From NCBI RefSeq assembly GCF_019733395.1, contig NZ_JAIHOO010000001.1, positions 3,534,501 through 3,598,500 of the forward strand: a stretch of 64,000 nt of DNA, in the 5' to 3' direction. The translations under genes and the position numbers were made by a program. Below the pieces are notes generated by a model. The model was not told where the DNA came from and ran no database searches. It worked only from the letters and a program-made list of their open reading frames with translations. This stretch comes from Lysobacter sp. BMK333-48F3 (GTDB taxonomy: Bacteria; Pseudomonadota; Gammaproteobacteria; Xanthomonadales; Xanthomonadaceae). Shown here piece by piece: positions 1 to 64,000 of this stretch. Each line of letters starts with the position of its first letter. Position 1 is the first letter of the stretch.

Positions 1-2042
1 TCGGCATGCCCGGCGATGCGGCGCAGATAGCGCGCGTCGCTATCGCAGGTGACGCTGAAGTCGTACCAGCGCTGGCTGGTCGCCAGCGGCCAGTGGTCGC
101 GCACCCGCGCGCCCGGGGCGAGGTCGTAATGGCGCGCCGGTGCGTCGCTGTAATGGTTCGGGCGCAGGGTCAGGCGGCAGGCCGCGCGGCCGCTGTTGAC
201 CAGCTCCAGGCTCAGCAATTCGCCGATCGCATCGTGGCGCACGATCATTTCCGGATTGGCCCCGGTCGCCGACAGCGCCTTGTTCAGATCGCCGCGGAAC
301 TGGCGCAGGAAGCCGTTCGGGCCATAGGCTGCCAGATTGTAAATGCCCTGGGTGTACTGGCGCGCGCTCCAGTAATCCGACAGCGCGGTGTTCGCGTCCA
401 GGGTGTAGTACCACGGCCCGTCGCTGCGGTTGCCGGCGTATACGTTCAGACACGCGCCGGCGACGCCGTCGTTGCCGAAGTCCAGCCAATAGCGGCCGCT
501 GGACGCCTCGATCCGCCCGTCCACCCGCAACTCGTACGGCAGCGCGCGCGCCGGCCGCGCGCCGCGTTCCTGGCGCGGCATCAGCGGCTTGCTCGGCGGC
601 TTGGGCTCGTTGAGCTTGCAACTGGCGTCGGCGCCGCTCATCGCGCCGGAGGTGTCCGGCAAGGCCGGCCACTGCGCATTGGGATTGGCGAAATCGAACG
701 CGGTGCTGAGGTCGCCGGCGACGCTGCGGCGCCAGGCGCTGATGTTCGGCTCGGCGATGCCGAAGCGCGCTTCCAGGAAGCGCAGCACCGAGGTGTGGTC
801 GAACACCTGCGAGTTGACCCAGCCGCCCTTGCTCCACGGCGAGATCACGAACATCGGCACGCGGATGCCGAGCCCGACCGGAATGCCGTTGTAGTTCTCG
901 GTCGCGGTGTCGACCGTGCTCTTGCCCAGGCTGGAGCTGATCGCCGGCAGCGGCGGCGGGACATGGTCGAAGAAGCCGCCGTTCTCGTCGTAGTTGATGA
1001 TGAACACGGTCTTCGACCAGACCTCGGGGTTGGCTACCAGCGCTTCGAGCAGGCGCGCGGTCAGCGACTCGCCGTAGGCCGGGGTGGCTTCCGGGTGCTC
1101 GCTCATGATGTAGGACGGCACGATCCACGACACCGCCGGCAGCGTGCCCTGGCGCACGTCCTTGGCGAATTCGGCGATCAGGTGCTCGCCGCGCGAGGTC
1201 TTGGCGTTGGCCTCGTTCGAGCCCGGCACGATGGCGCGGGCGCGCTTGTACAGTTCCGAAGCGGTGTCCAGCTTGCGGAACTTGGCGAAGTAGGCCAGCG
1301 AGTTGTCGCCGTAGTTGTCGTGCTCCTGGTACACCCGCCACGGGATCCCGGCGTTCTGCAGGCGCTCGGCATAGGTGGTCCAGCGATGGCCGGCGAAGTT
1401 CGGATTGTCGCGCGCCATGTCGCCGGTCCAGTTGCCGTCGTCGGCGTTGTTGACCGCCTGCGGACCGAAGTCGCCGACGGTCATGCCGCTGGTGCCGGCG
1501 AACAGGTGCATGCGGTTGGGATTGGTCGGGCCGTGGTGCGAGCAGTAGTAGGCGTCGCAGACCGTGAACGCGTCGGCCAGGGCGTAGTAGAACGGCAGGT
1601 CCTCGCGGCGGAAGTGGCCCATGCACATCGAGCCCTTGGTCGCGATCCAGGCGTTGTAGTCCTTCCAGCGCGTATGCGAGCCCTTCCAGCTATGGTCGAT
1701 GTCGGCCATGCAATGCGCGGCGGTGCGCATGGTGTCGAGATGGAACGGCAGCACCGCCTGCGGGTTGGTCGCCGACTTGGGCTGTTCCCACACGGTCTTG
1801 CCGCCGGGGATCGGAATCGGCCGCGGATCGTCGAAGCCGCGCACGCCGCGCAGCGCACCCAGGTAATGGTCGAAGGAACGGTTTTCCTGCATCAGGATCA
1901 CCACGTGCTGCACGTCCTGGATGGTGCCGGTGACGCGCGCGGCCGGGGTGGCGAGCGCGGCGCGGATGGTGGGCGGCAACAGGCTCAGGGCGGCGGCGGA
2001 GCCGGCGAGTTTGAGGAAATCGCGACGGGTGGAAGTGACCAA
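1..2042 (-). CDS. Tat-exported phosphocholine-specific phospholipase C, 3' end cut by window edge
   Basis: Secreted phosphoesterase expected to cleave phosphatidylcholine or sphingomyelin head groups outside the inner membrane. About 680 codons are present before the left edge; the family is about 690-740 aa, so only the extreme C-terminus is missing. Residues 5-11 (TRRDFLK) followed by a hydrophobic stretch form a twin-arginine signal. Residues 51-60 (MQENRSFDHY) are the N-terminal phosphoesterase motif, a YDENGGFFDH block lies mid-protein, and the last third looks like the beta-rich C-terminal repeats of the family. The start is TTG, chosen because AGGAG lies 8 bases upstream and the Tat motif follows at once. 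It appears to be transcribed alone. Family assignment is secure; substrate is inferred. Confidence 0.9.
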   Translation of the reverse strand, partial: MVTSTRRDFLKLAGSAAALSLLPPTIRAALATPAARVTGTIQDVQHVVILMQENRSFDHYLGALRGVRGFDDPRPIPIPGGKTVWEQPKSATNPQAVLPFHLDTMRTAAHCMADIDHSWKGSHTRWKDYNAWIATKGSMCMGHFRREDLPFYYALADAFTVCDAYYCSHHGPTNPNRMHLFAGTSGMTVGDFGPQAVNNADDGNWTGDMARDNPNFAGHRWTTYAERLQNAGIPWRVYQEHDNYGDNSLAYFAKFRKLDTASELYKRARAIVPGSNEANAKTSRGEHLIAEFAKDVRQGTLPAVSWIVPSYIMSEHPEATPAYGESLTARLLEALVANPEVWSKTVFIINYDENGGFFDHVPPPLPAISSSLGKSTVDTATENYNGIPVGLGIRVPMFVISPWSKGGWVNSQVFDHTSVLRFLEARFGIAEPNISAWRRSVAGDLSTAFDFANPNAQWPALPDTSGAMSGADASCKLNEPKPPSKPLMPRQERGARPARALPYELRVDGRIEASSGRYWLDFGNDGVAGACLNVYAGNRSDGPWYYTLDANTALSDYWSARQYTQGIYNLAAYGPNGFLRQFRGDLNKALSATGANPEMIVRHDAIGELLSLELVNSGRAACRLTLRPNHYSDAPARHYDLAPGARVRDHWPLATSQRWYDFSVTCDSDARYLRRIAGHA

Positions 2043-2247
2043 GGCCGGGCTCCTGGCTGGGCGGGCGGCGGGACGCCGCGGAAAAAAGACTAGCCTGAGA
2101 GGCGCAGATTGCAGGTTCGTGGCAGCGCAACGCACGCGAGCGGGATCACGTTTCCGCAAGTCGGCTCGGATGATTCAGCTGCAAAAATCTGTGAGCGCGG
2201 TCGCGCGCCTGCGTGTAGCTCTCGCCCCCTGGGCGATGCCCCCGTTT

Positions 2248-2411
2248 GTAGGAGCGGCGTGAGCCGCGACCGCCGAAGCGGTGAGCGCGAGCGCTGGTCA
2301 CCGAAGCCAGGATATGCGGCGGCGGCTGCGGGCTCTTCCCGGAGGGGCGTAGCTTCGGATGCGGGCGTGGTATTCGACCGCTTCGGTTGTCGCGGCTCAC
2401 GCCGCTCCTAC
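2248..2411. repeat. Inverted pair of GTAG-type REP palindromes
   Basis: A 23-bp unit beginning GTAGGAGCGGCGTGAGCCGC occurs at 2248-2270 and in inverse orientation at 2389-2411, facing each other across about 118 bp. This is the BIME-like arrangement of Xanthomonadaceae GTAG REP elements, and further copies are scattered through the window. The pair occupies most of the 412-bp gap between the phospholipase start and the next gene; no gene is visible in the gap. Confidence 0.85.
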
Positions 2412-2454
2412 AGGCGGGACGTAGGCCGGGTGTCCCGTGCCGGGACGGCGCGGC

Positions 2455-2928
2455 TCAGCCGCGCAGCCACTTGGTCATCAGGCGCCGCGGATGCGCGCTG
2501 TAGCCGGCGCGCTCGTAGATGCCGCGGGCATGGGCGTTGTCGTCGTTCACTTCCAGCCGCAGCGCGTCCAGGCCCTCGCTACGGCACAGCGCCTCGACTT
2601 CGCTCAAGGCGCGCTTGGCCAGGCCGCCGCCGCGATGCGCGGGCAGCACGAACAACTCGTCGAGCAGGCCGTAGCGGCCGCCGAATTCCAGGCTGAAACA
2701 GAAGCCGAGGACGAAATAGCCGGCGATATCGCCATCGCGCAGGATCAGCCGCAGCCGGCCCGCGTTCGGATCCGAGACCAGGGCCAGCAACGCGCGCCGC
2801 AGTACGGGCTCGTTCCACGGCAGGTGCTCGACCGCGTAGAACTCGCGCAGTACCGGAATCAACCGCTCGAGGTCGGCCAGGACGGCGGCGGCGAAACGAT
2901 AATCGGAGGCGAGGGGAGCATCGCTCAT
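2455..2928 (-). CDS. GNAT-family N-acetyltransferase
   Basis: 157-aa acyl-CoA-dependent acetyltransferase, cytoplasmic, substrate unknown. The fold is recognisable from a LLDELFVLPAHRGGGLAKRA stretch, whose HRGGG is the acetyl-CoA pyrophosphate-binding loop, followed by LRLEVNDDNAHARGIYERAG, the typical GNAT C-terminal motif. The ATG at 2928 was chosen because the frame extends far upstream without homology, while this start gives a standard GNAT length and overlaps the stop of the upstream lipoprotein gene by 4 bases (ATGA), so the two are translationally coupled. Confidence 0.88.
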   Translation of the reverse strand: MSDAPLASDYRFAAAVLADLERLIPVLREFYAVEHLPWNEPVLRRALLALVSDPNAGRLRLILRDGDIAGYFVLGFCFSLEFGGRYGLLDELFVLPAHRGGGLAKRALSEVEALCRSEGLDALRLEVNDDNAHARGIYERAGYSAHPRRLMTKWLRG

Positions 2929-3287
2929 GGCCACTCCTGGCTGCGGCCGTAGCGCGCCATCCAGGCGGCGACGGCCGGGTCGGACCGGTGTTCGGCGCGC
3001 AACTCGTCCCAGCGCGCGCGTTCGTCGCGGCGGAGCTGTTCGGCCTGCAGCGACAGGGCTTCCATGGCCTGCGCATCGGAGGGTTCGCCGCCGGAGAAGT
3101 CCAGGTTCTGTTCGTGCGCGATCACGAATTCGCGCAGCTCGCCGGGCAGGGCGCACCAGCCGCCGGCGAAACCGGCTTGGATACGCGGCGGCGTCTCGCA
3201 GGCCGCGTCGGCGCCCGCGCCGGAGCGCGAGCACCCGACCGCCAGCGCCAGCGCGCCGGCGGCCAATAGCGCGATCTCAGTCCGCAC
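2925..3287 (-). CDS. Small lipoprotein of unknown function
   Basis: 120 aa. An N-terminal hydrophobic segment ends in a lipobox, LAVGC with the Cys at residue 19, so export and lipidation are predicted. The mature part is short, charged and has two further Cys (in ACETP and GGWCALP). No family recognised. Its start overlaps the 3' end of efpL by 11 bases and its stop overlaps the GNAT start by 4, so the order efpL-lipoprotein-GNAT is probably one transcript. Confidence 0.7.
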
Positions 3288-3843
3288 GGCCGGCGAACTC
3301 GCCGGTGGTGGTGTTGACCAGCACGCGCTCGCCGTTGCCGATGTACTCCGGCACCATGATCTCGATGCCGGTCGACAGCTTGGCCGGCTTCGGCCGCTTG
3401 GTCGCGGTGCCGCCCTTGAGTTCCGGCGGGGTTTCGATCACTTCGATCGCCACGCTCTGCGGCAGCTGCAGCGCCACCGGCTGATCGTCGATGATCTGCA
3501 CGTAGCAGCCCGTCAGGTCGTCGACGATGTAGCCGGCGGCGTCGCCGACCACGTCCGCGTCGAGGGTGTAGGGGGTGTAGTCCTCGTCGTCGAGAAACAC
3601 GAAAGCGTCGCCGTCCTTGTACGAGAACGTCGCCTGGCGGCGGCTCAGTTCGACTTCCTTGAGCTCGTCCTCGGCGCCGACGCTGAGATCGAACTTGGTG
3701 CCGCCGGGCACCGAGTACATGGTGAAGCGGTACTTCACGTTGCCGCCGCGGCCCTGCGGCGAGCTGCGTTCGATATCGCGCACCTGGTACACGATGTTGT
3801 TGTGTTCGACCACGTTACCTTTTTTGACGTCGTAGGCTTTCAT
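3277..3843 (-). CDS. efpL: Elongation factor P-like protein EfpL (YeiP)
   Basis: 188-aa ribosome-binding factor of the EF-P family; it acts in translation elongation, helping ribosomes past stall-prone sequences. The three-domain EF-P layout is complete: N-terminal KOW-like domain (1-65), two OB domains, with DYTPYT and a C-terminal [18 protein letters not shown] block. The tip loop reads SSPQGRGG with Arg32 where classic EF-P carries a modified Lys or Arg. This loop, and the overall similarity to E. coli YeiP (same ARG/GRG tip, same VPEY block), place it in the EfpL branch. A separate standard efp would be expected elsewhere in the genome. Likely first gene of the efpL-lipoprotein-GNAT unit. 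Confidence 0.93.
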
Positions 3844-3850
3844 TTGGGCG

Positions 3851-3966
3851 CCGGGAATGGGGAATCGGGAATGGGGAGTCGTTGAAGCGGAGCGTCGGAG
3901 CCGGAGCGGATGGGGTGGGAGCGGAAGCGCTTTCGCGATTCCCGATTCCCCATTCCCGACTCCCGG
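3851..3966. repeat. Inverted pair of GGGAATC-type simple repeats
   Basis: 3851-3880 is a G-rich tract built from GGGAATGGGGAATCGGGAAT; its near-perfect inverse lies at 3937-3966 (GATTCCCGATTCCCCATTCC), so about 30-bp arms face each other over 56 bp. The structure sits between efpL and the SDR gene, upstream of the efpL start. A shorter relative of the same repeat is found inside the icmF coding region near 39062-39092. Confidence 0.75.
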
Positions 3967-3969
3967 CCC

Positions 3970-4740
3970 TTACTTCGGCGCCAACCGGGTAGCGCCGTCC
4001 AGGCGGATGGTCTCGCCGTTGAGGTAGCGGTTGCCGAGGATGTAGCCGACCAGGTCGGCGAACTCTTCCGGGCGGCCCAGGCGCGAGGGGAAGGGGATCG
4101 AGGCCGACAGCGACTGCTGCACCGATTCGGGCATGCCGTCGACCATCGGGGTCCAGAAGATGCCCGGGGCCACGGTCATCACCCGGATGCCGAAGCGCGA
4201 CAGCTCGCGCGCCATCGGCAGGGTCATGCCGACCACGCCGCCCTTGGAGGCCGAGTAGGCGGCCTGGCCGATCTGGCCCTCGTAGGCGGCGACCGAGGCG
4301 GTGTTGACGATCACGCCGCGCTCGCCGTCCTCGCCGGCTTCGTTGTGCTGCATCAGGTTGGCCGCGGCCTTGGCGACGTTGAAGCTGCCGACCAGGTTGA
4401 CCATCACCGTGCTCTGGAACTGGCCCAGCGGCATCGGCGCTTCCTTGCCGAGCACGCGGCCGGCGCCGAGGATGCCGGCGCAGTTGATCGCCGCGTTCAG
4501 CCCGCCGAGGAACTCGCGCGCGGCCTCCAGGTTGGCCGCCACGCCGGCCTCGTCGGTGACGTCGGTGCGGAAATAGCGCGCCTTGTCCGCGCCCAGCGCC
4601 GCCATGGCCTGCGCGCCCTTGTCGTCGTTGACGTCGAACAGGGCGACCTTGCCGCCGCGGGCGACCAGGTGCTGGGCCACGGCCAGGCCGAGGCCGGAGA
4701 CGCCGCCGGTAATGACGGCGCGGGCGTTGTCGAGTTGCAT
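3970..4740 (-). CDS. SDR-family 3-hydroxyacyl-CoA dehydrogenase
   Basis: 256-aa short-chain dehydrogenase. TGGVSGLG at residues 11-18 is the NAD-binding glycine motif, INCAG is the NNAG-type motif, and YSASK carries the catalytic Tyr and Lys. Overall it resembles the type-II 3-hydroxyacyl-CoA dehydrogenase (HSD17B10-like) group, which oxidises 3-hydroxy-2-methylbutyryl-CoA in isoleucine breakdown or short 3-hydroxyacyl-CoAs. That would suit a window rich in branched-chain catabolism, but the substrate is inferred. ATG 4740 is preceded by AGGAA at a good distance; an upstream in-frame ATG at 4770 lacks a ribosome site. Transcribed alone. Confidence 0.85.
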   Translation of the reverse strand: MQLDNARAVITGGVSGLGLAVAQHLVARGGKVALFDVNDDKGAQAMAALGADKARYFRTDVTDEAGVAANLEAAREFLGGLNAAINCAGILGAGRVLGKEAPMPLGQFQSTVMVNLVGSFNVAKAAANLMQHNEAGEDGERGVIVNTASVAAYEGQIGQAAYSASKGGVVGMTLPMARELSRFGIRVMTVAPGIFWTPMVDGMPESVQQSLSASIPFPSRLGRPEEFADLVGYILGNRYLNGETIRLDGATRLAPK

Positions 4741-4893
4741 GGGCGGTTCCTGAAGGCGGAAAGCCGCCATTCTAAAGGAGCCGCCCCGGTTCGCGCCCGG
4801 CCCGGCGCTCGGCCCGCGGCCCGGTGGGAGAGCCCCTTTCCGCCCATGCCCGGTCGAGGGCGTTGTCCGCCCGGGGCCAGGGGCGCGGACCGA

Positions 4894-5460
4894 TCAGCGC
4901 GCCGTGGCCTGCTCGAACATCGGGTCGGAGAACAACTGGCGCAACAGTTTCTGCACCGTTGCCGCGTAGTTGTCGAAAGCCGCCGGTATCGCTATCGCTC
5001 CGACCAACGAGGAGGGCCAAAGGTGCGGCTGGGCGAGGGTCCGATCGTAAAGCGTCTTGCCGTCGCGGCTGACCACGAAGCGCGCCATGATTTCGGCGCG
5101 GCCGATATCCAACCTGGAGGCGTCGAGGTGGTGGCCGAGCAGTTCGCCGCGGATCTCGGTGGCCGCATCGGCATCCAGGCGCCCGGCGGCGCCCAGCTCG
5201 GCGACCACGGCGTCGCGCAGGTAGGTGGAGAACTTGCCGTCCGGTCCGCCTTTCAAGGTCGAGCCGCGCACGCGCAACGGGGTCTGGTCCAGCTTGGCAT
5301 CGGCGCCGAACGCGCCGACTCGCAGCGGCGCGCCGTTGCGGTGGCGGGCCAGCGCCGCATTGGACTCGATCCCGGGCTGGTAGGGGACGGTCTGCATGCT
5401 CACGCAGGCCGTTTGCAGCAGCAGCGCCGAGATCAGGACGAGTTTCGCCAGGGTCCGCAT
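4894..5460 (-). CDS. Lipoprotein of unknown function
   Basis: 188 aa with a signal peptide ending in lipobox LQTAC (Cys19). The mature protein has alternating beta strands and reads like an outer-membrane-associated small-molecule or envelope lipoprotein; no family named with confidence. Its gene begins 4 bases after the end of the lipoprotein gene at 5465-6079, so the two are co-transcribed and perhaps functionally paired. Confidence 0.75.
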   Translation of the reverse strand: MRTLAKLVLISALLLQTACVSMQTVPYQPGIESNAALARHRNGAPLRVGAFGADAKLDQTPLRVRGSTLKGGPDGKFSTYLRDAVVAELGAAGRLDADAATEIRGELLGHHLDASRLDIGRAEIMARFVVSRDGKTLYDRTLAQPHLWPSSLVGAIAIPAAFDNYAATVQKLLRQLFSDPMFEQATAR

Positions 5461-5464
5461 CGGT

Positions 5465-6079
5465 TCAGTCCGCGTCGAAGGCCCGTTGTTCGGACAGCTG
5501 CTTCAGGCCATTCCATACGATCTGGTCCATCATCTGCTGCGAAGCCGCCTGTACGCTCATGGGCTTGGCTCCGGCCGGGCCGGCCTTGTTGCCGACGGTC
5601 GTATGCACGGCATGGGTGATCTTGGCTTCGGTGGTTTTGCCGTTGGCCGTGTAGCTGACGGTGGCGTTGTAGCCGTCGGTCACCAGGGTGCCGGCCAGGC
5701 CCAGGGTCATGCCGGAGGCGACGCCCCTGGCGACGAGGTTCTTGGTGAGCGGCACGTTGTCGACGATCACGCGCAGTTGCGCGCCGCCCGCCGCGGGGGT
5801 GTAGCCGACCTGGGAAAACAGGCCCGAGGCGTTGGCGGCCGCCATCGCGCGCAGGCGGAGTTCGGTGCTGGCGCGGGGATTGGCGTTGCCCTGGGTGCGG
5901 AATTCGGACAGCAACTGCACCGGCTGGGGCGAAGCCGCCGGCGTCAGGTCTTCACGGGCGACCGTCGGCAATGCCGGATCGACATAGAATTTGGCGGTCA
6001 TGCAACCGGTCAGCGAGATGCTCAGGACGAGCGCAGCGAGCGTCGCGCGCAGCGCGCGCGAGCGGAAAGTGATCGACAT
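5465..6079 (-). CDS. Lipoprotein of unknown function
   Basis: 204 aa; signal peptide and lipobox LTGC (Cys26). A central glycine-rich hydrophobic stretch (VASGMTLGLAGTLVTDGYNA) is flanked by beta-rich sequence, similar in style to the neighbour at 4894-5460, which follows only 4 bases downstream. I recognise no named domain. The pair likely sits in the envelope. Confidence 0.75.
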   Translation of the reverse strand: MSITFRSRALRATLAALVLSISLTGCMTAKFYVDPALPTVAREDLTPAASPQPVQLLSEFRTQGNANPRASTELRLRAMAAANASGLFSQVGYTPAAGGAQLRVIVDNVPLTKNLVARGVASGMTLGLAGTLVTDGYNATVSYTANGKTTEAKITHAVHTTVGNKAGPAGAKPMSVQAASQQMMDQIVWNGLKQLSEQRAFDAD

Positions 6080-6229
6080 CGTGTTCCCCTGTGGCTGGCC
6101 GGCTCCGGCCAGATGCCGCGGATCGCGGCACGGCGTGCTTTATAGCCCGGTTGAACGCAGTTTCCAATATGTGAGGGGTTGCACGGTTTGTCGCCGCCGC
6201 TGCGGCGGGAGATCGCCGCTGCAGGCGGG

Positions 6230-6712
6230 CTAGACCGTGCGCAAATACCAGGTATGGCTGCCGGCCAGCTCCGCGTAGCCCATCGGCGCGTCCAGCAACT
6301 GGAAGCTGTTGGCCTCCAGCAGGCGCTGGGCCTCGCTCATCCGGTCGAGCAGTTCGACATAGCACTGGCCGTAGCCGCAGCCGCGCGCGGTCAGCAGGCA
6401 CTTGTCCAGCAGCGCCTGGCCCAGGCCGATTCGGCGCACCGAGGGCAGCAGGTAGAACTTGCGCAGCTCGCAGGTGCGGTCGTCGCCGCCTAGCAGCGGC
6501 GCGATGCCGGCGCCGCCGCCGAGCTTGCCGTCGCGTTCGACCACGAAGTAGGCGCTGCGCGGGCGGCTGTAGCTGCGCTGCATCGCGTCCAACTCCGGGT
6601 CGCTGGCCAAGGTCCCGCCGAACTCGGTCTGCACCTGGCGGGCGATCGCGGCCAGCGCGGCGTCGTCGCGGGGCAGGATCGGGCGCAGTACGACGCCGGG
6701 CGGCAGGGGCAT
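6230..6712 (-). CDS. GNAT-family N-acetyltransferase
   Basis: 160-aa acetyltransferase. The segment ELRKFYLLPSVRRIGLGQAL contains the R-x-x-G-x-G acetyl-CoA loop, and CYVELLDRMSEAQRLLEANS is the usual C-terminal GNAT strand-helix. Start ATG 6712 gives normal family length; the frame stays open far upstream only as a shadow of plus-strand genes. Substrate unknown. The next gene (6917) is divergent, leaving about 200 bp for both promoters. Confidence 0.85.
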   Translation of the reverse strand: MPLPPGVVLRPILPRDDAALAAIARQVQTEFGGTLASDPELDAMQRSYSRPRSAYFVVERDGKLGGGAGIAPLLGGDDRTCELRKFYLLPSVRRIGLGQALLDKCLLTARGCGYGQCYVELLDRMSEAQRLLEANSFQLLDAPMGYAELAGSHTWYLRTV

Positions 6713-6916
6713 GCGGTGGAACTCTCGAGGGGACCGGCGTACATCCTCGCTCAGGACGGGGCCGATGCGAAGATCCCCACGGCCGGTTCTCGCGCGGGCC
6801 CGCCGGGACGACGCCCGGGCAGGCGCGACCCCGCGGGTTGGCGCTACAGTAGCGCCCGGCGCCCGGACCGCCCGTCGGCGGGGTCGGGGCAGGGATCGCA
6901 AGCCAAGGAGAATCGC

Positions 6917-7579
6917 ATGAGCAAGCCGGTCTATCGGGCCGCAGGATTGTTGTTGCTGGCGCTGCTCGCCCAGCAGGCGAAGGCCGACCAGGGCTGCCCG
7001 GAAGGGCTGAGCCCGATCGGGCGGGCGCCCGGGCCGATCTGCGTGCCCACCCCGGGCTACGGCACCGGCCCCGTGCAACGCGCGGCGCCCCGATACAGCG
7101 CCCCGGCGCCCATGCCGGCGATCACGATGATGCCCACGCCGCAGCGGCTGCGGTTTTTCGGCGTGCACGTCAGCGATCCGGCGCGCTCGCAGCTGTACTC
7201 GTCCAACTACTCGCTCGACGTCGCCAAGGCCTCGAGCCTGGCGCTGGACTACTGCCGCCAGCAGACCGGCCAGGAATGCGCGGTGCTCGGCTCGTTCGTC
7301 GACCAATGCCAGTCGATCGTGATCGACAAGGCGCGCAAGACTTACCGCGGCCTGGACCTGATTCCGCGGGTGGCGGCGCGCACCGCGATGGCCGAATGCA
7401 AGCGCGGCACCCGTTCCGGCGAATGCCGGCTGTGGCGCCTGCCGCTGTGCAGCGGTTCGGATTACAGCGGCGGCAACTTCATCGGCGAGGACAACGGGCG
7501 TACGCCGGAGCAGATCGCCGACGAGATCGCGACCATGACCCGCGAGCTGTCGGCCGAGCTGGCCGCCGAAGACGGTTGA
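6917..7579 (+). CDS. Secreted DUF4189-like protein
   Basis: 220 aa with a Sec signal peptide (AAGLLLLALLAQQAKA) and cysteines spaced for disulfides. The second half (SSNYSLDVAKASSLALDYCR then CAVLGSFVDQCQSIVI) matches the DUF4189 pattern of a short alpha-beta domain with paired Cys. Function unknown; DUF4189 proteins are exported. AAGGAG stands a few bases before the ATG. First of a plus-strand run of small genes. Confidence 0.7.
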   Translation: MSKPVYRAAGLLLLALLAQQAKADQGCPEGLSPIGRAPGPICVPTPGYGTGPVQRAAPRYSAPAPMPAITMMPTPQRLRFFGVHVSDPARSQLYSSNYSLDVAKASSLALDYCRQQTGQECAVLGSFVDQCQSIVIDKARKTYRGLDLIPRVAARTAMAECKRGTRSGECRLWRLPLCSGSDYSGGNFIGEDNGRTPEQIADEIATMTRELSAELAAEDG

Positions 7580-7639
7580 ACCCGGCCTGCGTTCCGGATC
7601 GCCCCGAATGCGCCGCAACCCAAGGACGGATCGAAGCCC

Positions 7640-8221
7640 ATGGACCCCGCCAAACACATCGACGCCGTCGTCGCCCAGGGCCTGGCCCCGCTGCTGAAGT
7701 CGCAGGGCTTCGCCAAGGCCGGCCGCAGTTTCCACCGACGGCGCGGCGACCGCTGGCAGGTGGTCAACGTCCAGGCCAGCAGCGGCAACAGCGCCGCGCA
7801 GGCGCGTTTCACCCTCAATCTGGGCCTGTACATTCCCCAGATCGAGGTCCTGGCCGGGCAACCGCCGCTGCAGGGCAAACCCAAGGAATACGAATGCACC
7901 CTGCGCGAACGCATCGGCGCGTTGATGCCGCAGGCCCGCGACCATTGGTGGACGCTCGTCCCCGACAGCGAGCCGGCGACGCTGGCGGCCGAGCTGGCCG
8001 AGGCTTTCGCGGCCTACGGCTTGCCGTGGCTGGAAGGCCATGCCGACCTGGCCGAGGTGGCCGCCTCGCTCGCCGAGGCGCCGACGATCCTGGCCGCGGC
8101 CGCCGCGCTGGCGGCGGGCGACCGCGAGGCGGCGGCGCGCCGGATCGAGCATATGAAGGCCGAGCGGCCGCGGGCGACGGCGGTGGCGGAGGCTTGGGCG
8201 GCCAAGCATCTGCGGGCGTGA
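7640..8221 (+). CDS. DUF4304-domain protein
   Basis: 193-aa cytoplasmic protein. The N-terminal pattern (LAPLLKSQGFAKAGRSFHRR followed by beta strands VVNVQASSGNS and ARFTLNLGLYIP) is that of DUF4304, a family of uncharacterised proteins often found in small-gene clusters next to polymorphic-toxin immunity genes. The C-terminal third is Ala-rich helix. Follows the DUF4189-like gene by 60 bases. Confidence 0.7.
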   Translation: MDPAKHIDAVVAQGLAPLLKSQGFAKAGRSFHRRRGDRWQVVNVQASSGNSAAQARFTLNLGLYIPQIEVLAGQPPLQGKPKEYECTLRERIGALMPQARDHWWTLVPDSEPATLAAELAEAFAAYGLPWLEGHADLAEVAASLAEAPTILAAAAALAAGDREAAARRIEHMKAERPRATAVAEAWAAKHLRA

Positions 8222-8273
8222 ACCCGATGCCTGCGCCACGCGCCCGCACGGCAGCCATGATCCAGGAGAACGG

Positions 8274-8708
8274 ATGAGTCGAGCGCAGTGGTCCACCGCG
8301 GTGTTGCGGGTGTTCGGCGACGATCTGGACCCCGATGAAATCAGTGCCTTGCTCGGCAGCCGCCCGAGCAGTTCGGCGCGCAAAGGCGACCGGCAGGTTA
8401 TCGGGACTGCTGGGCGGATACGGATCCTCAAGACCGGACGCTGGAGCCTGCACGCCGTCGACAGCCGACCCGAGGACATCGAGGCGCAGATCTTCGCGAT
8501 TCTCGACGGACTGACCGCCGACATGGCGGTCTGGCGTTCGCTGGGAGAGCGCTACCAGGTCGACATGTTCTGCGGGCTGTTCATGGACAGCGGCAACGAC
8601 AATCTGTTGCTTTCGTCGAAAGCGCTGCTTGCGCTGGGACAGCGCGGCATCGAGCTGGAACTGGATATCTACGACCCGATCGAAGACGAATCGGCCGAGC
8701 CGCACTGA
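8274..8708 (+). CDS. DUF4279-domain protein
   Basis: 144 aa. The N-terminus (FGDDLDPDEISALLGSRPSS) and the C-terminal FCGLFMDSGNDNLLLSSKAL then GIELELDIYDP are the signature blocks of DUF4279, a soluble family of unknown role common in immunity-like gene clusters. AGGAGAAC precedes the ATG at ideal distance. Confidence 0.75.
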   Translation: MSRAQWSTAVLRVFGDDLDPDEISALLGSRPSSSARKGDRQVIGTAGRIRILKTGRWSLHAVDSRPEDIEAQIFAILDGLTADMAVWRSLGERYQVDMFCGLFMDSGNDNLLLSSKALLALGQRGIELELDIYDPIEDESAEPH

Positions 8709-8729
8709 ATCGACCGACGAGGAGGCCGA

Positions 8730-9137
8730 ATGTTTGACCATGTGTTGAGCGCCAAGGAAAAGGACCTGCTTGGGCTGATCCAGCTCAGCGCCAGCCAGAT
8801 GCCGCGATGCGTACTGAACGAGGAACTCATCGGCCCCGTCTGCGAACGCCATGGCTGGACCCGCGAGCAGTTCCTGGACGAGTTCGCCGTTCTCGTCGCA
8901 CTGGATTTCGTTCGCGGCGATCTGTCCTATGCCGGCGGCGACCACGCCATGAACGATCTGCGCGCGTTCGCCCATATGGACTATCGCTTCGACGGCTTCG
9001 CGCTGCGCATCTACGAAGCGTTCGACGCCGGGGAGTACGATCGGCCGGGCGATCCCGACGATGTCGTCCCCTGGCAGAAATACACTTTGCCTGAAGTGAT
9101 GGACGCCTTGCGCGAACGCGGCTTGCTTTGCCGATGA
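8730..9137 (+). CDS. Hypothetical protein
   Basis: 135-aa acidic soluble protein, no signal or membrane segment. Predicted helical N-terminal half (LSAKEKDLLGLIQLSASQMP), then mixed alpha-beta. Not recognised. GAGGAGG before the start; the stop overlaps the start of the next gene by ATGA, so the two are coupled. Confidence 0.65.
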   Translation: MFDHVLSAKEKDLLGLIQLSASQMPRCVLNEELIGPVCERHGWTREQFLDEFAVLVALDFVRGDLSYAGGDHAMNDLRAFAHMDYRFDGFALRIYEAFDAGEYDRPGDPDDVVPWQKYTLPEVMDALRERGLLCR

Positions 9138-10165
9138 ACCTGCACTGGAAAGACCTGGAAACCGACGCCGGCCGCTGGTTCGGCCTGGCCCTGCAATGCC
9201 GCATGGACGACGGCCGCCACCGCAAGCCGCCGCTGCGGCTGGAAAGCGGCGACAACGGCCGGATCCGGCTGGTGCAGGAGCGCGAGGGCAGCGAGCCGCC
9301 GGCGGTGCGCTTCTGGGCGACCTTGCTGGGCGACTACGCCGGCGTGCATTGGTTGCGCGGCGACGACGAGGCGCCGGCGCCGGTGCCGGCGTCGACACTG
9401 GATTCTGCGACCGTCGAACGACATGCGGCGCTGCCGTAGGCGCAACGCCTGCCCGGTTGGAGCCGGGTGTTCGCGCGCGCGGTGGCCGAGGGACCGGCTT
9501 CGTTCCTGTATCCGGGGTTGTGGGTGTTCATGGCGATGCGGCCCAAGGCCGGAACCTGGTCGTTCGAGACCGAGGCCCTGTTCCGGGCGCACGGCCACTG
9601 GTGGCTCGATGACGCACGCGATGCCTTGCGGGAAGACCCGCTGTTCTTTATCGACTGGTGGCACGGCGGCTATCCGGTGCTGAACCTGCGCGCGCCGGCC
9701 GCCGCCGACGACGGCCGGCTCAAGTGGTGGCGCAAGAAGGCGCGCGAGGACGCGTTGCCGCCGGTGCTGCTGTGGTATCTGAGCTGCCTCAACGGCTATG
9801 TCATCGTCGACGGCCATCTGCGCCTGCAGGCGGCCCTGCTCGAAGACCGGCCGCCGTCGTTTCTGGTCGCCTACTCGGCCTACGAACAGGCGGTGCAGCG
9901 CGATCCGGCCGCGCAGCGCGCGATTCTCGATTCCTACGAGCGCCACGCCCGCGAGCTGGCGCTCAGGCTGCCGCAGCGCCGGCCGATCGGCACCGACTCG
10001 ATCAACTCCACCCTGATCGCGGCTTTCGACGACCGCCCGCTGCTGTTGCCGCGCAGCTACGGCTGGGCCACGCCCGGCTTGGAAGCGCAATGGCTGGGGC
10101 AGGTCCGGGCCAGGCTGGCGGCGATCGGGCGCAGCGAGGCCATGGACGAGATCGCGGCGCGCTGA
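9134..10165 (+). pseudogene. Gene of unknown function split by an in-frame TAG codon
   Basis: Two open segments lie in the same frame: 9134-9439 (101 residues from ATG 9134, coupled to the previous gene) and the remainder to 10165. They are separated only by the TAG at 9437-9439; the frame continues as AQRLPGWSRVFARAVAEG without any ribosome site before the next possible start (GTG 9467). A CAG-to-TAG change would explain it, giving an ancestral protein of about 343 aa. The distal part is Trp-rich and has a VIVDGHLRLQAAL stretch that loosely recalls ParB-type motifs. It may be a true nonsense mutation, a sequencing error, or two proteins made separately. Confidence 0.6.
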
Positions 10166-10204
10166 GCGCAATCGCGGCCCCGCCGGGCATCCGCTGGCCT
10201 TCGC

Positions 10205-12769
10205 TCAGCCCGCGTGGCTGCGGCAGTAATCGCGCAAATCCCCCGGCGACAAGCCCGGGGCGAACAAAAAGCCCTGGCCGATGCCGACGCCGAGTTCGCG
10301 CAGGAAGCCGCGCTGGCGTTCGGTTTCGATGCCTTCGGCGACCAGGCCCAGGCCGAGGCTGCGGGCGATGCCGGTGACGGCCTGGCAGACCGCGACGTCG
10401 GACTGGTTGTCGGGCACGCCCTGGACGAACAACTGGCTCAGCTTGAGGCCGTGGATCGGCAGGCGGCGCAGGTAGTTGAGCGCGCTGTAGCCTTCGCCGA
10501 AATCGTCGATCGACAGGTGCACGCCGAGTTCGCGCAGGCGGGCGAAGGTGCGCACGGTGTCGGGCGCGTCCTCGATCAGCACCCGCTCGGTGAACTCCAG
10601 TTCCAGCGCATTGCCGGGCAGGCCGTACTCGGACAGCGCCGCGGCGACGTTGCTGGCGAGGTCGTCGCCGAGGAACTGGCGGTAGGAGACGTTGACCGCG
10701 ACGCGTTCGATCCGCACGCCTTCGTCGCGCCACTTGCGCAACTGGCGGCAGGCCTCGTGCAGCACCCAGCCGCCGATGCCGACGATGTCGCCGGTGGTTT
10801 CGGCGTGGCCGATGAAGCGGTCCGGGCGCATCTCGCCCAGCGAGCGGTTGCGCCAGCGGATCAGCGCTTCCACCGCGATCACCCGGCCGTCGCTCAGGTC
10901 GACCTGCGGCTGGTAGACCAGGTGGAACTCGTCGTTGTGCACCGCGCGGCGCAGGTGGGTTTCCAGCTGCAGGCGGTGCAGCTGCTGTTCGGCCAGTTCC
11001 GGGGTGAACGCCTGCCAGCTGTTGCGGCCGCGGCGCTTGCTGTCGTACATCGCCACGTCGGCGCTCTGGATCAGTTGCTGCGCGGTGCGGCCGTCGAGCG
11101 GCGCCTGGGCGATGCCGATGCTGGCGGTGATGCTGAACTCCTCGCCGTCGACCCGGAAGCTGTCGCCGAAGCTCTCCAGGATCGCATCGGCGATGCGTTC
11201 GGCGCGCAAGGGCTCGCCGTCCAGCGAGCACACCACCAGGAACTCGTCGCCGCCGAAGCGGGCGATCTGGGCCGGGTCGTTGCCGATCGCCTGGCGGATC
11301 CGGCGCGCGGCCGAAGCCAGCAGGCGATCGCCGGCGGCGTGGCCGAGCACGTCGTTGACCACCTTGAAGCGGTCCAGGTCGATGTACAGCACCGCCAGCG
11401 GCGACTGCGGGAAGGTGTCCAGGCGTTGCTCGAGTTCGGCCAGCACCGCGTCGCGGTTGAGCAGGCCGGTCAGGGGATCGCTGCGCGCCTGGATGCGCAG
11501 GTGTTCTTCTTCCTGTTTGCGTTCGGTGACGTCCTGCATCGTTCCGGTCAGCACCTGGCCGACCGGGTCGCCGGCGCCGGCGTCGCCGATCACCCGCACC
11601 CAGAACACGCTGCCGTCGGGGCGCAGGCCCTGCAGTTCCAGATCCAGGCCGCGGCCGCCGCCGAGGCTGCGGTCGAGGTGGCTGCGCAAGCGGTGGCGGT
11701 CCACCGGGCGCAGGCAGTCGAGCAATTCCTCGATCGAGGCCGGCACGGTCTCGCGGCCGAGGATGCGCGCGGCCTCGTCGGTCAGGTACAGGCGGTCGCG
11801 GCCGGCGTCCCATTCCCAGCCGCCGATATGGGCCAGGGCCTGGGCGCGGTCGAACAGGGCGCTGTCGCGCTTGAGCGAGGTGACGTTGGAAAACAGCGCG
11901 AACACCTGGTTCGGGCGGTCGCCGCCGGGCGGGAACTTCGGTACCGCGGTCACCGACAGCCAGATCAGTTCGCGCCGCTCGCGGTGGTACAGGCCGAGCA
12001 CGGTGCTCTCGACCACGCGCCCGGTTTCCAGGGCGATCCGCGAGGGGTATTGCTTGTGCGGCAGTTCGCGGCCGCGCTCGTCGATCACCATCCAGTGGCC
12101 GGAGCGCAGCTCGTCGGCGATGCTGTCGCCGCTGTGCAGCGACAACAGGCGCATCGCCGCGCTGTTGGCGTAGACGATGCGCAGGGAGTCGTCCTGCACG
12201 ATCACGCCGCGGTCGATCAGCTCGACCAGTTCGCGGAAACGCAGTTCGGCGTCCTGGCGGGTGCTCAGGTCGCGGGCGACGGCGATGATCCGGCGCTGGC
12301 CTTCGTGCAGGAACGCGGCCGAGTGCACTTCGACCGGGAAACGGGTGCCGTCGCCGCGCTTGTTGGTGACTTCGATGACGTAGGTCTGGCCGCGGTTGAG
12401 GGTCTCCCACACCGGCACCAGATGGTCCTGCGGCAGCTCGGGGTTGAGCACGTGGATCGGCTGGCCGAGGATGTCCTCGCGCACTCGCCGGTGGGCTTCG
12501 GTGCCCAGGCGGTTGATCTCGATGACCGTGCCGTCTTCGTCGAGCACGGTGACCAGGTCGGGGATCGCGTCGAACAGGGCCCGGTACAGGCAACGGTGTT
12601 CGGCGCCGTCGCCGCGCGCGCGCAGCGCGGCGGCGGCTTCGGCCAGCAGGGCGCGCAGCGCCGGGTCGAGCTTGGGATCGTGTTGCGCCCGTTCCAGCGC
12701 CGCCAGCGTCCGCGCCGGGTCGCCGGTGCGGACCTGCGGCGGAGCCGGTGCGGGCGCGTCGCGCTTCAC
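10205..12769 (-). CDS. PAS-GGDEF-EAL c-di-GMP signalling protein
   Basis: 854-aa cytoplasmic sensor with several PAS/PAC modules in the first half (one opens LFDAIPDLVTVLDEDGTVIE; PAC blocks end in IAVARDLSTRQ and TGTMQDVTERK). A GGDEF diguanylate cyclase domain follows (signature RFGGDEFLVV, so the active site is intact), then a C-terminal EAL phosphodiesterase domain (EALIRW, with IDDFGEGYSALNYL). Both catalytic signatures are preserved, so it could make or degrade c-di-GMP. No membrane segment. The GTG start at 12769 overlaps the liuE stop as GTGA, implying translational coupling to HMG-CoA lyase. An open reading continues upstream only through liuE in another frame. Confidence 0.9.
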   Translation of the reverse strand: MKRDAPAPAPPQVRTGDPARTLAALERAQHDPKLDPALRALLAEAAAALRARGDGAEHRCLYRALFDAIPDLVTVLDEDGTVIEINRLGTEAHRRVREDILGQPIHVLNPELPQDHLVPVWETLNRGQTYVIEVTNKRGDGTRFPVEVHSAAFLHEGQRRIIAVARDLSTRQDAELRFRELVELIDRGVIVQDDSLRIVYANSAAMRLLSLHSGDSIADELRSGHWMVIDERGRELPHKQYPSRIALETGRVVESTVLGLYHRERRELIWLSVTAVPKFPPGGDRPNQVFALFSNVTSLKRDSALFDRAQALAHIGGWEWDAGRDRLYLTDEAARILGRETVPASIEELLDCLRPVDRHRLRSHLDRSLGGGRGLDLELQGLRPDGSVFWVRVIGDAGAGDPVGQVLTGTMQDVTERKQEEEHLRIQARSDPLTGLLNRDAVLAELEQRLDTFPQSPLAVLYIDLDRFKVVNDVLGHAAGDRLLASAARRIRQAIGNDPAQIARFGGDEFLVVCSLDGEPLRAERIADAILESFGDSFRVDGEEFSITASIGIAQAPLDGRTAQQLIQSADVAMYDSKRRGRNSWQAFTPELAEQQLHRLQLETHLRRAVHNDEFHLVYQPQVDLSDGRVIAVEALIRWRNRSLGEMRPDRFIGHAETTGDIVGIGGWVLHEACRQLRKWRDEGVRIERVAVNVSYRQFLGDDLASNVAAALSEYGLPGNALELEFTERVLIEDAPDTVRTFARLRELGVHLSIDDFGEGYSALNYLRRLPIHGLKLSQLFVQGVPDNQSDVAVCQAVTGIARSLGLGLVAEGIETERQRGFLRELGVGIGQGFLFAPGLSPGDLRDYCRSHAG

Positions 12770-13665
12770 GCGGCCGCCAGCGCCTTGCCGACCTTGCTGC
12801 CGGTCTCGCGGCCGAGCAGGCCGGCCAGCCAGCGCCCGGTCTGGGCCAGCGCGTCCAGGTCGACGCCGGTGGCGATGCCCAGGCCGTGCAGCATGTAGAC
12901 CACGTCCTCGCTGGCGACGTTGCCGCTGGCGCCCTTGGCGTAGGGGCAGCCGCCGGTGCCGGACACGGCCGAATCGACCACCGCCACGCCTTCTTCCAGG
13001 CAGGCCAGGATGTTGGACAGCGCCTGGCCGTAGGTGTCGTGGAAATGCACCGCCAGCGCCGCCACCGGCACTTCGGCGGCGACCGCCTTGAACATCGCCC
13101 GCGCCTTGCCCGGCGTGCCCACGCCGATGGTGTCGCCGAGCGAGATCTCGTAGCAGCCCATTTCGAACAGCGCGCGCGCCACCCGCACCACGTCGGCGAC
13201 CGGCACCTGGCCCTGATAGGGGCAGCCGAGCACGGTGGAGACGTAACCGCGCACCGCCACGCCGTCGGCCTTGGCCCGCGCCAGCACCGGCGCGAAGCGT
13301 TGCAGCGACTCGTCGATGCCGGCGTTGATGTTCTTCTGGTTGAACGCTTCCGAGGCGGCGGTGAACACCGCGATCTCCTCGACTCCGACCGCGCGCGCGC
13401 GCTCGTAGCCTTGTTCGTTCGGCACCAGCACCGGATAGCGCACGCCGGGGCGGCGGGCGATGCCGGTGAACACCTCGGCCGCGTCCGCCAGCTGCGGCAC
13501 CCACTTCGGGCTGACGAAGCTGGTCGCCTCGATGCTGCGCAGCCCGGTCGCGGACAGGCGGTCGATCAGGGCGATCTTGTCGGCGGTCGCGATCGGGCTC
13601 TTTTCGTTCTGCAGTCCGTCGCGGGGACCGACTTCGACGATGCGTACGGCGGAAGGCTGAGTCAC
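12766..13665 (-). CDS. liuE: Hydroxymethylglutaryl-CoA lyase
   Basis: 299-aa enzyme cleaving HMG-CoA to acetoacetate and acetyl-CoA, last step of leucine degradation. GPRDGLQNE near the N-terminus carries the metal/substrate residues, HFHDTYGQALSN the metal-binding His pair, and SGTGGCPYAKGASGN the family signature with the catalytic Cys. The start is GTG 13665 with AAGGAA upstream; it overlaps the preceding lipoprotein stop as GTGA. Its own stop overlaps the GGDEF-EAL gene, so lipoproteins, liuE and the c-di-GMP gene form a tightly coupled unit. Confidence 0.95.
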   Translation of the reverse strand: MTQPSAVRIVEVGPRDGLQNEKSPIATADKIALIDRLSATGLRSIEATSFVSPKWVPQLADAAEVFTGIARRPGVRYPVLVPNEQGYERARAVGVEEIAVFTAASEAFNQKNINAGIDESLQRFAPVLARAKADGVAVRGYVSTVLGCPYQGQVPVADVVRVARALFEMGCYEISLGDTIGVGTPGKARAMFKAVAAEVPVAALAVHFHDTYGQALSNILACLEEGVAVVDSAVSGTGGCPYAKGASGNVASEDVVYMLHGLGIATGVDLDALAQTGRWLAGLLGRETGSKVGKALAAA

Positions 13666-14276
13666 GGATGTTCCTTGGATGGGACGCGTTGCAGCGATAT
13701 GGCTTTGGCTTGGGTGTCGTATAGCAGATCGGTGCGGCGGGCGAGGGTGGCGCGCAGGCGTTCGGCATCGCCCTCGACCAGGGCGAAGCGGTCCTCCAGT
13801 TTGCGCCCGTCCAGCTCGCCGCGGGCGATCGCGGCCAGCGCGCGTTGCGAATCGGGCAGCCAGGCACTGATGCGGCCGCCCTGGATGCGATACAAGACCA
13901 GAAACACCGAGCCGGCCGGCGCGGTGGCGGTCAGGCTGCGGCCTTCGGCGCCGATCGCGCGTTCGGCCTGCGCCGGCGACAGCACGATGTAGCGGTCCTC
14001 GCCGAGCGAAAAGCCGGTCAGGTCCAACGCGACCGGACGTTCGCGCAGGCCGGGCCAGTCCTCGGTGTGGCAGCGCGCATCGATGCGGATGGTCTTGTCG
14101 ACGCCCTCGGCGCGCAGGCGCCATTGGCCCGGCAGGTCGGGGTCGCAGCGGGATTCGGCGACCGGACTGCGCTCGAAGGCGACGCAGCCGGCGATCAGCG
14201 CCAGCGCGCCGAGCAGGATCGCGCCGCGCAGCAGCGGGCGCGGCGCGGGTACGGCGGACAGTGCGTTCGCGCTCAT
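13662..14276 (-). CDS. Lipoprotein of unknown function
   Basis: 204 aa; signal peptide with lipobox LIAGC (Cys about residue 31). The mature region has a CDPDLPGQWRL opening (two Cys, one in DARCHTEDWPG) and a lipocalin-like alternation of strands, but no named domain. Coupled at both ends: ATGA overlap with the tiny lipoprotein upstream, GTGA overlap with liuE downstream. Confidence 0.75.
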   Translation of the reverse strand: MSANALSAVPAPRPLLRGAILLGALALIAGCVAFERSPVAESRCDPDLPGQWRLRAEGVDKTIRIDARCHTEDWPGLRERPVALDLTGFSLGEDRYIVLSPAQAERAIGAEGRSLTATAPAGSVFLVLYRIQGGRISAWLPDSQRALAAIARGELDGRKLEDRFALVEGDAERLRATLARRTDLLYDTQAKAISLQRVPSKEHP

Positions 14277-14473
14277 GGCGGCTCCGTCGTCGGCGCGGCA
14301 GGCGCCAAACGGATGAAACGGTAAAGCGTGCCCGCGTCCGGCCGCTGGAACGGCGACGGGTTGGCTTCGACCAGGCCATGGCCGCCGATCGGAGTCGGGT
14401 CGCAAGGCAGGGCGGCCGCGCAACCGACCAGGCCGGCGGTCGGTACAAGGCACAGGATCGGATACCGACGCAT
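14273..14473 (-). CDS. Very small putative lipoprotein
   Basis: 66 aa; N-terminal hydrophobic segment with a lipobox-like LVGC (Cys18), then a Pro-rich tail. Kept because the start/stop overlap (ATGA) with the next lipoprotein gene argues for real translation. Could be an accessory lipoprotein of the same envelope factor. No homologue recognised. Confidence 0.5.
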   Translation of the reverse strand: MRRYPILCLVPTAGLVGCAAALPCDPTPIGGHGLVEANPSPFQRPDAGTLYRFIRLAPAAPTTEPP

Positions 14474-14606
14474 GCGAGATCCCTCTTGGCGACGCGGGGC
14501 CGGCGCGCCGAGCGGCGCCGGCGGAACGGCCCCGGCGCTCCAGCCGGGGCCTCCATCATTGCGGAAATTTCGCTAGCGGTCGATGTTGCGCCGCCGTACG
14601 GTCCGC

Positions 14607-16622
<2,016 letters not shown>

Positions 16623-16822
16623 GGCAGGCCGCAGGTCGGGGCGCAGCGAGGCGCGTGGTCGGGAGCCGCGGCGCCGGAGGCGGACGCGATCCGGCGATTT
16701 TCGCCGATGCGGCGGCCTCGTGTCGCCCCGGCGTTGGCGAATGCGTCGCCGGCGGCGTGCGTACGTATCAGTATGCGCGCGCGCTCAGGCGTCCATGGCG
16801 GACGCCGGCGCGCGTCGCCGGC

Positions 16823-17605
16823 TCAGCGCGACCAGTTCGGCTTGCGCTTGTCGAGGAAGGCGCCGAGGCCTTCCTGGCCTTCGGCCGAGACCCGCAGCGC
16901 GGCGATCAGCGCGGCGTTGTCGGCGTCCAGGCGGGCGCCGTCGCGTTCGTAGGCGACCCGGCGCACCAGTTGCTTGGCCAGCGCGGCGGCGCGCGGGCCG
17001 GCCTTCAGCAGCAGGTCGACCTGGCGCGCGACCGCGGCGTCGAGCTGGTCCTCGGCCACGACCTCGTGCAGCAGGCCGATGCGCTGCGCGGTGGCGGCGT
17101 CGAAGATTTCGGCGGTGGCGAACCAGCGCCGCGCCTGGCGCGCGCCGATCGCCTCGATCACGTACGGCGAGATCACCGCCGGCAGCAGGCCGAGCTTGCT
17201 CTCGGTCAGGCCGAACTTGGCCGCCGGGGCGGCGATGGCGATGTCGCAGCAGGCGACCAGGCCGACCCCGCCGCCGAAGGCCGCGCCGTGGACCCGGGCC
17301 ACGGTCGGCTTGGGCAGTTCGTTGAGGGTGCGCATCAGCCGCGCCAGCGACAGCGCGTCATCGCGGTTCTCGGCCTCGCCGGCGGCGGCCATGCCGCGCA
17401 TCCAGTTGAGGTCGGCGCCGGCCGAAAACGAGGCGCCTTCGCCCTCGATCACCACCACTCGCACCTCGTCGTCGCCGGCGGCCGCCTCCAGCGCGCCGGT
17501 CAGGGCGGCGATCAGCATGGCGTCGAAGGCGTTGTGCAGCTCGGGACGGTTCAGGCGCAGGCGGGCGACAGGGCCCTCGCGCAGGCTCAGCAGCGGGTGG
17601 GTCAT
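16823..17605 (-). CDS. liuC: Methylglutaconyl-CoA hydratase (enoyl-CoA hydratase family)
   Basis: 260-aa crotonase-fold enzyme hydrating 3-methylglutaconyl-CoA to HMG-CoA. SFSAGADLNWM and HGAAFGGGVGLVACCDIAIA are the oxyanion-hole segments, and FGLTESKLGLLPAVISPYV supplies a catalytic Glu. The sequence style (PVARLRLNRPELHNAFDA, CCDIAIA) fits LiuC. Placed between feoA (divergent) and liuD; about 130 bp of shared upstream region with feoA. Confidence 0.92.
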   Translation of the reverse strand: MTHPLLSLREGPVARLRLNRPELHNAFDAMLIAALTGALEAAAGDDEVRVVVIEGEGASFSAGADLNWMRGMAAAGEAENRDDALSLARLMRTLNELPKPTVARVHGAAFGGGVGLVACCDIAIAAPAAKFGLTESKLGLLPAVISPYVIEAIGARQARRWFATAEIFDAATAQRIGLLHEVVAEDQLDAAVARQVDLLLKAGPRAAALAKQLVRRVAYERDGARLDADNAALIAALRVSAEGQEGLGAFLDKRKPNWSR

Positions 17606-17680
17606 CGGGCGGGGGAGTTGATTGGAGTTGGCGAATGATACCGTTCAGCTTGCCCGCTCCGCCCCTGTCCGATGTACCAG

Positions 17681-17705
17681 TGCTAGAATGAGAACAATTC
17701 CCATT
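17681..17705 (+). promoter_or_regulatory. Fur box overlapping an extended -10 promoter of feoAB
   Basis: AATGAGAACAATTCCCATT (17687-17705) is a 19-bp near-palindrome with arms AATGAGAA / TTCCCATT matching 7 of 8, the pattern of a Fur operator. It overlaps TGCTAGAAT at 17681-17689, an extended -10 element, so Fur-Fe binding would block RNA polymerase. It lies 33 bases before the feoA start. Iron-repressed expression of feoAB is inferred. Confidence 0.75.
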
Positions 17706-17737
17706 TGGGTCGCCACCTCCTTCCTGGAAGCCGCCTT

Positions 17738-17983
17738 TTGAAGCTGTCCGAACTGCCGCGTCGCACCGCGGCCACGGTCGAGTCCGTCGATGATCAGGTT
17801 CCCAACGACACCATTGCCAGGCGCTTGCGCGAACTCGGGTTCGTCGCCGGCGAGCGGGTGGAAGTGATGGCGGCCGGGCCGGTCGCCGCCGAGCCGCTGC
17901 TGGTGCAGATCGGCTACACCCGTTTCGCCCTGCGCCGCAGCGAAGCGGCGCGGGTGCGGGTGCGGCTGGAGACGCCGGCATGA
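17738..17983 (+). CDS. feoA: Ferrous iron transport protein A
   Basis: 81-aa SH3-like cytoplasmic partner of FeoB. The FeoA core is clear: RRLRELGFVAGERVEVMAAG followed by PLLVQIGYTRFALRRSEA. TTG 17738 was chosen as start because GGAAG lies 7 bases upstream and it gives the usual KLSEL opening; an upstream TTG at 17705 falls inside the Fur box. The stop overlaps feoB by ATGA. Confidence 0.9.
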   Translation: MKLSELPRRTAATVESVDDQVPNDTIARRLRELGFVAGERVEVMAAGPVAAEPLLVQIGYTRFALRRSEAARVRVRLETPA

Positions 17984-19872
17984 GCGCGATCGCCGCCGCC
18001 GGCGCGATGCCCGCGACCGCGCCGATGCGCGTGGCCCTGGTCGGGAACCCCAACTGCGGCAAGACCGCCTTGTTCAACCTGCTGACCGGCAGCCGGCAGA
18101 AGGTCGCCAACTACGCCGGCGTCACCGTCGAGCGCAAGGAAGGCCGCCTGCATGCGCCGTCCGGGCGCAGCTACGCCGTGCTCGACCTGCCCGGCGCCTA
18201 CAGCCTCAGCGCGGCCAGCCTGGACGAGGCGGTGACCCGCGACGTGCTGCGCGGCTTCTACCCGGGCGAACCGGCGCCGGACGTGCTGCTGTGCGTGGTC
18301 GACGCGACCAACCTGCGCCTGCACCTGCGCTTCATCCTGGAACTGCGCGAACTCGGCCGGCCGATGCTGGTGGCGATCAACATGATGGACGCGGCCAAGC
18401 GCCGCGGCATCGACATCGACCTGGCCGCGCTGGAGCGCGAGCTCGGCGTGCCGGTGGTGCCGACGGTCGCGGTCAAGCGCGACGGCGCGCGCGAACTGGT
18501 CGCGCTGCTCGACCGGATCGCGGCCGCGCCGCGCGAACCGCACGAGCCGCGGGTACGCCTGGGCGAAGGCGCCGACCTGCACGCCGAGACCCGGCGCCTG
18601 CTGGAACTGAGCGTGCGCATGCCGACCCGCACCGCGCGCGTCGACGACGCGCTCGACCGCTGGCTGCTGCACCCGGTGCTCGGCCTGCTGTCGCTGGCGG
18701 TGGTGATGTTCCTGATCTTCCAGGCGGTGTACGCCTGGGCCACGCCGTTGATGGACGGAATCGAGGCGATCACGGCCTGGACCGGCGAGCGCGCCGGCGC
18801 GCTGCTGCCCGACGGGCCGTTGCGCAGCCTGCTGGTCGACGGCGTGATCGCCGGCCTCGGCGGGGTGATGGTGTTCCTGCCGCAGATCCTGATCCTGTTC
18901 GCCTTCATCCTGGCGTTGGAAGAATCCGGCTACCTGCCGCGCGCGGCCTTCCTGCTCGACCGGATGATGGCCGGCGCCGGCCTGTCCGGGCGCTCGTTCA
19001 TTCCGCTGCTGTCGAGCTTCGCATGCGCGATCCCCGGGATCATGGCGACGCGTTCGATCCAGGACCCGCGCGATCGCCTCGCCACGATCCTGGTCGCGCC
19101 GCTGATGACCTGCTCGGCGCGGCTGCCGGTGTATGCGCTGCTGATCGGCGCCTTCATCCCGCAGCGCCAGGTCTGGGGCGTGCTCAACCTGCAGGGCCTG
19201 GTCCTGTTCGGCCTGTACCTGGCCGGCATCCTCAGCGCGCTGGCGGTGTCGTGGGTGATGAAGAAGTGGCGCCGCGACAAGAGCGAGCACGCGCTGCTGC
19301 TGGAACTGCCGTCCTACCGCATTCCCAACCCGCGCGACCTGCTGATCGGCCTGTGGGAACGCGCCTGGATCTTCCTGCGCCGGGTCGGCGGCATCATCCT
19401 GGCCCTGACCATCCTGCTGTGGTTCCTGCTGTCGTTCCCGGGCGCGCCGGAAGGCGCCACCGCCCCGGCGATCGACTACAGCTTCGCCGGCCGCATCGGC
19501 CACGCGATGACCGCGGTGTTCGCGCCGATCGGCTTCAACTGGCAGATCTGCATCGCCCTGATCCCGGGCCTGGCCGCGCGCGAAGTGGCGGTGTCCTCGC
19601 TGGCCACGGTCTATGCGCTGTCGGCGCCGGACGACGAGGCCGCGGCGCAGGCGCTGACCCCGATCATCACCGACACCTGGTCGCTGGCGACCGCGCTGGC
19701 CCTGCTGGTGTGGTTCATCTACGCGCCGCAGTGCATTTCCACCCTGGCCACCATCCGCCGCGAGACCAACTCGTGGAAGCAGGTGGGGATCGCCGCCGGC
19801 TACCTGTTCGCGCTGGCTTATCTGGCCTCGCTGCTGACCTATCAGGTCGCGGTATGGCTGGGAGCGGGCTGA
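17980..19872 (+). CDS. feoB: Ferrous iron transporter FeoB
   Basis: 630-aa inner-membrane Fe(II) importer with a cytosolic G domain. G1 is GNPNCGKT (residues 22-29), G3 DLPG, G4 NMMD; the C-terminal two thirds hold multiple membrane segments with the two Gate motifs (SFACAIPGIMATR and an equivalent around LAAREVAVSSLA). Slightly shorter than E. coli FeoB (773 aa), as in many FeoB lacking the long C-terminal extension. Coupled to feoA and followed after 1 base by the Cys-rich protein. Confidence 0.96.
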   Translation: MSAIAAAGAMPATAPMRVALVGNPNCGKTALFNLLTGSRQKVANYAGVTVERKEGRLHAPSGRSYAVLDLPGAYSLSAASLDEAVTRDVLRGFYPGEPAPDVLLCVVDATNLRLHLRFILELRELGRPMLVAINMMDAAKRRGIDIDLAALERELGVPVVPTVAVKRDGARELVALLDRIAAAPREPHEPRVRLGEGADLHAETRRLLELSVRMPTRTARVDDALDRWLLHPVLGLLSLAVVMFLIFQAVYAWATPLMDGIEAITAWTGERAGALLPDGPLRSLLVDGVIAGLGGVMVFLPQILILFAFILALEESGYLPRAAFLLDRMMAGAGLSGRSFIPLLSSFACAIPGIMATRSIQDPRDRLATILVAPLMTCSARLPVYALLIGAFIPQRQVWGVLNLQGLVLFGLYLAGILSALAVSWVMKKWRRDKSEHALLLELPSYRIPNPRDLLIGLWERAWIFLRRVGGIILALTILLWFLLSFPGAPEGATAPAIDYSFAGRIGHAMTAVFAPIGFNWQICIALIPGLAAREVAVSSLATVYALSAPDDEAAAQALTPIITDTWSLATALALLVWFIYAPQCISTLATIRRETNSWKQVGIAAGYLFALAYLASLLTYQVAVWLGAG

Positions 19873-19873
19873 G

Positions 19874-20116
19874 ATGGACCTGGGCCTGTTCGCGCAGTAC
19901 CTGGTGATCGCGATCGCGGTCGCGGTCAGCGCGGTGGTGGTCGCGCGCAAGCAGTTCCCCGGCGGCGTGCGCCGCCTGCGCATCGCCTGCGCGCTGCCGC
20001 TGGTGCGCGAAGGGCGCCCGGACTGGATGCGCAGGCTCGGCCGGCGCATCGCTCCGGCGCCGCGCGCGGCCGGGCCGAACTGCGCCGGGTGCGACAACTG
20101 CGGCCCTTCCGACTGA
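19874..20116 (+). CDS. FeoB-associated Cys-rich membrane protein
   Basis: 80 aa. One N-terminal membrane segment (YLVIAIAVAVSAVVVARK), a basic middle, and a C-terminal CAGCDNCG cluster (three Cys at C-x2-C-x2-C spacing). Located immediately behind feoB, it corresponds to the small Cys-rich proteins often found there in place of FeoC; a role in iron handling or FeoB assembly is inferred. Confidence 0.8.
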   Translation: MDLGLFAQYLVIAIAVAVSAVVVARKQFPGGVRRLRIACALPLVREGRPDWMRRLGRRIAPAPRAAGPNCAGCDNCGPSD

Positions 20117-20200
20117 GACTCCGGGCCGCGCGGTCGCGGCGCGCGTCCCTCGTCGCAACCGTATCGTCGGAACCGCGCCGTCGACTGCGTGCGCGCCGCC

Positions 20201-20746
20201 TCAGCCGGCGCGTTCGCGCAAGTAGGCCGCGGCGCGGTCCAGATGCCGGCGCGCCTCGTCCAGATGGTGCCGCGGCGGCGCGCCGTCGAAGCGGCTGAGC
20301 CCGTCGCCCAAGGTCAGGTAGGCGCGCACCTCGCCGCTGCCGCGGCTATCGAAGGCGAGAACGAAATCGTCCGCCTCGGCATCGTTGAACCCGGCCGCGC
20401 CGCGCAAGGGGCCGAGCACGCGCAGCAGTTCGATCGGATGCCCCGACGCCTGCAGCATGACGATGCGCAGTTCGCGGCGCAGTTCGTCGTATTCCACCGG
20501 CGGCGTGCCGGTCCACGGGTCCTGGCGCCAGGCCTTGATCATCTCGGCGACGGTGGTCGCCTGCGGATCGGCCAGGGCTTCGGCGTGGCCGCGGCGCTCG
20601 CCGTGGCCGGCCTGCGCCGGCGACGGCCAGTCGCCGAACTCGCTCGGGTGCGCCGGAGCGGAATCCATGTAGGCCTGATAGCGCTGTAGGTCGAGGGTGA
20701 ATCTCGCGTACAGCGAAAGCGGTTGCGGCACTGCCGGTTGCGACAT
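20201..20746 (-). CDS. Hypothetical protein
   Basis: 181-aa soluble protein, rich in His, Arg and Asp, with no signal peptide. A C-terminal amphipathic helix (HLDEARRHLDRAAAYLRE) is the main visible feature. No family recognised. It follows the zinc-ribbon gene on the same strand after 36 bases and is convergent with the feo operon. Confidence 0.65.
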   Translation of the reverse strand: MSQPAVPQPLSLYARFTLDLQRYQAYMDSAPAHPSEFGDWPSPAQAGHGERRGHAEALADPQATTVAEMIKAWRQDPWTGTPPVEYDELRRELRIVMLQASGHPIELLRVLGPLRGAAGFNDAEADDFVLAFDSRGSGEVRAYLTLGDGLSRFDGAPPRHHLDEARRHLDRAAAYLRERAG

Positions 20747-20782
20747 CCAGAAGATCCTTTCCTGTGACCGTGGCGCCGCGGA

Positions 20783-21157
20783 TCAGCGGCGCAGCCGTCC
20801 CTTGCTCGCGGCTTTCCAGCCGACCGCCTCGAAGGCCTCGACCGACAAAGTGAAGGTGCGCTCGTCGCCCGGATGCAGGGCGCCGACGCCGACCACCTGG
20901 CGGGTGATCTCGTCGCCGCGCTCGTTGCGGATCGACAGCACCATCGAATACTCCCAGGCGACGTCGCCCTGCGGCGGGCGAATCGTGCCTTCCACGTGCA
21001 GCGGCGAGAACCTCGCCGCTGCGCGCTGCGACGCATCCGAGTCGAAACGCAGATGGTGCTTGCATGCCGGGCAGACGCTCGCGCTGTCGAGAATCGTCGC
21101 CTTGCAATGCGGGCATACGCGCGTCGCGCCGGGCTGGCCCTGGCGGACTGCGCTCAT
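20783..21157 (-). CDS. Zinc-ribbon protein, bactofilin partner
   Basis: 124 aa. CPHCKATILDSASVCPACKH is a four-Cys zinc ribbon; the rest is a beta-rich domain (EYSMVLSIRNERGDEITRQV, GALHPGDERTFTLSVEAFEA). The start overlaps the bactofilin stop by ATGA, so the two proteins are probably made together and may interact. Function unknown. Confidence 0.75.
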   Translation of the reverse strand: MSAVRQGQPGATRVCPHCKATILDSASVCPACKHHLRFDSDASQRAAARFSPLHVEGTIRPPQGDVAWEYSMVLSIRNERGDEITRQVVGVGALHPGDERTFTLSVEAFEAVGWKAASKGRLRR

Positions 21158-21741
21158 GAGTCGGCGCCGTTCTCCGTCTTGGCGCCGTTCTTGTCGTGCT
21201 TGGACGACTTGGCGTTGCCGGCGTCCTTGTCTTCCCAGCCGAACTCGACCTGGCCGCGCATGCGCGAACCGGCGGCGACGGTGACCACGCCGGCCTTGAC
21301 GTCGCCGATCATCGCTCCGCTTTCCAGCAGCTCGACCCGCTGCGCGGCTTCGATGTTGCCTTCCAGCTCGCCGGCGATGACGACCTTGCGCGCGCGCACG
21401 CCGCCGTTGAGCTTGGCGCCGAGTTCGACGGTGAGATCGCCGTCGACCTGCACGTCGCCCTTGAAGCGGCCGGCGATGCGGATATGGCCCGAGCCCTGGA
21501 TCTTGCCTTCGATCGACAGGTCGGAAGCGATCAGCGACTCCTTCACCGTTTCGCGTTCCGGCGCGCGCGGGGCGGGCGCGGCGGCTGCGGGCGCCGGGGC
21601 GATCGGCGCCGGCGCGTGGGTCGGCTGACCGAAGCTGAATTCGTTGAGCGTGTCGGGCTCGCGCTTGAGCGCGGTTTCGGGCTGGGCCGGCGGAACCGGA
21701 TTGTCGCGCTTGGGCGGAGCGGGCTGATTGAAGATAGCCAT
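21154..21741 (-). CDS. Bactofilin family cytoskeletal protein
   Basis: 195 aa. A disordered Pro/Ala-rich N-terminal tail (1-65) precedes a right-handed beta-helix bactofilin domain (about 70-165: ASDLSIEGKIQGSGHIRIAG, GDVQVDGDLTVELGAKLNGG and so on), then a charged Lys-rich tail. Bactofilins polymerise without nucleotide at the membrane and scaffold cell-wall or polarity functions. Coupled to the zinc-ribbon gene. Confidence 0.9.
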   Translation of the reverse strand: MAIFNQPAPPKRDNPVPPAQPETALKREPDTLNEFSFGQPTHAPAPIAPAPAAAAPAPRAPERETVKESLIASDLSIEGKIQGSGHIRIAGRFKGDVQVDGDLTVELGAKLNGGVRARKVVIAGELEGNIEAAQRVELLESGAMIGDVKAGVVTVAAGSRMRGQVEFGWEDKDAGNAKSSKHDKNGAKTENGADS

Positions 21742-22060
21742 GACGCGGTGTTTCCTCAGGTCGGGGGATCAAGTGATGACACGCGTGAACAACGGAGCCT
21801 AACACGCTGATCAGAAGCGCCCACTGTGATGTGCCTCACCAATCGGAGTTGCAGGAAACGGCGACTCCGGTTCAGTTATTTCGTGCGCTGCGTCGAATGC
21901 TTGGCGACACGGAAAAACATGGGCGGAAGCCACGAACTGCATGTCGGCGTCATGTCGACACTAATTCAGAAATCTTTCAGCGGGATGAACAGGGGAGTGC
22001 ACGACAAGCGCGTCGCTCGGTCATGACCGTTCGGATCCAGCGGACCTTCGCGGTGTTTCC
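21742..22060. other. Intergenic stretch without recognisable gene
   Basis: 319 bp between the divergently placed bactofilin start and the J-protein stop. Base composition is less GC-rich than the neighbours. Two short open frames are present but have no ribosome site, codon bias or family resemblance. It should contain the bactofilin promoter; I could not place it. Confidence 0.5.
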
Positions 22061-23434
22061 TTAATGGGGCGATGAGCCAGTCCGGCGGGAACGGCGCAGC
22101 AACAGGTAGTCGATGCATATCACCAGCAGGTTGGTGCCGATCACCATGGCCGGTATCGACAGGAACAAGCCGTCATTGGGAGCTTTCAACACCACTTGGG
22201 CGATCATCGCCGCTGCGATCCCCAATGCGCCGCGCAAGGCGATGGCTATCCAACGCCATGGGCCGAAGTACGCGGTGCTGGCGAAGTCCGCGAAGAAGCG
22301 GAGTTGATCGGCGTCCATTTGCGCCGGGATGCCTTGATAGCTATCGATCAGGCGTTTTGCGATTCGAGCGATGCGTTGCGGCATGCCAGGTATTGCGACG
22401 GCGATGACCAGCGCTCGAAGCAAGCCGAAGCGGCGCTTGAGTTGTTGGATCGGAAATCGCGAATGCTCGCCCCAATGAGCGGTGTTCTCGGTCTCCAGGC
22501 TCCAAGCAGCCGTTTTCCGGTTGCTCAGAAGCCGGGCGTCTTCGTAGCCGAAAAATTCGACGAGCACCGCCACCAGCGGCGGCGGCACGCGCAGCAAGTC
22601 GTCCTGCGCCAACCAGGAATGAAGTTTCTCGCCAACGCTTCGGCGAACGTGCCGGTCGTGCAGTTCTTCCTGTGCGTACAACCAGCGTTTGAACTCGGCC
22701 GCGCTGGATCTTTGGCAGCGGCGCTCGATCTCGGAGCGAAAGACTGGATAGTTCAGCCGTGCCTCGCCGCGTGCCGCTCGCATCGTCGAATGAACGTGAG
22801 GCGGATAGGTGCCCAAGGCTTCCAGGTCGAAGAAGTCCGATATTGCATCGAGCGTCTGGATCGGCAGCGCCGTCTGGTCGATCAGCAGCGGCACCAGGGC
22901 GATGGCGGCGTCATGCTTGTTTTTCAGCGAGTACAGCGGCGGATAGTCGCGTAGCCATTGCGAGAACGCATCGGGCGATCTGGCCAGCGCTTCGCCCAGG
23001 ATCTCCCGCGCGATCTGATTGGGAGGCGTCCAGTCCGTTTCCGAGTCTCGTGCGGGGTCGCGGATAGGAATGGATGGCGCCCGCTCGCTGCGTCGGTTCG
23101 GGCTCGGCGACTCTTGGCCGGGCGAGCACGCAACGGCGGCGGGCTGGTTTGTTGGGGCGGCGATCTCGGCGGGCAGCGCAGGCCCGTGCGGGGCGGCCGA
23201 AGCCTGATCGCCGCCGGCCGGCTCCGCGCTCACGATCGCCGGTTGAACGCTGGTCTGGCCCGTTCGTTCGCGCTCTTGCGCCAGCTCCAGTGCAGCACGA
23301 TAGGCTTCGTTGATCCGTTGGAATCCGGCCGGATCTTCGTCTGGCCTGGCTTGCCGGATCGCATTGGCATAGGCGCGCTTGATCTGCCGCCCATCAGCGT
23401 TTTCCTCGAGGCCGAGCGTGGCGAACGGACTCAT
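22061..23434 (-). CDS. J-domain membrane protein, HscC partner (DjlC-like)
   Basis: 457 aa. Residues 1-55 form a J domain (FATLGLEENADGRQIKRAYA then FQRINEAYRAALELA). The loop that normally reads HPD is ARPDEDP here, so the His is replaced by Arg. A Pro-rich linker follows, then a long helical region, and two membrane segments near the C-terminus (around WIAIALRGALGIAAAMIAQV and IPAMVIGTNLLVICIDYLLL). Its start overlaps the hscC stop by ATGA, matching the pairing of HscC with J-proteins in E. coli. It presumably delivers substrates to, or anchors, HscC at the membrane. Confidence 0.82.
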   Translation of the reverse strand: MSPFATLGLEENADGRQIKRAYANAIRQARPDEDPAGFQRINEAYRAALELAQERERTGQTSVQPAIVSAEPAGGDQASAAPHGPALPAEIAAPTNQPAAVACSPGQESPSPNRRSERAPSIPIRDPARDSETDWTPPNQIAREILGEALARSPDAFSQWLRDYPPLYSLKNKHDAAIALVPLLIDQTALPIQTLDAISDFFDLEALGTYPPHVHSTMRAARGEARLNYPVFRSEIERRCQRSSAAEFKRWLYAQEELHDRHVRRSVGEKLHSWLAQDDLLRVPPPLVAVLVEFFGYEDARLLSNRKTAAWSLETENTAHWGEHSRFPIQQLKRRFGLLRALVIAVAIPGMPQRIARIAKRLIDSYQGIPAQMDADQLRFFADFASTAYFGPWRWIAIALRGALGIAAAMIAQVVLKAPNDGLFLSIPAMVIGTNLLVICIDYLLLRRSRRTGSSPH

Positions 23435-25128
23435 GCGTAGCCCTGGGTCTCGATGCGGGCCAGGAGCTCTCCGAAATGGCTGCGGTGTTCGGCGATCAAG
23501 CGCGGGTCTTGCGATTCGAGGATTTGACGGAATTGCAACAGCGCATCTTGCAGAGCGTTTCGTGCCCACAGATGCTCTTCGTACAGGCGCTCGGCGCGCG
23601 CAATCATCAGCAGGTTTTCTTGTTGGTCGCGTGGATGGATCTTGATTTGTTCGAGCAAGGCGATCCGCGCGCGTATCTCCTCGACGCTGAGGACGCCAGG
23701 ATTCTTCTCCAGCACCAGGTCGCGCTTGCGGCCGGTCGCGACCGCGGTCGCCTCCACCTGGAGGAGGCCATTGACATCGTAAGTGAAACGGATGTCGAGC
23801 GGATTGTCTGCGCTGGCGGTGTTGGGCGGGAGCTCGATGCTCAGATTGCCGAGCAGGACATTGTTCTGCACGCGCGGGCTTTCGCCTTGGTAGACCTCAA
23901 TGTGCACGACTTTCTGTCCGTCATGAATTGGGTAATAGCGTTCGACTCGGCTTACCGGCACGGTGCTGTTGCGTTGGATGATGGGAGAAAAGGTGCCGGA
24001 CACGAAGCGGCCGTTGCCGACCTCTTGTGCCGTGCTGACCCCCAGCGTATGCGGGCACACGTCGGTGAGGATGACCTCTTCCAGGCTCTCGTGGCGGGTC
24101 TTCATGCCCGCGGCGATGCAGGCGCCGGCGCCGATCGCCTCGTCGGGGTTCAAATGGCGCAACGGCAGGCGGCCGAACATGCGCGAGACCAGTCGCGCGC
24201 ACAGCGGCATGCGCGAGGCGCCGCCGACCAGGACGATTTCGTCGAGTTGTCCCGGGTTGAGCTTGGCGTCGCGCATCGCACGTTCCAGCGGCGCGCGCAG
24301 GCGCTGCACCAGCGGATCGCAGATGCGGGCGAAGCCGGCCTCGTCGATGCGCCAGGCGCGGGCCTGGCCGGCCAGGGGAATCTCCAGCGCGGCTTCGGTG
24401 CCCAGCGCCAGGTCATGCTTGAGGCCTTCGATCCGCCGCTGCAGGACGGCGCGTTCGCCGGCGGCGAGCGCGTCGGCGGACAGGCCGTGTTCGTCCAGGA
24501 ACGCCTCCAGCAGCGCGCGCGAAAAATCCTCGCCGCCGAGGAAGTTGTCGCCGGCGCTGGCGTGCACTTCCATGATCCCTTCGAACAACTCCAGGATCGA
24601 CACGTCGAAGGTGCCGCCGCCGAGGTCGAAGACCAGGTAGCGGCCGCCGCCGTCGCGTTGCTGCAGGCCGTAGGCCAGCGCGGCGGCGGTGGGTTCGTTG
24701 ATCAGCCGCTCGACCTTTATCCCGGCCAGTTCGCCGGCGATGCGGGTGGCCTTGCGTTGGCTGTCGGAAAAGTAGGCCGGCACGCTGATCACCGCCTCGA
24801 CCACTTTCTCGCCGGTGGCCGCTTCGGCGTCGGCGATCAAGGACTTGAGGATCAGCGCCGAGAGCTCTTCCGGGCGGAAGCGATGGCCGCCGAGCGCGGT
24901 GACCCGGTCGCTGCCCATCCAGCGCTTGAACGCGGCCACGCTGCGCTGCGGGTGCGAGACCAGCCGCTCGCGCGCGGCGCTGCCGACGATGATCCGGTCC
25001 TGGTCGTCGACGCTGACCGCCGAGGGCGTCAGCAGCGAGCCCAGGGCATTGGGGATCAGTTGCGGGCCGTCCGGGCCGTAACGGCCGATCAGGGAGTGGG
25101 TGGTGCCTAAATCGATGCCGACGATCAT
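23431..25128 (-). CDS. hscC: Hsp70-family chaperone HscC
   Basis: 565-aa Hsp70. The ATPase domain is complete (GIDLGTTHSLIG at the N-terminus, DLGGGTFDVSILEL phosphate loop, VLVGGASRMPLC), followed by the substrate-binding beta domain (DVCPHTLGVST, VPVSRVERYYPIHDGQ) and a shortened C-terminal helical part. Length and motif choice match E. coli HscC rather than DnaK (about 640 aa). Upstream of and overlapping its J-protein. Substrates unknown. Confidence 0.92.
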   Translation of the reverse strand: MIVGIDLGTTHSLIGRYGPDGPQLIPNALGSLLTPSAVSVDDQDRIIVGSAARERLVSHPQRSVAAFKRWMGSDRVTALGGHRFRPEELSALILKSLIADAEAATGEKVVEAVISVPAYFSDSQRKATRIAGELAGIKVERLINEPTAAALAYGLQQRDGGGRYLVFDLGGGTFDVSILELFEGIMEVHASAGDNFLGGEDFSRALLEAFLDEHGLSADALAAGERAVLQRRIEGLKHDLALGTEAALEIPLAGQARAWRIDEAGFARICDPLVQRLRAPLERAMRDAKLNPGQLDEIVLVGGASRMPLCARLVSRMFGRLPLRHLNPDEAIGAGACIAAGMKTRHESLEEVILTDVCPHTLGVSTAQEVGNGRFVSGTFSPIIQRNSTVPVSRVERYYPIHDGQKVVHIEVYQGESPRVQNNVLLGNLSIELPPNTASADNPLDIRFTYDVNGLLQVEATAVATGRKRDLVLEKNPGVLSVEEIRARIALLEQIKIHPRDQQENLLMIARAERLYEEHLWARNALQDALLQFRQILESQDPRLIAEHRSHFGELLARIETQGYA

Positions 25129-25268
25129 GCGCGAATGTGCTTCCTTGACCGGTATGTCCGGCGGCTACGGGCCGCCGCGGCGTACGGTCGCAGGTTCGTG
25201 ACCGCTCGCACAAGTCCCTCTGGCCGGCGTCGCGCGCGCCGGCGGGGAAAGCGCCGGTCCAGGCCGGC

Positions 25269-26879
25269 TTACATGCGGAACACGCCGAAGCGGGTGCGGT
25301 CTTCGATCGGGGCGTTGAGGCTGGCCGACAGGCCCAGGCCGAGCACGCGGCGGGTGTCGGCGGGGTCGATGATGCCGTCGTCCCACAACCGCGCGCTGGC
25401 GTAGTAGGGGTTGCCCTGGTTTTCGTATTGCTCGCGGATCGGCGCCTTGAACGCGTCCTCTTCCTCGGCGGTCCAGACCTTGCCGGCGGCTTCGATGCCG
25501 TCGCGGCGCACCGTGGCCAGCACCGAGGCGGCCTGTTCGCCGCCCATGACGCTGATCCGCGCGTTCGGCCACATCCACAGGAAGCGCGCACCGTAGGCGC
25601 GGCCGCACATGGCGTAGTTGCCGGCGCCGAAGCTGCCGCCGATCACCACGGTGAACTTGGGCACGTGCGAGCAGGCCACCGCGGTGACCATCTTGGCCCC
25701 GTCCTTGGCGATGCCGGCGTTCTCGTACTTCTTGCCGACCATGAAGCCGGTGATGTTCTGCAGGAACACCAGCGGAATGCCGCGCTGGTTGCACAGCTCG
25801 ATGAAGTGCGCGCCCTTGAGCGCGCTCTCGGCGAACAGGATGCCGTTGTTGGCGACGATGCCGACCGGATAGCCGTGCAGGTGGGCGAAGCCGGTGACCA
25901 AGGTCTTGCCGTAGCGCGCCTTGAACTCCTGGAACTCGCTGCCGTCGGCGACCCGCGCGATCACTTCGCGGATGTCGAACGGCTTGCGTGTGTCCTTGGG
26001 CACGATGCCGTACAGCTCTTCGGCCGGGTACAGCGGCTCGCGCGGCGCCTGCGCAGCGACCGGCAGGGCCTTCTTGCGGTTGAAGGTGGCGACGATGTCG
26101 CGCGCGATCTGCAGCGCGTGGCGGTCGTCTTCGGCGAAATGGTCGGCCACGCCGGACACGCTGGTATGCACGTCGGCGCCGCCGAGCGCTTCGGCGTCGA
26201 CCACTTCGCCGGTCGCCGCCTTCACCAGCGGCGGGCCGCCGAGAAAGATCGTGCCTTGTTCCTTGACGATCACCGACTCGTCGCACATCGCCGGCACGTA
26301 GGCGCCGCCGGCGGTGCAACTGCCCATCACCACCGCCACCTGGGGAATGTTCTCGGCGCTGAGCCGGGCCTGGTTGTAGAAGATCCGGCCGAAGTGCTCC
26401 CGGTCCGGGAACACTTCGTCCTGCAGCGGCAGGAAGGCGCCGCCGGAGTCCACCAGGTAGACGCAGGGCAGGCGGTTCTCGCGCGCGATCTCCTGCGCGC
26501 GCAGGTGCTTCTTGACCGTCATCGGGAAGTAGGTGCCGCCCTTGACCGTGGCGTCGTTGGCGACGATCACCACTTCCAGGCCCTGCACCCGGCCGATCCC
26601 GGCGACCATGCCCGCGGCCGGCGCGGCGTCGTCGTACATGCCTTCGGCGGCGAGCGGGGCGATTTCCAGGAACGGCGAGCCCGGGTCGAGCAGGGCGGCG
26701 ATGCGGTCGCGCGCCAGCAGCTTGCCGCGCTCGGTGTGCTTGGCCCGCGCCTTGTCGCCGCCGCCGTGCGCGGCGCGCGCCAGGCGCGCGTCGAGCTCCT
26801 CGACCAGGGCCTGGTGGTAGGCGACGTTGTCGCGGAAGTCCTGCGAGCGTGGGTCGAGCTGGGAGGTGAGGGCGGGCAT
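25269..26879 (-). CDS. liuB: Methylcrotonyl-CoA carboxylase, carboxyltransferase subunit
   Basis: 536 aa. Typical crotonase-like acyl-CoA carboxyltransferase: [36 protein letters not shown] and, near the C-terminus, [20 protein letters not shown] with [17 protein letters not shown]. It transfers CO2 from biotin on LiuD to 3-methylcrotonyl-CoA. ATG 26879 gives family length; upstream frame is a shadow. liuB is 8.6 kb from liuD, unlike compact liu operons in other bacteria. Confidence 0.95.
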
Positions 26880-27074
26880 CGCGCAACGGCCGTCGGTTTT
26901 GGACGCGGCATCAGAACACAAAGCGCGCCGCGCGGCCAAGCGCCGGCGACGGCGCGGATCAACGCACGCCGGCGCATGGATGCGCGCTTCGGTGCGGCGT
27001 GGGCGCTGCGCAGACCGCGTGCGGAAACGGCCGGCGCCGCACAGCGGCCGCGCCCGGGAACGAGCGGGCGGACA

Positions 27075-27103
27075 AAAAGAAAGGCCCGCTTGCGCGGGCC
27101 TTT
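27075..27103 (-). terminator. Intrinsic terminator after the Ala-rich lipoprotein gene
   Basis: On the minus strand AAAGGCCCGC and its complement GCGGGCCTTT enclose a 4-base loop and are followed by TTTCTTTTT. It lies 27 bp past the stop of the lipoprotein gene at 27130-27519. Confidence 0.85.
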
Positions 27104-27129
27104 CGGGCATTGCGGGAGAGCGCCAGCGA

Positions 27130-27519
27130 TTAGTGCTTGGCGGCTTCTTCCTTGGCCTTGTCGGCAGCGGCGTCGGCCTTGTCGGCGACGTTCTGCGCGG
27201 CATCGGCGGTGGCGTCGGCGGCCTTGGCGGCGGCGTCGGCAGCGCCGGCGGCGGCCTGGTCGGCGCCAGCGGCGGCAGCGGCAGCGGCGTTGTCCACGGC
27301 GGTGCCGGCAGCGGCGGCGGCGTCGGCGGTGGCAGCGGCGGCGGCTTCGGCGCCTTCGGCGGCGGCGGTGCCGGCGGCGTTGGCGGCCTGGGCGGCGGCG
27401 TCGCCAGCCTGTTCGGCGGCGGCGGAGGCCTCAGCGGCTTCGTTCTTGGCTTCTTCGGTCTTGGTGCAGGCCGACATTGCCAGGACGGCGGCGGCGAGCA
27501 GGACGAGATGGGTCTTCAT
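27130..27519 (-). CDS. Ala-rich lipoprotein (paralogue 1)
   Basis: 129 aa. Signal peptide with lipobox LAMSAC (Cys18); the mature part is almost entirely Ala, Asp, Glu, Lys and Thr in short repeats ([16 protein letters not shown]), predicted as a long surface or periplasmic helix, comparable in style to Lpp-like or stress-related helical lipoproteins. A second gene of the same design lies just upstream (27717-28094), each with its own terminator, suggesting independent transcripts. Function unknown. Confidence 0.8.
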
Positions 27520-27631
27520 GAGCTGTCTCCTGAGGAGTTGTCTGAGAAAAACGTCTGGGTGGATCTGTCAGGCAACGCCAGTGCTCGCTGCGGTCCGGCA
27601 AGCCGGCTTCGATCGTTCACTGACCTTACGG

Positions 27632-27659
27632 AAAAAGCCGCCGGAGAACCGGCGGCTTT
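27632..27659 (-). terminator. Intrinsic terminator after the second Ala-rich lipoprotein gene
   Basis: Minus-strand stem AAAGCCGCCGG / CCGGCGGCTTT with a 4-base loop followed by further T residues, 58 bp past the stop of the gene at 27717-28094. Confidence 0.85.
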
Positions 27660-27716
27660 CCCGTTCGACACGACAAAAGTCGCGTCGGAACCGAAGCGAT
27701 ATCGCGCGAGGCGATA

Positions 27717-28094
27717 TTACTTCTTGGCTTCTTCCTTGGCAGCTTCCGCCGGAGCGGCAGCGTCCTTGGCAGCGTCGGCAGCCTGGCCAGCGGCGTCGGC
27801 AGCGTTCTTGGCAGCGTCAGCAGCGGCGTCGGCAGCGGCCGGGGTGGTGGCAGCGGCAGCGGCGTCGGCCGAGGTGGCGGCGGCGTCGGCGGCGGTGGCA
27901 GCGGCGTCGGCCGAAGCAGCGGCGGCGTCGGCGGTGGCGGCGTCGCCAGCGGCAGCGGCGGTGTCAGCAGCGGCCTGGGCTTCGGTCGAAGCGGCAGCGG
28001 CGTCGGCGGAAGCTTCTTCGGCCTGCTTCTGGTTCGAGCAAGCGGCCAGGGCCAGGCCCAGAGCCAGGGCGATCAGCGCCTTGTTGAAATTCAT
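27717..28094 (-). CDS. Ala-rich lipoprotein (paralogue 2)
   Basis: 125 aa; signal peptide, lipobox LALAAC (Cys19), then a low-complexity Ala/Asp/Thr helix built from ADAAATAADAAATSADAA-like units, ending EEAKK. Clear tandem paralogue of 27130-27519, although the repeats are so simple that convergence is possible. GAGGAA stands before the ATG at 28094; a longer frame upstream lacks a site. Confidence 0.8.
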   Translation of the reverse strand: MNFNKALIALALGLALAACSNQKQAEEASADAAAASTEAQAAADTAAAAGDAATADAAAASADAAATAADAAATSADAAAAATTPAAADAAADAAKNAADAAGQAADAAKDAAAPAEAAKEEAKK

Positions 28095-28147
28095 GATTCG
28101 GATTCCTCGTCGTTTAGTTAGGCAACGCGCAGTTGCGCGCCGATAAC

Positions 28148-28175
28148 ATGATGACAAGCCGGTGACGTGTGTCAA
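28148..28175 (-). promoter_or_regulatory. Candidate sigma-70 promoter of the Ala-rich lipoprotein gene
   Basis: On the minus strand a perfect TTGACA (28170-28175) is followed after 16 bases by CATCAT (28148-28153), about 55 bases before the ATG at 28094. The -35 is convincing, the -10 is poor. Confidence 0.4.
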
Positions 28176-28216
28176 GCGGCCCGCCGGTTTTTTTTGTGCA
28201 ACGCGTTTTTAACTTT

Positions 28217-29392
28217 TTACACCAACTCGATCGCAATTGCGGTGGCTTCGCCGCCGCCGATGCACAGCGAAGCCACGCCGCGCTTGCCGCCGCGCGTGCG
28301 CAAGGCATTGATCAACGTGACCACCAGACGCGCGCCGCTGGCCCCGATCGGGTGGCCCAGAGCGACTGCGCCGCCGTGCACGTTGAGCTTCTCATGGGGG
28401 ATGCCGAGGTCCTTCATCGGCGCCATCGCGACGCAGGAAAAGGCCTCGTTGACCTCGAACAGGTCGACGTCGGCGACGCTCCAGCCGGCCTTTTCGAGCA
28501 CGTTTGAAATCGCTTTCACCGGCGCGGTGGTGAACCACTCCGGGGCCTGGGCGTGGCCGGCGTGGGCGACGATCCGCGCCAGCGGCGCGAGCCCGCGCGC
28601 GGCGGCCTCGTCGGCCGACATCAGCACCGCGGCGGCGGCGCCGTCGGAGATCTTCGACGAGGACGCGGCGGTCAGCACGCCGTCCTTGCCGAACGCCGGG
28701 CGCAGGCCCGGGATCTTGCTGACGTCGATCTTGCCCGGCTCTTCGTCGCTGTCGACCACGGTGTCGCCCTTGCGGCCCTTGACCGTCACCGGGACGATCT
28801 CGTCCTTGAAGTGGCCGGAGCCCTGCGCGGCCTGGGCGCGCTTGACGCTTTCCTCGGAAAACGCGTCGATCGCGGCGCGGTCGAAGCCGTACTTCTCGCA
28901 CGCGGCGTCGCCGAACACGCCCATCGCCTTGCCGTCGTAGGGATTGGTCAGGCCGTCCCAGGCCATGTGGTCGAGGAACTCGGCGCTGCCGTAGCGGATG
29001 CCGGTGCGCGAGTTGTTGAGCAGGTGCGGGGCGTTGGTCATCGACTCCATGCCGCCGGCGACGACGACCTTGGCCGAGCCGGCCTTGATCAGGTCGTGGC
29101 CGAGCATGATCGCCTTCATGCCTGAGCCGCAGACCTTGTTGATGGTGGTGCAGCCGGCGGCGGTGGGGATGCCGGCGGCGAGCGTGGCCTGGCGCGCCGG
29201 GGCCTGGCCGAGGCCGGCCGGCAGCACGCAACCCATGATCACTTCGTCGACCTGGTCGGCGGCGACGCCGGCCTGCGCCAGCGCGCCGGCGATGGCGGCG
29301 CTGCCCAGGGTCGGAGTCGGGACGCCGGTGAACTGGCCGAGGAAGGAACCGATGGCGGTGCGCTTGGCACCGACGATGACGACGTCGCTCAT
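28217..29392 (-). CDS. Acetyl-CoA C-acetyltransferase (thiolase)
   Basis: 391-aa thiolase. Cys88 in NKVCGSGMKA is the acyl-accepting nucleophile; NEAFS, GHPIGASGAR and CIGGG hold the remaining catalytic residues. Length and sequence match biosynthetic/degradative thiolase II (AtoB/PhaA type). In this setting it would cleave acetoacetyl-CoA, made from the acetoacetate released by LiuE, into two acetyl-CoA. Whether a CoA-transferase for acetoacetate is nearby is not visible in the window. Confidence 0.94.
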   Translation of the reverse strand: MSDVVIVGAKRTAIGSFLGQFTGVPTPTLGSAAIAGALAQAGVAADQVDEVIMGCVLPAGLGQAPARQATLAAGIPTAAGCTTINKVCGSGMKAIMLGHDLIKAGSAKVVVAGGMESMTNAPHLLNNSRTGIRYGSAEFLDHMAWDGLTNPYDGKAMGVFGDAACEKYGFDRAAIDAFSEESVKRAQAAQGSGHFKDEIVPVTVKGRKGDTVVDSDEEPGKIDVSKIPGLRPAFGKDGVLTAASSSKISDGAAAAVLMSADEAAARGLAPLARIVAHAGHAQAPEWFTTAPVKAISNVLEKAGWSVADVDLFEVNEAFSCVAMAPMKDLGIPHEKLNVHGGAVALGHPIGASGARLVVTLINALRTRGGKRGVASLCIGGGEATAIAIELV

Positions 29393-29755
29393 GGGGCGAG
29401 AACTCCGGGTTCTGTGCGCCGGCGGGGGCCGGCGGGTCGTAGGGCGCCGGCCGCGGCCGGAATCTGCGAATTATGCGGCGCCGTGCTGCAGCGCGGCAAA
29501 TTCGGCATGGCGGATAACGAAAAACGAACAAATCGCCCCGCGCCAGCCGGCCGGCCGCTGAATGCCGTAGCGGCCAAAAGCGGCCGCAGGTGCCCCCGGG
29601 CCGGGGGCATGGCGCCCCGGCGCGGCGGCGGCATGGCAGTGCCGCGCGGCACAGATGAACCGGTGATTGTCGCGGCCCCGGGCTTGGACTAAAACGTGAC
29701 CGAGCGCAGCCCTTCCGCAAGGGTGCGGACGCTGCGCCTCCTACGGGGGTGTGCG
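29393..29755. other. Divergent intergenic region with a G/C-rich palindrome
   Basis: 363 bp between the thiolase (minus) and autotransporter (plus) starts, so both promoters should lie here. A perfect 9-bp inverted repeat, TGCCCCCGG / CCGGGGGCA, sits at 29591-29609. I could not assign -35/-10 elements with confidence, and no gene is visible. Confidence 0.4.
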
Positions 29756-32560
29756 ATGAAGCGATACGCAGCGGTGGCGCGGCCGGGAGCGCGCCTGAGC
29801 CTGTCCGCGCTGGTGCTGGCCCTGGCCGCCTGCGGCGGGGGCGGCGGAGGCGGCGGCAACCTCCGCGCCGATCCGCCGCCGGCCACGCCGCCGCCGACCA
29901 CTCCGCCGCCGCCGAGCCCGAACCAGCCTGCGGCCGACGTCCACCTGGCCCTGACCAACGCCCGCGCCGCGCACGCCCTGGGCCTGACCGGGCAGGGCAT
30001 CCGCATCGGCGTGGTCGACAGCGGGGTGCGCCGGACCCATCCGGCCCTGGCCGGCCGGGTCGGGCCGATGCTGATCTACACCGACCCGCGCACCAACAAC
30101 CACGCCATCGACGACGTGCTCGGCCACGGCACCTATGTCTCGCAGATCGCCGCCGGCACCCCGGTCGGGCAGTGGCCCGGCGGCATCGCTCCGGGCGCGC
30201 AGATCGTCTCGGCGCGGATCCTGGCCGACACCCGGCCCAGCGACGACGGCTCCGGCCAGGGCAACCAGGCCACCAACAACGGCGGCCTGGACATCGTCAG
30301 CCGCGACCTCATGAACGCCGGCGTGCGGATCATGAACAACTCCTGGGGCGGCCTGTACTGGACCGGCGACAACGTCACCCAGAGCTTCATCGCCGCCTAC
30401 CAGCCCTTCATCGACAACGGCGGCCTGGTGGTGTTCGCCACCGGCAACGAATCGCGCCCCGACCCGACCGACAACGCTTCGCTGCCCAGCCAGGGCGCCG
30501 GCGCCTCGATCCTGGAGCGCGGCTGGCTGGCCGCGGCCGCGCTGGACAGCAACAACCCGACCCAACTGGCCAGCTATTCCAATGCCTGCGGCATCGCCAT
30601 GCGCTACTGCCTGGTCGCGCCCGGCAATGTCATCGCCACCGGGGTCAACGACGCGGTCGGCAGCCCGACCTACTGGTTCATCCAGGGCACCTCGTTCGCC
30701 GCGCCGCAGGTGTCCGGCGCGGCGGCGCTGGTCTGGCAGGCGTTCCCTTACTTCAACAACGACCTGGTCCGGCAGACCCTGCTCGGCAACGCCAAGGACC
30801 TGGGCGCGCCCGGGGTCGACCCGGTGTTCGGCTACGGCCTGCTCGACATCGGCGCGGCGGTGCGCGGCCCGCGCCGGTTCGATTGGGGCGACGTGCGGGT
30901 CGCCTTCGACGGCAGCTCGACCTGGTCCAACCCGATCGCCGGCGCCGGCGGCCTGATCAAGGAAGGCAGCGGCACCTTGCGCCTGGACAGCGCCGCCGCC
31001 CACACCTACACCGGTGCGACCCAGGTCAACGCCGGCGTGCTGCGCTTGAACGACAACGGCGTGCTGGCCTCGCCGCTGGCGGTGCGGCCGGGCGCTAGCT
31101 TCGTCGGCGGCGCCGGCGCGCGGGTCGGCAATCGGGTCGACAACCAGGGCGCGCTGCGCCTGGAAGGCGCCGGCCTGCGCATCGACGGCGACTACCTGCA
31201 AAGCGCCGGCGCGCAACTGCAGTTCCTGATCGGCTCGCGCCTGGAGGTCGGCGGCAGCGCCAGCCTGGCCGGCGGCGCGCACGTGCTCGGCCAACTGCCG
31301 GGCTATGTGCGCTCCAGCCGCGAGGTGTTCCTCAACGCCGGCAGCGTCAGCGGCACGTTCGACAGCCTGAGCAGCGCGCCGGGCGTGTTCCTGCTGGCGA
31401 CCCTGGGCTACAGCGGCACCCAGGCCTGGCTCGATATCGTCGCGCTCAACATCACCGCGGCGGCGCAGAGCATCGGCGTGCCGACCGCGGCTGCGGCCGC
31501 GGCGCAGCGCGTCGACGGCGCCCTGGTCGGCTTGAACGGCGGCGCCGCGGCGAACGGCGACGGTGCGCAGGGCGGGTTCGGCGCCGGCCTCGGCGCCTTG
31601 CAGCGCAGCGCCGACACGGCGCAGGCGCGGCGCTCGCTGACCAGCCTGTCGGGCGAGCTGCACACCGCCGACGCGGCCTTCGCGCAACTGGCGATCGAGG
31701 CCAACCGGCGCGCGCTGGAGTCGCGCCTGGACGCGCAGGTCCGGCGGCCGCAGGACGGCGCTTGGAGCGAGCGCCTGGACGCGCAGCGCGTCGCCGCCGG
31801 GCGCTACGAGCTCGACGCCGACGGCTGGGTGATGGGCCAGGACCGGCGCCTCGGCGCCTGGACCTATGGCGCCGCGCTGAGCCGCAGCGAAGGCTATGCC
31901 CGCCACGCCGAACTCGGCGACCGCGAGCGCAACCGGCAGACCGAGGCGCAGCTGTACGCAGCCTGGAACGGCGAGCGCAACTACGCCTTCGGCCGCGCCG
32001 CGTTCGGCTACATGGACCGCGAACTGCAGCGCGAGATCGCCCTCGGCGCGAGCCGGTTCGGGGTCGGCAGCGACTACGGCGAGCGCTACCTGCACCTGGG
32101 CCTGCAGGCCGGCCGCCGCTACGGCCGCGGCGCGACGGTGTTCGCGCCTTACCTGGGCGCCGAGCTCATGCGGCTGCAGCGCGAGGGCTTCGACGAGCCC
32201 GGCGCGCTCGGCTTCGGCCTGCGCAGCGAAGCGTCCAGCCTGCAGGCGACCCAGGCCCTGGCGGGCCTGCGCCTGCAGCGCGAAGGGCAGTGGGGCGGGA
32301 CGCGCTGGCGCTGGGACGCGCGCGCCGAATGGCAGCGCCGGCTGAGCCTGCGCGGCGACGCCATCGCCGCGCGCTTCACCGCGATGGAGGTGTGGGCGCC
32401 GATCCTCGGCGAGCCGCTGCCGGAGGAAGTCGGGGTGCTTGGCTTCGGCCTGGACCTGCGTTTCCCGCGCGCCGGCGAGCTGCGCCTGGATCTCGACCAG
32501 CGCTACGAAGACGGCCAGCCGCGCTTCGGCGCGATGGCGTGGTGGAGCTATCCGTTCTGA
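29756..32560 (+). CDS. Autotransporter subtilisin-like serine protease
   Basis: 934-aa type-V secreted protease. N-terminal signal with lipobox-like LAAC (Cys26) and a Gly8/Pro-rich linker to residue 58. The S8 domain follows with catalytic Asp88 (VVDSG), His124 (GHGTYV) and Ser313 (GTSFAAP), plus NNSWGG for the oxyanion Asn. A short autotransporter-associated repeat segment comes next (about 395-560: LIKEGSGTLRLDSAAAHTYT). The C-terminal beta-barrel starts around 640 and ends in Phe (WWSYPF), as required for outer-membrane insertion. Start ATG 29756 chosen over a GTG at 29696, because the signal begins MKRYAAVARPGARLSL. The possible lipid anchor on an autotransporter passenger is unusual, though known for a few (NalP/SphB1). 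Confidence 0.93.
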   Translation: MKRYAAVARPGARLSLSALVLALAACGGGGGGGGNLRADPPPATPPPTTPPPPSPNQPAADVHLALTNARAAHALGLTGQGIRIGVVDSGVRRTHPALAGRVGPMLIYTDPRTNNHAIDDVLGHGTYVSQIAAGTPVGQWPGGIAPGAQIVSARILADTRPSDDGSGQGNQATNNGGLDIVSRDLMNAGVRIMNNSWGGLYWTGDNVTQSFIAAYQPFIDNGGLVVFATGNESRPDPTDNASLPSQGAGASILERGWLAAAALDSNNPTQLASYSNACGIAMRYCLVAPGNVIATGVNDAVGSPTYWFIQGTSFAAPQVSGAAALVWQAFPYFNNDLVRQTLLGNAKDLGAPGVDPVFGYGLLDIGAAVRGPRRFDWGDVRVAFDGSSTWSNPIAGAGGLIKEGSGTLRLDSAAAHTYTGATQVNAGVLRLNDNGVLASPLAVRPGASFVGGAGARVGNRVDNQGALRLEGAGLRIDGDYLQSAGAQLQFLIGSRLEVGGSASLAGGAHVLGQLPGYVRSSREVFLNAGSVSGTFDSLSSAPGVFLLATLGYSGTQAWLDIVALNITAAAQSIGVPTAAAAAAQRVDGALVGLNGGAAANGDGAQGGFGAGLGALQRSADTAQARRSLTSLSGELHTADAAFAQLAIEANRRALESRLDAQVRRPQDGAWSERLDAQRVAAGRYELDADGWVMGQDRRLGAWTYGAALSRSEGYARHAELGDRERNRQTEAQLYAAWNGERNYAFGRAAFGYMDRELQREIALGASRFGVGSDYGERYLHLGLQAGRRYGRGATVFAPYLGAELMRLQREGFDEPGALGFGLRSEASSLQATQALAGLRLQREGQWGGTRWRWDARAEWQRRLSLRGDAIAARFTAMEVWAPILGEPLPEEVGVLGFGLDLRFPRAGELRLDLDQRYEDGQPRFGAMAWWSYPF

Positions 32561-32603
32561 CGCGGCGCTCGCGCCGCGCCGATCGCAAGCGGCGCGAGCC
32601 CCT

Positions 32604-32741
32604 GTAGGAGCGGCGTGAGCCGCGACGGAGAAAGCGCAGGAAGGCCAACGGCATCGCAATCGGCCGAAGCGCCGTACCGTCGCCTGCTTGCGGTTCGCGT
32701 CGTTGCCGAGGTGTCGCGGTCGCGGCTCACGCCGCTCCTAC
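32604..32741. repeat. Inverted pair of GTAG-type REP palindromes
   Basis: Copies at 32604-32626 (plus) and 32719-32741 (inverse), filling the gap between the autotransporter stop and the liuA terminator. They may also act as a bidirectional transcription stop for these convergent genes. Confidence 0.85.
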
Positions 32742-32780
32742 TCCCGAAGGCGCGAGGCGAAGCGCGATGGGGGCGCAAAC

Positions 32781-32809
32781 CAAAACGCCGTCGCGGTTGC
32801 GACGGCGTT
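32781..32809 (-). terminator. Intrinsic terminator after liuA
   Basis: Minus-strand stem AACGCCGTCGC / GCGACGGCGTT with a 4-base loop, followed by TTGGTTT. It lies 33 bp downstream of the liuA stop. Confidence 0.8.
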
Positions 32810-32841
32810 CGGGTTGCGGCGACCGCGGGACGCGGTGTGGC

Positions 32842-33999
32842 TCAGCTCTTGCCGTCGAACAGCTCGCGGCCGATCAGCATGCGGCGGATTTCGTTGGTGC
32901 CGGCGCCGATCGCGTACAGCTTGGCGTCGCGCAGGATCCGCCCGGTCGGGTACTCGTTGATGTAGCCGTTTCCGCCCAGGGTCTGGATCGCTTCCAGCGC
33001 CACCTGCACCGCCGCATCGGAGGCGTGCAGCAGGCAGGAGGCGGCGTCGACCCGGCTCTTGTGGCCGGCGTCGTAGTCGCGCGCGACCTGGTAGGCGAAG
33101 GCGCGGCTGGACTGCAGCGCGGTGTACATGTCGGCGATCTTGCCCTGCATCAGGCCGAAGGTGCCGATCGCCACGTCGAACTGCTTGCGCTCGCGCACGT
33201 AGGGCAGGGCGATGTCCAGCGCCGCCTGCATCAGGCCCAGCGGGCCGCCGCTCAGCACCAGACGCTCGGTGTTGAGGCCGCTCATCAGCACCTTGACCCC
33301 GTGGTGGACCTCGCCGAGCACGTTCTCGGCCGGGATCTGGCAGTCCTCGAACACCAGCTCGCAGGTGTTGGAGCCGCGCATGCCCAGCTTGTCCAGCTTC
33401 TGCGCGGTGCTGAAGCCCTTCATGCCCTTCTCGACGATGAAGGCGGTCATGCACTTGCTGCCCGCGTCCTTGCCGGCGGTGCGCATGTACACGATCAGCA
33501 CGTCGGCTTCGGGGCCGTTGGTGATCCACATCTTGTTGCCGTTGGCGACCCACACGCCGTCGCGCAGCTCGGCGCGGCAGCTCATCGAGCCGACCACGTC
33601 GGAACCGGCGCCCGGCTCGCTCATCGCCAGCGCGCCCTTCCACTCGCCGCTGCACAGCTTGGGCAGGTACTTCGCGCGCTGCGCCTGGTTGCCGTTGGCG
33701 TACAGGTTGGACACGCACAGGTTGGAGTGGGCGCCGTAGGACAGGCCGACCGAACCGGACGCGCGCGAGATCTCCTCCATCGCCACCAGGTGGGCCAGGT
33801 AGCCCATGTCGCTGCCGCCGAACTCGCCCGGCACGGTCATGCCGAGCAGGCCCAGCTCGCCGAGCTTGGGCCACAGGTCCTGCGGAAACGCGTTGTCGTG
33901 GTCGATCTGCGCCGCGCGCGGTGCGATCTCGGCTTCGGCGAAACGGCGCACGGCATCGCGCAGTGCGTCGATTTCTTCACCCAGGGGAAAACTGCGCAT
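32842..33999 (-). CDS. liuA: Isovaleryl-CoA dehydrogenase
   Basis: 385-aa FAD acyl-CoA dehydrogenase, oxidising isovaleryl-CoA to 3-methylcrotonyl-Co[14 protein letters not shown] and [16 protein letters not shown] are the two acyl-CoA dehydrogenase signatures. Glu245 in [11 protein letters not shown] is at the catalytic position characteristic of isovaleryl-CoA dehydrogenase (in helix G rather than the C-terminal position of most family members). The carbonic anhydrase gene ends one base before its start, so they are co-transcribed. Confidence 0.94.
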
Positions 34000-34000
34000 A

Positions 34001-34759
34001 TCAGCCCTCGTAACGAATCAGCGGCCGCCCATTGAGCGGTTGGAGGTTGCGGTTGTTGCGGCGGTAGTGCGACAGGAACCCGTCGATCTGCCGTTGCGAC
34101 ATGGTCACCGGCGCCGGCATCACGTACCACTCGACATTTTCCGTCAGCGGCGGGGTCGTGAGCGAGCCCAGGTAGTGGTAGTAGGCGTGCGACTTCGGGA
34201 TCAGGCCCTCGATGTCGATCTCGTGCTGGGCCGGCTTGCGGCCCGGCTGCAGGCCGTCGAGCACGTCCTGCGCGACCGGATTGGCCTGGCCCTGTTCATA
34301 CATCACCCCGATCACCGCCAGCCGGCCGTCCTGGGCCTTGAACACAAAATGCCCTTCGAGCGGGAAGTGGCGGCCGTCCAGGGTGTGTTCGCTTTGCGAA
34401 TGGAAGTGGAACTGGGCCAGCTTGAAATGGCGGCCGCGGATGGTGGCTTCGGTGGCGTGGGTGTCGACCTGCACCGCATGGCCGTTGTCTTCGACCTTGT
34501 CGACCGGGCCGTGGGTGTGTTTGAACTCGATCGCGCCCGGCTCGGCCGCATCGGCGGCGACGGCGCTGGCGGTGACGATGTCGATCGGCGACTGCGACTT
34601 GGCCGATGCGGCCTGCCAGGACTCCTGGCGGTCGTAGTCGTAGACCTCGCGGTGGCCGGCGGCGGCCGGTTCGTTGGCCTGCACGGCGCAGGCGCCGGCG
34701 AGAGCGAGGGACAGGGCGACGGACAGAATGAGGGGTGGGGCGATGGCAAGCTTGGGCAT
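34001..34759 (-). CDS. Periplasmic alpha-carbonic anhydrase
   Basis: 252 aa with a Sec signal ([19 protein letters not shown]). Zinc ligands are His118 and His120 in [10 protein letters not shown] and His137 in LEGHFVF; QSPIDI near the N-terminus and [15 protein letters not shown] near the C-terminus are the family signatures. It interconverts CO2 and bicarbonate in the periplasm. It is one base upstream of liuA. A metabolic link to the bicarbonate-using methylcrotonyl-CoA carboxylase is tempting but only inferred, since compartments differ. ATG 34759 chosen over an upstream ATG because the signal peptide begins there. Confidence 0.94.
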
Positions 34760-34861
34760 GGCGGGCTCCAGGGGCTGGCGACGCGAACGCGAAACGGACA
34801 CACGGCGAAGGGCGCGTCATGCTAAACGCAGCGACGCGCCATCCCCCTATGTCGGATGCGA

Positions 34862-34885
34862 CGACGGGGCCGTTCGGCCCCGTCG
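34862..34885 (-). terminator. Hairpin after leucine dehydrogenase, T-poor
   Basis: Perfect 11-bp stem CGACGGGGCCG / CGGCCCCGTCG just past the stop codon at 34893; no T run follows on the minus strand, so termination may be weak or need Rho. Confidence 0.5.
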
Positions 34886-34892
34886 AAGTGGA

Positions 34893-35996
34893 TCAATGAC
34901 CGCCGCGGATGCGGCCGCGGAAGCTCGGCGTGCTGCGGCCGAGCGGCAGCTTGAGCTTGCCGATCGCGTTGATGCGCTCTTCGGCCAGGCGGTCGGCGGC
35001 GGTGTAGGTCGGGATGCTGTCGCGCTCGGCGATCTCGAAGATGCGGCCGAGGTTGTGGTAGATCGTGCGCATCATGCGCATCGCGCGCTCGCGGTTATAG
35101 CCGTCGAGTTCCAGCGCCACGTTCATCACGCCGCCGGCGTTGACCGCGTAGTCCGGCGCGTACAGGATGCCGCGCTTGGCCACTTCGTCGCCGATGGCGT
35201 TGTTGGCCAGCTGGTTGTTGGCGGCGCCGCAGATGATCTTGGCCTTCAGGCGCGGCAGGGTCTGCTCGTTGACGGTGCCGCCCAGCGCGCACGGCGAGTA
35301 CACGTCGGCGTTGACGTCGTAGATCTCGTCCAGGCCGACCGCTTCGGCGCCGTACTCGGACACAGCCTTGTCGACCAGGCCCTTGTTGATGTCGGTGACG
35401 AAGATCTTCGCGCCGCGCTCCTTGAGCAGCTTGACGAATTCCATGCCGACGTGGCCCAGGCCCTGCACGGCGTAGCTGTACTTGCCGACTTCCTCGTCGC
35501 CGAAGCGCTTGTTCAGCGCCGCCATCAGGCCCTGCAGGGTGCCGTAGGCGGTGAACGGCGACGGGTCGCCCGAACCGCCGTGGACCTGATGCACGCCGGT
35601 GACGTACTCGGTCTCGCGGTACACGTATTCCATGTCGTTGACGTCGATGCCGACGTCTTCGGCGGTGATGTAGCGGCCGCCCAGCGAATCGACGAACTTG
35701 CCGAAGGCGCGGAACAGGGCTTCGGACTTGTCGGCCGACGGGTCGCCGATGATGACCGCCTTGCCGCCGCCGATGTTGAGGCCGGCGACCGCGTTCTTGT
35801 AGGTCATGCCGCGGCTCAGGCGCAGCACGTCGTTGAGCGCGTCCTGCTCGGTCTTGTACGGCCACATGCGCAGGCCACCCAGGGCCGGGCCGAGCACGGT
35901 GTTGTGAATCGCGATGATGGCCTTCAGGCCGGCGTCCTTGTTATGGCAGAAGACGACCTGCTCATGGCCGAAGGTGTCGAGGGTTTCGAAAATCAT
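34893..35996 (-). CDS. Leucine dehydrogenase (Glu/Leu/Phe/Val dehydrogenase family)
   Basis: 367-aa NAD-dependent amino-acid dehydrogenase that deaminates leucine (and valine/isoleucine) to the 2-oxo acid, entry point to the liu pathway. LGGLRMWPYKTEQDALNDVL and KNAVAGLNIGGGKAVI carry the substrate-binding and catalytic Lys residues; VQGLGHVGMEF is the NAD-binding glycine motif. Length and sequence match leucine rather than glutamate dehydrogenase. Substrate preference is inferred from this and from the liu neighbourhood. Confidence 0.9.
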   Translation of the reverse strand: MIFETLDTFGHEQVVFCHNKDAGLKAIIAIHNTVLGPALGGLRMWPYKTEQDALNDVLRLSRGMTYKNAVAGLNIGGGKAVIIGDPSADKSEALFRAFGKFVDSLGGRYITAEDVGIDVNDMEYVYRETEYVTGVHQVHGGSGDPSPFTAYGTLQGLMAALNKRFGDEEVGKYSYAVQGLGHVGMEFVKLLKERGAKIFVTDINKGLVDKAVSEYGAEAVGLDEIYDVNADVYSPCALGGTVNEQTLPRLKAKIICGAANNQLANNAIGDEVAKRGILYAPDYAVNAGGVMNVALELDGYNRERAMRMMRTIYHNLGRIFEIAERDSIPTYTAADRLAEERINAIGKLKLPLGRSTPSFRGRIRGGH

Positions 35997-36640
35997 CGGG
36001 TGCTCCGAACCGGCGCGGGCTGCGCGTAGCGCTGGCGACGCCAGGTGGTGTGTAAGTCGTTGAATGGGAATGGATTGGCCGGTACGTCGTGGCGGTAGGG
36101 CCCGGCGTAGCGCGGCGTAGTCTAATGCAATCGGCCGATACGGCTAGGTATTGCAAGGCCCGCGCCGTCGTGGCTGGCGGGGCAGGGAGGCGCATTCAGG
36201 AAAGTCCGCGGCGGCGCCTTGCGCGCTCGGCATGGGCGGCGCGGCGTCGGGGTGCGGGTTCGACTTCCGCGCGGCATCGCCGGTTTTTCGCGCAGCGACG
36301 GCGGTACGGCGGACCCGCTCGCCGTGGCGCGGCCGGACGGCGCGCACAGCGACTTTGCCGCGGCTGGCTGTTGGTTGTTGCGCAGCGGCATGCGCGCAAG
36401 GCAACGCACGAGCGTTCGCAACGGCGCTGGCGAGGTTGTGTCCATCGTGCGGCTTGTCTCGATCCAAATCCGCGTCGCGCGCATCGATGTGACGTGGGGT
36501 ACTGCGCGCAGGATGCGCCCGGATTCTGCGTGGCGCCGCTGCGTTCGCGCCTGGCAGTCCTCCGGTGCTTTACGACGCTGCGTTGGCCGCAGCGAGCGAC
36601 GACGCGGCGACGGAGGTCGGCTGCTCGGAACCTCGGCAGG

Positions 36641-36712
36641 CACGGAGGGCGTTAAGCCGTAAGCGGATACGTGAGGCGACGGCGATCGACGGACGGCTTA
36701 ACACCCTCCGTC
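36641..36712. repeat. Long inverted-repeat element, copy A
   Basis: Arms CACGGAGGGCGTTAAGCCGT (36641-36660) and ACGGCTTAACACCCTCCGTC (36693-36712) pair at 18 of 20 positions around a 32-base loop. The arm sequence is shared with copy B but the loop is not. Confidence 0.8.
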
Positions 36713-36975
36713 CCCTCGGTGTCCGCGTCGCCGCCGCGAGCGCGTTGGCTTCGATTGCCGGAACCGATGCGAGGTCCCAGGACTTCGTCGCGATCGCGCA
36801 AGGACTGCGAGGCGTCGCCCGTGCGACGCGCATGCGCCGCCAGGGCGGCGCCGGGGAACGGTCGCGACGCGGTCCGGCGCCGACCGGCCAGCCGGGGGGC
36901 TCGGCCGGGCGGCGCTTATGGATCGACACGGCACGCACGGCGCCGCCGCCGCGCAGGCGGCGAAGGAGTGGCGAA

Positions 36976-37051
36976 GGGACGGAGGGCGTTAAGCCGCGGA
37001 CCGCAGACCGGTTTTCAGATCGTCACCACGCGGCTTGACGCCCTCCGTCCC
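36976..37051. repeat. Long inverted-repeat element, copy B
   Basis: Arms of 23 bp (36976-36998 and 37029-37051) pair at 22 of 23 positions around a 30-base loop; the core GGAGGGCGTTAAGCCG is the same as in copy A, 335 bp away. The element ends 16 bp past the stop of the minus-strand gene at 37067, so it could also serve as its terminator, but no T run follows. Confidence 0.85.
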
Positions 37052-37066
37052 TGACGGATCTGTCGA

Positions 37067-37387
37067 TCAGCGGCGAACCCAGTAGCCGTCGCGGAACCGC
37101 CAACCCGGGCCGTGGTGATTCCAGCGCGGCCCGACGTACACATAGCCCGGCCGCACCCGCAGGTAATGCCCGCCGACCCAGACATAGCCGCGTCCGGTCC
37201 AGCGCCAATGCCCCGGCGCCCAGGCGTAGCCCGGCCGCGGCCGGATCCGCTCGTAGCGCGGCGGCGGAGGCGCCACCCGCACCACGTCCACATCGATATA
37301 AGTCCGCGCCTGCGCCGCCGGCGCGGCTACGCCCGCCATCGTCGCCACGCCGAACACCGCCGCCATCATCCACGGACGCATCGCCAT
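37067..37387 (-). CDS. Secreted YXWXXGXW-repeat protein
   Basis: 106 aa; Sec signal (MMAAVFGVATMAGVAAPAAQA), then short aromatic repeats: YAWAPGHWRW, YVWVGGHYLR, GWRFRDGYW. This is the WXXGXW-type repeat of small envelope proteins of Proteobacteria, of unknown role. AGGAG precedes ATG 37387. Confidence 0.8.
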   Translation of the reverse strand: MAMRPWMMAAVFGVATMAGVAAPAAQARTYIDVDVVRVAPPPPRYERIRPRPGYAWAPGHWRWTGRGYVWVGGHYLRVRPGYVYVGPRWNHHGPGWRFRDGYWVRR

Positions 37388-37546
37388 CGTCGTTCTCCTC
37401 GTAGTCGGCGGCCACCCGCCGGTCATCGGACACAACGCCGGACCCGCGCCGTCTGTTGACTCGGTCTCGCGCAGCGTTCAGACCCGCGTCGGCTTACTGA
37501 AGCTGCGCTGCATCCGTGGGACACCGCTCCTAAAGAAGAACAGGGG

Positions 37547-37674
37547 TAGGAGCGGCGCGAGCCGCGACTGCGTCGTCGCGATCGGCACCGCCCCCTTGCC
37601 ATCGACGTTCGATCCATCCCCGGGACTTGCGCCGCCGCTCACGGTTTCGCGGTCGCGGCTCGCGCCGTTCCCGC
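37547..37674. repeat. Inverted pair of GTAG-type REP palindromes
   Basis: A plus-oriented copy at 37547-37569 (GCGCGAGC variant of the loop) and a diverged inverse copy at about 37652-37674. They lie in the 439-bp gap between the YXWXXGXW gene and icmF, in which no gene is visible. Confidence 0.75.
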
Positions 37675-37794
37675 CCCCGGATTGCGGGGTTGCGGCCGCG
37701 ACCTGCGTCGCAACCGCGGTTTCTCCGCTGCAAACCGCCTAGCACCATCCCCCACCGCACGGCAAGCCCGCGAACGCGGGTGCCCGCGCGGGGC

Positions 37795-37800
37795 TACAAT
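37795..37800 (+). promoter_or_regulatory. Candidate -10 element of icmF
   Basis: TACAAT lies about 30 bases before the icmF start; no good -35 is seen at 16-18 bp, so the promoter may need an activator. Confidence 0.35.
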
Positions 37801-37832
37801 ACGCGCAGCCCGCAACGCGTATCGAGATGCCC

Positions 37833-40800
37833 ATGAGCACCACCGCTGCCAACGTTCCCGCCGCTCAGCCCGACGCCACCCCGCTGCGTTTCGTCACCGC
37901 CGCCAGCCTGTTCGACGGCCACGATGCGGCGATCAACATCATGCGTCGCCTGATCCAGGGGCAGGGCGCCGAAGTCGTCCATCTCGGCCACAACCGCTCG
38001 GTCGAGGACGTGGTCCGCGCCGCGCTGCAGGAAGACGCCGACGGCATCGCCCTGTCCAGCTACCAGGGCGGCCACGTCGAGTACTTCAAGTACATGGTCG
38101 ACATGCTCAAGGAACGCGGCGCCGGCCACATCCGCGTGTTCGGCGGCGGCGGCGGCACCATCACCCCGGAAGAGATCCGCGAGCTGCAGGCCTACGGCGT
38201 CGAGCGCATCTACCATCCCAACGACGGCATGCACATGGGCCTGGTGGCGATGATCGAGGACGTGGTCCGCCGCGCCAGCGACGCGCGCCTGCCGACCGAG
38301 CCGACTCCGCCGCTCGCGCATATCGACGACGAGATCAGCATCGGCCGCACCCTCAGCGCGATCGAAGAGAACGCGCTCGACGAGGCGCAACTGGCGCACC
38401 TGCGCAAGCAATGGCAGTTGGCCGGCGGCAAGACCCCGGTGGTCGGCATCACCGGCACCGGCGGCGCCGGCAAGTCCTCGGTCACCGACGAACTGCTCAA
38501 CCGCTTCCTGGCCAACTTCCCCGACATGCGCATCGCGGTGATCTCGGTCGACCCGACCCGCCGCCGCACCGGCGGCGCGCTGCTCGGCGACCGCATCCGC
38601 ATGAACTCGCTGCGCAGCCATCGCGTCTACATGCGCTCGATGGCCACCCGCCGGCAGAACGCGGCCACCAACACCGTGCTCAAGGACTGCATCGGCTTCC
38701 TGCGCAGCCTGGGCTACGACCTGGTCATCGTCGAAACCGCCGGCATCGGCCAGAGCGATTCGGAGATCGTCGACCTGGTCGACTTCCCGATGTACGTCAT
38801 GACCAGCGACTTCGGCGCGCCGAGCCAGCTGGAAAAGATCGACATGCTCGACTACGCCGAGCTGGTGGTGCTGAACAAGTTCGACAAGCGCGGCGCCGAA
38901 GACGCGCTGCGCGACGTGCGCAAGCAGTGGAAGCGCAACCGCGTCGCCTTCCAGACCAAGGACGAGGACGTCCCGGTCTACCCGACCATCGCCAGCCAGT
39001 TCAACGACCCGGGCATCAGCTGGATGTTCGCCAACTTGTGCCGGTTGTTGCGCGAGAAGCTGGGAGTCGGGAAAGGGGAATCGGGAATCGGCGTCGGTCG
39101 CTGCAGCTTCGATCCCCAGATCGACACCTCGCTCAAGGAACCGCGCGCGACGGTGCTGATCCCGGGCAGCCGGGTGCGCTACCTGGCCGAGATCGCCGAA
39201 CAGGGCCGCTCGATCAACCGGCAGATCGAGACCCAGTCCGAAATCGCCGACCGGGCGCAGTCGTATTGGCAGTCGTTGCACGATCTGGAAGACGCTGCAT
39301 TGCCGAGGGCGCTGGACCTGTATGCCGGCGAAGCGCTGTTGCCTGCGGGCCCTCACCCCGGCCCTCTCCCGCAAGCGGGAGAGGGAGCAGGGCGGAGCGA
39401 CGAGCAAAACACCTCTCCCGCGAGCGGGAGAGGTCGCGCCGCAGGCGCGGGTGAGGGCAGCCCGGTCGCCATCGACCGCACCCTGCTGACCCTGCGCCAA
39501 CGCTACAACGACGCCGTCCAATCGCTGACCTCCGAAGCGCTCAAGCTGCTGCGCGATTGGCCGGCGCGGCTGAAGTCGATCACCGACGAGGTCAACGAAT
39601 ACAAGGTCCGCGACAAGGTCATCCGGGTCGAGAACTACCGCGAGTCGCTGAGCCACCAGCAGATCCCGAAGATCGCCGCGCCGACCTACAAGAGCTGGGG
39701 CGAACTGCTGACCTTCCTGCAGAAGGAAAACCTGCCGGGCTACTACCCCTACACCGGCGGCGTCTATCCGTACCGGCGCACCGGCGAAGACCCGATCCGC
39801 ATGTTCGCCGGCGAGGGCACCCCGGAGCGCACCAACCGCCGCTTCCACTACCTCTCGGTCGGCCAGCCGGCCGCGCGCCTGTCGACCGCGTTCGACAGCG
39901 TCACCCTGTACGGCGAAGACCCGGCCGTGCGCCCGGACATCTTCGGCAAGATCGGCAACTCCGGGGTCAACATCGCCTCGCTGGACGACATGAAGAAGCT
40001 GTACTCCGGCTTCGACCTGTGCGCGCCAAGCACCTCGGTGTCGATGACCATCAACGGCCCGGCACCGATCATCCTGGCGATGTTCATGAACACCGCCGTC
40101 GACCAGCAGGTCGAGAAGTACCTGCGCGAGGACCAGTCGCGTTGGGACGAGGCGCGGGCCAAGATCGACGCCCTGTTCGAAGGCCGCCAGCGCCCGCAGT
40201 ACAGCGGCCAGCTGCCCGAGACCAACGACGGCCTCGGCCTGGGCCTGCTCGGCGTCACCGGCGACCAGATCGTCGACGCCGAGACCTACCAGCGCATCCG
40301 CGACAAGACCCTGGCCACCGTGCGCGGCACCGTCCAGGCCGACATCCTGAAGGAAGACCAGGCCCAGAACACCTGCATCTTCAGCACCGAGTTCGCCCTG
40401 CGCATGATGGGCGACATCCAGCAGTTCTTCGTCGACAAGAACGTGCGCAATTTCTACTCGGTGTCGATCTCCGGCTACCACATCGCCGAGGCCGGCGCGA
40501 ACCCGATCAGCCAGCTCGCCTTCACCCTGAGCAACGGCTTCACCATCGTCGAGTACTACCTCGCCCGCGGGATGAAGATCGACGACTTCGCGCCCAACCT
40601 GTCGTTCTTCTTCTCCAACGGAATGGACCCGGAGTACACCGTCATCGGCCGCGTCGCCCGCCGCATCTGGGCCCGCGCAATGCGCGAGCGCTACGGCGCC
40701 GACCCGCGCAGCCAGATGATGAAGTACCACATTCAGACCTCGGGCCGCTCGCTGCACGCCCAGGAAATCCAGTTCAACGACATCCGCACCACCTTGCAGG

Positions 40801-41426
40801 CGCTGTACGCGCTGTTCGACAACTGCAACAGCCTGCACACCAACGCCTACGACGAAGCCATCACCACCCCGACCGAGGAGAGCGTGCGCCGCGCGGTCGC
40901 GATCCAGATGATCATCAACAAGGAGCTGGGGCTGAACTTCAACGAGAACCCCTGGCAGGGCAGCTTCATCGTCGACAAGCTCACCGACATCGTCGAAGAG
41001 GCGGTGTACAAGGAGTTCGAGGCGATCAGCGAGCGCGGCGGCGTGCTCGGCGCGATGGACACCATGTACCAGCGCGGCAAGATCCAGGAAGAAAGCCTGT
41101 ACTACGAGCACAAGAAGCACGACGGCAGCCTGCCGCTGGTCGGCGTCAACACCTTCCTGCCCAAGGACCACGGCGGCGACATCGTCACCGAGATCGAGCT
41201 GATCCGTTCGACCGAAAGCGAGAAGGGCCAGCAGATCGACAACGTCCAGGCCTACCAGGTCGGCCGCAACGGTTATGCCGGCGAAGGCCTGCGCGGCCTG
41301 CAGGCCGCCGCACGCGAACGCCGCAACGTGTTCGCCAGCCTGATGGAGGCGGTCAAGACCCACAGCCTGGGCCAGATCAGCCACGCCCTGTACGACGTCG
41401 GCGGCGAGTACCGCCGCAACATGTAA
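37833..41426 (+). CDS. icmF: Fused isobutyryl-CoA mutase IcmF (B12 domain, G-protein chaperone, mutase)
   Basis: 1197-aa coenzyme-B12 enzyme. N-terminal cobalamin-binding domain ([12 protein letters not shown] with the DxH base-off motif, [12 protein letters not shown]). MeaB-like GTPase next (P-loop [12 protein letters not shown], then [18 protein letters not shown] and NKFDKRG). Large acyl-CoA mutase TIM-barrel in the C-terminal half ([34 protein letters not shown]). It isomerises isobutyryl-CoA and n-butyryl-CoA, and in some species isovaleryl-CoA and pivalyl-CoA, which would connect to liuA. Two repeat families sit in frame in the linker between GTPase and mutase (see separate entries). 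ATG 37833 chosen because GAG lies 6 bases upstream; ATG 37827 is an alternative. Confidence 0.95.
39062..39092 (+). repeat. GGGAATC-type repeat inside icmF
   Basis: GGGAGTCGGGAAAGGGGAAT and GGGAATC units continue in frame, read as [13 protein letters not shown] (about residues 410-421). It is the same repeat family as the inverted pair at 3851-3966. Confidence 0.65.
39349..39458 (+). repeat. REP-like element inserted in frame in icmF
   Basis: A 110-bp block bounded by GCCCTCACCC and its inverse GGGTGAGGGC. It contains two 11-bp-stem hairpins (39362-39385 CCCTCTCCCGC/GCGGGAGAGGG and 39411-39434 ACCTCTCCCGC/GCGGGAGAGGT). The first and last base pair differ as a compensatory pair (C-G versus A-T). 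It is the same family as the intergenic array at 44393-44709, and is translated as [14 protein letters not shown]...GEGS, about residues 506-542. Confidence 0.9.
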
Positions 41427-41453
41427 ACCGGCGCTTCCGCACCGGCTGCGACG

Positions 41454-41483
41454 AAAGGCCCGCGCAAGCGGGCCTTTTCGTTT
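41454..41483 (+). terminator. Intrinsic terminator of icmF
   Basis: AAAGGCCCGC / GCGGGCCTTT with loop GCAA, followed by TCGTTT, 27 bp after the icmF stop. A second copy in inverted surroundings lies near 41684-41708. Confidence 0.88.
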
Positions 41484-41627
41484 CCGTGCACCAGCCCATG
41501 TAGGAGCGGCGTAAGCCGCGACAGCCGAAGCGGCGAAATACCGCGTACTCACCCGAATCGACCGATCTCCAAGCTTCGCAGCGACAGCCGCCGCGGTCCG
41601 AGCCTCGGCGGTAGACGCTTGCGACCC

Positions 41628-41859
41628 TCGCTTCGGTGGTCGCGGCTCACGCCGCTCCTACATGGGCTGGTGCACGGAAACGAAAAGGCCCGCGCAAGCG
41701 GGCCTTTCGTCGCAGCCGGTGCGGAAGCGCCGGTTTACATGTTGCGGCGGTACTCGCCGCCGACGTCGTACAGGGCGTGGCTGATCTGGCCCAGGCTGTG
41801 GGTCTTGACCGCCTCCATCAGGCTGGCGAACACGTTGCGGCGTTCGCGTGCGGCGGCCT
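41628..41859 (-). repeat. Inverted copy of the icmF 3' end, terminator and REP
   Basis: Reverse complement of 41302-41533 with axis at 41580.5. The coding and downstream part is identical except that the 4-base terminator loop is GCAA in both copies when read on the plus strand, so the loop itself is not inverted. The REP part (41500-41522 / 41639-41661) carries a few differences. Confidence 0.9.
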
Positions 41860-41957
41860 GCAGGCCGCCGCACGCGAACGCCGCAACGTGTTCGCCAGCC
41901 TGATGGAGGCGGTCAAGACCCACAGCCTGGGCCAGATCAGCCACGCCCTGTACGACG
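41764..41957. repeat. 194-bp perfect palindrome
   Basis: Two 97-bp arms meet at 41860/41861 with no spacer; the centre is CGGCCTGCAGGCCG. The right arm is a direct copy of icmF 41301-41397. The same 14-bp palindrome exists at the native icmF position (41294-41307), which probably seeded the fold-back. Confidence 0.92.
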
Positions 41958-41961
41958 CCGG

Positions 41962-42127
41962 CAGCGCGTACAGCGCCTGCAAGGTGGTGCGGATGTCGTT
42001 GAACTGGATTTCCTGGGCGTGCAGCGAGCGGCCCGAGGTCTGAATGTGGTACTTCATCATCTGGCTGCGCGGGTCGGCGCCGTAGCGCTCGCGCATTGCG
42101 CGGGCCCAGATGCGGCGGGCGACGCGG
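41962..42127 (-). repeat. Inverted 166-bp copy of internal icmF sequence
   Basis: Matches the reverse complement of 40649-40814 without visible differences. At its right end, 13 bp (42120-42132) also match 42551-42563 upstream of the next gene, a probable junction microhomology. Confidence 0.9.
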
Positions 42128-42141
42128 GGGCGCGGTCGCGG

Positions 42142-42202
42142 CCAGCGCGGCAAGATCCAGGAAGAAAGCCTGTACTACGAGCACAAGAAGCACGACGGCA
42201 GC
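42142..42202 (+). repeat. Direct 61-bp copy of icmF sequence
   Basis: Identical to 41069-41129 (encoding [20 protein letters not shown]). Confidence 0.9.
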
Positions 42203-42220
42203 GTGATCGACGTCGCGGAT

Positions 42221-42276
42221 GCGCGACGGTCGGCACTTATCCGATCATTGTCAACGGCCGCTCCGGCGATCTGCTG
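42221..42276 (+). repeat. Direct 56-bp copy from the downstream P-domain gene
   Basis: Identical to 42942-42997, i.e. from a gene that begins 370 bp further right. Confidence 0.9.
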
Positions 42277-42385
42277 GCCCTTCTCGCTTTCGGTCGAACG
42301 GATCAGCTCGATCTCGGTGACGATGTCGCCGCCGTGGTCCTTGGGCAGGAAGGTGTTGACGCCGACCAGCGGCAGGCTGCCGTCG
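42267..42385 (-). repeat. Inverted 119-bp copy of icmF sequence
   Basis: Reverse complement of 41120-41238. It overlaps the preceding block by the 10-bp microhomology CGATCTGCTG (42267-42276). Confidence 0.9.
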
Positions 42386-42546
42386 CGCACCGCGCGCACG
42401 CAAACCGCGCTCGCCCGCACGAAGTCGACGACCGCTCGCCGCACCTCGCCAGGACTGTGCCGCAAGCACGTTCGTTCATCGCGAATCATGCGGGCCCTCT
42501 CAATCGGCCATTCGGCGTTCTGGGAAGATCGCCGCGCCTCACGGCA

Positions 42547-42570
42547 CCGGCGACGCGGGGGCGTCGCCGG
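42547..42570 (+). promoter_or_regulatory. Stable hairpin in the leader of the P-domain gene
   Basis: CCGGCGACGC / GCGTCGCCGG, perfect 10-bp stem with loop GGGG, ending 10 bases before the ribosome site AGGAG and 22 before ATG 42593. It could affect translation or terminate upstream transcription; no T run follows. Confidence 0.4.
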
Positions 42571-42592
42571 CATCCCTTTCAGGAGCGGTCCT

Positions 42593-44365
42593 ATGACTAT
42601 CCCGCTGCGACGGCTGCGCGCCGTCGCTCAGTGCGTTTGGGTGCTGGCTGTACTGGCGTTGGCGACGGCGAACGTCGCACACGCCCAAACGAAAACGCAG
42701 TCCGCCGGCAAGACCGTCGGCGACTTCAGCATCGGCGTCGAGCCGCGCACGGTGTTCAGCAGCCGGGAAAGCTCGGTCGCGACCTACGTCGTACTCAGCA
42801 GCTCCGACCAGTTCGAGAGCGCCGCCGCGCTCACCGTGTCGAACTTGCCCAGCGGCGTGAGCGCGAATTTCTCGCCGGCCGCGCTGGCCGCGACCGCCAA
42901 CGGCAGTTCGCGCTCCAAGCTTACCTTGAACGTCGCCGCCGGCGCGACGGTCGGCACTTATCCGATCATTGTCAACGGCCGCTCCGGCGATCTGCTGCGC
43001 ACTACCACGGTGAACCTGGTGGTGACCGCCGACGCCGGCTACAAACTGGTGCTGTCGGGCACCCAGCACGTGACGCCCATCGGCGGCAGCAGCCAACTGC
43101 CGGTGACCGTGGTCGGCACCGCGTTCAACGACCCGGTGAGCCTGGGCGTGACCGGCCTGCCGGCCGGCGTCAGCGCCGCGTTCGGCCTCAATCCGGTCAA
43201 CCCCGGGGCCAAGGCGGCGGTGAATTCGACCCTGACCTTGCGCGCGTCCGCGCAGGCGAAGCAGGGCCGGTACCCGTTGACCATCACCGGCACGTCCGGC
43301 GGCATCGTGCGCAGTGCGGCGATCGACCTGTACGTCAATCCGGCGCCGGATTTCACCTTGTGGACGGTGGGGCGCAGCCGCGCCCTGGTCGCGGTGACCC
43401 AACAGGCCGGCATCAGCGGCTGGCTGGACATCAACGCGCGACCGCTGCACGCCTGGAACCAGCCGATCGCTTTCTCGATGGAAGGCCTGCCGCCCGGCGT
43501 CAGCGCGCGCTTCAGTCCCGCGGTGGTGAACCCCTACGGCCCGACCAGCATCGCCTTCACCGCCAGCGGCGACGCCGCGCCGGGCAACTATCAGGCCAAC
43601 GTGGTCGCGACGGCGGCCTCGGCGACGCACCGCTTGCCGGTGCAGCTGACCGTGCTGCCCTACATCGACCCCAGCCGCCTGCCCAACGAACTCACCCGCG
43701 TCGGCATGTCGCTGCGCGCCGGCGAGTCCTTGTTGTTCAACATCATGAAACCGGAAGGCTACGCGCCCGGCTTCTACCTCAACACCCAGGTCGGTTTCGG
43801 CACCGGCCGCGGCACGCTGTACGTGCGCGAAGGCGCGCCGCCGACCGATACCGAGTTCCATTGCCGCACGTCGGGCGTGTGGAGCACCTTCTGTCGGGTC
43901 GAACGCAATCCGCAGGCCGAGTTCCCAATGACGTACTTCCTGCGCCTGAAAGCCGATACGGATATCCAGGGCGCCAGCGTGATGGCGGCCTACGGCGCCG
44001 CCTACGACGCCCGCCCGCGCGCGCTGTTCGCCAACCCGACCGATTACCTGGTCAACGACAACACCGTGGTGGAAAGCCCGCTGACCGTCGCCGGGCTCAA
44101 CGGCAACGGCGGCGCCGCGCGGCTGAGCTATCGCATCAGCCATCCTCATCGCAGCGATCTCAAGATCGAACTGATCGCCCCGGATGGCCGCGCCTACCTG
44201 CTGCGCGACCACCACAACGGCCCGATCAACCCGAGCCCGGAACTGCCCCTGGACCTGACCGACCAGGTCGCCAACGGCGTGTGGAAACTGCGCGTCACCG
44301 ACGACGTCCTCGGCGGCTCCGGCACCTTGCTGCACTGGACGCTGGATTTCTTCCGCAAGCCGTAG
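42593..44365 (+). CDS. Secreted multidomain protein with C-terminal P-domain
   Basis: 590 aa. Sec signal (WVLAVLALATANVAHA). Several Ig-like beta repeats (about 40-360) share a pattern like VSNLPSGVSANFSPAAL, VTGLPAGVSAAFGLNPV and MEGLPPGVSARFSPAVV. A pre-peptidase-like segment follows (about 365-480, GMSLRAGESLLFNIMKPEGY), then a proprotein-convertase P-domain (about 495-590: SYRISHPHRSDLKIELIAPD, WKLRVTDDVLGGSGTLLHWT). No protease catalytic domain is visible, which is odd because P-domains usually follow S8 or M-type protease domains. It may be a binding/adhesion protein or a protease partner. AGGAG at ideal distance before ATG 42593. Confidence 0.82.
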   Translation: MTIPLRRLRAVAQCVWVLAVLALATANVAHAQTKTQSAGKTVGDFSIGVEPRTVFSSRESSVATYVVLSSSDQFESAAALTVSNLPSGVSANFSPAALAATANGSSRSKLTLNVAAGATVGTYPIIVNGRSGDLLRTTTVNLVVTADAGYKLVLSGTQHVTPIGGSSQLPVTVVGTAFNDPVSLGVTGLPAGVSAAFGLNPVNPGAKAAVNSTLTLRASAQAKQGRYPLTITGTSGGIVRSAAIDLYVNPAPDFTLWTVGRSRALVAVTQQAGISGWLDINARPLHAWNQPIAFSMEGLPPGVSARFSPAVVNPYGPTSIAFTASGDAAPGNYQANVVATAASATHRLPVQLTVLPYIDPSRLPNELTRVGMSLRAGESLLFNIMKPEGYAPGFYLNTQVGFGTGRGTLYVREGAPPTDTEFHCRTSGVWSTFCRVERNPQAEFPMTYFLRLKADTDIQGASVMAAYGAAYDARPRALFANPTDYLVNDNTVVESPLTVAGLNGNGGAARLSYRISHPHRSDLKIELIAPDGRAYLLRDHHNGPINPSPELPLDLTDQVANGVWKLRVTDDVLGGSGTLLHWTLDFFRKP

Positions 44366-44392
44366 CCCTATCCGATCCACGCCCCGCCTTCG

Positions 44393-44709
44393 CTGTTCCC
44401 TTCTCCCGCTTGCGGGAGAGGGGCAGGGGTGAGGGCAAACCAGCCGCGACGACTTCCCCAAAGCTCACGACACCCAGTCTTCGCCGTTCCCTCTCCCGCC
44501 TGCGGGAGAGGGGCAGCGGTGAGGGCAAACCAGCTGCGACGACTTCCCCAAGATCACGACACCCGGCTTTTGCCGTCCCCTCTCCCGCCTGCGGGAGAGG
44601 GGCAGGGGTGAGGGCAAACCAGCCACGACGACTTCCCCAAGATCACGACGCCCAGTCTTTGCCGACCCCTCTCCCGCTTGCGGGAGAGGGGCAGGGGTGA
44701 GGGCAAGCG
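44393..44709. repeat. Tandem array of four REP-like units, 89-90 bp period
   Basis: The hairpin CTCTCCCGC-N2-GCGGGAGAG recurs at about 44402, 44492, 44581 and 44670, each followed by GGGCAGGGGTGAGGGCAAAC and a conserved CGACGACTTCCCCAA spacer. It fills the 377-bp gap between the P-domain gene and the methyltransferase. It is the same family as the element inside icmF. Confidence 0.92.
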
Positions 44710-44742
44710 CAACAGGCAAGACCGGCGCCTTACACTGCGCGC

Positions 44743-45588
44743 ATGGAACAACTCAGCGCCCTGCTGGCGCAACTCGGACACGACTCCGCGCTGGAACAGC
44801 CCGACCGCGTTCCAGCCCGGCTCGACGCGCTCGACCGCATCGATGCCTGGCTACCGCACGCGACCGACGTCGACCTGCGTCGCCGCGCCCAGGCCGCCGC
44901 CGACCGGTTCGAAGCGCTCAACGCCGCGTTCTACGACGACCTGCGCCAGGACATCCGCAACGGCCACGGCGCCGCGCGCCTGCTGCACTACGCGGCGGCC
45001 TGGGCGCGCGAGGTGGCGACCAGCGACCCGCAAGCCTACGACCTGCTCGACGAGCTGATCGCCGGGGTACTGCCGTTCGGCGAGCCTCAGGCCCCGCAAG
45101 TCGCGCTGGCGCCGGACATGGTGTTCTACCAGCCCACCCCGGCCCGCCACATCCTGGCGATGATCCGCGCCAGCGAACTCGGCGCCGGCGACGTGCTCGT
45201 CGACCTGGGCTCCGGCCTGGGCCACGTGCCGCTGCTGGCCGCGATATGCACCAGCGCCGAAACCGTCGGCATCGAACTGGAACCGGCCTACGTGGCCTAC
45301 GCGCGCCGGGCCGCCGCCGACCTCCACCTGGCCAAGGTGCGTTTCGTGGAAGCCGACGCGCGCCATGCGGATGTCTCTTCCGGCACCGTGTTCTACCTCT
45401 ACACCCCGTTCCAGGGCGCGATCCTGGCCGAAGTGCTCGAACGCCTGCACGCACAGGCCGCACACCGCGCGATCCGCGTCTGCAGCTTCGGCCCCTGCAC
45501 GCCGACGCTGGCCGCACAGCCGTGGCTGGCCCGACAGGACGCCGGCGACGCCTACGGCCCGGCGCTGTTCCATAGCGTCGCCGGCTGA
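44743..45588 (+). CDS. Class I SAM-dependent methyltransferase
   Basis: 281 aa. Motif I is VLVDLGSGLGH (about residues 150-160), followed by TVGIELEPAYVAYARRAAAD as motif II and FVEADARH as motif III. The N-terminal 110 residues are helical. Substrate unknown; the LGSGLGHVPLL arrangement recalls DOT1-like histone-methyltransferase folds found in bacteria. Start chosen at ATG 44743, directly behind the REP array. Confidence 0.82.
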   Translation: MEQLSALLAQLGHDSALEQPDRVPARLDALDRIDAWLPHATDVDLRRRAQAAADRFEALNAAFYDDLRQDIRNGHGAARLLHYAAAWAREVATSDPQAYDLLDELIAGVLPFGEPQAPQVALAPDMVFYQPTPARHILAMIRASELGAGDVLVDLGSGLGHVPLLAAICTSAETVGIELEPAYVAYARRAAADLHLAKVRFVEADARHADVSSGTVFYLYTPFQGAILAEVLERLHAQAAHRAIRVCSFGPCTPTLAAQPWLARQDAGDAYGPALFHSVAG

Positions 45589-45678
45589 GCCCGCCGACGC
45601 GCCGGAGCGTGCGGGCAGGGCAACGCGCAGGACCGCCGCGCCCGTACCCGCGCGCCGCCGCTCCGCGATAATGCCCGC

Positions 45679-46236
45679 ATGACCATCTTCCTCACCGACT
45701 TCGCCCGCCCGCGTCTGTTCCCGCGCGAACCGCGCCGCAACACCATCCAGGACATCACCCCGGAGCAGTTCGAGCGCCACCTCAACGACACCCCGCCGTT
45801 GATGGTGCTGGACGGCTACGCCCCGTTCTGCAAACTGCATGTGCACCGCAACTGGACCAGCACCCGCTGCCTGGCGGTGCCGATCACCGACGCCAACCGC
45901 CACCTGCTGCGCAGCGGCTACGACGCCCGCACCAAGGACGAACTGCCGGTGCTGGTGCGCTGGTTCGAAGACCTCGACCCGCCGGTGGCCGAATACCTGA
46001 TCGTCATCCTCTACAGCCGCGAACAACTGGCCAAGGAAGGCACCGCCATCGATGCCGACTGGGGCGTGGTCGGCTGCATGTACACCGCCGAGCCGCTCGA
46101 GACCCCGATGGCCCCGATCACCATGATGCGCAACGCCCTGGGCGTGGAAGAGGGTGGCTCCGGCGTGGCGCTGGACCGCGAGGCCTACCGGCGCAGCGTC
46201 GAGTTCTGGAGCGCGCACGCCAACTGGCGCGGCTGA
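45679..46236 (+). CDS. DUF3228 family protein
   Basis: 185-aa soluble protein. Recognised by the whole-length pattern (LDGYAPFCKLHVHRNWTSTR, EYLIVILYSREQLAKEG, PMAPITMMRNALGVEEGGSG). Function unknown. Transcribed in the same direction as its neighbours, 90 bp behind the methyltransferase. Confidence 0.82.
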   Translation: MTIFLTDFARPRLFPREPRRNTIQDITPEQFERHLNDTPPLMVLDGYAPFCKLHVHRNWTSTRCLAVPITDANRHLLRSGYDARTKDELPVLVRWFEDLDPPVAEYLIVILYSREQLAKEGTAIDADWGVVGCMYTAEPLETPMAPITMMRNALGVEEGGSGVALDREAYRRSVEFWSAHANWRG

Positions 46237-46321
46237 AGCCAGAAACCGCGCACGGTTCGCATTGCAACGTCGCCGGATTCGTCGTACACCGGGCAGCGGT
46301 CGTCTTCGAAGGAAGCCCAGC

Positions 46322-46714
46322 ATGGACCGAACCACCGCCGGTTGCCTGTGCGGCAACGTCCGCGTCGTCGCCACCGGCCGGCCCTATCGGGTCGGCCTGT
46401 GCCACTGCCTCGACTGCCGCAAACACCACGGCGCCCTGTTCCACGGCTCGGCGATCTTCCCCGCCGACGCGGTCAGCGTCGAAGGCGAAACCCGCCACTA
46501 CCGCAACCGCCACTTCTGCCCGAACTGCGGCTCGCCGGTATTCGGCCGCAGCGGCGACGAAGTGGAATTGAATCTGGGCGCCCTCGACGCGCCCGACCAA
46601 TTCCAGCCCACCTACGAACTGTGGACCGTCCGCCGCGAATCCTGGCTGCCGCCGTTTCCGCTGGCGCATAGCTACGAGCGCAATCGCGAAGGCGGGGGGC
46701 GTTACGAAAACTAG
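46322..46714 (+). CDS. GFA/CENP-V-type zinc protein
   Basis: 130 aa. Cys8, Cys10, Cys27, Cys29, Cys32, Cys66 and Cys69 form the two zinc sites of the glutathione-dependent formaldehyde-activating (GFA) fold (CLCGNV, CHCLDC, CPNCG). Such proteins are generally annotated as GFA family; activity toward formaldehyde is doubtful for most. Start ATG 46322 gives the standard opening. Confidence 0.88.
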   Translation: MDRTTAGCLCGNVRVVATGRPYRVGLCHCLDCRKHHGALFHGSAIFPADAVSVEGETRHYRNRHFCPNCGSPVFGRSGDEVELNLGALDAPDQFQPTYELWTVRRESWLPPFPLAHSYERNREGGGRYEN

Positions 46715-46783
46715 GCCAAACAAGCTAATTGGCATATTCGTCCACGCATCGCGAACGTCGAAACACTGCCTGACTCGGTACGA

Positions 46784-46810
46784 CCGCAACCCACGGTTGC
46801 GGGTTTCGTT
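46784..46810 (+). terminator. Intrinsic terminator after the GFA-family gene
   Basis: CCGCAACC / GGTTGCGG with a 3-base loop followed by GTTTCGTT, 70 bp behind the stop at 46714. Confidence 0.65.
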
Positions 46811-46928
46811 CATTCAACCCGATCGATCGAACAATTTGTGCCGAAACCGCCGCGCAAGGCTTGCAAGCCGGCCCCGGGATAGAGGACTTTTATCCGGCCC
46901 CAACGCCCACTCAGGAAGAGGACGCCGC

Positions 46929-47285
46929 ATGTGGATATTCAAGACCAAGCTGCCGCCCCCGGAAGTCCCGCTCAGGTTGCGCGAATTGCTCAAGGACTAC
47001 CCAGGGCATGTCGAAAACTTACAAACAGTCCTGAATGAATTCGCAGAGCCGACGCCCCGAGTGCAGCCATTGGACGAGGCCATCTGGGCACTTCAGAACC
47101 GGCTCGACTGCTTCCTTCAAGAGGCCGTTCGACAGCTTGAAGCCGCGCAGGCCGACGGAAATCCCTTGTCGCTCGACGCGGCCGAACGCGCAAGATCGAC
47201 GATGGGCCGCGCGCTCTTGAGCTTCGACAGCGATCCTGACGGGCTTGGGCGTTACTTCAAGCGGCACAAGAAGGCATTCGAATGA
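46929..47285 (+). CDS. Small upstream partner of the zeta-type kinase, candidate antitoxin
   Basis: 118 aa, all-helical in appearance (LRLRELLKDYPGHVENLQTV, EAIWALQNRLDCFLQEAVRQ), ending in a basic tail RYFKRHKKAFE. No DNA-binding motif recognised. It overlaps the zeta-toxin-type gene by ATGA and has GGAAGAGG before its start. By position and size it is the likely antitoxin; that role is inferred from gene order, not from a known family. Confidence 0.6.
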   Translation: MWIFKTKLPPPEVPLRLRELLKDYPGHVENLQTVLNEFAEPTPRVQPLDEAIWALQNRLDCFLQEAVRQLEAAQADGNPLSLDAAERARSTMGRALLSFDSDPDGLGRYFKRHKKAFE

Positions 47286-48094
47286 CCTCCCAAGAGCGCG
47301 TGTTGGACATAGGGGGCGGCGAGATGATTTTCTGGGATCGGATCGTTCCGGATAGCGGCATGGAGCAGGCCGCATCCCACTCCCAGCCCAAGGCGATCTT
47401 CTTGGTGGGCCAGCCGGGCGCAGGGAAAAGCGCCCTGATAGCCATGGCGAAAGCAGACCTGGGCAATGATCTGATCATGATCGACCCGGACAGGCTCCGC
47501 AGCTATTGGCCGGGTGTGCGTGAACTGCGCAACGCGAGCCCATACGCCTGGCGTCTCGATACCGACCATGATGTCGGCCTCTGGGCCGCCGCCTTGCAAG
47601 AGGTGGCGGTTCGAGACCGTAAAAACATCATCATCGATACCATGTTGAGCGACGCGGAAGCCCTGCTCGACCAGATACGGTTACTGCAGGTCGAGAGCTA
47701 TGAAGTTCAAGTCCGAGTCGTGGCCGTGCATAGATTGGAGAGCGAACTCGCCGTCGATGCGCGCTTCCTGAGTGGCTTCCTCCGGGACGGTCACGGTCTT
47801 TATCACCAGGAAACCTTTCGTAAGCAGTGCTACGAGAACATGCCCAGCTACTTGAACCGCGTGCGCGGTCAAGCAGAAATCCCGATCCGCATCTTCAATT
47901 GCGATGGTCTGGAGATCTATGACGGCCGCATCAACCCAGCGCCGCCCGGAGCGGCGCTCGAGCAAGCCCGCGACGCCCGGCTTGCCGATCCAAAAGTCAC
48001 CAAGGCAGTGCATAAGGGGCTGAAAAAGCAATCGTCGCTGCATCGCGACCTTCCCGAGTTACTCGCGCGCATGACCGAGCCGCCGATGCCATGA
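47282..48094 (+). CDS. Zeta-toxin family P-loop kinase
   Basis: 270 aa. Walker A GQPGAGKS at residues 43-50, followed by IMIDPDRLRSYWPG, the zeta-toxin segment carrying the catalytic acid, and IIIDTMLSD. Members phosphorylate UDP-N-acetylglucosamine (block of cell-wall synthesis) or related substrates. The key motifs look intact. N-terminal 35 residues and C-terminal basic tail (KVTKAVHKGLKKQSSLHRDL) are outside the kinase core. Coupled to the 118-aa gene. Codon use is still GC-rich but weaker than in the flanking core genes. Confidence 0.82.
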   Translation: MTSQERVLDIGGGEMIFWDRIVPDSGMEQAASHSQPKAIFLVGQPGAGKSALIAMAKADLGNDLIMIDPDRLRSYWPGVRELRNASPYAWRLDTDHDVGLWAAALQEVAVRDRKNIIIDTMLSDAEALLDQIRLLQVESYEVQVRVVAVHRLESELAVDARFLSGFLRDGHGLYHQETFRKQCYENMPSYLNRVRGQAEIPIRIFNCDGLEIYDGRINPAPPGAALEQARDARLADPKVTKAVHKGLKKQSSLHRDLPELLARMTEPPMP

Positions 48095-48507
48095 GGTGGG
48101 AGTTCTGATGCCGGACTGATTCCTTCCGAGGTGAGACTTGGCAAATTGTTTGTACACCTTGACCCTGTCGAAAAGCTCGTGGCTTCGGTCGTGAGGATGC
48201 AATGAGCTAGCCAAAAGCAGTCTCGCGTGTCCAGGGGCGCGGGCTTTCTAGTAATGTTTAATTATGGGGCGATGCTTCGAATCGAGGACGTCAAGATTTC
48301 CTCGCCCCTCGTGCGAATGGCCGGAGGGTCTTGTTTTCTTCGTTCGTAAAAGCGGCGCTGATGCGTTCGGCTTGGCAGATTAGTTATGCGCGGGATGCAG
48401 GTTGATGGCGCTTGCTGAATTTCTCGCGCGCGCAGGCGCGCGCATATAGTTGATTCTTTGGGTGTCGGTCACATTGTTATTTAATGTAACGCCAACAGGG
48501 GGCGAAG
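48095..48507. other. AT-richer intergenic leader of the dGTPase-nucleotidyltransferase operon
   Basis: 413 bp in which base composition falls sharply from about 48160 on. TTGATT (48450-48455) and TGTTAT (48475-48480) could be a weak promoter (19-bp spacing), 28 bases before ATG 48508. A short CG-alternating near-palindrome lies at about 48425-48444. No gene seen. Confidence 0.4.
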
Positions 48508-50046
48508 ATGGCTAAGAGGGGTGTGAAGAAGGGCGTTAAAGCCTTGAATAAGACTGGAACTAAAAAGCAAAAAATTGTTGGTCCGAAGTTTAGCAGTGGC
48601 GACGTGGGGGCGCAGCCACTTGACTGGATGAAGTTGCTCTCGTTGTCGCGTATGCCGGGGCAGGATCGCAAAAAGCTTATTTATGGGACAATCAATGATC
48701 ATCGTACAGAACACGAGCGTGATTTTGATAGAGTTGTTTTTTGTACTCCTGTTCGGCGCCTAAAAGATAAAACGCAAGTGTTTCCGTTGGACATGCACGA
48801 TGGAGTAAGAACTCGCCTTACTCATTCAATGGAGGTCTCAAACTTAGCGCGATCTATGGGGACTGCCGTAGCGGCAAATATCGAGGCGCTCGCGTCCATT
48901 CCTGGCGCGCAGAGAAATGTGCCCGCCTTGCTGGCGGCTATCGCACTGACTCATGATTTGGGAAATCCTCCCTTTGGTCATCAGGGGGAGGTCGCAATTC
49001 GCAGTTGGGTTGAAAGTAACGAAGCAGAAATCAAGAAGGAGGCTAAGAGTGAGTTCAATAGAGATTTTCTCAAGGACTTCCTTCTCTTTGAAGGCAACGC
49101 GCAAGGGTTTCGTCTGCTGACTAGGCTGCAGCATCAAGACCATAAAAGTGGGCTAAGGCTTACTGCATCAACACTTCGGGCATTTATGAAGTACCCATGG
49201 TTATCAGGTGCGGTTAATTCTGATGGAGGTCCAAAGAAATTTGGTGTGTTTCGGTCCGAAAAGACTATTTTTGAATGGGCTAGTGCTGAAACGGGGCTAG
49301 AGGTTGGGGTTAGGCATCCTTTGAGTTATCTAATGGAAGTCTGTGATGATATTGCTTACTCGGTTTTAGATATTGAGGATGCGGTAAAAAAAGAGCTGGT
49401 TAGCGTTGCCGAGCTGGCTTCATTTATTGGTAATGATGAGCGCTTCAAAAACGATGTTCGTGTTGAGCACCTTTTGCAGCAATATAATGATGATCGTGAT
49501 TGGCTCAATAGCCTCCGCATGCCGCGCGAAGACCGTGTAAAAGTTGCTCTTTCTAGCAAGGAGATCAGAGATTCTCAAGTTGATATTATACGCAGCTATG
49601 CGATTGGGCTGATGGTCTCAGATGCGATTGATCGATTTATGGCGCTCGAGACAACTAATGCTTTCGGTACTTTAAAGAAGGGGATTGCTGAGGATTTCAG
49701 GTCTTCCCGGCTTGTGGATGCTTTCAAATGTTTCGCTGTGTTGCGCGTCTATAATCACCCCTCCGTTCTTAAGGCGGAGCTGCAAGGGCATAACATCATT
49801 CCTGAACTGATGACTGTTTTTTGGAGGTCGATAGTCAAGCATCGACACGGGACGCAATCAAAAATAGACGAATATGTTATGTCACTAATGTCGCCAAACT
49901 ATGTTCGTGTATACAGGCAGTCTGAGGATCTAGGCCTGCCTTGTTGGTATCGGCAGGTACAATTGGTATGTGATCAGGTTTGTGGAATGACAGATTCCTA
50001 TGCGATAAGAGTGCATTGCGATCTTCGAGGGTTAGGGGCTCTATGA
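48508..50046 (+). CDS. dGTPase-like HD-domain dNTP triphosphohydrolase
   Basis: 512 aa. Metal ligands of the HD superfamily are all present: His106 (RTRLTHSMEV), His149-Asp150 (LTHDLGNPPFGHQGE) and Asp280/281 (CDDIAYSVLDIEDA). FEGNAQGFR at 194-202 is the dGTPase signature, so hydrolysis of dGTP or another dNTP to nucleoside and triphosphate is expected. The basic N-terminal tail (KRGVKKGVKALNKTGTKKQK) may bind nucleic acid. The gene is distinctly AT-richer with different codon use from its neighbours, so probably recently acquired. It overlaps the nucleotidyltransferase gene by ATGA. dGTPases are known to protect against phage by dNTP depletion; a defence role here is inferred. Confidence 0.88.
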   Translation: MAKRGVKKGVKALNKTGTKKQKIVGPKFSSGDVGAQPLDWMKLLSLSRMPGQDRKKLIYGTINDHRTEHERDFDRVVFCTPVRRLKDKTQVFPLDMHDGVRTRLTHSMEVSNLARSMGTAVAANIEALASIPGAQRNVPALLAAIALTHDLGNPPFGHQGEVAIRSWVESNEAEIKKEAKSEFNRDFLKDFLLFEGNAQGFRLLTRLQHQDHKSGLRLTASTLRAFMKYPWLSGAVNSDGGPKKFGVFRSEKTIFEWASAETGLEVGVRHPLSYLMEVCDDIAYSVLDIEDAVKKELVSVAELASFIGNDERFKNDVRVEHLLQQYNDDRDWLNSLRMPREDRVKVALSSKEIRDSQVDIIRSYAIGLMVSDAIDRFMALETTNAFGTLKKGIAEDFRSSRLVDAFKCFAVLRVYNHPSVLKAELQGHNIIPELMTVFWRSIVKHRHGTQSKIDEYVMSLMSPNYVRVYRQSEDLGLPCWYRQVQLVCDQVCGMTDSYAIRVHCDLRGLGAL

Positions 50047-50774
50047 GCTCAGTGTCTATTCAGGTATCTCAGAAGTTGCGGGGGTTTGTTCGTGCACTTA
50101 AAAAATATGACGAACTAAGTGCGGTAATTGATGTTTGGAACGAAGTTGGGGAGGCTTATCTTTTTGGCGGAGCTCCTCGGGATGTTGCTTTCGGTGCCCG
50201 GAAGTCGATTAATGATCTCGATATTTTTGTATCGGGCCCCGTGCGAATGGAGTCGATCAATGATCGGGTGTCGTTGTTAAAGAAGACAAATTTCGGCGGT
50301 TATCGATTTGTTGTTGGTCAATTCGACGTTGATGTTTGGGAGTTGGATAAAAGCTATGCATTTCGCTTTGATGCTTCCTCATATATAAACGCGCGAAATT
50401 TGCTTGATTCAGTCTGCTTTTCGACAGATGGCGTGGCCGTTTCGTTGAAAACTGGTCGGAGCATCGTAACGCCCGAGTTTACTAGCAGTTTGGCCGATCG
50501 GAGATTGGATTTTGTGGTTCCGCCTGCGAAATTGGAAGCGGTTATTGGGGCGAGAATTGCCCGCCTTGCGTTGAAGCTCGAGTTGGAGCTCACTCCCGCT
50601 GTCGCTAGCTATTTCGTTGAATGCTTAGAAATCTTCGGAATTTCAGCATTAATCGATGCTGAAACTCGGTGGGGGAGTAAGCGTATTCTTAATGAAATAT
50701 CGATGGAGCAGATAAAGCTTGATATTCGAGAGGCTATAAGGAGGGCTCGTATTTGCTTGCGCAATGAATATTGA
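50043..50774 (+). CDS. Class-II nucleotidyltransferase (poly(A) polymerase/CCA-enzyme head-like)
   Basis: 243 aa. FGGAPRDVAFGARKSINDLD (residues 41-60) is the GG-x-x-RD-x-x-x-G ... DxD head motif of the poly(A) polymerase/CCA-adding class, with catalytic Asp58 and Asp60; FDVDVWE (94-100) supplies the third carboxylate. It lacks the tRNA-binding tail of a true CCA enzyme and is little more than half its length, so it is not a housekeeping cca gene. The C-terminal 70 residues are helical. Translationally coupled to the dGTPase and sharing its low GC. Substrate unknown: it could tag RNA or protein, or make a nucleotide signal. Confidence 0.75.
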   Translation: MSSVSIQVSQKLRGFVRALKKYDELSAVIDVWNEVGEAYLFGGAPRDVAFGARKSINDLDIFVSGPVRMESINDRVSLLKKTNFGGYRFVVGQFDVDVWELDKSYAFRFDASSYINARNLLDSVCFSTDGVAVSLKTGRSIVTPEFTSSLADRRLDFVVPPAKLEAVIGARIARLALKLELELTPAVASYFVECLEIFGISALIDAETRWGSKRILNEISMEQIKLDIREAIRRARICLRNEY

Positions 50775-51037
50775 TACTTACTGTTTGAAAGGGCGGGTTG
50801 ATTAAATTATTGGGTTCTCGGCGCCGCGTGGAGAGGGCGTTCTTGATGTCGTCCAGCGCTTGGTACGAACGCAAGCACAGCGCTTTGAATGCTTCGCTGA
50901 ATATTTGGGCTAGATAGCGGGGCTATTAGCCTATCCGGGCTGTAGCTCGTTCCGTCGAGGGCAAATGCATTAGTCCGTCGCTGGACGGACAAGCCGAGAC
51001 CCGAGCAGAATCTCAGCTCGGTGGACGGAAGTTCGCA

Positions 51038-51700
51038 ATGCCAAGCCGCACCATCATCGTCGCAGGCGCAACAGGTCTCGTGGGTAGAGAACTTCTGTCC
51101 GGGCTGCTGGGCGACCAGAGCGTAGCCGCCGTGCATAGCCTCGGTCGCAGAATGCTGGCGGCGCAGCATCCCAGACTAACGGGTCACGTCGTCGACTTCG
51201 CTGCACTGCCCTATCTGCCGCGCGCGGACGAGGTGTATCTGGCGCTGGGCATGGCGATCAAGGTCGCCGGCAGCTAGGCAGCGTTTCGTGCCGTCGATTA
51301 CGACGCCAACCTAGCGCCGTCGCGACGGCGGCCTTGGCCGCGGGCGCCAAGCGGGTCGGCCTGGTCAGCGCGATGGGCGCCGATTCCAAGTCGAAGGTCT
51401 TCTATGGCCGGGTGAAGGGCGAACTGGAGGATGCTTTGGCGGCAATGCCGTTCGAGGGCATGGTCTTCGCGCGACCATCGCTGCTGGTCGGGGATCGCAA
51501 GGTGCTTGGGCAACCGACGCGGCAAGGCGAGGTGCTGGGCTCCGCTCGGTAAGGTTGTGGGGTTCCTGATCCCGGCGAACTACAAAGCCATCGACGCGTC
51601 GGGGGTCGCCTCGGCTTTGCTCTCCGGGGTGCCGTCGGCCCAAGGTAGGAAGGTCCTGCTGTCCGGTGCGATGCGGCGCTTGGCGTTTTCGCGGCCCTGA
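51038..51700 (+). pseudogene. Decayed NAD(P)-binding epimerase/oxidoreductase gene
   Basis: Reads as a Rossmann-fold NAD(P)H-binding protein of about 220 aa (IIVAGATGLVGRELLSGLLG; later AALAAGAKRVGLVSAMGADS; FLIPANYKAIDASGVASALL). It has at least three lesions: TAG after KVAGS (about 51275), a one-base insertion around 51313-51320 moving it to another frame, and a compensating one-base loss near 51545 that restores the first frame up to the TGA at 51698-51700. In the intact ancestor it would be a YbjT/HTATIP2-like protein. Certainly non-functional as read. Confidence 0.82.
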
Positions 51701-51807
51701 GTTGCCCTGGATGGAGGGCCAATTCGGCTTCCTTGCCATGGCAATCAAAGTGGTCGCTCGCCTGGAGCGACCCGTTGCGGGGGCTTTAGGTGGACTCGGA
51801 TACGGCC

Positions 51808-53649
51808 TTACTGTCTTGGGCCGCGGCTCGGGTCTTCTTGCGAACGTTGGGCTAGGTTTTGCGCGTGCTGTTGGTCGCGCTCTTGATTGAAGGATTGGTT
51901 CGCACGCAAGGTGTCCTGCATCGGCGGTGCCGGCTCGGATGTGGAGACACCCGCGTGGAATCCTGGTACGACACCCGCGACCCACAGGGTTCCATCTACA
52001 ACCCCGATGTGGCCGATGCGACCAGCATCGGGAATGCCGTTCTGCTTGGCTTGAAGCATCGCTTGCGCCACTTTCTCGTCAGTCACCTGCGCAGGTACGT
52101 TTTGTCGGATCTTGTCGAACATGGCTTGATCCTCAGGCGCTAGCCGTGAGGGTGTCGGTGTGGGGTCGATGCGTGCTGGCGATGAAACCGGGCTGATCGG
52201 GGCAGGGGCCTGCGAGCCGGAGGCTGGTGCTGGGGAAAGGGGGGCTGCATGGGGTGCGCGACTTGCCTCGTAGCGATCGGCAGCCAACTCGGGATCGATC
52301 CGCCTGCCAAGATTGACGTTGGCGGCGAAGTCGCGGGTGGGGCGGTCGAAGACCTGGTCCGCTGTTCGTTGGACGATGGCCAATCCGGCCTGGGTGCTGA
52401 TCGCTGCGAGCGTATGCCAATCTGCGACACCGTTGACCTGCTCAGTCCCATGCCAAAGTTGAAAGGCCTGTACTGCTCGTTGAGTGGCCGAGCCAAAAAC
52501 GCCATCCGCGGTGATCGGCTGTTTGATCCGCTCATTGATTCCGAGCTGGATCAGATTCTCCTGTAACTTTGTGACTTCCGGGCCCTGCTCGCCGACTTTC
52601 AAGCTGCCGTCGACCATCGCGTCGCGTGGTTGGTGAGTTTTGATTACGGAGGTAGGGGCTTGCAAGTACGACGGCAAGCCTTGGTCGTTCGGCTGCATCC
52701 AATCGCTGCGATAGCCGGGCGGTTGAAAGCGCTCGGCGACTTGCTGGAAGTCCGGTGTCGCTGAGAGCGCCGCGGCGTGCGTTCGCAATGTCGTTAGCGT
52801 CGCAATGTCGGCTGTGCCGGTAGCTGGGAGGTTGTTGCGCTCCTGGAAGAGCGAAACAGCTTCTCGTGTGCTCTTTCCATAGTCTCCGTCGGCTTGCAGC
52901 GCTCTACCGTTGGCATCGACCGCGCCGACCAGCTTCAGATTTTCCTGTAACGCTTCTACGGAAAGATTGGCTTCGCCAGGGCGTAGCTCATTCTCGAAAG
53001 GTAGTTGGTAGGGGATGCCTTTGAACCGTTCCTCGATGATCAGCAGTTGGTCGAGTCCGTCGCGATTGAGCGCTATATCGTTGTAATAGTCGTAGCTGCT
53101 CGTCCCGTAGTCGTCCGTCGCGGCCTGCTTTCCCTGGACGACTTTCACGGCCCCGCCATATCCGGCGATATGTCGTGCTTTCAGGAAGCCCGCGATGTGC
53201 TCCTCGGAGTCGCCCTCTACGAGCACTCCCTGCCTCATGGCGGTGCGATAAGCGGCGTCGCTGTTGCGTTTGAACGCTTGATCCTGCAAGTCGGCGGAGG
53301 CCTTGTACTGGTCGAGGCTCAAGCCGTCTTTCCAGTTGGAAGCATCTTCCAGGAAGCGGGTCATGCCTCCCGACTCGGCCCAGGTCCATTCCCTGCGATA
53401 CCCCGACATCGCCGCTCTGACCTTGTCCGCGTCGACGTAGCCCGCATCGGCCAGCCAGGTAGCGCCCGCCTGATACCGTCCGACATAACCCGCACCGTTG
53501 ATGATGCTCAGGTCGCCGCCATTGCTCTCGGTCAAGACGGTTGAAGCCACCAGTCTCCGAGTGGAATAGTCGCTTAGCCCTTCGATATTGCCCTGAGCAT
53601 ACTGATTGGCCGTCAGTACGGCTCGTTCTTGCCTACGCGTCCCTGCCAT
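51808..53649 (-). CDS. T4SS antibacterial effector with peptidoglycan-binding repeats and XVIPCD
   Basis: 613 aa, no signal peptide. N-terminal 200 residues resemble a lysozyme/transglycosylase-type fold (STVLTESNGGDLSIINGAGY, VGRYQAGATWLADAGYVDAD). Two peptidoglycan-binding domains follow (about 238-300 and 352-425; each has DGxxGxxTxxAVxxFQ, e.g. DGDYGKSTREAVSLFQ and DGVFGSATQRAVQAFQ), then a Pro-rich linker. The last 110 residues match the XVIPCD signal (KQNGIPDAGRIGHIGVVDG, PAPPMQDTLRANQSFNQERD, Gln-rich end) that directs proteins to the Xanthomonadaceae bacterial-killing type IV secretion system. It should hydrolyse the wall of competing Gram-negative bacteria. The upstream lipoprotein gene ends 22 bases before it. 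Confidence 0.88.
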   Translation of the reverse strand: MAGTRRQERAVLTANQYAQGNIEGLSDYSTRRLVASTVLTESNGGDLSIINGAGYVGRYQAGATWLADAGYVDADKVRAAMSGYRREWTWAESGGMTRFLEDASNWKDGLSLDQYKASADLQDQAFKRNSDAAYRTAMRQGVLVEGDSEEHIAGFLKARHIAGYGGAVKVVQGKQAATDDYGTSSYDYYNDIALNRDGLDQLLIIEERFKGIPYQLPFENELRPGEANLSVEALQENLKLVGAVDANGRALQADGDYGKSTREAVSLFQERNNLPATGTADIATLTTLRTHAAALSATPDFQQVAERFQPPGYRSDWMQPNDQGLPSYLQAPTSVIKTHQPRDAMVDGSLKVGEQGPEVTKLQENLIQLGINERIKQPITADGVFGSATQRAVQAFQLWHGTEQVNGVADWHTLAAISTQAGLAIVQRTADQVFDRPTRDFAANVNLGRRIDPELAADRYEASRAPHAAPLSPAPASGSQAPAPISPVSSPARIDPTPTPSRLAPEDQAMFDKIRQNVPAQVTDEKVAQAMLQAKQNGIPDAGRIGHIGVVDGTLWVAGVVPGFHAGVSTSEPAPPMQDTLRANQSFNQERDQQHAQNLAQRSQEDPSRGPRQ

Positions 53650-53671
53650 GTTCCTCCTCCTTGATGATTGA

Positions 53672-54370
53672 TCACTGGTGCTGCTTGCACTTCAGTTGGG
53701 CCATGACCTCGCTCGGCAGGGTCCGTGTCAGGTCGAATACCGTGAAGCCCGCGGTATATTTGCCTCCGTCTTGCTGGCTCGCCTGCACATAAATCTTGTC
53801 CCGCCCCGCGATTGAGACAGCGAAGAACGCGCCATTTCCTGTGCCTTCTTCAGCTTCTCCCGGGGTGCATTCATCGGCGATCGTGGAGACTTCAGCCGCA
53901 GCGCCGAACTGTTTCTTGAGGACGTCGAGGTAATCGTCCGAATAGAAAGGCTTGCTGATCGAGATGGACTCGACGGCAGCCTGCGACCCGTTGATGGATA
54001 GGGTCGAGTCGCCTTCGTTTCTTTTCGTGGTCGCGTAATCCAATCCAGGCCTGCCGTTCGGCACCTCTTTGACCGAGAACCCGAGCAGCAAAATTGTTCC
54101 GTGTTGTGAGTAGCGGCCGGAGGCGTACTCTTTGGGCGACGGGTCGATCCATTTGATCTGGGGTAGGGCTCTATACGCCGTCCAATCGCGGCCTTGGTCG
54201 CTCACGAACAGCTCGGCGCTGGCGAGCATGTCGCTGGACTGGGCGGGTGCAACACGTTCGGTGCGAGGCTTTGAGCTGGTCGAACTTTCAACCGCGGCGG
54301 TTCCCTTCTGGCAGCCTGCCAAGCTCAGTAACGCAATGGCGGCTGCTGCGGTCAGGTAGTTGAGATTCAC
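53672..54370 (-). CDS. Lipoprotein, likely immunity protein for the T4SS effector
   Basis: 232 aa; signal and lipobox LAGC (Cys20), then a globular domain rich in Ser and beta strands with two Cys (DECTP, QLKCK). In Xanthomonadaceae, T4SS wall-hydrolase effectors are encoded directly behind a periplasmic lipoprotein that inhibits them (X-Tfi). Position, strand and 22-bp spacing fit; no sequence family was recognised, so the role is inferred. Confidence 0.75.
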   Translation of the reverse strand: MNLNYLTAAAAIALLSLAGCQKGTAAVESSTSSKPRTERVAPAQSSDMLASAELFVSDQGRDWTAYRALPQIKWIDPSPKEYASGRYSQHGTILLLGFSVKEVPNGRPGLDYATTKRNEGDSTLSINGSQAAVESISISKPFYSDDYLDVLKKQFGAAAEVSTIADECTPGEAEEGTGNGAFFAVSIAGRDKIYVQASQQDGGKYTAGFTVFDLTRTLPSEVMAQLKCKQHQ

Positions 54371-54447
54371 GTCATCTCTCTTTGTTGGATTGGTCCTTTG
54401 GCGAGACTCGGATGAACAGGGGTTCGGTCCCGAAAGCTGTAAATAGG

Positions 54448-55131
54448 TCAGTCCTCAATAATCATCTCGATCGTGACGGCATGCACGCAGGCAGTCTGAT
54501 CGCCTTCGGGGGACTGCTGGTGGGTGTAATCCACCAATAGCGATTGTCTGCCTTTCCAGTAGTGCCAGGCTTGCGGTCTGTTGTGCGGCCCGGGGAACTC
54601 ACTGTACTGGTAATCCATGGCGTTCAGCTTGTCGTGCAGGCCAGCGAGGGCTAGCGCACATGTCCGGCGCCGTTGCGGGTCGTATTGTTTTTCATCCGGA
54701 AGGCGGATCCCAACCCGTTTGTCGTCGCTGGTGTACTGGCTGAAATCGAACGAATACGCCGAGCCGGAGTCCAGGCTTCCCTGCATCGACCAGGTGCCTT
54801 CGACTCCAGAAGCGCCCAATGGGAAATGCGTCAGTTCTTCCACCCGTGCTTTGCTCAGGTCGTCTGGGGCTAGGGTTCCATGGATCAAGGCGAACAACTT
54901 TTCTTCGAACTCTGCGCTGCTCAGCTTTGGCGCTGAGGCCGACGCATTGGGTGTGTCTTTCGCACGCTGAGCCTTGGGGCTGGAAAGCGATGCCGGTTGA
55001 TCGGATCGACCGGGCTGCGGTGCGGTGACCAAGACCTCCGCTGGGGAGCCGCCGGCGACGAGGCCCAAGCACAAGATCGCGCAACAGAGTGTGCGTGTGT
55101 CGAAATGGATCTTGGCGATGAGTCGGGCCAT
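54448..55131 (-). CDS. Secreted paralogue of the two-domain lipoprotein, lipobox Cys lost
   Basis: 227 aa, one copy of the domain that occurs twice in the neighbour at 55225-56409 (same blocks: APKLSSAEFEEKLFALIHGT, GSAYSFDFSQYTSDDKRVGI, YWKGRQSLLVDYTH). At the lipobox the neighbour reads LGLAACGS and this one LGLVAGGS, so the acylated Cys is missing and the protein is probably soluble in the periplasm. ATG 55131 aligns with the paralogue start; longer starts upstream are possible. Likely an immunity-like protein of the same cluster. Confidence 0.72.
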   Translation of the reverse strand: MARLIAKIHFDTRTLCCAILCLGLVAGGSPAEVLVTAPQPGRSDQPASLSSPKAQRAKDTPNASASAPKLSSAEFEEKLFALIHGTLAPDDLSKARVEELTHFPLGASGVEGTWSMQGSLDSGSAYSFDFSQYTSDDKRVGIRLPDEKQYDPQRRRTCALALAGLHDKLNAMDYQYSEFPGPHNRPQAWHYWKGRQSLLVDYTHQQSPEGDQTACVHAVTIEMIIED

Positions 55132-55224
55132 GGACCGGTTCCGAAAAGACGCCGTTAGGGTCATGGAACTGGGATCGGGTTGCAAGAGCAACTGGGAGTA
55201 GCGTATTTGCTGGGGCCTATCGGA

Positions 55225-56409
55225 TCAGTTCACAGCTCTGTCGATCACGACCGAGATGTGATCGATGCACTCGATGCCGCCGCGGTCGAGCGGCTCGGTC
55301 GGGTAGAGGTCTACGTGGACCACTTGCCCATTCCTGGAGAAACGCCAGTTCGACGCTTTGCCGTGCACTCCGGTCGATCTGTCGCTGCGGAAATTGGCGG
55401 CGTCAAGTTTGCGATGCAACGTGTCGAAAGCCAGCGTGCAAGCAGCGGCGCCGGTTCCTTCGCTTTGCTCAATTGGAATCGCCGCAATCTCAAGCCTGAT
55501 GTCGTCGGCCGCGAATCGCTCGATGCCGATGGAGAATCGCCACCCCTCGACAGTCGTTCCCTTGGCGTAGGACGCATCACGGCTGTCCAGGCGATGCAGG
55601 CTCAGTCCGGTCAAGCGTTCGATGTGTGGCTCGGTGAGGTCGGCCTTGGTGCGGACGCCGTCGATCAAGCCTAAGATGATCGACTCCACTTGCTTAGCCG
55701 GAAGCTCAGGCGGGGAGAATGGGAGCTGTTTGACAATAGTCATCTCGATCGTCATGGCATGCACGCAGGCGGCCTGACCGCCTGCAGGCGTGTCGTGGTA
55801 GGTGTAGTCCACCAACAGCGACTGCCGGCCTTTCCAGTACTGCCAGGCTTGCGGCAACCCATCCGGCCCCGGGAATTCGCTGTCCCGGTAGCCCATGGCT
55901 TTCAGCTGGTCGTGCAGGCCGGCCAGGGGCAACGCGCAGGTATGGCGGCGCCGCGGGTCGTAGCGCTTCTCGTCTGGCAGGTAGACCTGCACCTCTTTGT
56001 CGTCGTCGGCGTGTCGGCTGAAGTCGAACGAATACGCCGAGCCGGAGTCCAGGACGCCGCGAGCCGACCAGGTGCCGTCGACTTCGGATGGGCCCAGTGA
56101 GAGGTGCGTCAGCGCTTCGACCCGAGCCTTGCTCAGATCGTCCGGGTCCTGGATGCCTTGGACCAGGGCGAGGATTTTCTCCCGCAGCGCTGGGCTGCTC
56201 AGCTTGGGCGCCGAGGCCTGCGCTTCGGGCATGTCGTTCATGAGCTGAGACTCGGAGCGGGGCGGCGGTGTGGGCTGTTCAGACCGAGTGGCCTGCGGCG
56301 CCGTTGCGGAAACACCCGGGGGCGATCCACAGGCGGCCAAGCCCAGACACAAGACCGTCCAGCCGAGCGCGCTGGGGAGGAAGGGAGTCTTGGCGATGAG
56401 TTCGGGCAC
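55225..56409 (-). CDS. Lipoprotein with two tandem copies of a cluster-specific domain
   Basis: 394 aa. Signal and lipobox LAAC (Cys about 27), then domain 1 (about 70-225: APKLSSPALREKILALVQGI ... YWKGRQSLLVDYTYHDTPAG ... CVHAMTIEM) and domain 2 (about 235-394: LPAKQVESIILGLIDGVRTK ... CIDHISVVIDRAVN), which share the same order of blocks including the paired C-terminal Cys. Start GTG 56409 with GGGGAG upstream; the longer ATG frame lacks such a site. Unknown family; by location next to a T4SS effector/immunity pair it may be an additional periplasmic immunity protein. Confidence 0.75.
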   Translation of the reverse strand: MPELIAKTPFLPSALGWTVLCLGLAACGSPPGVSATAPQATRSEQPTPPPRSESQLMNDMPEAQASAPKLSSPALREKILALVQGIQDPDDLSKARVEALTHLSLGPSEVDGTWSARGVLDSGSAYSFDFSRHADDDKEVQVYLPDEKRYDPRRRHTCALPLAGLHDQLKAMGYRDSEFPGPDGLPQAWQYWKGRQSLLVDYTYHDTPAGGQAACVHAMTIEMTIVKQLPFSPPELPAKQVESIILGLIDGVRTKADLTEPHIERLTGLSLHRLDSRDASYAKGTTVEGWRFSIGIERFAADDIRLEIAAIPIEQSEGTGAAACTLAFDTLHRKLDAANFRSDRSTGVHGKASNWRFSRNGQVVHVDLYPTEPLDRGGIECIDHISVVIDRAVN

Positions 56410-56687
56410 GGGCTGGCTCCCCAATGACAGGGCCAGGGTTGCGGAACGGTCGCAGCCTGGCAAGAGCAACCGGCAGTTGCGCCATTCCTGTGGGTGACGT
56501 TCGCAATGGCCATTGGCTTCGAATAGCGCCCACGACAGTCAAACCGGAACGCCCATTCCGTTTCGACCCATTCACACTCAACGACCGTGTCAGTTCTGAC
56601 AGGTCGGCGACCGATCCGCTTCGCGGCAGACGCTATAAGTCGCTCGACAGGTGTCCGCCTGTCGCCGACACAAGGAGCGTTTGCCTC

Positions 56688-58229
56688 ATGGATTTCGGAT
56701 CTCGTCGTTCTCTGCGTTTCGTCCCGGCTGCGTTGGCGGCCGGTCTGTTGTGTTCGCTGGGGTTGCAGGCGCAGCCGGTCGGGGGCGACCCGATCGCGGT
56801 GTCGTATGCGCAGACCTACCGCGTGCCGGTGTCGGAGGCGCAGCGCCGGATGGCGCGGGTGCCGGCGATCGCGCAATTGGAGCAGCGCTTGCAGCGGGAG
56901 CTGCCGGAAGCGTTCGCCGGCCTGTATATCGAGCATCTGCCCAGCTATCGGGTGGTGGTGCGTTTCACCAAGACGCCGAAGGCTTTGCTGGCGCGATACA
57001 CGAAGGATCCGGTGTTCGTCGCTCAACTGGCGCCGCGGCCGTTGGAATTGCTGCGCGGGGCGCAGGAAGAGTTGGCGGCGCAGTTGAGTTCGTCCGGGGT
57101 GGCGTTCGAATCGGGGGTGGACGTCAAGGCTTCGCAGGTGAATCTGTTCGTGCTGGATACCGCGACGGCGGCCAAGCGCCTGTCGGGGCTGATGGCGGTG
57201 GCCGACTACATCAAGCTGCACAAGGTGCCGGCGTTGATGACGCCGACCGCGATCGTCGGCGGCAATCAGGTCGACGGCAGCACCCAGCGTTGCACCACCG
57301 GTTTCAACGTGTTCAACGCGACGCGCGAGTTGGGGGTGATCACGGCGGGGCATTGCGACAATGCGCTGACCTATATCGGCAGCCCGAACGCGACCCTGGC
57401 GTTCCAGAGCGAGCAGAACGGCGGTTCGCTGGATCTGCAGTGGAACAAGCAGTCCGGCGGCACGCCGCAGGAGCAGAGCAACCAGATCAAGCTGGTCGGC
57501 GGGCCGCAGGCGACGATGGACATCACCAGCCAGACCACGTCGGCCAACCTGCCGCTGGGCACGACGGTGTGCAAGATGGGCATCACCACCAACTACACCT
57601 GCGGCGAGGTAGCGGACAAGAACGCGCAGGCGATGTACGCCGGCTCGGTCGGCACCTATATCCGCGTGCACAACGCCAGCAACCAGGTGATGACCGCCGC
57701 CGGCGACAGCGGCGGGCCGGTGTTCGGCACCAACACCGCCTACGGCCTGGTCCACGGCCGCGGCGGCACGGGAACGCCGACCCATAACGATCTGTACTTC
57801 ATGCCGGTGGATCATTTCTCGGCGATCGGGGTGACCTTGCTGAAGGAGAAGTTCGCCCTGACCAGCATCCCCAACGTGTCCGGGCCGCATAACGTCAGCT
57901 TCCAGGCGCAAGTGTTCTTCCAGGGTGTGCCGAAGTTCCCGGTGCAGCGCAAGACCAAGATCGTCAGCTGCGCGATGGGCTGGACCTGCAGCGACTACAA
58001 CGGAACCTATACGACCAGCAGCACGTCGCCGCTGACGTTCAACTACAAGTGCAACGTCACCGGCTCGAACCCGACCTCGACCTTCGTCTGGAGCACCACC
58101 CTGGTCGGCGCCGACGGTGTGGCGACCAATGCGATCCAGCACACCAGCACCTGCACCTCGACCACGGTGGCGGGCGCGGCGAAGGCTGGCGGAGAGGGCG
58201 GGGCGCCGTCGATCACGATCGAGCCTTGA
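56688..58229 (+). CDS. Secreted S1-family serine protease
   Basis: 513-aa pre-pro-enzyme. Signal peptide 1-29, propeptide to about 185, then a chymotrypsin-like domain with His222 (ITAGHC), Asp249 (GSLDLQW) and Ser341 (AAGDSGGPVF), typical of the S1 group that includes Streptomyces and Lysobacter secreted proteases. A C-terminal beta-rich extension (about 390-513) may be a carbohydrate- or surface-binding domain. CAAGGAG precedes ATG 56688. Confidence 0.93.
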   Translation: MDFGSRRSLRFVPAALAAGLLCSLGLQAQPVGGDPIAVSYAQTYRVPVSEAQRRMARVPAIAQLEQRLQRELPEAFAGLYIEHLPSYRVVVRFTKTPKALLARYTKDPVFVAQLAPRPLELLRGAQEELAAQLSSSGVAFESGVDVKASQVNLFVLDTATAAKRLSGLMAVADYIKLHKVPALMTPTAIVGGNQVDGSTQRCTTGFNVFNATRELGVITAGHCDNALTYIGSPNATLAFQSEQNGGSLDLQWNKQSGGTPQEQSNQIKLVGGPQATMDITSQTTSANLPLGTTVCKMGITTNYTCGEVADKNAQAMYAGSVGTYIRVHNASNQVMTAAGDSGGPVFGTNTAYGLVHGRGGTGTPTHNDLYFMPVDHFSAIGVTLLKEKFALTSIPNVSGPHNVSFQAQVFFQGVPKFPVQRKTKIVSCAMGWTCSDYNGTYTTSSTSPLTFNYKCNVTGSNPTSTFVWSTTLVGADGVATNAIQHTSTCTSTTVAGAAKAGGEGGAPSITIEP

Positions 58230-58794
58230 TGCTGGCCAGGGGCGGCGACTGTCGTCGCCGCCCCTGTAGGAGCGGCGTGAGCCGCGACCGCGAAGATCCG
58301 ACCTTGCGCCGTCATCTGCGGCGACCGACGCCTTAAAGGGTAGGAGCGGCGCAAGCCGCGACCATGCAGCCGCATGTTTGCGGTCTGTATTTCGACTGAG
58401 GAATGTAGCCGTATCGCGTGTATGAGGCAGGGATGTCGGTTGCAAGGTGGATTCGGTGCGAGTCCCACAGTTGCACGGTCGCGACTTGTGACCGGAGGAA
58501 ATCCCCGTGGGGCGTCGCTCCTACCCGCGACAGGACTTGGTTTCTGACAGGGGCACGGGTCCTCGGGTTTTCTGCGCGTTCCGTGGTCGCGGCTTACGCC
58601 GCTCCTACAGGGAGCTGCGGCGGCGACGAACGGTCGTTGAGGCTACCGTTGGTCGTCTGAACAGGGCTTTGTCGTTGGCGGAGTGAGACGGGTGTCCGAG
58701 GCTGCGCTGGGCGGACGTTGTCCCCCAGTGCCGGCCGCGTGCCCGCTCCTGCCGCGGGTGCGCCGGCATTCCCCCGTTGACCAGGACCTGTGTC
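58230..58794. repeat. 565-bp intergenic region dense in REP elements
   Basis: GTAG REPs at 58266-58288 and 58340-58362 (plus) and 58586-58608 (inverse), plus a long-loop REP variant at 58477-58524. A 70-bp unit at 58539-58608 recurs at 61847-61915 and 63609-63678. The remainder (58609-58794) should carry the metalloprotease promoter. No gene visible. Confidence 0.85.
58477..58524. repeat. REP variant with a conserved 26-base loop, copy 1
   Basis: GGTCGCGACTTGTGACCGGA, then GGAAATCCCCGTGG, then GGCGTCGCTCCTAC. It matches the reverse complement of 61784-61831 at 45 of 48 positions; the stem change GCGAC/GTCGC here versus GCGGC/GCCGC there is compensatory. Confidence 0.85.
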
Positions 58795-61602
58795 ATGACT
58801 ACCCATTCGACGTTTCGGCGCGGCCCGAGGGGTTGGGCTGCGGTTTCACTGATCGCGTTGGGTCTGGCTGCGCTCGCGTTCGCGAGCCGGATATCGACGT
58901 CTTCGTTCGAGTCTGTGCAACACGACGCCGCGGGTGCGTCGCAGGACGCCTCGGGAGCGGGCGGTCCCAATCCGCTGGCCTTGGCGGCCATGCAGATCAA
59001 CGGCGGCGCGTCGCCGGACGGCATGTGGCAAACCCTGCCGGCGGTGCAATTGCCCGAGCGGTTCCCGGCGCCGACCGCATACGTGCCGCTGACGCTGGAC
59101 GCGATGATGCTGGAAGCGCGCTTGCGCGGCACGCCGCGCGAGACCTTCGGGCCGATCCCGGAGCAGACTCAGATCTACCTGCCGCGCGCCAGCGGCGGTT
59201 TCGTCCAGATCGCGCTGGCGCAGAGCCAGTTGCTGGGGCCGGGGCTGGCCGGCCAGTACCCGCAGATCAAGACCTATGTGTTCGAGGACGAGCGCGAAGG
59301 CTTCACCGGCCATATCACCGTCGGCACGCGCGGGGTGTTCATTTCCGGCCAGACCGACGACGGCATCCTGCGCGTCGAGCCGGTCGAGACCGCCAACGGC
59401 CGAGTCTATCTGAGCTATCGCGACCAGGACCGCACCGACGGCGCCAACGATTTCCATCAGGACGACGACGATCACCACGGTACGCCGGTGCCGCGCTTCT
59501 CCGCCGCGCTGGTATCGCAGATCCAGGCCAACGCCAAGGTCTCGGCCGGCACGCAGTTGCGGATCTACCGGCTTGCGGCGTCGACCACCGGCGAGTTCTA
59601 CCAGGCCCGCGACGCGGGCGGCGGCGCGGCCGACGTGCTGTCGTCGATCGTCGCCGACCTGGCCGGCGCCAATGCGGTGCTGGAGCCGGAGGTCAGCGTG
59701 CGCCTGGTCGTGGCCGATGCCAGCGACGATGTGATCTACAGCGATCCGGACACCGACCCGTTCGACAACACCCAGAGCCCGTGCACGCTGCGCGACGCCA
59801 ATCGCGACAACAACAAGGTGGTGCTGGACGACGCGGACTACGACATCGGCTTCCTGTTCGCGACCCGCGGCGGCAACGGCGCCAGCGGTTGCGCCTGGTT
59901 CGTGGTCTGCCTGACCACCTACGACACCCTGCACAAGGGCCGCGGCGCGGGCCAGATGGGCAACAACGGCGCCAACAGCGCCAGCGGCTTGCTCGCGCAC
60001 GAGGTCGGCCACCAGCTCGGCGCGCGGCATACCTTCACCGGTTCGGACGGCAGCTGCACGCTCAACGAGTTCCTGGCCGGCGACAGCGAAAGCGGCTACG
60101 AGCCGGGCAGCGGCACCACCCGCATGTCGTACAACGGCAACTGCGGCACCGACGATGTCGACACTTCGGTGATCGGCGCCGGTTCGTATTTCCACTCGCG
60201 CAGCTTCGACGAGATCGTCACCAACGTGTTCAGCGGCGACGGCTCGACTTGCGGCACGCTGGTGAATACCAGCAATCTGCCGCCGAACGTGAATGCCGGC
60301 GGGGATTACACGATTCCGCGGCAGACCCCGTTCGAACTCAGCGGCTCGGCGACGGACGCCGATGCGCTGACCTACAACTGGGAGCAGTACGACCGCGCGC
60401 TGACCCAGCGGCCGATCAACACCGACCCCGGCGACGGGCCCTTGGTGCGCTCGCTGCCACCGGGCGCGTCCAGCTCGCGCATCATCCCCAACCTGCAGGA
60501 TCTGTTGGACGGCGTGACCCGCGCCGGCGAGATCCTGCCGCAGGTCGACCGCGAGATGAACTTCCGCCTGATCGCTCGCGACAATCGCATGGGCGGCGGC
60601 GGCGTGGCCTACGACGGCATGCACATCCAGGTGTCGGGCAGCCCGTTCTTCATCACAGCGCCGAACAGCGGCACGCTGGGCGCCGGCTGCACGGTGCCCT
60701 TGAGCTGGGAGGTCGGCGGCGGTTCCATCGCGCCGCAGGTCAGCGCGCTGTTCTCCAGCGACGGCGGGCAGAACTTCGCCACCACCCTGATCGGCGCGAC
60801 CGCCAACGACGGCGCGGCCTCGTTCGTGGTGCCCTGCGCCGGCGGTTCGGACAACCGGATCAAGCTGCAGTCGGTCGGCAATATCTTCTTCGACATCAAC
60901 GACCAGGACCTGAGCGTGACCAATACCGCGCCCAGCGTTGCGGTCGACACCGCCGGAGGCGCGGTCGACGAGGCCTGCGAGTTCACCGTGCAGTTCAGCG
61001 CCCAGGCCACCGACACTTGCGGCGTGCTGGCCGGCGATGTCGAGGTCGAGTTGATCAAGGCGGCGAACAACTACACCCTGGGCACGCCGACGATCAACAT
61101 CCAGCAGGTCTCGGCTACGGAAGTCGGGGTCAGCGGCAGCGTGGTGGTGTCCGAGCTGACCGGTTCGCCGGCGCAACTGACCGTCCGCGTCACCGCGCAG
61201 GACGCCTGTGGCCTGACCACCCAGGACACCGCGCTGGCGCAGATCGTCGACGACACGCCGCCGACGATCGACGTCAGCCTCAGCCCGGACCAACTGTGGC
61301 CGCCGAACCACAAGATGGCGCCGATCTGGGCCACGGTGGTGGCCAAGGACAACTGCCCGGGCGTGGCCTACACCCTGACCAGCGTGATCAGCGACGAGCC
61401 GGACAACGGCGATGCCGACGGCGACACCGTCAACGACATCCAGAACGCCGCGATCGGCACGGCCGACCTGCAGTTCGACCTGCGCGCCGAACGCGCCGGC
61501 AACGGCGACGGCCGCGTCTATACCGCGACCTACACCGCGGCGGACGGTTCGGGCAACGACGTCAGCGATTCGGATACGGTGTTGGTGCCGAAGAACAAGT
61601 GA
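58795..61602 (+). CDS. Secreted metalloprotease with HExxHxxGxxH zinc site
   Basis: 935 aa. Hydrophobic N-terminal segment (about 14-30), a propeptide-like region to about 235, and a reprolysin-type catalytic domain with HEVGHQLGARH at residues 402-412. The downstream Met-turn could be TTRMSYNGNC. The C-terminal half holds several Ig-like/PKD-type beta domains (NAGGDYTIPRQTPFELSGSA; PPTIDVSLSPDQLWPPNHKM), probably for substrate or surface binding. Extracellular protease of the metzincin class. Start ATG 58795 has AGGACC upstream. Confidence 0.93.
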   Translation: MTTHSTFRRGPRGWAAVSLIALGLAALAFASRISTSSFESVQHDAAGASQDASGAGGPNPLALAAMQINGGASPDGMWQTLPAVQLPERFPAPTAYVPLTLDAMMLEARLRGTPRETFGPIPEQTQIYLPRASGGFVQIALAQSQLLGPGLAGQYPQIKTYVFEDEREGFTGHITVGTRGVFISGQTDDGILRVEPVETANGRVYLSYRDQDRTDGANDFHQDDDDHHGTPVPRFSAALVSQIQANAKVSAGTQLRIYRLAASTTGEFYQARDAGGGAADVLSSIVADLAGANAVLEPEVSVRLVVADASDDVIYSDPDTDPFDNTQSPCTLRDANRDNNKVVLDDADYDIGFLFATRGGNGASGCAWFVVCLTTYDTLHKGRGAGQMGNNGANSASGLLAHEVGHQLGARHTFTGSDGSCTLNEFLAGDSESGYEPGSGTTRMSYNGNCGTDDVDTSVIGAGSYFHSRSFDEIVTNVFSGDGSTCGTLVNTSNLPPNVNAGGDYTIPRQTPFELSGSATDADALTYNWEQYDRALTQRPINTDPGDGPLVRSLPPGASSSRIIPNLQDLLDGVTRAGEILPQVDREMNFRLIARDNRMGGGGVAYDGMHIQVSGSPFFITAPNSGTLGAGCTVPLSWEVGGGSIAPQVSALFSSDGGQNFATTLIGATANDGAASFVVPCAGGSDNRIKLQSVGNIFFDINDQDLSVTNTAPSVAVDTAGGAVDEACEFTVQFSAQATDTCGVLAGDVEVELIKAANNYTLGTPTINIQQVSATEVGVSGSVVVSELTGSPAQLTVRVTAQDACGLTTQDTALAQIVDDTPPTIDVSLSPDQLWPPNHKMAPIWATVVAKDNCPGVAYTLTSVISDEPDNGDADGDTVNDIQNAAIGTADLQFDLRAERAGNGDGRVYTATYTAADGSGNDVSDSDTVLVPKNK

Positions 61603-61630
61603 GTTCTTGGGTTTACGAAAGATGCAGGAA

Positions 61631-61655
61631 AACGCCGCCTTCGGGCGGCGTTTTT
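61631..61655 (+). terminator. Intrinsic terminator of the metalloprotease gene
   Basis: AACGCCGCC / GGCGGCGTT with tetraloop TTCG followed by TTTCTTC, 28 bp past the stop. Confidence 0.93.
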
Positions 61656-61783
61656 CTTCGTCGGCATTTTCCCTGCGTCGCAGTTCCTCTCGCAACGACG
61701 ATGCAAAGGGTAGGAGCGGCGCAAGCCGCGACCGCGTTGCCGCACATTCGCGTCGCCACCGCCTGCAACCGACGCTCCAACGA

Positions 61784-61831
61784 GTAGGAGCGGCGTCCCA
61801 CGGGGATTTCCTCCGGTCACAAGCCGCGACC
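61784..61831. repeat. REP variant with a conserved 26-base loop, copy 2
   Basis: Inverse of the copy at 58477-58524; together the two copies flank the metalloprotease gene as 48-bp inverted repeats 3.3 kb apart. Confidence 0.85.
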
Positions 61832-61920
61832 GCAACGGCAGAGGTCGGTTTCTAACGGCGGCGCCGGGAGTCGGGGTTTCTGCGCGTTCCCTGTCGCGGC
61901 TTACGCCGCTCCTACAAGAG

Positions 61921-61950
61921 CGAAAAAGCGCCCCGGATGGCCGGGGCGCT
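61921..61950 (-). terminator. Intrinsic terminator of the alpha-lytic-type protease gene
   Basis: Minus-strand stem AGCGCCCCGG / CCGGGGCGCT with a 4-base loop followed by TTTTCG, 26 bp past the stop codon at 61976. Confidence 0.9.
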
Positions 61951-61975
61951 GGGTTTGCTGCTTGGCCGCGAGGGC

Positions 61976-63190
61976 TTACGGCGTGGTCTTCAAGGTCAGC
62001 GAGTAGGCGCTCAGGATCGGGTTGATCGGGCTGTAGTAGCTGTTGCCGCCGCCGGTGCGGCCCTGGCGGCCCTTGCAGCTGCCGCTGCCGCCGGACAACA
62101 CGCCCTGGGCCTGGCCGGCGCCGGTGATGAACGAACCGCCGGAGTCGCCGCCTTCGGAGCAGGCGGTGGTCTGGGTCAGGCCGGTGACGGTGCCGTCGGG
62201 ATTGCCGGCGTCGTCGACGTAGGACACGGTGACGTTCTTGCTGCGGATGGCGCCGCAGCGCCAGCTGCTGGTGCGGCCGGAACGGCACAGCGCGGCGCCG
62301 ACCGCGGCTTCGGTGCTGCCGGACACGTTGACGTCGCCGTTGCCGTAGCCGTACACGCTGGCCGACAGGGTGTGGGTGCTGTCGACCTGGACCCAGCCGC
62401 GGTCCGGGCCGGTTTCGTTGTCGTCGGGCATGCTCGAAGCGGCGAACGAACCCAGGCGCACGCCCGGGGTCCACTGCGAGTCTTCGTTGTAGACCACTTC
62501 GCCGGTGTTGCCGCAGTGGCCGGCGGTGGCGAAGCCCAGGGTGGTGCCCTTGGTGACCGAGAAGCCCACCGAGCAGGCATACAGATAGCCGTCGCCCGGG
62601 TTGCGCAGATAGCCGCGGCCGCCCTGGATGGTGGTGCGGCGCTGCGGCGCCTCGGCGAGGGTTTCGAAGCGCACGGTGTTGCTGTCCAGGCCGCTGCGCG
62701 CGACGAAGTCGACTGCGGCGTCTTCCGCGCCCGGGGCGACGCCGACGATCACGCTGTTGCTGGGCAGGTCGACCGCCCAGCTGTACACGCCCTTGGGCGC
62801 CTTGCCGTTGCGCGCCAGCTGGCTGTCGAGCTGACCCTTGGCGGCGTCGAGCGCGGCCAGGCTGTGGCGGGCCTGACGGGTTTCCACGCCGGCCGTGGCC
62901 TTGGCGGCCTTGATCGAAGTGCTGGCGGCGACGAAGGCGAAGGAGCCGTCGGCCTTGCGCTCGAGCCAGGCGCCGGCGTAGTGGCGGCCCAGTTGCTTGG
63001 CCAGCGCCTTTTCCTGCTGCGCGGCCAGGCGTTCGGCCTTGAGGTACTGGGCGAGCTGATTGCCGGACAGGCCGAGGTCGCGCTGCATGGCCGTCTTCAG
63101 GGCGGGGGCGAGCTCGTCGGCGGCGAAGGCCGCGCCGGAAACCATCATGACCGCCGTTGCAGCGAGAACCGACTTACTGATCTTGCGCAT
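61976..63190 (-). CDS. Alpha-lytic-type secreted serine protease (S1)
   Basis: 404-aa pre-pro-protease. Signal peptide 1-24 (ATAVMMVSGAAFA), a long alpha-lytic-type propeptide (about 25-190: AMQRDLGLSGNQLAQYLKAE, WAVDLPSNSVIVGVAPGAED), then the mature domain with His225 (FATAGHCG), Asp263 (GPDRGWVQV) and Ser350 (SEGGDSGGSF), and Cys pairs at the usual sites. This is the bacteriolytic/elastase-like protease group typical of Lysobacter. ATG 63190 chosen over TTG 63196 because AGGAG is 9 bases upstream. Confidence 0.95.
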   Translation of the reverse strand: MRKISKSVLAATAVMMVSGAAFAADELAPALKTAMQRDLGLSGNQLAQYLKAERLAAQQEKALAKQLGRHYAGAWLERKADGSFAFVAASTSIKAAKATAGVETRQARHSLAALDAAKGQLDSQLARNGKAPKGVYSWAVDLPSNSVIVGVAPGAEDAAVDFVARSGLDSNTVRFETLAEAPQRRTTIQGGRGYLRNPGDGYLYACSVGFSVTKGTTLGFATAGHCGNTGEVVYNEDSQWTPGVRLGSFAASSMPDDNETGPDRGWVQVDSTHTLSASVYGYGNGDVNVSGSTEAAVGAALCRSGRTSSWRCGAIRSKNVTVSYVDDAGNPDGTVTGLTQTTACSEGGDSGGSFITGAGQAQGVLSGGSGSCKGRQGRTGGGNSYYSPINPILSAYSLTLKTTP

Positions 63191-63723
63191 ATCCAAAAGC
63201 TCCTAGGGCAGAGAAGGGATGCGGACAGCGATGCGGCCGGTCCGGGGCAGGCGGGGATGAGCCGGTTGGGGGCGCTCGGGTGGGCCGCAATGAATGGAAC
63301 GGGGCGGTGCGACGGCGTCCCTACCTTGGAATTGCGACCGAGTGCCTGTTTTGCGTGCGGGTTCAGCGACGCGTGGATGAAGATCGTGAATGAGTGGCGG
63401 CCCACGGGTAGGAGCGACGCGAGTCGCGACCGCGAAGCTTCGGCCTTGCGCCGTATCCACCCGCAACCGATGCAGAAGACGAAGCGCGACGGAGAGTTTG
63501 TCGACGATGAGTCGATCAGATCGGGCTGTGGGTTGGCGGGAGAGGTTCGGCGCGAGAACGAGGTTTCGCGGTCGCGGCTTGCGCCGCTCCTACCCCGCGA
63601 TACGGCGTGGTTTCTGATTGCGGCGGCGGGCGTTGGTTTTTCTACGCGTTCCGTGGTCGCGGCTCACGCCGCTCCTACAAGAGGGTCCAGCGCCCCGCGC
63701 GAGCGGGGCGCTGGACGACGCGA
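63191..63723. repeat. 533-bp intergenic region with REP elements
   Basis: REPs at 63408-63430 (plus; GCGAC/GTCGC stem variant), 63571-63593 (inverse) and 63656-63678 (inverse, end of the 70-bp unit 63609-63678). The part next to 63190 should hold the protease promoter; no gene is visible. Confidence 0.8.
63686..63715 (-). terminator. Strong hairpin after the partial subtilase gene
   Basis: 13-bp perfect stem TCCAGCGCCCCGC / GCGGGGCGCTGGA with loop GCGA, 9 bp past the stop; no T run follows. Confidence 0.55.
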
Positions 63724-64000
63724 TCAGGGCATGGCCTTGACGCGCGAAATCGCCGCGCGCAGGTCGGGCAGCGGGCCGATCTGGCCGCCGCTGCCGGTCT
63801 GCGGGGTGCCGGTGGCGATCAGCAGGTCGCGCATCTGCCGCGGAGTCAGGGTGATGCCGCGCTGCTTGGCGATGCCCGACAGCGCGACCACCGCCGAGGC
63901 GACGATCGGCGAGGCGCTGGAGGTGCCGGAGAAGGTCTTGGTGTAGTAGGCGTTGGCGCCGCCGTTGTAGAGGTTGCCGTAGCCGGCGGTGGTGACGCAG
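63724..64000 (-). CDS. Subtilisin-like (S8) serine protease, C-terminal part, cut by window edge
   Basis: 92 codons are visible up to the right edge. FSGTSSASPIVASAVVALSG carries the catalytic Ser in the S8 GTSxAxP signature, followed by LTPRQMRDLLIATGTPQ, a typical end of a subtilase domain, and a short tail ISRVKAMP. The rest of the gene, including Asp and His, lies outside. It is the fourth secreted protease in 8 kb. Confidence 0.88.
   Translation of the reverse strand, partial: CVTTAGYGNLYNGGANAYYTKTFSGTSSASPIVASAVVALSGIAKQRGITLTPRQMRDLLIATGTPQTGSGGQIGPLPDLRAAISRVKAMP

Follow-up and report, generated by a model that had tools for sequence, protein, structure and literature searches.

An intact, mobile operon of Lysobacter sp. 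BMK333-48F3 that very probably represents a separate branch of the Clover anti-phage system

Clover is a two-gene anti-phage system, composed of CloA and CloB, which was described by Yamaguchi et al. 2025 (posted July 2025; PMC12265719). According to that account CloA is a dGTPase that dTTP activates and p3diT restrains, and p3diT is a linear dinucleotide of thymidine produced by the nucleotidyltransferase CloB; the traits reported for the system are a CloA octamer, anti-phage activity and toxicity on loss of CloB. Clover operons are published from Salmonella enterica SA20044414 and E. coli H5, the latter being the one whose operon was tested. The same source covers about 650 CloBs, places CloB in the Pol-beta superfamily and credits an earlier prediction of the arrangement to Nicastro et al. 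2023. By title and abstract, PMC12265719 is the only description of Clover among the matches listed, in searches that were not aimed at the branch discussed here.

Here we compare with Clover a gene pair found in a 64,000-nucleotide stretch of Lysobacter sp. BMK333-48F3 (contig NZ_JAIHOO010000001.1, positions 3,534,501 to 3,598,500), which we refer to as the window. The computations covered the genes present and their homology, the residues for catalysis and ligand binding, the predicted fold of CloB, recurrence and cassette swapping. Judging from the sequences, a structure model and analogy with the published systems, we consider it very probable that a Clover operon, with a dTTP-activated dGTPase CloA and a CloB dinucleotide brake, explains this pair. 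The operon is intact and mobile and forms a separate branch of Clover, which it ties to the tested one. Its features are as follows.

48508-50046, + strand: cloA, predicted dGTP triphosphohydrolase effector, 512 aa (PADLOC dGTPase model, 9p8t and identity to E. coli H5 CloA)
50043-50774, + strand: cloB, class-II head-neck nucleotidyltransferase, 243 aa, predicted maker of the inhibitory dinucleotide
50043-50046, + strand: ATGA, overlap of cloA stop and cloB start (read from the sequence)
48952-48957, + strand: codons of CloA H149-D150, HD motif (H117-D118 of Salmonella CloA, by alignment)
49156-49158, + strand: codon of CloA R217, in place of N181, a contact to the p3diT triphosphate (by alignment)
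49582-49584, + strand: codon of CloA D359, in place of Q311, the reader of the first thymine of p3diT (by alignment)
50214-50222, + strand: codons of CloB D58-L59-D60, catalytic DxD (D71/D73 of E. coli H5 CloB, by alignments)
50331-50333, + strand: codon of CloB D97, third catalytic acid (invariant in the 40-row and 17-row alignments)
48133-50881, no strand: variable slot holding the operon (colinearity with the same-genus genome G017)

Both genes are intact and co-directional on the plus strand, and the length of CloB is counted from the ATG at 50043. The GC content of the pair is 46.4% vs 67.4% for the window, and the lowest value among 1049 tiles of the same length outside 46000-53000 is 58.6%. 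An earlier note on this DNA had described a four-base overlap of two AT-rich genes in a GC-rich genome, and both points are borne out. A scan for promoters and terminators gave one promoter-like and five terminator-like sites, within about one standard deviation of shuffled sequences, and a search for direct repeats flanking the cassette gave nothing convincing. The earlier note also proposed a candidate new defence system and regarded the pairing of a dGTPase with a stand-alone nucleotidyltransferase as unfamiliar. The claim of a new system is unsupported because this arrangement was posted as Clover in July 2025 (PMC12265719). The accompanying suggestion that the nucleotidyltransferase has a regulatory or signal-producing role agrees with the role reported there for its homologs.

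CloA matches the dGTPase model of PADLOC (E 2.3e-77) and TIGR01353 of NCBIfam (E 9.9e-91). Its closest solved structures are 9p8t (E 8.3e-91) and 9p8s (E 1.1e-90), both titled 'DNTP triphosphohydrolase'. The structure table entry for 9p8t carries no Clover name, and we take its identity from numbering and motifs: its residues, motifs and numbering agree with the Salmonella CloA of PMC12265719, with a chain number equal to the residue number plus 2. At one position PMC12265719 names Q377 as a dGTP contact, and the 9p8t sequence taken from the alignment has E at 377. Identity to the published CloAs is 40% over 484-488 residues (488 for E. coli H5 CloA), compared with 29-35% to six unpaired dGTPases. 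All six metal-binding and catalytic residues (H106, H149, D150, H158, E161 and D280), comprising the HD motif and the HE dyad, are kept, and the FEGNAQGFR signature is found; the earlier note had read the HD ligands and this signature. These catalytic residues are common to unpaired dGTPases in the alignment. A lysine-rich extension of 37 residues, which distinguishes CloA from the published ones, precedes the start of its alignment and is missing from its relative at locus L037.

The CloA tree has a branch that separates the paired CloAs from eight unpaired dGTPases; its support of 85/93 is moderate, and there are long branches among the unpaired enzymes. The window CloA and those of L033, L037 and L038 form a branch separate from the published CloAs (93/97). 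No second dGTPase of this kind was found in the window's own genome. Stand-alone anti-phage dGTPases of the Shewanella SpdGTPase type and housekeeping dGTPases (Dgt) share the HD fold family and the catalytic residues with CloA. They differ in that CloA has a nucleotidyltransferase partner and carries Clover-like residues at the N75 and Q127 positions, which are Clover-like in all nine paired dGTPases and in none of the six unpaired ones aligned, a set that does not include SpdGTPase. The stand-alone anti-phage dGTPase is also a single-gene system, whereas the present branch is a two-gene one in all four genomes in which it was found.

The ligand contacts listed in PMC12265719 were mapped by alignment onto nine paired and six unpaired dGTPases. 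All eight side-chain contacts to dTTP are retained in the window CloA, as in Clover; this site is only weakly diagnostic because an unpaired Listeria dGTPase keeps 7 of the 8. The p3diT site is more divided, with seven of ten contacts retained and three replaced. Those retained are the second-thymine readers D74 and N112 together with R66, R71, R75, F78 and R362, and N112 (equivalent to N75) is shared by all nine paired enzymes and by none of the six unpaired ones. The replacements relative to the published CloAs are T25 to I62, N181 to R217 and Q311 to D359. The T25 position varies in the other Clover branch too. Position 311 is Asp in three of the nine paired CloAs (window, L033 and L037) and Gln in six, and position 181 is Arg in the same three and Asn in six; D359 and R217 thus co-occur, and neither is present in the other six paired CloAs, L062 or L064. 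Since the reader of the first thymine has changed from Gln to Asp and a triphosphate contact from Asn to Arg, the inhibitory signal may differ in this branch. On chemical grounds, Asp in place of Gln would suit a base that offers hydrogen-bond donors, for instance guanine. D359 and R217 are two residues that may set which nucleotide acts as the brake.

Searches of Pfam (to E 10), NCBIfam and PADLOC (to E 1) gave no domain match for CloB itself. In an alignment that spans the two branches, 11 of 36 members matched the poly(A)-polymerase head weakly (best E 5.7e-4). Homology to the CloB of E. coli H5 was found by BLASTP (25% identity over 187 residues, E 1e-15) and by a profile search (E 8.6e-16 over 198 columns). 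The motif GG..RD...DxD is intact. An alignment of 40 sequences shows no variation at D58, at D60 (the two are equivalent to D71/D73, the residues mutated in E. coli H5 CloB according to PMC12265719) or at the third acid, D97. In a second alignment, with 17 rows from the two branches, the DxD, third acid, GG, R, FGG and W columns do not vary either. The DxD is thus as intact as the earlier note had stated, and the nucleotidyltransferase does not turn out to be an orphan with substituted catalytic residues. CloB of the present branch is separate in the tree (100/100). Its confident structure model corresponds to the head and neck of a class-II CCA-adding enzyme, an assignment that rests on a VIA-align comparison of the predicted model: residues 1-229 align to residues 6-247 of a 425-residue chain, identity is 12-17% in the best 27 rows, and no CloB structure is among the 50 rows. 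This comparison shows, at the level of a predicted structure, that CloB of this branch has the class-II head-neck fold, in line with the poly(A)-polymerase/CCA head class proposed earlier. CloB differs from class-II CCA-adding enzymes and poly(A) polymerases in that the tRNA-binding body and tail are absent, the protein ending at 243 aa, and in having a dGTPase as its operon partner.

CloB profiles were run against three overlapping sets, with 395 genomes from the family, 398 from the phylum and 369 from the class, and matches at E 0.001 were obtained in 8, 13 and 11 genomes, respectively. A long CloB match is present in nine genomes (the window's own, G198, G031, G151, G222, G510, G503, G1032 and G912), and in all nine a CloA-type dGTPase adjoins it. 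The other 20 matching genomes contain partial CloB matches inside longer frames of 426-1335 aa, and at none of these 20 loci was a CloA-type dGTPase found within up to about 1.5 kb on each side. With the dGTPase as query, seven of the 395 family genomes match, five of them with CloB adjacent; the remaining two, G176 and G315, have such a dGTPase and no CloB match. In all four genomes of the present branch that were found (the window's own, G198, G031 and G151) the dGTPase is paired with CloB, and the branch has so far been seen here in one bacterial family. Two operons are in decay: in G503 (L036 6021-8054) both genes are broken, cloA being fragmented and cloB truncated, and in G912 (L064) cloA reads in two frames.

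The pair is also carried by a conjugative Phaeobacter plasmid, and CloB was found in two of 72,556 plasmid records, both of Phaeobacter piscinae. Earlier searches with CloB gave few relatives: a first one with CloB alone found two of 149 genomes, the window's own included, and a pattern search of genome contigs returned 50 stretches with two relatives, which are G031 and G151. Viral contigs searched with the CloB alignment gave 30 pattern stretches and no relative, and phage records gave no match at E 0.01. A DNA search of E. coli genomes with the window pair gave no match; with a related pair as query it returned E. coli H5, whose operon we located on NZ_CP010169, and seven other records, or 8 of 5426 genomes. 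The adjacent pair recurs in other genera and classes.

Homologs of the flanking regions in the same genus define the place that the operon occupies. G017 is colinear with the window, at about 90% identity, on both sides of the slot, as far as 48132 and then from 50882 onward, and in between (L059 4031-6499) it carries a pair of DUF6119 and DUF6615 genes, with a GC content of 47-48%, in place of Clover. Since this pair occupies Clover's exact slot and has no PADLOC match, it is possibly an undescribed defence pair. In G014 the same flanking genes enclose (L060 3896-5595) a GmrSD_N gene, which matches NsnA (E 7.7e-60) and also PD-T4-2_A, followed by a 213-aa gene without matches. The slot is compact, and from one related genome to another different AT-rich gene pairs occupy it. 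Slot swapping, together with recurrence in other genera and classes, agrees with a recurrent and horizontally mobile two-gene unit.

The zeta-toxin pair and the decayed gene that had been noticed beside the operon were both located, at 46929-48094 and about 51038-51700. The zeta toxin (47282-48094; Pfam E 3.5e-35) is preceded by a 118-aa ORF without matches, and 248 of 271 codon positions, stop included, are identical in the G017 copy. We considered the toxin pair as a part of the system and rejected it, because G017 retains it with the other gene pair in the Clover slot; the toxin gene and the 118-aa ORF are a candidate toxin-antitoxin pair of the shared flank. The decayed gene has an open 214-aa homolog in G017 (L059 7298-7942), which shows weak NAD(P)-binding matches below the Pfam cut-offs.

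The nearest relative of the operon, L033, adjoins the Shedu protein SduA (E 7.7e-163), and among ten neighbors of five related loci PADLOC gave three clear matches, namely SduA (L033), PDC-S52 (L037) and PDC-M30A (Phaeobacter plasmid); two other neighbors gave weak matches and five none. Except for CloA itself, the window has no clear PADLOC match around the operon, so that the case for a defence setting comes from its relatives and from the slot. At L033 the genes at 3479-7330, all on one strand, encode SduA, SEC-C, HEPN and trypsin-like proteins and are likely a defence island.

By analogy with the published homologs, from which every biochemical step is carried over, the operon would work as follows. 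CloA would be inactive in healthy cells. During infection phage enzymes would raise dTTP, which would bind between CloA subunits and complete the active site, and the activated CloA would destroy dGTP and starve phage DNA synthesis. From two dTTP molecules CloB would form a linear dinucleotide, either p3diT or one closely related to it. This dinucleotide would bind at the same subunit interface of CloA and raise the dTTP threshold, and so would protect the uninfected cell.

Other readings of the pair were considered. One stays within Clover and is a sub-case of it: the branch may have switched its brake, so that CloB makes some dinucleotide different from p3diT, whose first base is not thymine and is read by the Asp at position 359, and whose triphosphate is gripped by the extra Arg. 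The joint occurrence of the two replacements in the window, L033 and L037 only points this way, as does the separate position of CloB in its tree, but all the readers of the second thymine and five further contacts are kept, and the replacements are seen in three sequences only. PMC12265719 also reports p3diT for a 'distantly related' Xanthomonas CloB (Xanthomonas oryzae DXO-052), which lies outside the sequences compared here. We consider a switched brake rather unlikely. If it were true, CloA would set dTTP against a signal made from a different deoxynucleotide, which might be dGTP, the substrate of CloA itself; a signal built from dGTP would mean that the brake reports directly on the protected pool. 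Clover would then comprise several nucleotide balances, set to different pools.

Another reading is that CloB modifies RNA or protein, as in tRNA tailing or in a MenT-like toxin, with the dGTPase regulated in this way or simply adjacent. The model of CloB, which has the class-II head and neck and not the tRNA-binding body and tail, speaks against this, as do the production of p3diT by the homologous CloBs tested in PMC12265719 and the conservation of the pair in all nine genomes, and we regard such a role as very improbable. An ordinary housekeeping Dgt with an unrelated neighbor would account for the shared catalytic residues and for the two family genomes in which the dGTPase is found and CloB is not. 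Yet only 7 of 395 family genomes have this dGTPase, most of them with CloB adjacent, and cloA is AT-rich, lies in a swap slot and groups with paired CloAs. Its patchy occurrence and the pairing led us to reject the housekeeping reading, to which we give hardly any weight. The Clover reading, with CloB as the source of a dinucleotide brake, remains the one we adopt. Points that weigh against it are the identity of only 25% between this CloB and the tested one, the three changed p3diT contacts, the moderate tree support for paired CloAs as a group, and the small number of clear PADLOC matches, three of ten around the related loci and none beside CloA in the window.

Two minor observations concern the sequences compared here. 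The Listeria record L027 (NZ_LR134400.1), which is called 'plasmid 3', carries a dGTPase beside rpsL, rpsG and fusA and is for this reason probably a piece of chromosome. In the window, short repeated segments at 44398-44708 match one another and the same place in L059; they are probably a dispersed intergenic repeat.
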